Virus record (IMG/VR): IMGVR_UViG_3300030101_003070
Span: 1-33,384 of that record
Direction: 5' to 3' (one strand)
From: a virus
Length of the DNA: 33,384 nt
This document shows, piece after piece, positions 1 to 33,384 of the stretch (position 1 is the stretch's first letter; each line of letters begins with the position of its first letter). The notes below the pieces were generated by a model. The model made no database searches and was not told the DNA's origin. It saw only the letters and a list, made by a program, of their open reading frames with translations. The position numbers and the translations under genes are program-made.

Positions 1-967
1 ATTAGATTAGGCGGTGGTGCAGCAAATAATGAAACATATCAGATACAACAAGGTATAGATGGCGTGTCTAATGGTGGCTTTGCTATTAGAAATATTACAA
101 ACGGTTCTAATCCATTTGTAATTCAATATAGTACAGAAAATGTAGGAATTAATACAACTTCGCCTAGTCACAAACTTCACGTTGTTGGAGACCAATTAAT
201 ATTTGGTGATTTACTTTTGGAAGGTTCAGCAAATAGCTTTAGAACTATATCAATGAATACAAGTGATGGCTCTGATAATCAAACATTAAGTTTATGTGGT
301 GGTGCGACATCAAGTTCAGCAAGGGGTGGTCGTGTTGATATACTAGGTAATGAGGTTAGTAGTACAGGTGGAACTGTTAAACTCATAGCTGGTAATGTTT
401 CAACTGGTGATATAGATTTCTTTACTGCTAACACGCAGAGAATGATTATAAATAACGCTGGAAATGTTGGCATTGGAACAACTTCGCCTTCTGATTTACT
501 TAGCTTAGTAAAAACATCAGGAGATTGTGTTATAGGGTTAACTGGTAATTCTAGTGGAGACCCTGAAATACATATGGATAGTGGTAATAACAGGTCTGGT
601 AATATTAAATATGGAGATGGTAGTACCGTAGCAATGTTTAGATACCAACATAGTGACGTTGCGTTTAAATTTTATGCTCATAATCAAACAGATGTTGATT
701 TTCAAATTGGAGAAAATACTTCATTTTTTGCAACAAGTAACGTAGGAATTGGAACTACATCGCCTAGTGTAGAATTGCACATTAACGATGCATCTGGTAA
801 TAGTGCGATTAGATTAAGTGGGGGTGCAGGAAGTAATGAAACATATCAGATACAACAAGGTATAGATGGCGTGTCTAATGGTGGTTTTGCTATTAGAAAT
901 GTTACAAACGGTTCTAATCCATTTGTAATTAAACATAGTACAGAAAATGTAGGAATTGGAAATACTT
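1..967 (+). repeat. Two copies of a fibre module, 807 bases apart
   Basis: Bases 1-160 and 808-967 align in the same frame with only scattered changes. Both encode a stretch with NETYQIQQGIDGVSNGGFAIRN-like sequence followed by STENVGI. The window therefore begins exactly at a duplicated module, which explains a break in assembly and suggests module gain or loss by recombination. Confidence 0.85.
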
Positions 968-1293
968 CGCCAGGTTTAAAATTAGATGTTACTGGAGACA
1001 TAAGAGCATCAGCGGATGTAATAGCTTTTTCAGACAGAAAAATAAAGAAAAACATCAAGACATTAGATGGTAAAAAGGTTTATGATATGCGAGGTGTTAG
1101 CTTTACTAGAATTGATACTAACAAAGAAAGTAGCGGTGTTATAGCTCAAGAGATACAAAAGATAGCACCTGAACTTGTAAACGAAACAGGTGATACATTA
1201 GGCGTTGCTTATGGCAACTTAACAGGTTATTTGATAGAAGCAATAAAAGATTTAAAACAAGAAATAGAAGAACTAAAAAAACAAATTAAGTAA
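1..1293 (+). CDS. Tail fibre C-terminal part with peptidase S74 intramolecular chaperone (5' partial)
   Basis: The frame is open from base 1, so the start lies outside the window; the first ATG (64) is internal. The protein is built of beta-rich repeats, each carrying a VGIGTTSPS-like motif (near 148, 466, 745 and 949). The end is a typical S74 chaperone of endosialidase: SDRKIKKNI begins with the presumed autocleavage serine (codon at 1030), followed by GVIAQEIQKIAPELV and a C-terminal coiled coil LIEAIKDLKQEIEELKKQI. In this family the domain trimerises the fibre and then cleaves itself off. Nucleotides 1-160 nearly repeat 808-967. It is very probably the end of the same gene that starts at 29003, though the two window ends do not join in frame. 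Confidence 0.93.
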   Translation: MRLGGGAANNETYQIQQGIDGVSNGGFAIRNITNGSNPFVIQYSTENVGINTTSPSHKLHVVGDQLIFGDLLLEGSANSFRTISMNTSDGSDNQTLSLCGGATSSSARGGRVDILGNEVSSTGGTVKLIAGNVSTGDIDFFTANTQRMIINNAGNVGIGTTSPSDLLSLVKTSGDCVIGLTGNSSGDPEIHMDSGNNRSGNIKYGDGSTVAMFRYQHSDVAFKFYAHNQTDVDFQIGENTSFFATSNVGIGTTSPSVELHINDASGNSAIRLSGGAGSNETYQIQQGIDGVSNGGFAIRNVTNGSNPFVIKHSTENVGIGNTSPGLKLDVTGDIRASADVIAFSDRKIKKNIKTLDGKKVYDMRGVSFTRIDTNKESSGVIAQEIQKIAPELVNETGDTLGVAYGNLTGYLIEAIKDLKQEIEELKKQIK

Positions 1294-1817
1294 TGGGAGT
1301 ACCTACAAGTGGCACCATTGAGATGTTGAAACTAGCTAGAGAAAGAAAAGGCAATGGTTATACTTCAAATGCAACAATAACAAGCCCTATACATTTATCA
1401 GATTTATCAAGATTGAGTGGTGGTAATGCAAGCGGTTCAGGTAATAGCTACCCAGCTATAAATCAACTGAATCCAGCAGATAGTAAACCAGATGGTTCAA
1501 ATCCACAAGCAATGAGTGAGTTTAGAGGTTACGAGCAAAATGTTACATTAACAAGTTTTGATTTTATTTTTAGTAGCACAAGTTCAAATGATGCTTGTTT
1601 AGCTGGTTTTCCATTAGGGCCTTTTTTCCATAACGACACAAATAACTTATTCCCTGATGATTTAACAGGTGTTTACACAGCTTATCAAAATTCATCTGGC
1701 ACTTTGGTTGCATCAAGTGGGTTCTATCAAATTTTTCAAAGTGGTGGTTTCTCATCAACTGGTAAATTCATACAAGTTGGCAGTAATGGTGCTATAATTG
1801 GTGGTGGTAATTGTTAA
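1293..1817 (+). CDS. Adhesin-like virion protein next to the fibre
   Basis: 174 aa, starting in a TAATG overlap with the fibre stop, so translation is probably coupled. The N-terminus GVPTSGTIEMLKLARERKG and the later LSDLSRL and MSEFRGY blocks follow the pattern of small tail-tip proteins common in marine phages (S-G-T-I-x-M near the start, a short phrase ending in S-x-F-x-G-Y/F). The rest is Ser/Gly/Asn/Phe-rich beta-type sequence ending in IIGGGNC. No catalytic motif is visible. By position it is a receptor-binding or fibre-accessory protein; the exact role is inferred. Confidence 0.7.
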   Translation: MGVPTSGTIEMLKLARERKGNGYTSNATITSPIHLSDLSRLSGGNASGSGNSYPAINQLNPADSKPDGSNPQAMSEFRGYEQNVTLTSFDFIFSSTSSNDACLAGFPLGPFFHNDTNNLFPDDLTGVYTAYQNSSGTLVASSGFYQIFQSGGFSSTGKFIQVGSNGAIIGGGNC

Positions 1818-1826
1818 ATAATTTAT

Positions 1827-1834
1827 TAAATTTG
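1827..1834 (+). promoter_or_regulatory. TAnnTTTG -7-like element before 1847
   Basis: TAAATTTG fits the Bacteroidota -7 consensus TAnnTTTG and ends 13 nt before the ATG at 1847. No TTG lies at the usual -33 distance. It belongs to a series of such elements in front of virion genes. Confidence 0.4.
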
Positions 1835-1846
1835 TAAAAAAAAATT

Positions 1847-2176
1847 ATGGCTAATACATACGACTGGCATATAAATCAACTAGATGCTAAAATAAAACAA
1901 GATGGCAAAGACAATGTTATTTATACAGTGCATTGGACATATACCGCTAAAGATAAATCTAAACCAGATGAATACATGGCATCTTCAATTGGCACACATG
2001 GAGTTCAATATGTTGAAGGTGAAGATTTTATTGAGTATAAAGATTTGAAAAAATCAGATGTAGTTGGATGGTTAGAAGCTGGAATAGATGTTGATTCTAT
2101 GAAATCAAATTTAGATAATCAAATAGCTTTACAAAAAAATCCTGTTGATGAATATTTACATCCAGATTGGGAATAA
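1847..2176 (+). CDS. Small conserved phage protein (DUF7936-like)
   Basis: 109 aa. The pattern WHINQLDAKIKQDGKDNVIYTVHWTYTA, then a middle ending in a V-G-W-L-E block and a C-terminal LDNQIALQKNP, resembles small proteins found between fibre and tail-tube genes of many marine phages (DUF7936-like by pattern only). No signal peptide or membrane segment. Soluble; function unknown. The leader is the A-rich type without a Shine-Dalgarno site. Confidence 0.65.
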   Translation: MANTYDWHINQLDAKIKQDGKDNVIYTVHWTYTAKDKSKPDEYMASSIGTHGVQYVEGEDFIEYKDLKKSDVVGWLEAGIDVDSMKSNLDNQIALQKNPVDEYLHPDWE

Positions 2177-2194
2177 AAATTAATTAAATAAATT

Positions 2195-2434
2195 ATGGCA
2201 AAATTAGAGGAAAAGGAGTTACAAGAACTTCAACAAGCAATAGCAAAACCAAATCAAATAGCTAATGAAATAGGTATGCGAGTTATAGCATATAAAGGAA
2301 TAGATAAATTAGTTGATGATTGGCACAAAGCTGAAAGCGACAAACAAAACAAAATGAAAGAAATCGAAGATGAACATGGCAAAGTTAGTTTGGATATAGC
2401 AACAGGCGAGATTAATAAAATAGAGGATGAGTAA
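2195..2434 (+). CDS. Small charged alpha-helical protein
   Basis: 79 aa, rich in Lys, Glu, Gln and Ile and predicted by eye to be nearly all helix (MAKLEEKELQELQQAIAKPN, later DKQNKMKEIEDEHGKVSLDI). It ends in a TAATG overlap with the tail-tube paralogue at 2434, so it is part of the tail operon. Not recognised. Such short coiled-coil proteins beside tail genes may be chaperones or minor virion proteins; this is inference. Confidence 0.65.
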   Translation: MAKLEEKELQELQQAIAKPNQIANEIGMRVIAYKGIDKLVDDWHKAESDKQNKMKEIEDEHGKVSLDIATGEINKIEDE

Positions 2435-2895
2435 TGCCTGTTGTAAATGCATCTAGTTTTCTTTTACTAAAAGACACTGATGTTATAGGGCATTCTAATA
2501 ACACTTCTATTTCACTTCAACTAGATTTACCTGAAACAACAACCAAAGATAGTGGTGGTTTTGCAGAGTATTTAGCATGTATTCGTAGTGGTTCAATAAC
2601 CGCTAGTGGTTTTACAGCATATAATGATACACTAAACTTTGATGAATTTGCTAGTTTAGTTATCACAAAATCAAAACAAACATTTTTTTTTAAAGAACCT
2701 AGTAATCCAAAACTAATATATAGAGGTGAGGGTTTTGTATCATCAGCTAACGAAACAGCAAATCATGAATCAATCACAGAGTTCGATATTGAAATAACTT
2801 TAACAGATGTTATTACAGTTAGTGGGGACCAAAGGACATGGGAAAATGTGTTTGAACAATGGGAAGCACTTGCCGAGCAATGGCAAAATATATAA
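2434..2895 (+). CDS. Tail tube protein paralogue 1
   Basis: 153 aa. It aligns by eye with the next gene over most of its length: LPETTTKDSGGF / MPEATSKDSSGF, SGSITASGFTAYND / SGEITFEGLVAYDD, YRGEGFVSS / YSGEGFISS and a shared DVIT/GAIT ending. The K-D-S-x-G-F block and the paired beta strands are typical of TP901-1-like major tail proteins, which stack as hexameric rings to form the tail tube. It is longer than the neighbour, with a Trp-rich C-terminus (WENVFEQWEALAEQWQ) that could be a terminal or specialised ring. Confidence 0.75.
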   Translation: MPVVNASSFLLLKDTDVIGHSNNTSISLQLDLPETTTKDSGGFAEYLACIRSGSITASGFTAYNDTLNFDEFASLVITKSKQTFFFKEPSNPKLIYRGEGFVSSANETANHESITEFDIEITLTDVITVSGDQRTWENVFEQWEALAEQWQNI

Positions 2896-2903
2896 ATAAT
2901 TTA

Positions 2904-2921
2904 TTTTGTATATTTACAAAA
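2904..2921. promoter_or_regulatory. Inverted repeat TTTTGTA-N4-TACAAAA upstream of tail tube gene
   Basis: Perfect 7-4-7 inverted repeat in the intergenic gap, 18 nt before the ATG at 2940. The same geometry recurs at 18071-18088 and 21133-21150, so it is likely a shared operator or part of a late promoter. No poly-T follows, so it is not an intrinsic terminator. Confidence 0.5.
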
Positions 2922-2939
2922 AATTAAAAATTTATAATT

Positions 2940-3365
2940 ATGCCTACAACTGGAGTATTTAATGGAACTAATTTAATATTAAAAGTAATTAATGATGGCG
3001 GTAGCCCAGTGGCAACTGGTCATACAACAAGTGCAACATTATCACTTAGTGCTGACATGCCTGAAGCAACATCAAAAGATTCAAGTGGATTTCAAGAAGT
3101 AATTGCTGGTGTTATGTCAGGTGAGATTACTTTTGAAGGTCTAGTTGCATATGATGATAGTGCTGGTGCTGATGAAATAACAACCTATCTACTTGGTAGA
3201 ACTAAAGTTGATTGGACTTTTTCAACAGCTACAACTGGTGATACTTTATATAGTGGTGAGGGTTTTATCTCTAGCTGTGAAGTGTCTGCTGAGATGGAAT
3301 CACCTGTTACATATTCAGGTACTATCACAACAACTGGTGCAATTACACAGGGAAGTGTATCTTAG
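2940..3365 (+). CDS. Major tail tube protein
   Basis: 141 aa, the more compact of the two tail-tube paralogues. N-terminal strand MPTTGVFNGTNLILKVINDGG, then ATSKDSSGFQEVIAGVMSGEITFEGLVAY, a central DEITTYLLGRTKVDWTF and a final GEGFISSCEVSAEMESPVTYSGTI. It is probably the abundant tube subunit: it has its own leader with an inverted repeat and is followed by a hairpin at 3391-3415 that could limit read-through into the chaperone and tape measure genes, which are needed in small amounts. Confidence 0.8.
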   Translation: MPTTGVFNGTNLILKVINDGGSPVATGHTTSATLSLSADMPEATSKDSSGFQEVIAGVMSGEITFEGLVAYDDSAGADEITTYLLGRTKVDWTFSTATTGDTLYSGEGFISSCEVSAEMESPVTYSGTITTTGAITQGSVS

Positions 3366-3390
3366 TAATTAAATTTAAATTAAATAATTC

Positions 3391-3415
3391 AGGGACATTG
3401 ATTATCTTTGTCCCT
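3391..3415 (+). terminator. Hairpin without T-tract between tail tube and chaperone genes
   Basis: AGGGACA pairs with TGTCCCT (7 bp, 11-nt loop). No T-run follows, so it is at best a weak terminator, attenuator or RNA-processing/stability element. The loop and 3' arm contain TATCTTTG (3403-3410), a match to the -7 consensus, so it may instead or also be a promoter region. Confidence 0.45.
3403..3410 (+). promoter_or_regulatory. TAnnTTTG element (TATCTTTG) before the tail chaperone gene
   Basis: Exact match to TAnnTTTG, ending 18 nt before the ATG at 3429 and lying inside the hairpin of 3391-3415. No TTG 19 nt upstream. Candidate late promoter. Confidence 0.35.
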
Positions 3416-3428
3416 AAATTTATATAAT

Positions 3429-3806
3429 ATGGCAAACAAGAAAAGGGGTTACTACTCATTGTCCATGGGTGGGAAAAAAAGGACCATGCATTTTAGCATG
3501 AATTTTTGGGCAAATTTCACTGACATTTTAGATATTTCATTAGAACAATTGGGTGATTTATTCCAAGGTGGTGTGTCAATAAAAACAATTAGAACATTAG
3601 TTTATTCAGCTTTATTGGCATATGACCAAGAGGAAGGCAATGATGTCGATTACAATGAATATAAAGTAGGAATGTGGTTAGAAGATTTTGATAGTGAAGA
3701 ACTAAACAATGTTGTAAATGCAATGATGGAATCTAGAATTTTAGGTAATGACCTAAATGCTGGACTAAATCGTAATGTAAAAAAAACAACTAAAAAGGGA
3801 AAGTAA
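3429..3806 (+). CDS. Tail assembly chaperone (lambda gpG analogue)
   Basis: 125 aa from the ATG at 3429 (MANKKRGYYSLSMGGKKRTM). A TTG-initiated extension to 3408 is possible but starts inside the hairpin and -7-like element, so I reject it. It sits between tail tube and tape measure genes, the fixed place for G-type chaperones that coat the tape measure protein. Its 3' end carries GGGAAAG at 3797-3803 just before TAA, the same heptamer used for -1 frameshifting in lambda G. The sequence is helical with an acidic middle and a Lys-rich end. Confidence 0.82.
   Translation: MANKKRGYYSLSMGGKKRTMHFSMNFWANFTDILDISLEQLGDLFQGGVSIKTIRTLVYSALLAYDQEEGNDVDYNEYKVGMWLEDFDSEELNNVVNAMMESRILGNDLNAGLNRNVKKTTKKGK
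3797..3803 (+). promoter_or_regulatory. -1 programmed frameshift slippery site GGGAAAG
   Basis: In frame this is G GGA AAG, directly followed by the TAA stop of the chaperone. A -1 shift reads GTA ACA AGC and stays open to 4141. It is identical to the lambda G/GT slippery heptamer. The -1 frame has a stop at 3791, just upstream, so the shift window is very small and fits this heptamer only. Confidence 0.85.
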
Positions 3807-4141
3807 CAAGCCAACTTGATTGGAACACTCTACTTGATTTCTACATTGGTCAGGTTGGCATAAATCCAAATGATTTTTGGTGCTTTACATGGAAGGAAGT
3901 ACATTTATTGGGCGAATCTTATTTAATAAAACAAAATCTAGAGTGGGAACGAACTAGATTTTTAAGCACAATGGTTTACAATGTCAATTGTCAAAAGAGG
4001 TCTCAAATGATTGTGCCTGATAAATTATTTTCATTACCACAAGACACATATCTAGAAAGAGGTAAACCAAAATCAACAAAAGAAGAATACGAAGAATTTT
4101 TAAAAAGGATTGAAAAAACTAAATTCAAATCTATAAGTTAA
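3803..4141 (+). CDS. T domain of the tail assembly chaperone, made by -1 frameshift (gpGT analogue)
   Basis: Reading from 3803 after the -1 shift gives VTSQLDWNTLLDFYIGQVGI and runs to 4141. The fusion with the upstream 125 residues is about 237 aa. The part from 3908 has only a TTG start and no plausible leader, while residues encoded in 3803-3907 (SQLDW, YIGQVGINPNDFW) look like the W/Y-rich start of T-type domains. In lambda the T domain recruits tail tube subunits to the tape measure. The C-terminus is charged (ERGKPKSTKEEYEEFLKRIE). Confidence 0.82.
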   Translation, partial: VTSQLDWNTLLDFYIGQVGINPNDFWCFTWKEVHLLGESYLIKQNLEWERTRFLSTMVYNVNCQKRSQMIVPDKLFSLPQDTYLERGKPKSTKEEYEEFLKRIEKTKFKSIS

Positions 4142-4159
4142 TATTTAGTATTTTTGTAA
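4141..4159 (+). promoter_or_regulatory. Late-promoter-like element before tape measure gene
   Basis: The 19-nt sequence ATATTTAGTATTTTTGTAA occurs here and again at 28972-28990. In both places it begins exactly 31 nt before an ATG. It contains TATTTTTG (4149-4156), a full TAnnTTTG match. No TTG is present at the -33 position. Confidence 0.55.
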
Positions 4160-4171
4160 AAATAATTCTAC

Positions 4172-6511
4172 ATGGCCGAACAAAAGTTAAGATATATAAT
4201 TACAGGTGATTCGACAGCATTAACAGGTGCATTAAATAGAGCAAGTACAAGAGTACAAGCATTTGGGCAAAGCATTAAAAATATTGGCACAAGATTACAA
4301 GGTATGTCCCTAAAATTAGGTATTGCTGGTGGTGTTGCTATAAAAATGGGCGTTGATTTTGATAAGTCAATGACCAAAATTAAATCATTAGTTGGTTTAG
4401 CTGGTGATGAGGTTGATGCTATGGCTGGTCAAGTTAGACAAATGGCTAGAGAAACAGGCACAAGTAGTGCTAAAGCGGCGGATGCATTATTCTTTATTAC
4501 TTCGGCTGGTCTAGAGGGTGATGAAGCATTATCGGTGCTAAATGCATCTTTGAAAGCTAGTGCTGTTGGACTAGGTGAAGTTGCTGGTGTCGCAGATTTA
4601 GCCACATCAGCTATGAATGCTTATGCTAGTAGTAATTTAAGTGCAACTGATGCAACTGATATTTTAACAGCCGCAGTTCGTGAAGGAAAATTGAATAGTG
4701 AAGAACTTGCTGGTGCTATGGGTCAAGTATTACCAACAGCTAGTGCAATGGGTGTTGAGTTTCATGAGGTTGGTGCGGCCATGGCGGCTATGTCAAGAAC
4801 AGGTGTTAATGCGGCTCATGGTGCAACACAATTAAACGCTGTGCTATCTGCCCTTTTAAAACCGACTACTGCCGCCGAACAAGGTTTAGCAGAAATGGGT
4901 CTTAGTTCTAGCGGTTTAAGACAACAAATTGAAGATGAAGGTTTATTGAGTGTATTAGACACTCTAAAAGGTGCAATAGATGGTAATGCCGAAGCGGCTG
5001 GTAAGGTTTTTCCAAATTTAAGAGCATTAAGAGCTATTTTAAATTTAACTGGTGATAATGCTGAATCAGCAACAGAAATTTTTAACAAACTGGCAAAAGC
5101 ACAAGGTGATACTCAAGTTGCATTTGACAAAACAAGTCAATCTGCATCATTTAGATTAACAAAAGCACTTAACACCGCTAAAGAATCATTTGCCGAAATG
5201 GGTGCTGTATTATTAGAAACTCTTTTACCATTATTTCAAAATATAGCTGGTGCAATAACCACATTATTTGATAAGTTTAATAATTTAGATGTCGTTACAC
5301 AAAGAATTATAACAGGCGTGGGTGTGTTAGTTATTGCATTACCTACATTGTTAAGTTTGTTTGGAACATTGACTACAATAGTTAGTGCATTACTATCACC
5401 AATTGGATTAGTTGCAGCGGCTCTTGCTGGTGTTGCCTTTATTATACATAAAAATTGGAATGAAGTTTTACCTGTTTTGGTTGGTATTTTTAATCAATTT
5501 GTTGAAATATTTAATGCATCAAAATTGTTAAGAATTGCAATATTTGGTATTGGTTCGGTTTTTAAATCTGTTTTTATTGGCATAAAATTATTAGTTGACC
5601 AATTCGTAAACACATTTAAAACAATGTGGAACTTTATTAAAGAATTTTCTGAAAAAGGATTTAAGGGTTCATTCGGTGATGTTTTAAAAGATGGTTTTAA
5701 TAATTCAGTTGAATTAACAAAAAAAGCTGGTCAGGATATTGCAACAACATTCACAGATGATTTTGCTAGTGCTTTAGACACTAAATTAGAAAAAACTACA
5801 GTAGATGCAGTACAAGGAACATTGACATCTGTAAAAGATAAATTTAAAAACTTTTTTACTGATGACATACTTAACATGTTTAGTGGATTTAGTGGTGGGG
5901 GTGGCGAAGAAGAAAAAAGTGTTCTAAATAAAGTTGTTGGTGATGAAGAAGATGGTGATAAAGCTGATGAAACTAAAGAAAAAGTTAGTATTTTAAACGA
6001 ATTATTTAAGGCATTAGGGAATAGTGCAAATGTAGTTGGTGAGGGTATTAAAGGTGCTTTTTTAAGTGCTTTTGATGCAATGATGCAAGGTGAAAATATT
6101 TTTAAAGCACTTGGTAGAATGTTATTAGATTTGATAAAAAAATTAGTGGCAGCAGCCGCAGCTGCATTTGTTTTATCATTATTAATGAAAAGTATATTTC
6201 CAGGTGCTAGTGCTAATGATGCTAAAGGTGCATTAAAGGGTATGGGTGATTTCAAAAATTTAATGACTTCTTTTAGTGGTTTAAAGTTTGCAAAAGGCGG
6301 AATAGTAAGTACACCAACATTAGGTTTGATGGGCGAATACCCAGGTGCTAGAAGCAACCCTGAGGTTATAGCACCATTAGATAGGTTGAAATCCATGATT
6401 GGTGATGGCGGTGGCACAAATGTACAGGTTGGTGGTGAATTTACTCTAAGGGGTCAAGACCTAGTAGTTGCATTACAAAGGGCCAATAGAAATAGAGATA
6501 GGATAAATTAA
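4172..6511 (+). CDS. Tail tape measure protein
   Basis: 779 aa. The N-terminal third has the phage tail TP901-type tape measure core (about residues 60-290): DFDKSMTKIKSLVG, ADALFFITSAGL, a repeated A-rich LNASLKASAVGLGEVAGVAD and TGVNAAHGATQLNAVLSALL. Hydrophobic stretches at about 385-425 and 445-475 may cross the host membrane during DNA entry. The C-terminus has KFAKGGIVSTPTLGLMGEYP...SNPEVIAPL, a standard tape-measure ending. Using the usual ~1.5 angstrom per residue, it predicts a tail of roughly 115 nm. Stop and next start overlap as TAATG. Confidence 0.93.
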   Translation: MAEQKLRYIITGDSTALTGALNRASTRVQAFGQSIKNIGTRLQGMSLKLGIAGGVAIKMGVDFDKSMTKIKSLVGLAGDEVDAMAGQVRQMARETGTSSAKAADALFFITSAGLEGDEALSVLNASLKASAVGLGEVAGVADLATSAMNAYASSNLSATDATDILTAAVREGKLNSEELAGAMGQVLPTASAMGVEFHEVGAAMAAMSRTGVNAAHGATQLNAVLSALLKPTTAAEQGLAEMGLSSSGLRQQIEDEGLLSVLDTLKGAIDGNAEAAGKVFPNLRALRAILNLTGDNAESATEIFNKLAKAQGDTQVAFDKTSQSASFRLTKALNTAKESFAEMGAVLLETLLPLFQNIAGAITTLFDKFNNLDVVTQRIITGVGVLVIALPTLLSLFGTLTTIVSALLSPIGLVAAALAGVAFIIHKNWNEVLPVLVGIFNQFVEIFNASKLLRIAIFGIGSVFKSVFIGIKLLVDQFVNTFKTMWNFIKEFSEKGFKGSFGDVLKDGFNNSVELTKKAGQDIATTFTDDFASALDTKLEKTTVDAVQGTLTSVKDKFKNFFTDDILNMFSGFSGGGGEEEKSVLNKVVGDEEDGDKADETKEKVSILNELFKALGNSANVVGEGIKGAFLSAFDAMMQGENIFKALGRMLLDLIKKLVAAAAAAFVLSLLMKSIFPGASANDAKGALKGMGDFKNLMTSFSGLKFAKGGIVSTPTLGLMGEYPGARSNPEVIAPLDRLKSMIGDGGGTNVQVGGEFTLRGQDLVVALQRANRNRDRIN

Positions 6512-8472
6512 TGGCATATGGTGTTAAATATAGATTAGAATTTGTTGATGACAATCTTAAAGGTAAAAAAATAGAAATACTTAAGGATGGTTATTCTGGT
6601 TCTGTTTTACCGCTTGTGGGTACTAATGACCCTTTACAAATAGAGTGGTCTGGTAATGATGATTTTTACGACCCAATAATCGGTTCAACATGCTCAATAA
6701 ATTTATATTGCACAGACACAGTTACATATGATGATTTTTATGAATCAGATGAACGAGAGTATAAGATAATTATATACTATAAAGATAGTGGTGGTTCATA
6801 TCAAATATATTGGCAAGGTTGGCTATTAACCGACCAATTTAAAGAAGCGGTAACAACAAAACCTTTTCCGCTAACCTTAAAAGGTTATGATGGTTTAGGT
6901 AGTTTAGCTGGTTTTACCGCACCTATTGATTTAACAACAACAGGTGGTAAAGATTTAATATTTTATATACATAACATACTTTCTAATTTAGATTTAGGAC
7001 TTGATATTTATATATCAAATGATATACAAAAAAGTGGTGCAAGTGGTTCAGATTTTACAATATATGACCAAGTATTAGTATCACCTGATTCTTTTTTAAA
7101 AGATGGTGTAGATTTAAGAGATGCAAAGGATGTTTTGGGTCAAATACTAAAATTTACTAATGCTAGAATTTTCCAAAGTTATGGTAGGTGGTATATAATC
7201 AACAATAGTAGTTATAGTGAACAATCGGTTAAAGATAGTTCTGCAACAACCGCTAATGGTGGTTCTATTCCAACAGGTATAAGGGCCGCCGAAACATCTT
7301 CTTTACAATCAAATGGCACTGAATCTGTAAAATATGAAATATATAATTCAAGTGGTGTTAGACAATCGGCATCAACTACGAATGTGCTTAGTATTGTGCC
7401 AACTAATTTACAACCACTAAATAATAATTTAACAAAAGAATATTTGCGACCACTAAGGCAATTCACAATGGAAGCTAACATGAGTGGTTTTTTCAATACA
7501 AATATTATATCTAACCCAGGTTTTGAGCATGGAACAACGAATTGGACATTAACAAATAGTACATTAGTAACAGATTTCATGTTTCAAGGTGATAGATGTG
7601 TAAAAACTACAAGTGTGCAAACATCAAATACATCAACAAATGTTGTTTGTCAAAGTAATGGTGTAAGTGTCGGTTCGGCTGACCATATTGCATACAAACT
7701 TAAAATTAATGTATATTTTGATTCTACAACTGCTGTCGATAGGGGGTTTAGGTATCAATTAAAATTAACTGGTGAAGGACCTGGTGCTGGCGCACCTCAA
7801 TATTGGTCCGATACATCTAACAATTGGGTTGGTAGCGACACAAAAAATACTGTTGATGTTGTTACAAATAGAAGATGGAAAAGCTATACTTTTAATGTAT
7901 CATCATTGCCAGGTGGTGCATGGAGTTTGCAATTGTCTTTATATAGTGCATTCCAAAATACATCCACAAGTGGTTTCACCGCTATGTTCTATGATTCATT
8001 AAATCTAGAACGACAATACATTGATGATGATGGGACTAGAACACCATTATTTGAATCTTTTGATTTATTACAAAATTTAAGAAAAAGGACTATTGATGTA
8101 TCTGGAACTAAAGTATTAGATGGTTTATATTTGACAAACAAATTTTATAGTAGAATAAGTGGTAGCTACTTTAGGTCTAGGGACAAAACTAACTTTCTAA
8201 AGAGTATAGAAGAAATTGTAACACAACAGGTAATGAATGATTTTAGAGATTTTGTTGTTAGATATGAGGGTGATTTATATAATAATAGTAATGACCCTAT
8301 TGCCATGCAAAATAAAGTATGGATTAATTTTGGCTCAGGTGTTTTACAAGAGCCAGTTAGTTGCTATTTAGATAGCATAACTTATAATGTAAAACGAAAT
8401 TTGTATAGTGTAGTGATGCACATACCAAATCAAAATGATGATGTAACAACATCATTCTTAACAAAATTTTAA
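6511..8472 (+). CDS. Distal tail / tail hub protein with jelly-roll insert
   Basis: 653 aa, directly after the tape measure (TAATG overlap). The N-terminal region (MAYGVKYRLEFVDDNLKGKK, later WQGWLLTDQFKEAVTTKPFP) resembles distal-tail proteins of Bacteroidota siphophages. Residues about 330-510 look like a separate carbohydrate-binding-type beta sandwich: it opens with NPGFEHGTTNWTLTN, contains VVTNRRWKSYTFNVSSLPGG and ends with MFYDSLNLE. The C-terminus returns to a tail fold ending in VVMHIPNQND. Likely role: connect the tube to the fibre and touch surface sugars. The domain split is inferred from sequence patterns. Confidence 0.75.
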   Translation: MAYGVKYRLEFVDDNLKGKKIEILKDGYSGSVLPLVGTNDPLQIEWSGNDDFYDPIIGSTCSINLYCTDTVTYDDFYESDEREYKIIIYYKDSGGSYQIYWQGWLLTDQFKEAVTTKPFPLTLKGYDGLGSLAGFTAPIDLTTTGGKDLIFYIHNILSNLDLGLDIYISNDIQKSGASGSDFTIYDQVLVSPDSFLKDGVDLRDAKDVLGQILKFTNARIFQSYGRWYIINNSSYSEQSVKDSSATTANGGSIPTGIRAAETSSLQSNGTESVKYEIYNSSGVRQSASTTNVLSIVPTNLQPLNNNLTKEYLRPLRQFTMEANMSGFFNTNIISNPGFEHGTTNWTLTNSTLVTDFMFQGDRCVKTTSVQTSNTSTNVVCQSNGVSVGSADHIAYKLKINVYFDSTTAVDRGFRYQLKLTGEGPGAGAPQYWSDTSNNWVGSDTKNTVDVVTNRRWKSYTFNVSSLPGGAWSLQLSLYSAFQNTSTSGFTAMFYDSLNLERQYIDDDGTRTPLFESFDLLQNLRKRTIDVSGTKVLDGLYLTNKFYSRISGSYFRSRDKTNFLKSIEEIVTQQVMNDFRDFVVRYEGDLYNNSNDPIAMQNKVWINFGSGVLQEPVSCYLDSITYNVKRNLYSVVMHIPNQNDDVTTSFLTKF

Positions 8473-8498
8473 AAATTTTTCCTTTCCTGTTTGCTGTG

Positions 8499-8535
8499 GA
8501 AACCCTATTTTTTAATTAAGATGGGGTTTCTTTTT
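8499..8535 (+). terminator. Intrinsic terminator of the tail operon
   Basis: GAAACCCTATTTT (8499-8511) pairs along 13 positions, with two G-T wobbles, with AAGATGGGGTTTC (8518-8530); 6-nt loop, then TTTTT. It lies just after the distal tail gene and separates the tail genes from the 8595 module. Confidence 0.9.
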
Positions 8536-8594
8536 ATATAAATATTTTTTTATTTATAAAAATTTTTTATACTTTTACAAGCTAATATTATATT

Positions 8595-8795
8595 ATGGAA
8601 GAAGAAATATATTTTAAGTACTATTTCGAAAAAGATTTAAAAAAATTAGGTCTTAAAAGATACACAGTGTGTGAAATGTTGGATTGTACTATGCCTACAT
8701 TATCAAGTAGGTTGAGTAATCCTGGCACTTTCACTGTAAAAGAAATCAAAAAACTTGCACAAGAGGGTTTTGAAAGTATGCAAAGATTAATTTAA
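8595..8795 (+). CDS. Small Cro/C1-like helix-turn-helix protein
   Basis: 66 aa. Residues about 19-52 (RYTVCEMLDCTMPTLSSRLS, then FTVKEIKKLAQEG) fit a helix-turn-helix of the Cro/C1 kind: a first helix, a turn, then the S-S-R-L recognition helix and a supporting helix. It is the first gene after a strong terminator and before the recombination genes, where phages commonly place a regulator of early or late transcription. An AT-rich leader with TATACTTTTAC precedes the ATG by about 20 nt. DNA target unknown; the TTTTGTA-N4-TACAAAA palindromes are candidate operators. Confidence 0.7.
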   Translation: MEEEIYFKYYFEKDLKKLGLKRYTVCEMLDCTMPTLSSRLSNPGTFTVKEIKKLAQEGFESMQRLI

Positions 8796-8810
8796 AATTT
8801 ACAATTATTT

Positions 8811-9209
8811 ATGAAAATTTATCAAAAACTATTTAAGTTGCAGCAAGAGATTGGTGCAATTCCAAAGGAAAATAAAAATTCATTTTTTCCAAATCACACT
8901 TATTTTGACATTAACGAATTGATTGGAAAATTAGTTCCTATATTATCAAAGTATAAACTATTGTTATTACAACCAATAGTCAAGAATGAAGTGTATGCAA
9001 TAATACAAGACACCGAATCTGAAGGTAGAATTGTTAGTAGCATACCTTTGCCTGAAATTCAAGACCCACAAAAAATAGGTGGTGCGATTACTTATTATCG
9101 TAGATATGCTTTAGTGTCTTTATTAGGATTACAAGCTGAAGATGATGATGGTAATACAGCATCAGGCAAAACAAGAAAAAAAGTAAATCAATATCAAAAT
9201 CAATTATAA
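8811..9209 (+). CDS. erf: ERF-family single-strand annealing protein
   Basis: 132 aa, close to the core length of ERF proteins. The diagnostic region is at about residues 84-115: DPQKIGGAITYYRRYALVSL followed by LGLQAEDDDGN, matching the ERF pattern of a G-[AS]-I-T-Y-x-[RK]-R-Y-x-L stretch before acidic DDDGN. The upstream F-P-N-H-x-Y-F-D-I-N-E-L-I element is also usual. These proteins form rings on single-stranded DNA and anneal complementary strands. Its partner is probably the PD-(D/E)XK exonuclease at 10275. Confidence 0.9.
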   Translation: MKIYQKLFKLQQEIGAIPKENKNSFFPNHTYFDINELIGKLVPILSKYKLLLLQPIVKNEVYAIIQDTESEGRIVSSIPLPEIQDPQKIGGAITYYRRYALVSLLGLQAEDDDGNTASGKTRKKVNQYQNQL

Positions 9210-9211
9210 TT

Positions 9212-9466
9212 ATGGCACAATATACACATGAACCTGGATGGTTCACACTATTTCCGAATCAATATAAAGAGGAAGGTTCTAAGCAACCTGACTATAAAGG
9301 CAAAGGCAAATTAGAAGATGGCACAGATGCAGAAATAGCTGGTTGGAGAAAACAAGATAAAAATAATAACACATTTTTAAATCTTAGAATCCAAAAACCA
9401 TATCCCAAAAATGATGCACAAGCAACAGCTGGTGATTCATTGAAAGCTGATGAACTAGAGTTCTAA
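9212..9466 (+). CDS. Small SSB-like / DUF736-like protein with acidic C-terminal tip
   Basis: 84 aa, starting 3 nt after the ERF stop. The pattern (PDYKGKGKLEDGTDAEIAGW, then NNTFLNLRIQKPY) resembles the DUF736 layout of PDY...G.AW....G.yLs.k...P, a small beta-barrel-like protein. It ends KADELEF, an acidic tip with terminal Phe as in bacterial SSB tails. Position beside an annealing protein fits binding of single-stranded DNA. Neither family assignment is certain without a profile search. Confidence 0.6.
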   Translation: MAQYTHEPGWFTLFPNQYKEEGSKQPDYKGKGKLEDGTDAEIAGWRKQDKNNNTFLNLRIQKPYPKNDAQATAGDSLKADELEF

Positions 9467-9483
9467 GCAGCAAATTTGGAAGG

Positions 9484-9513
9484 AAGGGCAGCCATTTGGT
9501 TGCCTTTTTTTTT
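9484..9513 (+). terminator. Intrinsic terminator after the ERF operon
   Basis: GGCAGCC (9487-9493) pairs with GGTTGCC (9498-9504) around an ATTT loop, with a G-T and A-T extension outside, followed by nine T residues. It ends the short 8595-9466 operon. Confidence 0.92.
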
Positions 9514-9665
9514 GGTTTTTAGTTAAATGATAAAATCGATTCTAAGCTATCTAGGGTGCGATTTAAGCAACTTTAAGTGTTCTAGAATATACTAGCATCA
9601 AAATTCTTAGAAAGTCCATTAGAATAAAATTCCCCCTGTAAATATTTTTTATTATTTAAAATATT
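9514..9665. other. Intergenic AT-rich stretch between two operons
   Basis: No gene is supported here. It contains the small palindrome TTCTAGAA and several TCTAG/CTAG words, then a very A/T-rich run leading into the promoter at 9666. A regulator-binding region is possible, but nothing more specific is seen. Confidence 0.4.
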
Positions 9666-9695
9666 TTTTTTATTAGAAAATTTTTTATATATTAG
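9666..9695 (+). promoter_or_regulatory. Promoter of the recombination-replication operon
   Basis: TTT in place of TTG, a 19-nt A/T-rich spacer and TATATTAG. It shares spacing and the exact -7 box TATATTAG with the promoter at 24013-24042. The ATG at 9717 is 22 nt downstream. Confidence 0.6.
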
Positions 9696-9716
9696 ATGTA
9701 AATAAAATATATCGTT

Positions 9717-9905
9717 ATGGAAAATACAATTACTTATACACCTGAAGAATTGATGGTGTTTACACAATTATATACAAGCAACTTTGCCGCATCTTGCATT
9801 ACAACTTATGAAATCAATAATAATATTGTTTTTAGTTATAAAGATTTTGCTGGTAAAAATTTTGCTGAAAAACTAGATGCATTTAACAAAACAATAAAAA
9901 AATGA
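9717..9905 (+). CDS. Small protein of unknown function
   Basis: 62 aa, first gene after the promoter at 9666-9695. It starts MENTITYTPEELMVFTQLYT and ends in an amphipathic AEKLDAFNKTIKK helix. No known motif. The stop overlaps the next start as ATGA at 9902. Early, short and promoter-proximal genes of this sort often act on the host, but the function here is unknown. Confidence 0.6.
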   Translation: MENTITYTPEELMVFTQLYTSNFAASCITTYEINNNIVFSYKDFAGKNFAEKLDAFNKTIKK

Positions 9906-10138
9906 AAAGCACTATACAATACATTATACAAAATAAAAAAGGTTTGAATTTAAATCACAAAAGAAATTGGGTTCAAACAGAAAAAAACATCAAAACATTT
10001 GATACAATCAATCAGGCAGAACAAGAATTGAAAACTCTTAGAACTGGACACATAGTTGCAGAAAATATTTACTATACTACAATTAAGGTCAATGGTACGA
10101 CTGTTATAACATCTGAAATCAAATTAGAAAAAATATAA
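9902..10138 (+). CDS. Small basic protein of unknown function
   Basis: 78 aa, coupled to the previous gene by an ATGA overlap. The sequence is Lys/Gln-rich with helices around FDTINQAEQELKTLRTG and a strand-like ending TTIKVNGTTVITSEIKLEKI. No family recognised. The operon position is before the recombination nuclease. Confidence 0.6.
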   Translation: MKSTIQYIIQNKKGLNLNHKRNWVQTEKNIKTFDTINQAEQELKTLRTGHIVAENIYYTTIKVNGTTVITSEIKLEKI

Positions 10139-10141
10139 ATA

Positions 10142-10288
10142 ATGAAAAAAAGGCAATACAGAAGTAACCAAGGTAGGTCCCCACAAAAAGAAGAAGAAAT
10201 ATTTAAATTATTTTTTTTCATTAGCAAATTGCTAATTGTGCCTTATGTATTATATTTATTTGTAAAAGAATGTTATGAAAATAGTTAA
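10142..10288 (+). CDS. Small single-span membrane protein
   Basis: 48 aa: a basic, polar N-terminus (MKKRQYRSNQGRSPQKEEE) followed by one hydrophobic segment at about residues 21-41 (FKLFFFISKLLIVPYVLYLF) and a short charged tail. It starts 4 nt after the previous stop and runs 14 nt into the exonuclease gene, as expected for a packed operon. Probably an inner-membrane protein with the N-terminus inside. Function unknown. Confidence 0.5.
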   Translation: MKKRQYRSNQGRSPQKEEEIFKLFFFISKLLIVPYVLYLFVKECYENS

Positions 10289-11060
10289 AGATTCTAACGA
10301 CCAGTATCACTCGAAAGATTCAATTAGTGCTAGTGGCTTAAAAGAAATATCAAAAAATAGTGTTTACCATTATATAAATAGATTACCATTTGAATCATCC
10401 GCAATGGCCCTTGGCACTGCAATACACACCGCACTGTTAGAACCCGATACTTTTTACGACATATATTATCCAATGCCTGAAATAAAAGATGCTAGAACTA
10501 AAGAGGGTCGTATTTTAAAAAAAGAAGCTGAACAAAAATCTGAGGGTAAAATATGTTTACCTTTTTACGATTATAAAAAGATTAAAACAATTCTAAAAAA
10601 TTTTAAAAAAAATAAATTAGCTAGGTCTTATTGTAAGGGTGAGGTTGAATTATCACATTATCTAAAACATGAAAATGTTGATGTTAGGGTTCGACCAGAT
10701 ATTATAAATCATGTGAGTGATTTCATATGTGATGTAAAGACCACACAAGATGCATCACCAAAAGGTTTTAGGTCAAGTATTTATAAATTTAATTATCATT
10801 TACAGGCGGCATTTTACATGGACATGCTTGGCATAAAAAATTTTAAGTTTGTTGTATGTGAAACAAATCATCCACACGCTGTAGTTGTTTACACATTAGA
10901 TGATGACTTAATTGAATTGGGTCGTAAAAAATGGAAACAAGCATTCGTAGATTGGAAAAATTATTTAGAGAATGGTCAAGTGAATTTATACCATAGCGAA
11001 ACATTTGATGTTGATGGGTCTTATTTAATATCTAACATATGGAAAAATATAGAAAAATAG
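10275..11060 (+). CDS. PD-(D/E)XK exonuclease, RecE-like (PDDEXK_12 / DUF3799 type)
   Basis: 261 aa. Motifs in order: SISASGLKEISKNSVYHYIN, then GTAIHTALLEP (H51), then a basic helix region, RPDI (D142), the catalytic FICDVKTTQ (D153, K155) and NYHLQAAFYMD. This is the order in phage exodeoxyribonuclease VIII-like enzymes, which chew 5' ends to expose 3' single strands. With the ERF protein at 8811 it forms an exonuclease-annealase recombination pair. The 3' end overlaps the next gene by 22 nt. Confidence 0.88.
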   Translation: MKIVKDSNDQYHSKDSISASGLKEISKNSVYHYINRLPFESSAMALGTAIHTALLEPDTFYDIYYPMPEIKDARTKEGRILKKEAEQKSEGKICLPFYDYKKIKTILKNFKKNKLARSYCKGEVELSHYLKHENVDVRVRPDIINHVSDFICDVKTTQDASPKGFRSSIYKFNYHLQAAFYMDMLGIKNFKFVVCETNHPHAVVVYTLDDDLIELGRKKWKQAFVDWKNYLENGQVNLYHSETFDVDGSYLISNIWKNIEK

Positions 11061-11443
11061 TAGAACAACATTTTTCTTTAGACATTAGCAAAAGGACTAG
11101 GCAATTTCGTTACATTTTTGCTAGGGCATGTTACTTTTATTTATGTAGAAAATATACTACATATTCTTTACATGACATAGGTAAATCCTTAGGACTAAAT
11201 CATGCAACTGTAATGAATGCAATCAGTAAATTAGATGGCATGATACATAGTCGGCCAATAAACATACAAATGTATAATTCTTTAATTCGTAAATTTAATC
11301 CTAATATGGATGATGTAAAACCTAAAATAACATTAAATCAACTTGTTAGGGATTATAATTTCTTGCTTTTAGAGAATGACCAATTGAAAAGTAAAATAGA
11401 AGAATTAACCGAACTTATTTACAATTTAGCGGACTTGGATTAA
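11039..11443 (+). CDS. DnaA domain IV-like DNA-binding protein
   Basis: 134 aa. Residues about 15-70 match the C-terminal DNA-binding domain of DnaA: an ARACYFYLCRKYTTYSLHDI helix pair, then GKSLGLNHATVMNAISKL, equivalent to DnaA's G...L.RDHSTVLHA. The AAA+ ATPase part is absent, so it cannot act as a full initiator. A C-terminal coiled coil (LLLENDQLKSKIEELTELIY) suggests dimers. It could bind DnaA-box-like sites or compete with host DnaA. Located among replication genes. Confidence 0.82.
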   Translation: MEKYRKIVEQHFSLDISKRTRQFRYIFARACYFYLCRKYTTYSLHDIGKSLGLNHATVMNAISKLDGMIHSRPINIQMYNSLIRKFNPNMDDVKPKITLNQLVRDYNFLLLENDQLKSKIEELTELIYNLADLD

Positions 11444-11470
11444 TTTTCTTTAATTTTATAAGAAAATTTA

Positions 11471-11842
11471 ATGGTAAATCCATATAGTAAATATTTAGGA
11501 AAAGAGGACAAATTGCAAAATAGTGTTATGACATATTTGAAATACAAATACCCTAAAGCATTGTTTAGTCATATAAGTAATGAGGGTAAGCGTACGCCAT
11601 TCGAAAGATATAAAATGAAATATCTTGGGTCAAAACCTGGGTTGCCTGATGTCATGATTTTTACGCCTAACAAACATTATAATGGTCTAGCTATTGAATT
11701 AAAAGTCGGTTATAACAAACCATCCGAAAACCAAAAGAATTGGTTGATGTGGTTAGAAAAAGCTAATTGGAAAGCCATATGGCTCAATGATTTTGACAAA
11801 TGTATAGACACAATAGATAATTATTTTAAAGATGCAAAGTAA
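11471..11842 (+). CDS. VRR-NUC domain nuclease
   Basis: 123 aa, a single-domain VRR-NUC protein. Key features: an N-terminal LQNSVMTYLKYKYP helix, GLPDVMIF (D60), LAIELKVGYNKPSENQK (E76, K78) and a final LNDFDKCIDTIDNYF. This is the compact PD-(D/E)XK form of phage VRR-NUC enzymes, known to cut branched or Holliday-type DNA. It probably processes recombination or replication intermediates. Its end overlaps the next gene start by 11 nt. Confidence 0.88.
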   Translation: MVNPYSKYLGKEDKLQNSVMTYLKYKYPKALFSHISNEGKRTPFERYKMKYLGSKPGLPDVMIFTPNKHYNGLAIELKVGYNKPSENQKNWLMWLEKANWKAIWLNDFDKCIDTIDNYFKDAK

Positions 11843-12083
11843 TAAAGCGGTGTATTTTGATGAAGAAACACAAAAGGTTCGTTGGACCACATCATGCACA
11901 TCTAGTTTTAAATTTAATTATAAATATGTTGGCCAAGCTAGTGAGAATGAATTTAATATTTTAATTGATTTATTGTGGCATTTATACGAGGAAAAGAAAA
12001 TTACATATGATGAGTTTCATAGGATTTATGCAAAACTAAGAATGTTTTGTGATGAGGTGATGGGACTTGTTGATGAGGTATAA
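11832..12083 (+). CDS. Small protein of unknown function in the replication operon
   Basis: 83 aa, overlapping the VRR-NUC gene by 11 nt. It starts MQSNKAVYFDEETQKVRWTT and has a helical C-terminal half with LIDLLWHLYEEKKITYDEFH. No Cys/His metal cluster and no known motif. Found 6 nt before the initiator gene. Function unknown. Confidence 0.65.
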   Translation: MQSNKAVYFDEETQKVRWTTSCTSSFKFNYKYVGQASENEFNILIDLLWHLYEEKKITYDEFHRIYAKLRMFCDEVMGLVDEV

Positions 12084-12088
12084 CATTT

Positions 12089-12919
12089 ATGAAATACAAC
12101 TTGATAATCAAACCTAGAAAGTTTGATAATTTTACAATAGTGCCTAATAATCTCTTGCGAGATAGAGGTATGTCAATAGGTGCAACAGGTTTATATGCAT
12201 GGTTGTTTTCACACAAATCAGACCAACAAATTACAATAGAATTTATTTCAGGGCATTTTAAAGAGGGCCGAGATGCTATAAGGTCAAAGATAAATGAACT
12301 TATAGATAATGGTTATTTGATTAGGGAAAAGGTATTGGACAAAGGCAAGTTTAAAGGTTATAATTATATATTATCCGAAGTTGGAAAAAACCGATATCGG
12401 AAAAAACCGATGTCGGAAAATCCGCCACAAAGTAATACTAATAATAATAATATAAATAATATAAGTAATGCATTGCCACATTTTATTAAATTGTTTGATA
12501 GTAAGTACACCCCAAAAAATCAGGTGCAAAAAGATAAATGGGTAAAATGTATAGACCAATGCATTAGGTTAGATGGTTATAGTTTAAAAGAAATATATAA
12601 GATTTGCAAGTACATAAGGCAAAATGAATTTTGGTCAAATAATTTCTTAACGCTACTAAAAATTAGAAATACCGATAAAAATGGAATTAAGTTTATTAAT
12701 AGATTTTATGAGGATTATAAAAAATATAATAAGCCAAATGCCTATAATAAAATTAAAAACCTTATTGAATTTAAAATTTATAATGACATTGATGGCACAC
12801 AAAAGCTGGGTGCTATAACAACTACTACAAAATTAAATCATTACAATCTAACACAAATTTTAGATGCTAATGAAATAATTGAAATAATGAATTATCTAAA
12901 AAATGGAAAACTTAATTAG
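12089..12919 (+). CDS. Replication initiator (lambda O / DnaD-like winged-helix protein)
   Basis: 276 aa. The N-terminal part (to about residue 95) is a winged helix: FTIVPNNLLRDRGMSIGATG, then LYAWLFSHKSDQQITIEFIS, FKEGRDAIRSKINELIDNGY. This is the pattern of phage replisome organisers. A linker with an Asn run (SNTNNNNINN) joins a C-terminal helical region. The linker DNA contains three 16-nt iterons and an AT-rich stretch (12381-12468), as in the lambda O gene. The gene lies upstream of the primase-helicase, which it probably loads. It overlaps the next gene by 17 nt. Confidence 0.75.
   Translation: MKYNLIIKPRKFDNFTIVPNNLLRDRGMSIGATGLYAWLFSHKSDQQITIEFISGHFKEGRDAIRSKINELIDNGYLIREKVLDKGKFKGYNYILSEVGKNRYRKKPMSENPPQSNTNNNNINNISNALPHFIKLFDSKYTPKNQVQKDKWVKCIDQCIRLDGYSLKEIYKICKYIRQNEFWSNNFLTLLKIRNTDKNGIKFINRFYEDYKKYNKPNAYNKIKNLIEFKIYNDIDGTQKLGAITTTTKLNHYNLTQILDANEIIEIMNYLKNGKLN
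12381..12428 (+). repeat. Three tandem 16-nt iterons inside the initiator gene
   Basis: TTGGAAAAAACCGATA (12381-12396), TCGGAAAAAACCGATG (12397-12412) and a diverged TCGGAAAATCCGCCAC (12413-12428) follow each other with an exact 16-nt period. Each core is CGG-A6-CCG-like with inverted CGG/CCG ends, and the junctions form palindromes such as CCGATATCGG. Likely binding sites for the protein they encode. Confidence 0.75.
12430..12468. other. AT-rich candidate DNA-unwinding element of the origin
   Basis: An almost purely A/T stretch built of AATA/TAAT words follows the iterons directly. It encodes the Asn-rich linker of the initiator. Iterons followed by an easily melted region inside the initiator gene is the lambda ori arrangement. 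Confidence 0.6.
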
Positions 12920-13295
12920 GAATAGTAATCAGGTGAAACAAGCTATTAATTTCGCTGGGATTGGTGATACAAAGATACACCCAACCGACATTGATGCTGT
13001 ATTAGAATTTAATAACAAATCACTAATACTATTTGAGGTTAAAAAAATTCGCAACCATTTACCATTAGGACAAAAATTAGTTTTAGAACGATTAGTTGAT
13101 AGTTGGCATACAAAACAATCAATTGCAATTGTTGTAAAACATAATTTTAGGGATGAGACAATTGATATACCATTAGTCAAATGTTGGGTTAGAAATTACT
13201 ATGTCAATGGCAATTGGTATTCTTGTAACAAACCATTAAAACCATTTTTAAATAAAATATTAGAAAAATGGAAAATTAAAAAATTAACTTTATAA
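12903..13295 (+). CDS. PD-(D/E)XK nuclease-like protein
   Basis: 130 aa. The core is TDIDAVLEFNNKSLILFEVK: an aspartate (D31), then a strand and E45-V-K47, the PD-(D/E)XK catalytic arrangement. A preceding helix and a following basic helix (LPLGQKLVLERLVDSW) fit the fold. The length is like that of small resolvase- or restriction-type nucleases of phages. Between initiator and primase it may process forks or junctions. Exact family not recognised. Confidence 0.68.
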   Translation: MENLIRNSNQVKQAINFAGIGDTKIHPTDIDAVLEFNNKSLILFEVKKIRNHLPLGQKLVLERLVDSWHTKQSIAIVVKHNFRDETIDIPLVKCWVRNYYVNGNWYSCNKPLKPFLNKILEKWKIKKLTL

Positions 13296-13328
13296 TATAA
13301 AAAAATTTTATATATTTAAAAATTATTT

Positions 13329-15008
13329 ATGAATCACACCACAGAACTACAAAACTTAGGTATTGTTATAAAAAGACAATCAGGTAGCACAAAAACTAGG
13401 TGTCCAAAATGTAGTCATTTAAGAAAAAATAAAAGAGATTTATGTTTATCTGTAAACATTGATGATGGTCTGTATAATTGTCATAATTGTGGTTGGAATG
13501 GCAATGTTAAATTTAAAAAGAAACAAGAATACATAGTTCCTGAAAAAATAAATTTAAACATAACCGATAGAATAATTAAATGGTTTAGCAATAGGGGAAT
13601 TACAGAACAAACCCTTTTGCATTATAAAATAGGTGAATCATTAGAATTTATGCCACAAGTGAAATCAAATCGTAGGTGTATAAATTTTAATTATTATAGA
13701 GATAATGATTTAATAAATGTAAAATTTAGAGATTCCCAAAAGAATTTTAAAATGGTCAGTGGTGCTGAATTAATTTTCTATGGTTTAAATAATATTAGTA
13801 ATATTGATAGGTGTTACATTGTTGAGGGTGAAATTGATTCATTAAGTTTACATGAATGCGGTATTTCTAATGTTTGTAGTGTTCCAAATGGTGCAAGTAA
13901 AGGTAATCAAAGATTAGATTATTTAGATAATTGTTTTGAATATTTTAAAGATAAAAAAGAAATTGTTTTATGCACCGATAATGATGAAGCTGGATTACAA
14001 TTAAGAAACGAATTAGCTAGGCGTTTAGGTAATTATAGATGTAAATATGTTGATTTTGGTGATTACAAAGATGCTAATGAAGTATTAATAAATTCTGGCA
14101 AAGAAGATTTAAGGAACATAGTTCAGAATGGTAAACATTTTCCATTAGAGGGTGTAATCAATATTCATAACATTTGGCAAAATGTTTTGAACTTTAATGA
14201 AAATGGTATTAAGAATTATGATATTGGATTGCCAGGTTCATCTGAATTTTTTAAACTATCAATGGGTGAATGGTCGGTTGTTAGTGGCATACCAAATAGT
14301 GGTAAATCAGATATTTTAGACCAAGTATTATGTAATTTAAGTATGTCCTATGGTTTTAGATGTGCAATGTTTTCACCTGAATCTTTTCCATATGAAGGGC
14401 ATATAAAACGAATTGCAAATAAATTGAAACAAAAAAATTGTGATAATGATGATTTAAATGATGTTAAAGATTTTATTGAAGAACATTTTTATTGGATTAA
14501 AATTGATTTAGAAAACTTAACATTAAAATCAATATTACAAGCATTTAGAGAATTAGTATTGCAAAAAGGCATTAATGTATGTGTTATAGACCCATATAAT
14601 ATGCTAGACCACTCGGCACAAAGGGACTTCACTTATGTGGGCAAACTATTAAGTGAAATCACACAATTCTGCCAACAAACTAAAACACATTTATTCTTAG
14701 TGGCACATCCTAGAAAAATAGAAAGTGAGGGTGGTCAATATAAAAAACCAACATTGTATGATATTTCAGGTAGTGCTGATTTTTTTAACAAAGCATATAA
14801 TGGCATTATAGCATATAGATGCATTGGACAAAAAACATCTTATGGTTCTGATTCTGTAAAAATTTACATAGAAAAAGTAAAGCGAAAAGAAAATGGACAA
14901 TTAGGATGTTTTGAAATAGCACCTGACTTTAAAAGTGGTGGTGTTTATAAAGATGTTGCAAGAAGTAATAAATTAGAAATTATAAAAGATAACGACATAC
15001 CATTTTAA
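13329..15008 (+). CDS. Bifunctional primase-helicase (T7 gp4-like)
   Basis: 559 aa. N-terminal zinc ribbon with C25, C28, C51, C54 (CPKC...CHNC); TOPRIM primase domain with CYIVEGEIDSL (E167) and LCTDNDEAG (D217-D219); then a RecA/DnaB-type helicase with Walker A GIPNSGKS (320-327), Walker B VCVID (417-421) and LVAHPRK (458-). It makes primers and unwinds DNA at the fork. The C-terminus is NDNDIPF-like (KDNDIPF), matching the tip of bacterial SSB (DDDIPF), unusual for this family. The last 21 coding bases and the following leader are repeated at the end of the next gene. Confidence 0.93.
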   Translation: MNHTTELQNLGIVIKRQSGSTKTRCPKCSHLRKNKRDLCLSVNIDDGLYNCHNCGWNGNVKFKKKQEYIVPEKINLNITDRIIKWFSNRGITEQTLLHYKIGESLEFMPQVKSNRRCINFNYYRDNDLINVKFRDSQKNFKMVSGAELIFYGLNNISNIDRCYIVEGEIDSLSLHECGISNVCSVPNGASKGNQRLDYLDNCFEYFKDKKEIVLCTDNDEAGLQLRNELARRLGNYRCKYVDFGDYKDANEVLINSGKEDLRNIVQNGKHFPLEGVINIHNIWQNVLNFNENGIKNYDIGLPGSSEFFKLSMGEWSVVSGIPNSGKSDILDQVLCNLSMSYGFRCAMFSPESFPYEGHIKRIANKLKQKNCDNDDLNDVKDFIEEHFYWIKIDLENLTLKSILQAFRELVLQKGINVCVIDPYNMLDHSAQRDFTYVGKLLSEITQFCQQTKTHLFLVAHPRKIESEGGQYKKPTLYDISGSADFFNKAYNGIIAYRCIGQKTSYGSDSVKIYIEKVKRKENGQLGCFEIAPDFKSGGVYKDVARSNKLEIIKDNDIPF

Positions 15009-15018
15009 TTATAAAAAA

Positions 15019-15249
15019 ATGAATGATTTTGAAAAAATACTATTAGGAATTTTTGTTAAAGAAAATTCAAAAGAATATTTAAAATTTTTAAAACTTGAAA
15101 AAGATAAAAAATTTAAAAAAGAATTACTTAAACGATTTTATGTGTATAAAAATATGAAGTTACCAAAAATTGACTCAAAAACTTATAAAAAAATTAAGAA
15201 TGAGGTAAAAAAAATAAAAATTGAAATTGATAACGACATACCATTTTAA
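15019..15249 (+). CDS. Small Lys-rich protein ending in an SSB-like tip
   Basis: 76 aa, starting 10 nt after the primase-helicase stop. It is helical and very Lys-rich (LKFLKLEKDKKFKKELLKRF, later KKIKIEI) until an abrupt acidic end, IDNDIPF. The 25 nt covering DNDIPF, the stop and the next leader (15229-15253) are identical to 14988-15012. No known family. The tip suggests it docks on host or phage partners of SSB; this is inference. Confidence 0.72.
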   Translation: MNDFEKILLGIFVKENSKEYLKFLKLEKDKKFKKELLKRFYVYKNMKLPKIDSKTYKKIKNEVKKIKIEIDNDIPF

Positions 15250-15251
15250 TT

Positions 15252-15605
15252 ATGAATCATAAAGAATACAATGAATTAAAAAAACAATTACTAGATAATT
15301 GTCAAAAAATAATGAATGAAAAACAACCTGAATACACAAACAATAATCAGGATGTTTTATATAATTTTAAATCTACAGCAAAAAGATTAAAATTAGAACC
15401 AATTGAGGTTTGGGGTGTGTTTTTAGACAAGCATATTCAAGCAATATTAAGTCATGCATCTAATCCTAATATGCATCAAGCAGAACCAATTGAATCAAGA
15501 TATTGTGATGCTATTAATTATTTAATGCTAGGATTTGCATTGCATTTAGAGAATATTAAAAATAAACATACAAAACTTAATTTAACTTATAAGACAATAG
15601 AATGA
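15252..15605 (+). CDS. Nmad1/DUF1599-like phage protein
   Basis: 117 aa. The pattern EYTNNNQDVLYNFKSTAKRL, LEPIEVWGVFLDKHIQAILS, EPIESRYCDAINYLMLGFAL matches the layout of DUF1599 (nucleotide modification-associated domain 1): an NF motif, a KH motif and a late D-x-x-N-Y-L helix with acidic residues resembling MazG-type helices. Common in replication regions of phages; a role in nucleotide or base metabolism is suggested by the family, not shown. It starts 2 nt after the previous stop and overlaps the next gene as ATGA. Confidence 0.68.
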   Translation: MNHKEYNELKKQLLDNCQKIMNEKQPEYTNNNQDVLYNFKSTAKRLKLEPIEVWGVFLDKHIQAILSHASNPNMHQAEPIESRYCDAINYLMLGFALHLENIKNKHTKLNLTYKTIE

Positions 15606-15826
15606 ATATTTATTTTAAAGCACAATCATGGTGTCTAAGTAAAGGATTAAAAATATATATAGTACCGATTAAGAACACTAAAAAGTGTTTTATTGAGATT
15701 GATAATAATGGTAAAATCCAAAAATCTGCTAAAGAATACAAGAATCAAAGGGAAGCAAGTAGTAAAATATGGGATTTATATAAGCATATATATGATAAAA
15801 ACCACCTAAATAATAAAAAAAAGTAA
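15602..15826 (+). CDS. Small basic protein of unknown function
   Basis: 74 aa, last gene of the replication operon, coupled by an ATGA overlap. It begins MNIYFKAQSWCLSKGLKIYI, contains strand-like segments (KCFIEIDNNGKIQKSAKEY) and ends with a Lys/Asn tail. No family recognised. The strong promoter at 15835 starts 9 nt after its stop. Confidence 0.65.
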   Translation: MNIYFKAQSWCLSKGLKIYIVPIKNTKKCFIEIDNNGKIQKSAKEYKNQREASSKIWDLYKHIYDKNHLNNKKK

Positions 15827-15834
15827 AATATTTT

Positions 15835-15864
15835 TTGTTATTTAAAAAATTCTTTTTATATTTG
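15835..15864 (+). promoter_or_regulatory. Strong Bacteroidota-type promoter before the 15892 gene
   Basis: TTG (15835-15837), 19-nt spacer, TATATTTG (15857-15864): an exact TTG-N19-TAnnTTTG promoter. The spacer differs from that of the structured-RNA promoter at 23138 by one base in 19. It removes the upstream part of a longer possible reading frame, fixing the start at 15892. Confidence 0.88.
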
Positions 15865-15891
15865 ATGTATATTAATACAAACAAAATAAAA

Positions 15892-16398
15892 ATGAATAAA
15901 AAAATTAACTTAATAAAACAAATCCTTCAAGCTGATTACTATGTAGGTAATATAGAAGAAGGTTCACTAACTAATAATTCATTCACTATCTGGACTCAAG
16001 GCAAAAAGCATAGTGATTTAATTAATTCTAACAAACTAATAAAAGAAATTAAAAGAGCTTTTTACTTTAGCTTCATTAAAGATGATGGTGCTGTAATCTT
16101 AGATATTAAATTAGACCAACAAGAATCTAATTACTTAGCTGAAGAAGTATTCAACAAGAAAGATGCTAACAACTTTGATTTATATAGGTTAGAGTGGAGT
16201 GATGATAGAGATTTTAGAAGTGATTTAGAGAAAGAATTTGATAACCTACTAAGTAGTGTTGAATTATCTGCATCCTCGGTTGGCAGATACAAGAAACAAT
16301 ATCTAGGTAGCAATAATGATGATAGATATGTAAAGGCAAACTATTTATTAAAACAAGCTATTGATTTTGTTAAAAAGGCACACAAAGAATTAGTATAA
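15892..16398 (+). CDS. Protein of unknown function with its own strong promoter
   Basis: 168 aa from the ATG at 15892 (MNKKINLIKQILQADYYVGN). The frame opens at 15835, but that ATG-free TTG region is the promoter itself, so the downstream ATG about 20 nt after the expected transcription start is chosen. Mixed alpha/beta sequence with an acidic middle (YRLEWSDDRDFRSDLEKEFD) and Lys-rich C-terminus; no Cys, no membrane segment. Not recognised. A private strong promoter shared with the structured RNA suggests early, abundant expression, fitting a host-takeover or regulatory protein; inference only. Confidence 0.72.
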   Translation: MNKKINLIKQILQADYYVGNIEEGSLTNNSFTIWTQGKKHSDLINSNKLIKEIKRAFYFSFIKDDGAVILDIKLDQQESNYLAEEVFNKKDANNFDLYRLEWSDDRDFRSDLEKEFDNLLSSVELSASSVGRYKKQYLGSNNDDRYVKANYLLKQAIDFVKKAHKELV

Positions 16399-16409
16399 TA
16401 ATTTTGAAT

Positions 16410-16469
16410 ACCTGACATCAATTTAGTTTAATTTAATAAACTAATTTATTTTGCAAAACCAAGTCAGGT
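16410..16469 (+). ncRNA. Two-tier stem-loop between the 15892 gene and the terminase genes
   Basis: ACCTGAC (16410-16416) pairs with GTCAGGT (16463-16469) and encloses a perfect 8-bp hairpin TTAGTTTA (16423-16430) / TAAACTAA (16437-16444). A terminator hairpin follows immediately, so the transcript end at about 16532 would carry a compact structured 3' region of 125 nt. It may be a 3'-UTR element or a small RNA; a separate promoter was not found. Confidence 0.5.
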
Positions 16470-16470
16470 C

Positions 16471-16532
16471 AAGGAGTTTGATAAGAAATAGGAGTCAAAA
16501 GACACACTAACTTATCATTCTCCTTTTTTTTT
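16471..16532 (+). terminator. Intrinsic terminator before the terminase operon
   Basis: AAGGAG (16471-16476) pairs with CTCCTT (16520-16525), and after a two-base T/T mismatch TGATAAG (16479-16485) pairs with CTTATCA (16511-16517). A small GTC-AAAA-GAC hairpin sits in the loop. Nine T residues follow (16524-16532). Confidence 0.85.
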
Positions 16533-16535
16533 GTT

Positions 16536-16543
16536 TAAATTTG
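16536..16543 (+). promoter_or_regulatory. TAnnTTTG element directly before terminase small subunit
   Basis: TAAATTTG ends only 4 nt before the ATG at 16548. If used as a -7 box, the transcript would begin at or next to the ATG and be nearly leaderless. No TTG at -33. Weak candidate. Confidence 0.3.
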
Positions 16544-16547
16544 TCAA

Positions 16548-16904
16548 ATGAAAACCGACAAATCCGACACTTTAAGAAAAAAGTTAATTTCTGAGTTAGA
16601 AAAAAATAGAGGTTTGATTAGTATATCTTGTAAAAAAGTTGGTGTACATAGGTCAACTTATTATGATTGGTATAACAAATTCCCTGAATTTAAAAAGGCA
16701 GCTGATGAGGTCATTGAATTGACTATTGATAATGTTGAAAGTAAATTACATGAAAACATAGATAAGAATTGTAAGGATAGTATTAAATATTTTTTATCAT
16801 GTAAAGGTAAACATAGAGGTTATGTACAAAGGCAAGAAATCAAACATGATGTCGATACACAAAGCAAACTTATTGAATGGAAGCCAGCAATAGAAAAAGA
16901 ATAG
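16548..16904 (+). CDS. terS: Terminase small subunit
   Basis: 118 aa. The N-terminal half has a helix-turn-helix of the kind in small terminases: LRKKLISELEKNRGLISISC, KKVGVHRSTYYDWYNKFPEF. The middle carries the helix KKAADEVIELTIDNVESKLH used for ring assembly in the family. A C-terminal polar tail (EWKPAIEKE) follows. It overlaps the large subunit start by 28 nt. It should recognise the packaging site and hand DNA to TerL. Confidence 0.85.
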   Translation: MKTDKSDTLRKKLISELEKNRGLISISCKKVGVHRSTYYDWYNKFPEFKKAADEVIELTIDNVESKLHENIDKNCKDSIKYFLSCKGKHRGYVQRQEIKHDVDTQSKLIEWKPAIEKE

Positions 16905-18055
16905 AACAATTTTGCAATAGACAATTCTACGAAGCATATCATTCAAAGGCCAGATTAAAAATATTTCAGGGGGGTAGTCGTAGTGGCAAAACATATTCCT
17001 TAATGCAATATTGTTTATACTTAATTACAACAAGTGAACAACCATTAACAATAAGCATAATTAGAAAAACCCTACCAGCATTAAAAAGGTCTGTTCTAAG
17101 GGACTTTCTAAACATATCTAAGGACATTGGTTTGTATTGGGATGGTGTGTTTAATAAATCAGAAAACACATTTACATACAATGGCCATACATTAGAATTT
17201 TTTAGTGCTGATGATTCACAAAAGATTAGGGGTTCAGCTAGGGACATAGCATGGCTTAATGAGGGCAATGAATTATTGTTAGAGGAATACAGGCAAATAG
17301 CAATGCGAACAAGGCAAAACATTATGATTGATTTTAACCCATCAGACCCAGTGCATTGGATTTATGATTTATGTGATAGAGATGATGCAGAATTATATAC
17401 ATCAACATATAAAGACAATAGATTTTTACCAAAAGAATTAATATTAGAAATAGAACGATTGAGAGATAGAGACCCCGAATATTGGCGTGTGTATGGTGAA
17501 GGTCAAAGGGCAGTATTTAGTGAAAGACAAATATTTAGAAATTGGAATTACATACCATATAAAGATTTTCCAGAATTTGATGATTATGTGATTGGCATTG
17601 ATTTCGGATTTTCTATGGACAATCTTGGTGTTGTAAAAGTTGCAAAACAAAATGATAAATTATTTGTTCATGAATTGTGTTATAGTAAAGGCATGACTAA
17701 CAGAGACATTGCAAAATTTTTAAAAGAAAAAAAATTAGATAATATAATTTGTTATTGTGATAGTGCCGAACCAAAATCAATAGAAGAATTAAAACAAATG
17801 AATATATTAGCCAAACCAGCAATTAAAGGCCAAGGGTCAATTAACGCTGGTATATCATTGCTAAAAGAGTTTGACATTATATGTTCATTAGAATCTAAAA
17901 ACCTACAAAAAGAACAACAAAGCTATCTATGGGAAGAACTTAAGGATGGCACAATTATTAATAAACCTGTTGATAAAAACAATCACTTAATGGATGCACT
18001 TAGATATGCGACTTATTCTAGATATAAAAATAGATACGATTTTTTTGTTGTATAA
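16877..18055 (+). CDS. terL: Terminase large subunit (Terminase_3 type)
   Basis: 392 aa. ATPase: Walker A GGSRSGKT (32-39), Walker B with catalytic Glu IAWLNEGNE (124-132) and a coupling-like MIDFNPSDP (150-158). RNase H-like nuclease: GIDFGF (D242), CYCDSAEP (D295) and NHLMDALRYA (D373), the three metal-binding aspartates. It drives DNA into the prohead and cuts genome ends. The ATG at 16877 lies inside the small-subunit gene, a normal arrangement. A complete, intact gene. Confidence 0.96.
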   Translation: MEASNRKRIEQFCNRQFYEAYHSKARLKIFQGGSRSGKTYSLMQYCLYLITTSEQPLTISIIRKTLPALKRSVLRDFLNISKDIGLYWDGVFNKSENTFTYNGHTLEFFSADDSQKIRGSARDIAWLNEGNELLLEEYRQIAMRTRQNIMIDFNPSDPVHWIYDLCDRDDAELYTSTYKDNRFLPKELILEIERLRDRDPEYWRVYGEGQRAVFSERQIFRNWNYIPYKDFPEFDDYVIGIDFGFSMDNLGVVKVAKQNDKLFVHELCYSKGMTNRDIAKFLKEKKLDNIICYCDSAEPKSIEELKQMNILAKPAIKGQGSINAGISLLKEFDIICSLESKNLQKEQQSYLWEELKDGTIINKPVDKNNHLMDALRYATYSRYKNRYDFFVV

Positions 18056-18070
18056 TATAAGAATTTATTA

Positions 18071-18088
18071 TTTTGTATTTTTACAAAA
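18071..18088. promoter_or_regulatory. Inverted repeat TTTTGTA-N4-TACAAAA before the portal gene
   Basis: Perfect 7-4-7 palindrome in the 45-nt gap between terminase and portal genes, 12 nt before the ATG at 18101. Same geometry as 2904-2921 and 21133-21150. Confidence 0.5.
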
Positions 18089-18100
18089 AAATTAGTATTA

Positions 18101-20347
18101 ATGGCATCATTCTTTGACAGATTAAAAAATCTGATAGTAAAAAACACACAACAAACTGCGAAAGAGTACAACCGAGCAATATATAATTATTTAGGTGCAA
18201 GTGTAATATATAACACTGAAAATGATGAAAATTATATAAATGAGGGTTATAGAAAAAATGCAACAGTTTATTCTATTATCAATCTTATTAGCAAATGTGC
18301 ATCTGCGGTTCCAATAAATGTATTTAAAAAAGTTAATGATGCTGAACTAAAAAGATATAAAGCCATGACCAGTGGTTTGATTGATGGCACAATAATACAT
18401 AAATCCAACATGATTAAAAAACATGCATTGGTTGAATTAGAACACACCGACTTAGATATGCTATTAGAACGACCAAATCCAGCACAATCGTATGCATCTT
18501 GGATTAGTGAATTAGTTGCATTCGGTAAATTAACTGGTAACAGATATATTTATGGCATAGGTCCTGACACTGGTGATAACATAGGTAAATATAAAGAGTT
18601 GTATGTTATGCCATCACAAATTATGGAAGTTATTAGTGGCGGTATAATGGAACCTGTTAAAGAATACATTGTTGAATATAATGGACAATTTAAAATACCT
18701 GCGGACCAAATATGCCATATAAAAGATTTTAACCCATTTTTTGATGGCACTGGTTCACATCTATATGGTCAATCACCATTGAAAGCTGGGTTTAGGGCAA
18801 TGACAACAAATAATGAAGCGGCACAAACAGGTGTTAAATATTTACAAAATCAAATGGCTAGAGGTGTATTGATGTCGGATGAGGGTGATTTAAATGAAGT
18901 ACAAGCACAACAATTAAAAGATAAATTTAGAAATACATATCAATCAAGTAATAATGCTGGTGATGTGATAATAACACCAAAAAAATTATCATGGGTAAAC
19001 TTTGGATTGTCCGCATCAGACCTATCATTGATAGAACAATACAATGCATCAATAAAAGATTTATGTAATATCTTTAATGTGCCAGTGCAACTATTGAACA
19101 ATACTGATTCTAGCACTTATAACAATCAAAAGGAAGCCAAAAAAGCATTGTATCAAAACGCTGTAATTCCTGAGCTTATTAAAATTAGAGATGAATTGAA
19201 TAGATGGTTAACACCTAAATTTGGTGATGACTTATTTATTGATTTTGATTTTACTGTAATACCTGAATTGCAAGAAGAGATGGACAAAGTTGTAGCACAA
19301 ATGTCAAGTTCATGGTGGTTGACACCAAATGAAAAGAGGGCCGCAATGTCATATGCTGAAGAAAAAAATGATGCATTAAATGATTACTTTGTTCCTGTTA
19401 ATTTACTACCTATTAATGGTAGTGATGTAGATATGCCTGAACCAAACCCAACTGATGATAAGTCATTTTATAAAATTCTAAATAAAGAAAAGATTCCAGC
19501 ATTTGTTGATGCATATACAACCGAACAAGAAGCTATTGATAGGGCAAGAGAGATGGGTTGGGATGGTCAAGGTGAGGGAAGCCACACACATACTTATGAT
19601 GGTGAAACAATATACATGCCTTTTGAAACACATGAGGAATATGAAGAAGCATTACAAAATGACAAATATCATTATGGCAAACCACATGATGAGGATGATG
19701 AAAAACAAGTTTCAGCCAAAATAGAAAAGGCACTTAAAAAAAAAGTTGAAGACCATAATGCAAGTGTAAGTGCCGCATCTAAGAAAACAAACCTTAGAAC
19801 ATTAAAAGCGGTATTTAAAAGGGGTGTTGGTGCATATAATACAAACCCACAAAGTGTTAGACCTAATGTTAGAAGTGCTGACCAATGGGCATTAGCAAGG
19901 GTTAATTCTTTTCTTTATGCATTAAAGAATGGTAAATTTAGAAGTGGAAAACATGATACTGATTTATTACCAAGTGGTCATCCAATGTCATCAAAAAAAG
20001 AACAGAAACAAGAAAGTTATGATGACTACCCACAAACAGCAACCAACAATGCAAAGCGTGTAAAAAATTGGATTGACAAATATGGTCGTAATGAAGTAAG
20101 GGGAATGACCGAGGTGGGTTTAGCCAGAATGAATCAACTGATTGCTAGAGAAGCATTGTCATTATCAACATTGAAAAGGACTTTTAGTTTTTTATCTAGA
20201 ACTAAAGGTGGTGGTTATAATAAGATTGACCCTAAGTTTAGTGAGACACCATGGAAGGATAAAGGTTATGTAGCATATTTAGGTTGGGGTGGTGAAGCCA
20301 TGTTAAGGTATGCCGATAGAAAACTGAACCAGCTAGACAATGACTAA
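18101..20347 (+). CDS. HK97-type portal protein with long C-terminal extension
   Basis: 748 aa, while HK97-family portals are usually 400-500 aa. Residues about 1-440 are the portal: KNATVYSIINLISKCASAVP, GNRYIYGIGPDTGD, MARGVLMSDEG and FNVPVQLLNNTDSSTYNNQK. The extension has a His-rich SHTHTYDG (about 494), then a conserved-looking domain with RSADQWALARVNSFLYALKN (about 591) followed by HDTDLLPSGHP, and a final WKDKGYVAYLGWGGEAMLRY. The R-x-x-x-x-W-A-x-A-R-V block and GWGG block occur in other phage and giant-virus proteins of unknown role (DUF5824/DUF5872-like by memory). Twelve copies form the head vertex channel. TAATG overlap with the next gene. Confidence 0.9.
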   Translation: MASFFDRLKNLIVKNTQQTAKEYNRAIYNYLGASVIYNTENDENYINEGYRKNATVYSIINLISKCASAVPINVFKKVNDAELKRYKAMTSGLIDGTIIHKSNMIKKHALVELEHTDLDMLLERPNPAQSYASWISELVAFGKLTGNRYIYGIGPDTGDNIGKYKELYVMPSQIMEVISGGIMEPVKEYIVEYNGQFKIPADQICHIKDFNPFFDGTGSHLYGQSPLKAGFRAMTTNNEAAQTGVKYLQNQMARGVLMSDEGDLNEVQAQQLKDKFRNTYQSSNNAGDVIITPKKLSWVNFGLSASDLSLIEQYNASIKDLCNIFNVPVQLLNNTDSSTYNNQKEAKKALYQNAVIPELIKIRDELNRWLTPKFGDDLFIDFDFTVIPELQEEMDKVVAQMSSSWWLTPNEKRAAMSYAEEKNDALNDYFVPVNLLPINGSDVDMPEPNPTDDKSFYKILNKEKIPAFVDAYTTEQEAIDRAREMGWDGQGEGSHTHTYDGETIYMPFETHEEYEEALQNDKYHYGKPHDEDDEKQVSAKIEKALKKKVEDHNASVSAASKKTNLRTLKAVFKRGVGAYNTNPQSVRPNVRSADQWALARVNSFLYALKNGKFRSGKHDTDLLPSGHPMSSKKEQKQESYDDYPQTATNNAKRVKNWIDKYGRNEVRGMTEVGLARMNQLIAREALSLSTLKRTFSFLSRTKGGGYNKIDPKFSETPWKDKGYVAYLGWGGEAMLRYADRKLNQLDND

Positions 20348-21126
20348 TGCAAAAAAACTTCAAAGATTGGAAAAAAGATTATGCTAAGAAATTAGCATTA
20401 GAAGAAAATAAAATTACACCAAAGATTCGTAGATTCTACAAAGAGGAATACAACAAAGCTGTTGATTATTATATCGAAACCAATAATATAAATTACGAAA
20501 ATTATTTTCCTTATAGTTTTTTTCAAAATGTTTATCAAGAATTATTTAAAGATATTGGACTTGGTATTGCAAATTGGTATGCAAAAAACTTTGCTAAGTA
20601 TGAAAAAAAACTAGATATTGATGAATATAGAAGTATTTGGATTGGTGCATTCTTGGCATATGGTCAAAGAGTTGCAGCTGCCAATGTTGTTGGTGTTAGT
20701 GCCACAGCAAAAAAAACTATTATAAGGGTGCTAAGAGAATTATTGAAGGACCCTAATTTTGCAAGTATGGGTGCTAATGAAAAAGCAAGAATATTTAGAA
20801 AGCAATTTGATAAGTATTCTAGATTCCAAGCACTACGACTTGTTAGAACAGAATCAACTAGGGCCGCAAACTATGCATTAGAGGTTTCGGCTTTTCAAAT
20901 TTATCAAGGTAGAAATCTAAAAAAGCAATGGATGACCTCAATGGATGGTCGTGAAAGAGATGCACATGCGGTTGCAAATGGGCAGGTAGTAAATGCAAAA
21001 GATAATTTTATTGTTGGTGGTGAATATATGCCAAGACCAGGTGAGGGTTCCGCAAGGAATGTTGTTAATTGTAGATGCTCTTTGTTCTATTTTCCTGATG
21101 ACACAAACACTACACTTTTTGGATAA
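20347..21126 (+). CDS. Minor head protein, Mu gpF-like (SPP1 gp7 family)
   Basis: 259 aa. The C-terminal half has the Mu F domain signature: RLVRTESTRAANYALE, KQWMTSMDGRERDAHAVANG and a final GEGSARNVVNCRCSLFYFP, where the paired Cys/Arg ending NCRC is diagnostic. The N-terminal part is helical and charged. It is placed between portal and protease as in many siphophages. In this family the protein is carried in the head and binds the portal. Confidence 0.9.
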   Translation: MQKNFKDWKKDYAKKLALEENKITPKIRRFYKEEYNKAVDYYIETNNINYENYFPYSFFQNVYQELFKDIGLGIANWYAKNFAKYEKKLDIDEYRSIWIGAFLAYGQRVAAANVVGVSATAKKTIIRVLRELLKDPNFASMGANEKARIFRKQFDKYSRFQALRLVRTESTRAANYALEVSAFQIYQGRNLKKQWMTSMDGRERDAHAVANGQVVNAKDNFIVGGEYMPRPGEGSARNVVNCRCSLFYFPDDTNTTLFG

Positions 21127-21132
21127 TTTAAA

Positions 21133-21150
21133 TTTTGTAATTTTACAAAA
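21133..21150. promoter_or_regulatory. Inverted repeat TTTTGTA-N4-TACAAAA before the protease gene
   Basis: Third perfect copy of the 7-4-7 palindrome, 9 nt before the ATG at 21160, within a 33-nt gap after the minor head gene. It may control the protease-capsid unit. Confidence 0.5.
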
Positions 21151-21159
21151 ATTTTAGTT

Positions 21160-21837
21160 ATGGATTTTATTTACAAAGCGGCACCCATGGGTGAACTTTC
21201 TGATTTAGATGAAAAGAACTCAATGGTTAAAGGTTATGGTTCATATTTCGATAATATGGATTCGGACAAAGACATCATTAGAAGGGGTGCATATCAAAAG
21301 ACAATAACCGAAAATGGTTATAGGGTCAAATATTTATATCAACACAACATGATGCAACCTATCGGTAAAATGAGAGAATTGTATGAGGATGAAAAAGGCC
21401 TTATGTTTGTTGCTGAGATTCCTAAAACTACTTTAGGAAAAGATGTTATAGAACTAATGAAAGCTGGTGTAATCACCGAAAATTCTGTTGGTATATTGCC
21501 AATAGTCAAAGAAGATAAGGGTGATTATAGAGAAATCAAAGAGGTTAAATTGTTTGAAGTGAGTGCTGTTACATTAGCGGCAAATTCGGAAGCAAAAATA
21601 ACTGATGTCAAAGGTAATATTAACATTGATGATATACATAAAAGATATGATAATCTTTGTAAACTAATTCGTAAAGGGAATATTTCGGATGAGATGGGTT
21701 TTGCCATTGAATCTGAATTATACAAACTTAAATCTTTATTCATCAATGCTACTCAGCCAATTGAAGAAATTACTGAGCCAGTGGAAGAAAAGCAAGAGTT
21801 TGATGTTTATAAATATTTGTTGAATAATTTAAAATAG
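21160..21837 (+). CDS. HK97-family prohead protease (peptidase S78)
   Basis: 225 aa. Catalytic layout: H62 in YLYQHN, S109 in TENSVGI and E133 in LFEVSAVTLAANSEA, all expected for the S78 herpesvirus-like fold. The protease core ends near residue 150 and a C-terminal helical segment (PIEEITEPVEEKQEFDVYKY) may act as a delivery tail. It lies 13 nt before the capsid gene, with which it matures the head. It should remove the N-terminal scaffold of the capsid protein. Confidence 0.93.
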   Translation: MDFIYKAAPMGELSDLDEKNSMVKGYGSYFDNMDSDKDIIRRGAYQKTITENGYRVKYLYQHNMMQPIGKMRELYEDEKGLMFVAEIPKTTLGKDVIELMKAGVITENSVGILPIVKEDKGDYREIKEVKLFEVSAVTLAANSEAKITDVKGNINIDDIHKRYDNLCKLIRKGNISDEMGFAIESELYKLKSLFINATQPIEEITEPVEEKQEFDVYKYLLNNLK

Positions 21838-21850
21838 ATTTTCTAAAAAA

Positions 21851-23047
21851 ATGGAAGAAAATGTTAAAAATCAGCTTGACCAATTAGGAAACATCATAGA
21901 TGAAAAGATTGAGAAAGCTACTGGACAAGCACTAGAAAGTGCAAATGGTAAGGCAGATGAATCGCTAAAAAGCGAAATCGACAACCTAACCAAAAAATTT
22001 AACGAAAGATTTGATTCATTTGAAGTTGAGAACAAAAAAATGTTTGAAAAAAAGAATGAATCTAAAGATTTCAGAACCAACTTAACAAAAGCAATTAGCG
22101 AAGGTGCAATTGATTCGTTAAGAAAAGGTAATACAAGTGCTGCTGCATTTGAAATCAAAGCTGACATGACAACTGGTGCTGACTTCACAGGTGAGGTTAT
22201 ACCAGCGGATAGAGTGCCAGGATATTTCTTTGACCCTAACAGACCACAAAACATGAGACAAATCATTCCAAATGGTTCTACTCAAAGTGATGTTGTTAGA
22301 TTTGTAAAAGAATCAGGATATTCTAATGGTGCTGCTGCAACGAATGAGGGTAGTACGCTATCACAAACAGATTTCGACATGACAGCATCATCTGTTAATG
22401 TAGAGAAAATTGGAACATATCTCAGAATTTCTGATGAGATGTTAAATGACACTCCACAATTAACAAGCTATATTTCAAATAGAGTACCAGCGAAATTATT
22501 AGAAGTTGAAGATGACCAAATCTTAGGTGGTAATGGTGTTGCACCAAACCTATTAGGTTTATACAACTCAGGTACTAATTTTGATACATCTGCATCAGGT
22601 GCATTCTACCAAGCGGTAAACAATGCAAATGAGTTTGATGTATTAGTTGCTGCAATAAATCAGTTGGCACTATCTAACTACAAACCTAATTTTATCTTAA
22701 TGAATCCAACAGATTTTCATAAGATTCTATTATTAAAAGATAGCCAAAGTAGATACCTTAAAGACCAAGTATATCAAGGATTACAACCATCATTTATGGG
22801 AGTGCCTGTTATTATGAACAACGAGGTAAACGCTGATAGCTATTTAGTTGGTGATTTTGCATCATCTTGCCAATTATGGATTAGAGAAAACCTATCGGTT
22901 TCATTCCATAGAGAAGATGGCACAAACATCAGAGATGGTTTCGTAACTGTTAGATGTCAAGAGAGATTGGCATTAGCTACTTATACACCACTAGGAATTA
23001 TAGATGGTTTATTTAGTACTGGTAAAACTGCATTAGAGACACCATAA
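21851..23047 (+). CDS. HK97-fold major capsid protein with N-terminal scaffold domain
   Basis: 398 aa. Residues about 1-75 are a coiled coil (NQLDQLGNIIDEKIEKATGQ, later LTKKFNERFDSFEVENKKMF), the delta-type scaffold. Mature capsid sequence follows, with VIPADRVPGYFFDPNRP, EKIGTYLRISDEMLNDTPQL, NFILMNPTDFHKILLLKD and FHREDGTNIRDGFVTVRC. Cleavage by the S78 protease likely falls between residue 75 and 105. It is followed by a clear terminator and then by the structured RNA, so capsid transcription ends here. Confidence 0.95.
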   Translation: MEENVKNQLDQLGNIIDEKIEKATGQALESANGKADESLKSEIDNLTKKFNERFDSFEVENKKMFEKKNESKDFRTNLTKAISEGAIDSLRKGNTSAAAFEIKADMTTGADFTGEVIPADRVPGYFFDPNRPQNMRQIIPNGSTQSDVVRFVKESGYSNGAAATNEGSTLSQTDFDMTASSVNVEKIGTYLRISDEMLNDTPQLTSYISNRVPAKLLEVEDDQILGGNGVAPNLLGLYNSGTNFDTSASGAFYQAVNNANEFDVLVAAINQLALSNYKPNFILMNPTDFHKILLLKDSQSRYLKDQVYQGLQPSFMGVPVIMNNEVNADSYLVGDFASSCQLWIRENLSVSFHREDGTNIRDGFVTVRCQERLALATYTPLGIIDGLFSTGKTALETP

Positions 23048-23075
23048 TCGGTTGATTTAATTAAGTTTTAAATGT

Positions 23076-23104
23076 AAAGAGGGGTGTTTTTCACCCCTTT
23101 TTTT
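23076..23104 (+). terminator. Intrinsic terminator after the major capsid gene
   Basis: AGGGGTG (23080-23086), TTTTT loop, CACCCCT (23092-23098) with an A/T extension outside and a run of seven T. It insulates the structured-RNA promoter from head-gene transcription. Confidence 0.95.
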
Positions 23105-23137
23105 ATGGGGTAAATTAAAATAAATGTAAAATATATT

Positions 23138-23167
23138 TTGTTATTTAAAAAATTCTTTATATGTTTG
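23138..23167 (+). promoter_or_regulatory. Strong Bacteroidota-type promoter of the structured RNA
   Basis: TTG (23138-23140), 19-nt spacer, TATGTTTG (23160-23167). Spacer and upstream bases are nearly identical to the 15835 promoter (18 of 19 spacer positions). Start of transcription is expected at about 23172. No coding sequence follows for 900 nt, so it most likely drives an RNA gene. Confidence 0.9.
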
Positions 23168-23665
23168 TAGTGTAATTGATTAATAATTACATACGTTCAT
23201 TAACATATTGAAAAACAATTTAGGAAAACAGGAATGCTATTTGTCTGTAAAAAGACAAGGCATAAGGAGGGTAACTATTCCAGAATTTTGAGGGTAAAAC
23301 ATAAAAGTAGATAAAACTATTAATAGTGTGTTTGAGAGTAAATAACTTGGTAAGGTTCTGTTACTGATATAAGTATTGTATTGTTCTAGCTTAAAAAGTG
23401 TGATAGTGGACTTAAAATCCATCTGGTAGGCATACTGGGTACTTTACGAATTGAAACTGACTGTGATTGCTGGTGTTGAAATTACACCTTAAAAGATTGA
23501 GATATAACCACATTGACACAAAAGCCGAGAGGTAATATTAGTGGGAGTTTAAAATTGAGGGTTGAAACCTCATAGTAATAATAAAGATGTTCCTGAAAAA
23601 TGGGCGGTCAAAATCTTATTATTGGACTGGAAAATCAGAGGCTACTAAATTGTTTTTTTTAAAAT

Positions 23666-23940
23666 ATTAAACGAGTAGTTGTGCCTTCATACTAAAAGCT
23701 AAGTGCTGAAGGTGGTGTGAGAACCTTAAAGTGTTTATTCGTTGGTGAGGGGTTGCAAACCCAATATTCTGACAGAACCACTATCCAATACGAACCCCAT
23801 TCTATTTTCCGAGTGGGGTTTGACAATAAAGAATGTCGTTAGCGAGGGGGACATTCCTAACAGGCGTAAATGGGGACATTTACATATCCACCTGAATAAA
23901 AAACCTTATAAGTGGTCTAGGGGTCTAGATTAAACGAGTA
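23666..23940 (+). repeat. 12-nt direct repeat ATTAAACGAGTA within the structured RNA
   Basis: ATTAAACGAGTA occurs at 23666-23677 and 23929-23940. Its AACGAGTA part is complementary to TATTCGTT at 23736-23743, so both copies could compete for one partner, allowing alternative folds. Confidence 0.75.
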
Positions 23941-23969
23941 ATCAACTCTACATTTGTAAGGTTTTTTTT
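23898..23969 (+). terminator. Branched terminator domain of the structured RNA
   Basis: An outer stem of up to 17 bp (23898-23914 with 23951-23967, two G-U pairs) encloses two hairpins, TCTAG-GGGT-CTAGA (23916-23929) and GAGT-AATCA-ACTC (23936-23948). The 3' arm runs into TTTTTTTT. It serves as both a structural 3' domain and an intrinsic terminator. Confidence 0.85.
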
Positions 23970-24012
23970 ATATCTGTAAACTAAAAAAATATTAATTATT
24001 TTAAAATTTATT

Positions 24013-24042
24013 TTGGTATTAAAAAAAAAGTTTATATATTAG
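24013..24042 (+). promoter_or_regulatory. Promoter of the 24068 gene
   Basis: TTG (24013-24015), 19-nt spacer, TATATTAG (24035-24042), with the same -7 box as the 9666 promoter. ATG at 24068 follows 26 nt later. Confidence 0.75.
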
Positions 24043-24067
24043 CCATATAAACAAACAAAATAAAATT

Positions 24068-24295
24068 ATGATAGAAACTACACACATACAGAATTTTGAA
24101 TTTTATCACACAGACATTGTAGTTGAATATAAATTCATAGAATCAGAACTGGATTATTTTTCTGGCACTGGACAAAAAGAAGATGTTGAAATTAATGCAG
24201 TGTATGTTGACAATGTTGACATTACTAGATTAATGGAAGTTCATTCTAATGAACTTGAAAGAATAGTATTAGATAATCATTTAGGCAATTTATAA
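24068..24295 (+). CDS. Small acidic phage protein of unknown function
   Basis: 75 aa, first gene behind its own promoter. The ending VEINAVYVDNVDITRLMEVH...ELERIVLDNHLGNL follows the pattern of small marine-phage proteins with an E-I-x-x-V-x-V-x-x-x-D-I-T core. The start MIETTHIQNFEFYHTDIVVE is beta-rich. Acidic and soluble. Function unknown. Confidence 0.65.
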   Translation: MIETTHIQNFEFYHTDIVVEYKFIESELDYFSGTGQKEDVEINAVYVDNVDITRLMEVHSNELERIVLDNHLGNL

Positions 24296-24297
24296 TT

Positions 24298-24474
24298 ATG
24301 GCGGCAAGAGAAACATTTAATCACAACATAAAAAGAAAGCGACAATTAAGAAAAATTAATCATCCAGCAATGGCAAAAGATTGGGATGATGTTGATAGAG
24401 AGGAACGACAAAGGCGTTTGCGAAATTGGAAAATAAATATTAACTTAAATAAGAATAGTAATGAGGTGAGATAA
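24298..24474 (+). CDS. Small basic protein of unknown function
   Basis: 58 aa, starting 3 nt after the previous stop in an AATT-ATG leader. Arg/Lys/Asn-rich: MAARETFNHNIKRKRQLRKI, then HPAMAKDWDDVDREERQRRL. No known motif. Its charge suggests nucleic-acid binding, possibly of the neighbouring RNA, but this is speculative. The terminator at 24503 follows. Confidence 0.55.
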   Translation: MAARETFNHNIKRKRQLRKINHPAMAKDWDDVDREERQRRLRNWKININLNKNSNEVR

Positions 24475-24502
24475 TTTTTCATGGGGTTTTTTATTTTGTT
24501 TG

Positions 24503-24535
24503 AAGTGGGTATGAAATATGCCCACTTTTTTTTTT
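24503..24535 (+). terminator. Intrinsic terminator after the 24298 gene
   Basis: AAGTGGGTAT (24503-24512) pairs over 10 bp with ATGCCCACTT (24518-24527), one G-T, loop GAAAT, then ten T. Confidence 0.95.
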
Positions 24536-24548
24536 GTATCTTTTGAAT

Positions 24549-24923
24549 GTGAACCACAACGAAAAAGGGTGTTATGCTGAATATAAATTTGCCGCATCTG
24601 CAATAAAAAAAGGTTTTAATGTTTCGTTCCCTATTTTAGATTCAAGTGTTTATGATTGCATATTAGAAAAAGATTACAAAATATTTAAAATACAAATAAA
24701 GTTTCTTGGCAAGGATAGGTATAAACACAACAACTCAATGCAGCTGACACTTAGAAGGCAAGGTTCGCCAACTTATGATTTAAATGATGTTGATTTTTTT
24801 GCAATATGGTGTGAGCAAAACAAAGGTTTCTATATAATTAAAAATGAAGGGCAAAGGACTTTGAAATTATATATACATGGAAAGTATAAAAATAATTTTA
24901 ATAACTTTGCATTGATTTCATAA
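24549..24923 (+). CDS. PD-(D/E)XK endonuclease, I-Ssp6803I-like (homing type)
   Basis: 124 aa from GTG 24549; the frame opens with TTG at 24534, but that lies in the terminator T-run. Pattern: KGCYAEYKFAASAIKKGFNV (E11), PILDSSVYDCIL (D36), FKIQIKFLGKD (Q49, K51), then DLNDVDFFAIWC. This matches the compact fold of group I intron endonuclease I-Ssp6803I (PDDEXK_5): A-E, Y-D, Q-x-K. It is flanked by its own terminators on both sides and is therefore a self-contained cassette, likely a free-standing homing or selfish endonuclease gene. Confidence 0.78.
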   Translation: MNHNEKGCYAEYKFAASAIKKGFNVSFPILDSSVYDCILEKDYKIFKIQIKFLGKDRYKHNNSMQLTLRRQGSPTYDLNDVDFFAIWCEQNKGFYIIKNEGQRTLKLYIHGKYKNNFNNFALIS

Positions 24924-24932
24924 ATAGTTTGG

Positions 24933-24969
24933 AGTGTCATAGGGTAAATCTTTGTGGCACTTTTTTTTT
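24933..24969 (+). terminator. Intrinsic terminator after the endonuclease
   Basis: AGTGTCATAG (24933-24942) pairs with TTGTGGCACT (24952-24961) with three G-T pairs; 9-nt loop; nine T follow. It overlaps the TTG-started extension of the next gene and argues for its ATG start. Confidence 0.9.
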
Positions 24970-24991
24970 ATCTTTACATAAAATTTATATT

Positions 24992-25183
24992 ATGAAAATG
25001 AAATTATTAATGCCAATAGTTAAAGATGGCAAAGAAATAGAAGCTGGTCATGTCGTTGATGTTCCTGAACACAATGCACCCAAATGGGTTAGTAGAGGTT
25101 GGGGTGAACCAGTGGCAAAAAAAATACAAAAAATTAAAAAAGAAACAAAAGAATTGAAAGTAGATTCTAAAGAAATTAAGTAA
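24992..25183 (+). CDS. Small head-tail region protein
   Basis: 63 aa from ATG 24992 (MKMKLLMPIVKDGKEIEAGH). An upstream TTG start at 24929 would run through the terminator and is rejected. The layout (V-x-D-G-K...G-x-V-V-D-V-P-E...A-x-x-W-V-x-x-G-W-G) is typical of small proteins encoded just before the head-tail connector in many siphophages. Lys-rich tail. TAATG overlap with the connector gene. Role unknown; possibly a minor head protein. Confidence 0.65.
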   Translation: MKMKLLMPIVKDGKEIEAGHVVDVPEHNAPKWVSRGWGEPVAKKIQKIKKETKELKVDSKEIK

Positions 25184-25692
25184 TGAGACAAATTAAAATC
25201 AATTCAACAACTGGTTCTGAAATAGTAACAACATCTGATTTTAAAAGTTATGCAAGAATAAATTATACAGATGATGATAGCATGATTGCTAAAATATTAG
25301 TAAAAGCTAGAATTTGGTGCGAAAACTATATATCAAGAGACATAGTGGCAAAAAATAGAACTTATTATTTAGATAGCACACAAGGTGTTTTTGATTTGCC
25401 TTTTGGTCCTGTTGCTAGTATTTCATCTGTTACTATTGATGGTGTTGCTAATACTGATTTTACGACACCAGGTTTAGACAATGAAACTGTTGACATTGAT
25501 GGTCCTGGGGACAAAGTTAAAGTAACATACATCACAAGTGGATTGGATGATAATTTATTAGAACAAGCAATTCTACAATTAGCATCTACTTATTATGATT
25601 TTAGACACGACTTTGAAGTTGGTAAGGCGGTAAACATAATCCCCACATCTGTAAAAGATATACTAAACTCTTATAAAAATATGTTTATATGA
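25183..25692 (+). CDS. Head-tail connector protein (HK97 gp6 / YqbG family)
   Basis: 169 aa. Pattern: SDFKSYARINYTDDDSMIAK, then ARIWCENYISRDIVAKNRTY, beta region LPFGPVASISSVTIDG and a C-terminal helix LLEQAILQLASTYYDF...IPTSVKDILNSYK. This is the standard layout of gp6-type adaptors that form a ring below the portal. Coupled to the next gene (ATGA at 25689). Confidence 0.88.
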   Translation: MRQIKINSTTGSEIVTTSDFKSYARINYTDDDSMIAKILVKARIWCENYISRDIVAKNRTYYLDSTQGVFDLPFGPVASISSVTIDGVANTDFTTPGLDNETVDIDGPGDKVKVTYITSGLDDNLLEQAILQLASTYYDFRHDFEVGKAVNIIPTSVKDILNSYKNMFI

Positions 25693-26021
25693 ACCCAGGA
25701 ATGATGCGAAATAAAGTAGTGTTTTTTACACCTTCAAAATCTGCTGATGGTTATGGTGGTTTTACAAGTAGTGGTAATTCAACATCTGCAACATTCTTTG
25801 CCCATGCAGTAGAAAAAAGCGGTAACATTGAAACAAAAGATGGCAAACAAAACTATTATAGAGAAATACAAATAACTTTTCGTAGAGATGCATTTGGCAC
25901 TGGTAGTGCTATTGGAAAAAAGTTTACAGTGGATGGTGCTGGTTTCTACAAAGTAAATAATTATTTTAACATTTTACATAATGATGAGTACACTACAATT
26001 GTAGGTACTTTAGAACCATAA
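25689..26021 (+). CDS. Head closure / head-tail joining protein
   Basis: 110 aa of the SPP1 gp16-like (Phage_H_T_join) type: MNPGMMRNKVVFFTPSKSAD, GYGGFTSSG, ATFFAHAVEKSG and the YREIQITFRRD...FTVDGAGFYKVN beta core. It closes the head after packaging and begins the tail interface. TAATG overlap with the next gene. Confidence 0.85.
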   Translation: MNPGMMRNKVVFFTPSKSADGYGGFTSSGNSTSATFFAHAVEKSGNIETKDGKQNYYREIQITFRRDAFGTGSAIGKKFTVDGAGFYKVNNYFNILHNDEYTTIVGTLEP

Positions 26022-26398
26022 TGGCACAATTCAATATTCATGTAAATAAAAAGGATGTAAATAAATTTAACAGAACAATGTTTGTTCTTAAAACATTTGC
26101 AAAAAAAGATTTTATAAAATCGGCACAAGACACAGCTAGTAATATTGTTTTCTTAGCTAAGAATAGAGTGCCTGTTGACACTGGTGCATTAAGACAATCA
26201 ATATCGGTTGGTGGTGATAAAATAGGTGGTGAATTGTTTAGTGTTTTTGTTGATGCTAGTATGGATTACGCTGGTTATGTTGAGTTCGGCACACAAAGAC
26301 AAAGACCGCAACCATATTTTTTCAATTCAGTTAGGGATGGTATAAAAAATTTTAATAGAGATATAAAACTTAAATTAAAAAAGATTAGTACAAGATGA
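26021..26398 (+). CDS. Tail/neck protein, HK97 gp10-like
   Basis: 125 aa. The central NRVPVDTGALRQSISV and YAGYVEFGTQRQRPQPYFFN are the hallmark blocks of HK97 gp10-like proteins (V-x-T-G-x-L-x-x-S...Y-x-x-x-x-E-F-G-T...P-x-P-F). It joins tail to head completion proteins. Overlaps the next gene as ATGA. Confidence 0.92.
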   Translation: MAQFNIHVNKKDVNKFNRTMFVLKTFAKKDFIKSAQDTASNIVFLAKNRVPVDTGALRQSISVGGDKIGGELFSVFVDASMDYAGYVEFGTQRQRPQPYFFNSVRDGIKNFNRDIKLKLKKISTR

Positions 26399-26835
26399 GG
26401 GAAGCAATACATCATATACGAGCAAAAATTTATACAGCACTTAATGGTAATGTTACTTTAAATAGTGCCACAGTGCCAGTGTTTAATAGAGTGCCAATGG
26501 ATGCCACATACCCATACATTTGGATATATTCATTAAGCACTAATGAGGTTGACCAAAATGCTGAAAAGTTTAACATGGAGTGTGTTACAAGAATTGAATG
26601 TGTTACAAGATTTGGAGTTGATGTTGGTGGTGATTTAGATGCCAACCTATTAGTAAATAGTGTTGTATCTTTGCTAAGAACTAGAAGTTCTGGGTATTTT
26701 AATTTAAGTGCTAGTAATTTTTCAGTTTACACATCAACTGTTGAAAGCATAAATTATATACAAGAAGATGAAAAGGACCATACCTATTTTAGAGGTATTA
26801 TAGAATTATCAAATAGAGTTGAACAAGTTAGTTAA
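26395..26835 (+). CDS. Tail completion / terminator protein (DUF3168-like)
   Basis: 146 aa. The pattern AIHHIRAKIYTALNG...VPVFNRVPMDATYPYIWI, then an ECVTR-containing beta region and a final YFRGIIELSNRVEQVS, fits the tail terminator family (DUF3168). It caps the tail tube and completes joining. Encoded at the end of the connector set; stop and next start overlap as TAATG. Confidence 0.85.
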   Translation: MREAIHHIRAKIYTALNGNVTLNSATVPVFNRVPMDATYPYIWIYSLSTNEVDQNAEKFNMECVTRIECVTRFGVDVGGDLDANLLVNSVVSLLRTRSSGYFNLSASNFSVYTSTVESINYIQEDEKDHTYFRGIIELSNRVEQVS

Positions 26836-26996
26836 TGATACAAATGAATGACATAAAATTATATTTAATAAACTCAACAGTTTTTGCTATTTCAATGTCT
26901 GATACAATTGTTGATTTACTCAGAATAACACTTTTAGTTGTAACAATAATATATACAATATTAAAAATTAGAAAAATCTATGGCAAAAAAAATTAG
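26835..26996 (+). CDS. Small membrane protein, holin-like candidate
   Basis: 53 aa, beginning at the TAATG after the tail terminator. Two hydrophobic stretches, VFAISMSDTIVDL and ITLLVVTIIYTIL (about 17-43), and a basic tail KIRKIYGKKN. Its C-terminus overlaps the next gene by 17 nt. Marine Bacteroidota phages often have such a small membrane protein before the lysis genes. A class II/III holin-like or antiholin role is possible but unproved. Confidence 0.6.
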   Translation: MIQMNDIKLYLINSTVFAISMSDTIVDLLRITLLVVTIIYTILKIRKIYGKKN

Positions 26997-27288
26997 TGAG
27001 GAAACCGAAGTCAAATTGGATTTAAAAACCATAGGAATCATCATTGCTGGGACAATATCACTTGCCAGTATGTGGTTTACATTGCAAGGGGATATTCAAG
27101 AATTAAATAATAAGATTGAAGATTTTAGTGGTGAGGAATTTGTGCAAAAAATGGAGTTCAAATTAAAGGATGAATTAATTCGTTCGAATGTTATTCAAAT
27201 AGAAAAATCAACCGAGGTATTAAAAGAAGATATTTTAGACAATAAACAGTCAATTAAAGAATTAGAAGATAAAGTTTATAGAAGATGA
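26980..27288 (+). CDS. Membrane-anchored coiled-coil protein in the lysis cluster
   Basis: 102 aa. A single membrane segment at about 16-35 (TIGIIIAGTISLASMWFTLQ) after a short cytosolic start, then a long charged coiled coil (IQELNNKIEDFSGEEF, later KSTEVLKEDILDNKQSIKEL). The layout resembles inner-membrane spanins or holin-associated proteins. ATGA overlap with the next gene. Role inferred from topology and position. Confidence 0.65.
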   Translation: MAKKISEETEVKLDLKTIGIIIAGTISLASMWFTLQGDIQELNNKIEDFSGEEFVQKMEFKLKDELIRSNVIQIEKSTEVLKEDILDNKQSIKELEDKVYRR

Positions 27289-27638
27289 AACATTTAATTT
27301 TTGTAATATTTGTTTTGTTTGTATCGGCAATAACCAATGCACAAGACATGACATTACTTCACATAAATTCAAAATGGAACTCTGAAAATGATTACAAATA
27401 TTTACGACAACTCAAAGGTGTCGAAGTATTAAAAGTAAAATTAGAGGACCAACCACCCGCAATTAAGAATCAAATAAAATCAGTGCCGACAATTATTTTA
27501 TATGACAATAGAACCCAAAAGCCAAAAGGTCAATGGGCGGCTGACTTATCATTTAAACTTGAAGTTGCACCTGAAAAAATCCAAGAATGGATTAACAGGT
27601 CTAAGATGCAAGTTACAAGAAGGTCGAGTACAAATTAA
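27285..27638 (+). CDS. Secreted thioredoxin-fold protein lacking CxxC
   Basis: 117 aa. Signal peptide MKHLIFVIFVLFVSAITNA with likely cleavage before Q20. The mature part follows thioredoxin topology: MTLLHINSKWNSEND where Trp is present but the CGPC motif is replaced by NSEN, a V-L-K-V-K strand, SVPTIILYD with the cis-Pro P68, and a final helix VAPEKIQEWINR. No cysteine at all, so it is not a redox enzyme. In the lysis cluster it could be a periplasmic binding or inhibitor protein. Function unknown. Confidence 0.72.
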   Translation: MKHLIFVIFVLFVSAITNAQDMTLLHINSKWNSENDYKYLRQLKGVEVLKVKLEDQPPAIKNQIKSVPTIILYDNRTQKPKGQWAADLSFKLEVAPEKIQEWINRSKMQVTRRSSTN

Positions 27639-27644
27639 TAGATT

Positions 27645-28118
27645 ATGATTAGTAAACATATTTCTGAAAAAGAAGCTACTAAAAGCGTTACAGCTTTAAG
27701 ATTAGGCATTGACAATACGCCTAATGGTGATGCAATAGCAAATATGAAGCAATTAGCGGAAAAAGTATTTGAACCCCTTAGAGAATGGGTTGGTGGTCCA
27801 ATAAAAATAAATTCTTTTTATAGGTCATCAGCTTTGAATGAAGCTATTGGGGGAAGTACAAAATCTCAGCATTGTTGTAAAGGTGGTGCTGCTGCAATAG
27901 ATATTGATGATATTTATGGTTATAAAACTAATGCTGAAATGTTTGAATGGATAAAAGATAATTTAGATTTTGACCAAATGATTTGGGAATTTGGCAATGA
28001 GGATAATCCAGATTGGGTCCATATAAGTTTTGTAAGCAAGGACAAAAATCGCAACAGGATTTTAAAAGCAGTTAGGGATGATGGCAAAACAAAATACATT
28101 GATATAACAAATGCATAA
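27645..28118 (+). CDS. Endolysin, M15 family D-Ala peptidase
   Basis: 157 aa. Catalytic layout of M15 (peptidase M15_3/VanY-like): KINSFYRSSALNEAIGG, SQHCCKGGAAAIDID with H76 and D86, QMIWEF with E115 and the final DWVHISF with H126. Zinc binding by the two His and Asp. Cleaves peptide cross-links of the cell wall. No signal peptide, so it needs a holin for release. TAATG overlap with the next gene. Confidence 0.92.
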   Translation: MISKHISEKEATKSVTALRLGIDNTPNGDAIANMKQLAEKVFEPLREWVGGPIKINSFYRSSALNEAIGGSTKSQHCCKGGAAAIDIDDIYGYKTNAEMFEWIKDNLDFDQMIWEFGNEDNPDWVHISFVSKDKNRNRILKAVRDDGKTKYIDITNA

Positions 28119-28261
28119 TGGAGTTTGCAATAATAAATAGAGTATATGATGGACCATTATTCGGTTTTACATATTTTCCATTAGATGATAGTAATAATTA
28201 TAGTGAATTAAATTTATATTTGATATTTATTGTGTTACATATTAAAGTTTATAACAAATGA
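28118..28261 (+). CDS. Small membrane-associated protein between endolysin and holin
   Basis: 47 aa, from TAATG overlap with the endolysin to ATGA overlap with the holin; both couplings support it. It begins MEFAIINRVYDGPLFGFTYF, has an acidic middle LDDSNN and a hydrophobic end LNLYLIFIVLHIKVY. Similar short proteins occur in marine Bacteroidota phages. Function unknown. Confidence 0.65.
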   Translation: MEFAIINRVYDGPLFGFTYFPLDDSNNYSELNLYLIFIVLHIKVYNK

Positions 28262-28716
28262 GTAAAAAGAAACCTTTTAAATCTACAACAGTAGGCAAAT
28301 TACTATTTGGTGCTGCAAGTATTGTTTCACCACAATTAGGTGCTGTGTTAAATGGTGTTACAAGCCCTAAAGATGCAATAGCTGAAATAACAAAAGCTAA
28401 GATACCTAATGAAGATAAAATAAAACTACAACAATTAATTTATGAACAGCAAAATAAAGAGATGGAAGAAATTTCTAATAGATGGGTTGCTGATGCAAAC
28501 AGTGATTCATGGCTTAGTAAGAATGTTCGCCCTCTTGTTCTTGTTTGGTGTATAGTTGTTTTTAGTTTCGCAGGTCTTTTAGATAGTATTGAAAATGTTC
28601 CTTTTCATATAGGTGAATTATGGAATGACACTTTTGAAAAAGTAATGATGGCAGTTGTTCTAGCATATTTCGGTGGCAGAACAACCGAGAAAGCAACATC
28701 AATGTTTAAAAAATAA
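28258..28716 (+). CDS. Holin of the 3TM superfamily
   Basis: 152 aa. The family signature is present: EEISNRWVADANSDSWLSKN, then VRPLVLVWCIVVFSFAGLLD and VMMAVVLAYFGGRTTEKATS, giving two or three membrane helices (about 18-34, 95-112 and 128-142). It would form the inner-membrane lesion that lets the M15 endolysin out. TAATG overlap with the next small gene. Confidence 0.9.
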   Translation: MSKKKPFKSTTVGKLLFGAASIVSPQLGAVLNGVTSPKDAIAEITKAKIPNEDKIKLQQLIYEQQNKEMEEISNRWVADANSDSWLSKNVRPLVLVWCIVVFSFAGLLDSIENVPFHIGELWNDTFEKVMMAVVLAYFGGRTTEKATSMFKK

Positions 28717-28844
28717 TGGAATCTTTAAAACATATATTGGGTATCTGTGGTGAATCACACATCAATTTATATGATATATTTTTATTTTTATTTTTTGCAT
28801 ATATGTGTGGGTGCTTTATATATTATATAACAAAGAATGGCTAA
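28716..28844 (+). CDS. Tiny membrane protein
   Basis: 42 aa, starting at TAATG after the holin. Hydrophobic segment at about 20-39 (DIFLFLFFAYMCGCFIYYIT) and a polar start MESLKHILGICGESH. It overlaps the next gene by 8 nt. It may be a holin partner or antiholin; unknown. Confidence 0.5.
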   Translation: MESLKHILGICGESHINLYDIFLFLFFAYMCGCFIYYITKNG

Positions 28845-28968
28845 AAGGGCTGGTTATATACATACCTACAAAACAAAAAAGAAAAGACCAGGTGTTCATT
28901 CTAAGAATGCAAGTCGCAATCAAAATGGTTACAAAAAAAAGTATATAGGTCAGGGAAAAACAAACTAA
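28837..28968 (+). CDS. Small Lys-rich phage protein
   Basis: 43 aa: MAKRAGYIHTYKTKKKRPGV then HSKNASRNQNGYKKKYIGQG. The Y-x-x-x-K-x-K-K-K-R-P-G-V-H-S-K...Y-K-K-x-Y-x-G-Q-G form is common among marine phages just before or after fibre and lysis genes. Very basic, so probably nucleic-acid binding or virion-packaged. Function unknown. Confidence 0.68.
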   Translation: MAKRAGYIHTYKTKKKRPGVHSKNASRNQNGYKKKYIGQGKTN

Positions 28969-28971
28969 CCT

Positions 28972-28990
28972 ATATTTAGTATTTTTGTAA
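28972..28990 (+). promoter_or_regulatory. Late-promoter-like element before the fibre gene
   Basis: Identical 19-nt copy (ATATTTAGTATTTTTGTAA) of the 4141-4159 element, again 31 nt before an ATG (29003). It includes TATTTTTG (28980-28987). Confidence 0.55.
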
Positions 28991-29002
28991 TAAATTATAA
29001 AT

Positions 29003-32000
29003 ATGGGGACTACTTATACTGGGCAAAAAGTTCAAGACACTTATCAATCAATAATTAAAGTCAGTGATAATTCAAATCTAACTGGCACTGCAAAATTGCT
29101 TAGTGATGGTTTCGGTAACGACACAGTATTATTTTTATCAACATCTAAATTAGGAATTGGTGTTACACCTACATTCCAATTTCAAACAAGCGGAACAGCA
29201 AAAATAGGTTCACATCTTACTGTAGGTGGTAATCTAACTGTAAATGGTACTACAACAATAGTAGATTCAACTGTAATTGCAATAGGTGATAATATGATGG
29301 AATTAGCTAAAGACAATGTGGCTAATACTATGGATATAGGTTGGTATGGCACAATAAATTCTAGTGGAGAAAAATATGTTGGAATGTTTTATGATGCCAG
29401 TAGTGGTGTAGCAACGCCCACATTTAGGATTGGTTTAGGAACATCAGAGCCATCTTCTACAGCAACATGGACTACAAAGGGTAAATTAATTATTGGTGCA
29501 TTAGATGCAACCACAGGTGTTTTTAGTGGTCAGGTAACAATACCAGCCACACCAGTTGCAAGCACAGATGCGGCAAGTAAAGGTTATGTTGATGCACAAA
29601 TAACAGCTCAAGATTTAGATATTGCAGGTGATAGTGGCACAGGTGCAGTTGATTTAGATTCACAAACATTTACTATTTCAGGTGGTACTAATGTAACAAC
29701 ATCTGTAAGTGGTCAAACAGTTACAATAAATTCAACTGGTAGTATAGATGGTAGCGGAACCGCTAATGATGTAGTGATGTGGCAAGATAGTAACACACTA
29801 ACTGATGCACCTATAGCAATTAGTGGCAATAATTCTACATTCGCTGGTAATATAAGTGTAGAAACAAGTGTGAATGTTGAAGCTAGTAGTGGTTATGGTT
29901 TTATTGAGGTTGGTGGCCCAAGTGGTGGATTTATAGATTTGAAAAAACCATTTAGTGATGACTATGATTTAAGATTAATCACCGATACAGATAGCCAAAT
30001 AACTGCCGCTGGAACACTTAAAATAAATGCTGGTAACACAATCACCCTAACACTTGATGGTTCAACTCAGGATGCAACCTTTGCTGGTTTAATAACAGCT
30101 ACTAAAACACAAGATGCACAGTCATTGTTTAGATTTATCAATGCTAGTACTGGCACATCTGCAACAAGTAGGGTAGTTGCTGAAGCGAATGCTGGTTCAG
30201 TGCAACTTATTGCGGCTGGTTCAAACTATGCTGGTGTAAGTGGTGCATGGCAAGATGCTGGTGTTGTTTGCACATCTTCAATGTCAGGTGGATTAATTTT
30301 AGCATCAGATAATGGGGTTGCAATAAATGCTAATGGTGGCACAAGAGCTTTGACAATATCTGCATCTGACCAAAGTGCAACTTTTGCAGGCACAATAAAA
30401 CAAACTGGTAAAACATTAACTATTGAGGCAAATGACCCTGAGATTATTTTAAAAGACACAGATGAGGGTACAGATGATAAAGTATTTAGAATTATAAATG
30501 TATCTGAAGAATTAAGGTTTACAGCAAGAAATGATAATAATGATGCTAATGCAGATGGCGGGGATGTTTTAAAAATTACAAGGTCAGGAAATTCAACTTT
30601 TGCTGGCACTATATCATCAGGTGCTATAACATCAAGTGCTAGTGTTGTTGCAAGTGGTAATTCAAATAGTTTTGGTAATACTACAACAGCAGCATTATCA
30701 GCCACATCAGGTACTTTCTCTGCAAGTGTTACAGCATCAGGTAATTCTAATAGCTTTGGGATAACAACTTTTACAGGTCCAGTTACAGGAACAAGTTTTT
30801 CGGCAACAGGTGGATTTTTAAATGGCTCAAATGGTGGTATAAGAATACATACATCAGGTACTAAATTCTTTAATGTTACAGCAGCAAATGCAGCAAGAGA
30901 TAATATAATGGATGTTGGTGCATCAGATGCAAGATTTAAAGATGCTTATTTTGGTGGTGATGTAAATGCAAGTTCATTCATAAAATCAGGCGGAACATCA
31001 TCACAGTTTCTAATGGCTGATGGTAGTGTAAGTACAGGAACAGGTATTGATGGTAGCGGTACTGCAAATGATATTGTAATGTGGCAAGATTCAGATACAT
31101 TAACAGATGCACCTATTGCTATTTCTGGTAACAATGCAACTTTTGCAGGTAATGTAGATTTAGTCAATAGCACAGCAACAAGTTTATCACAGATTACATT
31201 ATCTGAAGATTCAGCAAATAATAAATTGTTTAGATTACATTATATAAATAGTTCTTTTAGTGGTGCTAGTGGTACAAACATAGCTGCAAGTGGATTATTA
31301 GTTGCTGGTGGCGGTGCAACAGGTGGTATGGTTTTAAGGACTGATGCAGCAGCACCTATTATTTTTGCTACAAATGGTCAAAATAACGAAAAAATGCGTA
31401 TAACATCAAGTGCTGAAGGACACATTGAATTGTCTGGTACTGCACCTGTGATAAAAGCAACAGCAAGTAATGGTAGTTCTGGATTAAGAATAAATATATC
31501 TAGTCAATCAGGTGGTCAATTATTTAGAGTACAAGAGAATGGCTCAACTCTTTTTCAAATTAATGATGGTGGTTCGGTAGGAATCGGAACAACTTCGCCT
31601 TCACAGAAACTTGATGTAGCAGGAATAGGGCAGTTTGCAGGTGCTATTAGAATTACTGAAACTGGAACAAGTCAAAATATATTAATTGGTAATCAAGATA
31701 GTGGTGGCACAAACACACCTGCTATGATTAATGGTGTAAATGGTGTATTAAGATTTGGTAGAGGTAATAGCTGGAGTGGTGAAGGTGGTACATTTACAGA
31801 GGTAATGCGAGTATCAACAAACAACAATGTAGGAATCGGCACAACATCACCTGCTCGACCTTTATCAGTTAACTCAAGCCAAATAAGTGCAAGATTTACC
31901 TCTAGTTCAGCAGATTCGCAAATTGAAATTATAGACAATAGCGGAACTGTTGTTTTTGGTAGTTCATCAGGTAATGCAATAATTCAAGCAGGTAATGCAG

Positions 32001-33384
32001 AAAGAATCCGAGTTGGTTCCAATGGGTATGTTGGTATGGGTATTGTAAACACTAATAATCAAAGATTGACTTTAGCCGAAGCTGATTCTAATGGTTCACA
32101 TATCAAAATGAACAATAGTAGAAGTGGTGGTGGTTTCTTTATTATGGGTGTTGGTGATAGTGCATCTAACTCAAGCATAGTACCACCAGGTGGTTTATTC
32201 TTTTATAATGGTGCAACAAGAATGGTGATTAATAGTTCTGGAAAAGTAGGAATCGGTTTAACAGGTCCTGCCCACTTATTGCATGTACAAGGAGATGCTA
32301 CTGATGGAGTATTGGTGGTGTCAAGAACATCTAATACAGACCAAAAACTGTTTTTAAGAGGTGGTGCTGGTTCTGGTGAAGGAAGGGTAGCATCAAATTA
32401 TCATTTAGAATTAAAATCAGGACTTAGCGGTAGCAACGCATATGACTTATCACTAAGCACTTCTAATGGTGTAGCTTTAAGAGTGGATGCTACTAATAAT
32501 AATGTAGGAATCGGAACAACTTCCCCTGGGGCTAAATTAGATGTAGGTGGGGACCTAAGAGTTGGTAATGTTCCTTCTAATAGTAGTACTACAAATTTTG
32601 AAACAAAATTAAGAGTAAAAGGTAAAAATAATTATTCTGATGGTACAAATTTCTTTGGTGATTATGGTCAAATAATATTAGATGCTAATAGTAATATGAC
32701 TGGCAGTGCTAGAAAATTTATGATTACTAATGCTTTAGATAATAATAAATTTGCAATTATTCGTTCTGTTGATGCTAATACAGACCCAGTAACAGATTCA
32801 ACTGCATCTGGAGTAAACAGTGGAACTGCTGATTTTGTTATTAATAATTCAGGTAAAATAGGAATTGGAACTACTTCGCCTGCATCTAAATTAGAAATTT
32901 TTGGTGGTGGTAATACATTAAGAATGGATAGTGCTGGGAATACTGCTAAAACATTTTTGATGAGGAATGTTAATACAGCAACCGCAGAAATAAAAACTGA
33001 TGGTAATCTTGATATAAACATAGAAGATGCTAATAGAACAATGCGATTCTTAAATGGTAATACAGAAAGAATGCGAATACAATCGGATGGTAAAATTGCG
33101 ATAGGAACAACAGCAGCTACCGCTAACTTAGAAGTTGGTGGTGCTAATTCAACACTCAGAGTTGGACCAAGATACCCAAGTGGTGGTGATAGAGATTTTG
33201 TTGATTTGATTGCTAATGGAACTGATAGTAAAGTATTATCAAACAATGAAAGATTTCATATAGAAAATAATTCTGGACATATAATTATTAACCCTTCATC
33301 TAATGTCGGAATCGGAACAACTTCGCCAAGTACAAAACTTCATATTGCATCCTCTGCAAGTAGCAATTTAGTGTTAAAACTAGA
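29003..33384 (+). CDS. Giant tail fibre, N-terminal part (3' partial)
   Basis: The frame is open from ATG 29003 to the last base, at least 1460 residues. The N-terminus MGTTYTGQKVQDTYQSIIKV is followed by a head of beta-rich sequence, with two copies of SIDGSGTANDVVMWQDSNTL-like text (29750 and 31050 regions) and many S/T/G-rich strands. From 31575 the repeat motif VGIGTTSP appears at least six times (near 31578, 31830, 32505, 32862 and 33306). These motifs continue in the 1-1293 segment, which ends in the S74 chaperone. The whole protein would be about 1900 aa if the ends are adjacent. It probably recognises the host surface; the family is trimeric, with repetitive beta-helix or beta-prism modules. 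Confidence 0.93.
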   Translation, partial: MGTTYTGQKVQDTYQSIIKVSDNSNLTGTAKLLSDGFGNDTVLFLSTSKLGIGVTPTFQFQTSGTAKIGSHLTVGGNLTVNGTTTIVDSTVIAIGDNMMELAKDNVANTMDIGWYGTINSSGEKYVGMFYDASSGVATPTFRIGLGTSEPSSTATWTTKGKLIIGALDATTGVFSGQVTIPATPVASTDAASKGYVDAQITAQDLDIAGDSGTGAVDLDSQTFTISGGTNVTTSVSGQTVTINSTGSIDGSGTANDVVMWQDSNTLTDAPIAISGNNSTFAGNISVETSVNVEASSGYGFIEVGGPSGGFIDLKKPFSDDYDLRLITDTDSQITAAGTLKINAGNTITLTLDGSTQDATFAGLITATKTQDAQSLFRFINASTGTSATSRVVAEANAGSVQLIAAGSNYAGVSGAWQDAGVVCTSSMSGGLILASDNGVAINANGGTRALTISASDQSATFAGTIKQTGKTLTIEANDPEIILKDTDEGTDDKVFRIINVSEELRFTARNDNNDANADGGDVLKITRSGNSTFAGTISSGAITSSASVVASGNSNSFGNTTTAALSATSGTFSASVTASGNSNSFGITTFTGPVTGTSFSATGGFLNGSNGGIRIHTSGTKFFNVTAANAARDNIMDVGASDARFKDAYFGGDVNASSFIKSGGTSSQFLMADGSVSTGTGIDGSGTANDIVMWQDSDTLTDAPIAISGNNATFAGNVDLVNSTATSLSQITLSEDSANNKLFRLHYINSSFSGASGTNIAASGLLVAGGGATGGMVLRTDAAAPIIFATNGQNNEKMRITSSAEGHIELSGTAPVIKATASNGSSGLRINISSQSGGQLFRVQENGSTLFQINDGGSVGIGTTSPSQKLDVAGIGQFAGAIRITETGTSQNILIGNQDSGGTNTPAMINGVNGVLRFGRGNSWSGEGGTFTEVMRVSTNNNVGIGTTSPARPLSVNSSQISARFTSSSADSQIEIIDNSGTVVFGSSSGNAIIQAGNAERIRVGSNGYVGMGIVNTNNQRLTLAEADSNGSHIKMNNSRSGGGFFIMGVGDSASNSSIVPPGGLFFYNGATRMVINSSGKVGIGLTGPAHLLHVQGDATDGVLVVSRTSNTDQKLFLRGGAGSGEGRVASNYHLELKSGLSGSNAYDLSLSTSNGVALRVDATNNNVGIGTTSPGAKLDVGGDLRVGNVPSNSSTTNFETKLRVKGKNNYSDGTNFFGDYGQIILDANSNMTGSARKFMITNALDNNKFAIIRSVDANTDPVTDSTASGVNSGTADFVINNSGKIGIGTTSPASKLEIFGGGNTLRMDSAGNTAKTFLMRNVNTATAEIKTDGNLDINIEDANRTMRFLNGNTERMRIQSDGKIAIGTTAATANLEVGGANSTLRVGPRYPSGGDRDFVDLIANGTDSKVLSNNERFHIENNSGHIIINPSSNVGIGTTSPSTKLHIASSASSNLVLKL

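Follow-up and report, generated by a model that had tools for sequence, protein, structure and literature searches.

The window analysed here, by which we mean the whole 33,384-base stretch of an IMG/VR virus record, carries an HK97-type head module in which a Mu-F-like protein and an S78 protease are encoded together with the following genes:

16877-18055, terminase
18101-20347, portal
21851-23047, capsid gene, with its own terminator at the gene end

The gap between listed open reading frames that follows the capsid gene (23048-24067; 1020 nt) exceeds every other gap of the window by a wide margin, and the gene after it begins at 24068, preceded by a promoter-like sequence of its own. Among annotated terminases, the closest (about 40% identity) come from phages of Bacteroides and Phocaeicola, and the promoters of the window are of Bacteroidota type; the phage probably infects a Bacteroidota bacterium. 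A sibling contig (L001), whose capsid protein is 97% identical, lacks the RNA described below and has a small gene in its place. Another contig (L164, PBPJ01000031.1), with a capsid protein of 75% identity, is filed under a Woesearchaeota archaeon MAG and is most likely a mis-binned Bacteroidota phage.

A preliminary description of this DNA had placed in the gap an independent structured RNA of about 800 nt, as a single unit and a candidate giant RNA class. The features that we assign to it, all on the plus strand, are:

23138-23167, plus strand, Bacteroidota-type promoter, TTG (23138-23140)-N19-TATGTTTG (23160-23167), read directly
23172-23190, plus strand, leader hairpin GUAAUU...AAUUAC, common to L018, L024, L019, L029 and L151-L154
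23195-23205, plus strand, boxA-like element GTTCATTAACA, between promoter and domains
23211-23660, plus strand, domain A; a 13-bp long-range helix, accompanied by a U8 run, closes it; homologs in L018 and L024
23667-23822, plus strand, domain B, with the GGUGUGAGAACC hairpin region and a CCCC/GGGG hairpin at its end; homologs in L024 and L085, diverged in L148
23831-23856, plus strand, 5' hairpin P1 of domain C (23831-23970), 7-8 bp in six phages whose sequences differ
23857-23970, plus strand, core of domain C and branched terminator, modelled with 34 bp
23901-23914/23951-23964, plus strand, terminator stem followed by a T run, read directly

The individual elements named at the outset are present on direct reading: the TTG-N19 promoter with TATGTTTG at 23160-23167, the perfect 13-bp helix (23211-23223/23645-23657), the bulged stem near 23577-23623, the hairpin at 23791-23822, the branched terminal domain and the terminator (stem 23901-23914/23951-23964 and T run). 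Taken together, promoter and terminator delimit a free-standing putative transcription unit at 23160-23970. The upstream stretch of the promoter recurs at 15807-15864, ahead of a different gene. A match in Tenacibaculum phage PTm1 was rejected as a relative of the RNA, being similar promoter DNA ahead of a gene.

That the gap holds no credible gene, as had been claimed, is borne out: the longest open reading frames inside it are of 61 and 63 aa, and reading frames are not preserved in the homologs. L019 and L085 share with the window an open frame that spans B and C; in L055 this frame meets a stop after an insertion, and in L148 a stop is introduced by a compensated change in a hairpin of domain C, so that it is the pairing, not the coding, that is preserved. 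Minus-strand frames in domain A are disrupted by 4-nt and single-base indels.

Folding statistics were less conclusive. The minimum free energy of the whole region is -197.8 against -174.6 +/- 6.7 in 120 shuffles (z -3.5), and a perfect inverted repeat of at least 13 bp occurs in 0.9% of 1000 dinucleotide shuffles. However, 200-nt segments starting at 23201-23501, in domain A, fold in an ordinary manner (z -0.12 to +0.88), only those at 23801 (z -3.25) and 23901 (z -3.98) stand out, and a segment within the capsid gene reaches z -5.2. Folding energy alone is therefore insufficient for the claim, made beforehand, that the density of stems exceeds chance, and we regard comparison between phages as the decisive evidence for an RNA.

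We gathered 80 capsid-gene loci, and the related RNAs found in these and other positions are arranged as follows:

L018, capsid slot: A alone, with a small gene directly after it
L024, capsid slot: A and B, with a terminator at the end of B
L019/L032 and L029, capsid slot: A', a different domain of about 340 nt, then C
L055/L074, capsid slot: C alone, right after the promoter
L085, outside the capsid slot: a short domain D, then B and C
L148, after the terminase gene: A'', B'' and C, in the order of the window
L151, L154, L155, L156 and L157: A' alone, after an apparent terminase gene
L153, L158, L161 and L162: A' elsewhere

By this comparison the RNA is best described as a chain of three separable domains, A, B and C, which appear to have been shuffled, dropped and swapped among related phages; the single 800-nt unit first proposed thus gives way to a modular plan. 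The A-B-C order is complete only in the window and in L148, where the first two domains (A'' and B'') have diverged. Joints between domains share short linkers, such as T8AAAATATT, which lies 3' of A in the window and also 3' of A' in L019, and the same kind of gene precedes both the A' of L161 and the D-B-C arrangement of L085. The distance from the RNA to the start of the next gene is only some 15-50 nt in L018, L155, L156 and L161. Hydrophobic peptides some 30-38 residues long (e.g., MKKLLEKIILSDAFV...FTLIF) are encoded in L018, L008, L154 and L161, often just downstream of the RNA; similar peptides were found in slots without an RNA, too.

Domain C is the most conserved of the domains, yet it is absent from L018 and L024. 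Covariance model and pattern matches comprise the window, L019/L032, L029, L055/L074, L085 and L148, the last being the one genuine new member among 45 stretches retrieved with a relaxed pattern; neither C nor the leader was found in the Bacteroides phages with the nearest terminases. In each of the six phages, hairpin P1 has an uninterrupted run of 7-8 pairs, of which the sixth is UA, UG, GC, AU or CG, and since an arm of at least seven pairs is met at only about 6% of random region positions in the same scan, its presence in six of six is well beyond chance. All 34 pairs of the C model are intact in five sequences including L148 (170/170 cells), four of them with two-sided change as against 1.0 expected by shuffling (2/500 shuffles), and when L055 replaces L148 there are six two-sided pairs (0/500 shuffles). 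The core hairpin of L148 has two pairs changed on both sides (GUAAAUG/CAUUUAC to GUAGAUA/UAUCUAC).

The alternative 5' domain A' is a covarying family in its own right. Seventeen of its 62 predicted pairs show two-sided change. In its core 95% of cells pair, and two-sided cells number 23 as against 8.7. The covariation score of this core exceeds that of 500/500 shuffles, while the count of two-sided pairs does not. Within the limits of a comparative approach, C and A' can be taken as established RNA structures. The covariance model of A' gave a weak match at the right place in the A'' of L148 (18.6 bits, E 0.1) and none to domain A of the window. A pattern scan for A' in GTDB genomes found nothing, and when the region and A' were compared with 50,697 phage records by BLASTN, only chance or promoter-level matches emerged. 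A nearly invariant stretch of A' (e.g., L154:5066-5095), AUAGUCAAAAGUACGAYAGCUUAAAUAA, resembles the UAGUC-tag-stop stretch of tmRNA; a tmRNA reading of this UAGUC...GCUUAA stretch was rejected, as the tRNA-like part is absent and ARAGORN finds no tmRNA.

Domain B is likely an RNA structure: by eye, GGU/ACC of the window corresponds to AGU/ACU in L024 and GCU/AGC in L148, and GGG/CCC to GGA/UCC in L085, while the CCCC/GGGG hairpin at its end serves as a terminator sequence in L024. The structural details of domain A are a prediction that the available relatives test weakly. Pattern searches for A returned L018, L024 and unrelated coding DNA and nothing further, so that L018 and L024 are its only close relatives, and the columns of the resulting three-sequence alignment are on average 95% identical. 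In the helices of A, four changes are two-sided as against 1.7 in shuffles (14/500), and seven cells are broken; variation in the 13-bp closing helix is confined to one of its strands. The helices of A listed in the preliminary description, the 13-bp helix included, are thus weakly tested. At 23403-23440, also in A, GUGGA-CUUAAAA-UCCAU followed by CUGGUA-GGCA-UACUGG resembles the anticodon arm and variable arm of a tRNA-Leu(UAA); this candidate was rejected, the loop being CUAAAAA in L018, and is probably a coincidence.

The leader shared by these RNAs hints at a mode of transcription. GTTCATTAACA is one base off GYTCTTTAANA, the boxA consensus of gamma-proteobacteria (PMC5725501), a group of another phylum. 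Variants (GTTCATTGAAA, GCTCATTAACA, GTTCTTTGAAA) stand at the start of RNA units in other loci, and counting distinct slots, with those whose first unit starts with an open reading frame taken as coding, the element is present in 9/9 RNA-bearing and 0/49 protein-coding capsid slots. This count includes three RNA slots with spurious frames of 26-30 codons that were reassigned by hand; the automatic Fisher p beforehand was 4e-5. Two additional capsid slots have neither a boxA-like element nor an early open reading frame. By sequence alone such an element is not rare (two matches in the window against 0.84 expected), and the weight of the assignment is carried by its position and its association with RNA. 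Because the units have U tracts in their interior and are of considerable length yet untranslated, the analogy suggests that they may employ rRNA-style Nus antitermination.

Several further elements were observed. In the post-capsid slot of L002 (6330-6660) and L008, a non-coding stretch of about 330 nt lies behind a boxA-like leader (AGTTCATTGAAATATTG...ACACAGGGAAACAAAACGCCC); it is conserved between both contigs, has no Rfam match, and is probably a further RNA of the modular kind. L054:2174-2450 (also L076) holds two small tandem non-coding units with a boxA-like element in each, the first having a tRNA-like GGUGCAAGUCCGCC arm, for which a match to a tymovirus tRNA-like element is weak (21 bits, below cut-off). 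A small structured element, GGAG..UGAUAAGAAAUAGGAG-UC-AAAA-GA-CACACUAACUUAUCA..CUCC-U9, occurs at 16474-16533 of the window, immediately ahead of the gene preceding the terminase, and at L154:5532-5590, where its inner stem is altered in a compensatory manner (GUC/GAC to GGC/GCC).

Known families do not account for the RNA. Rfam, which includes profiles of GOLLD and ROOL (PMC12286853), gave no family at gathering score, and the matches at E up to 10 were weak and irrelevant, with neither GOLLD nor ROOL among them. Signatures of tmRNA, tRNA, RNase P or group I/II introns, of which tmRNA, RNase P and introns had not been noticed beforehand either, were found by neither ARAGORN nor the Rfam models; ARAGORN reported no tRNA or tmRNA in the 33-kb window and no tRNA in nine related loci. 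Our non-exhaustive search of the literature yielded no earlier account of it. The comparative evidence supports the original proposal of a structured non-coding RNA without an Rfam match that would form an independent, presumably transcribed unit.

We suggest that the locus represents a class of structured phage RNA that is new and modular, akin to GOLLD and ROOL in kind and not a detectable member of either. Sequence comparison shows a non-coding unit equipped with a promoter-like sequence and a terminator sequence. It likewise shows that domains A, B and C fold independently and are gained, lost and exchanged as cassettes in variable slots after capsid, terminase and other genes. On balance we favour, with some reservation, a phage gene whose product is a structured noncoding RNA of exchangeable domains that would act in trans during infection. 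Counting against a trans role is the nearness of the next gene to the RNA in L018, L155, L156 and L161, where a role in cis is possible. Such a role, in which the RNA would control downstream genes as a leader or by antitermination, in the manner of HK022 put or an EAR element, would draw on the boxA-like leader and on the next gene lying within about 50 nt in several relatives; we hold it to be improbable, since in the window a strong terminator ends the RNA and a separate promoter-like sequence precedes the gene at 24068, and since the downstream genes vary between loci.

A string of separately acting small RNAs, A (about 450 nt), B (about 155 nt) and C (about 140 nt), co-transcribed or partly terminated after each domain, with the 800-nt species only a precursor, is a minority view that deserves to be taken seriously. 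Every domain ends in a helix with a U run or in a hairpin, C stands alone after a promoter in L055 and A alone in L018, a plain terminator closes B in L024, and L054 has two boxA-like elements in tandem; however, a boxA-like leader would be expected to carry transcription past the internal U tracts, and the A-B-C order is found again in L148 at another genomic slot. That the RNA is a diverged GOLLD or ROOL, as its size, phage origin and intricate fold might suggest together with a conserved 3' region that GOLLD also has (PMC12286853), is very doubtful given the lack of any Rfam model match at E up to 10, the absence of tRNA genes from the window, the free recombination of domains and the lack of C in L018 and L024. 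Least credible of all is a stretch devoid of functional RNA, be it non-coding filler or a hidden small gene: the ordinary local folding energy of domain A and the presence of short open frames would allow it, but it is opposed by the covariation in C and A', by conservation without a conserved frame and by the conserved leader.

For a trans-acting RNA of exchangeable domains, we propose that the host Nus antitermination complex is loaded at the boxA-like leader, which would let RNA polymerase cross the untranslated domains punctuated by U tracts and stop at the strong terminator at 23964. The folded RNA may then remain intact as a scaffold, in which the conserved core of C (CUAACAGGCGUAAAUGGGGACAUUUAC...UCCACCUGAAUAA) would bind a constant partner, such as a host factor, a phage protein or another copy of the RNA, and the interchangeable 5' domains would provide variable activity, e.g., in competition with hosts or other phages. 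Because close relatives lack the RNA it must be dispensable for head formation, which fits an accessory or competitive role. A bolder extension, to which we give limited credence, is a hitherto undescribed superfamily of modular phage RNAs with a standard boxA leader, interchangeable folded domains as anti-host or anti-competitor cargo and a constant 3' domain for docking to one partner; if true, these would in effect be multi-domain RNA "proteins" with parts shuffled between phages. The recombining domains represent natural swap experiments, in which the part played by each domain can be read from phages that have only C, only A or the full A-B-C. The leader with its boxA-like element offers a simple sequence handle for more long RNA genes in Bacteroidota phages, and has already led to other uncatalogued RNAs in the capsid slot (L002/L008, L054).

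To our knowledge, few classes of large structured RNA are known from bacteria and phages (GOLLD, ROOL, OLE). GOLLD combines a conserved 3' with a variable 5' region, is often found near tRNA islands and forms a homo-oligomeric RNA cage, while ROOL forms a homo-octameric one. The function of these two large phage RNAs is unknown, and in GOLLD the 3' region is the conserved part (PMC12286853). The likeness to both that was proposed at the outset stands as one of kind, and lapses as regards a model match and a tRNA neighbourhood. Like GOLLD, the RNA of the window is encoded by a phage or prophage and measures about 800 nt, and its division into a conserved 3' and a variable 5' part recalls GOLLD in so far as C is the most conserved domain; unlike GOLLD, it has no model match or tRNA island, its domains are interchangeable cassettes, and its 3' domain is absent from some relatives or stands alone in others. 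With ROOL it shares the character of a large structured phage RNA expected to act untranslated, whereas the covariance-model match and the tRNA neighbourhood are missing and the domain plan differs. RNAs of the HK022 put or EAR type are likewise structured phage or bacterial RNAs near a promoter that possibly affect RNA polymerase; the RNA described here, about ten times the length of HK022 put, differs in being closed by its own terminator and in having no fixed downstream gene. The boxA/Nus leaders found in rRNA operons, and before other long RNAs that are not translated, show the same succession of a promoter, GYTCWTTRAMA and a long untranslated structured RNA, whereas the unit of the window is phage-borne, its RNA is not an rRNA, and the consensus compared is from another phylum than the Bacteroidota.
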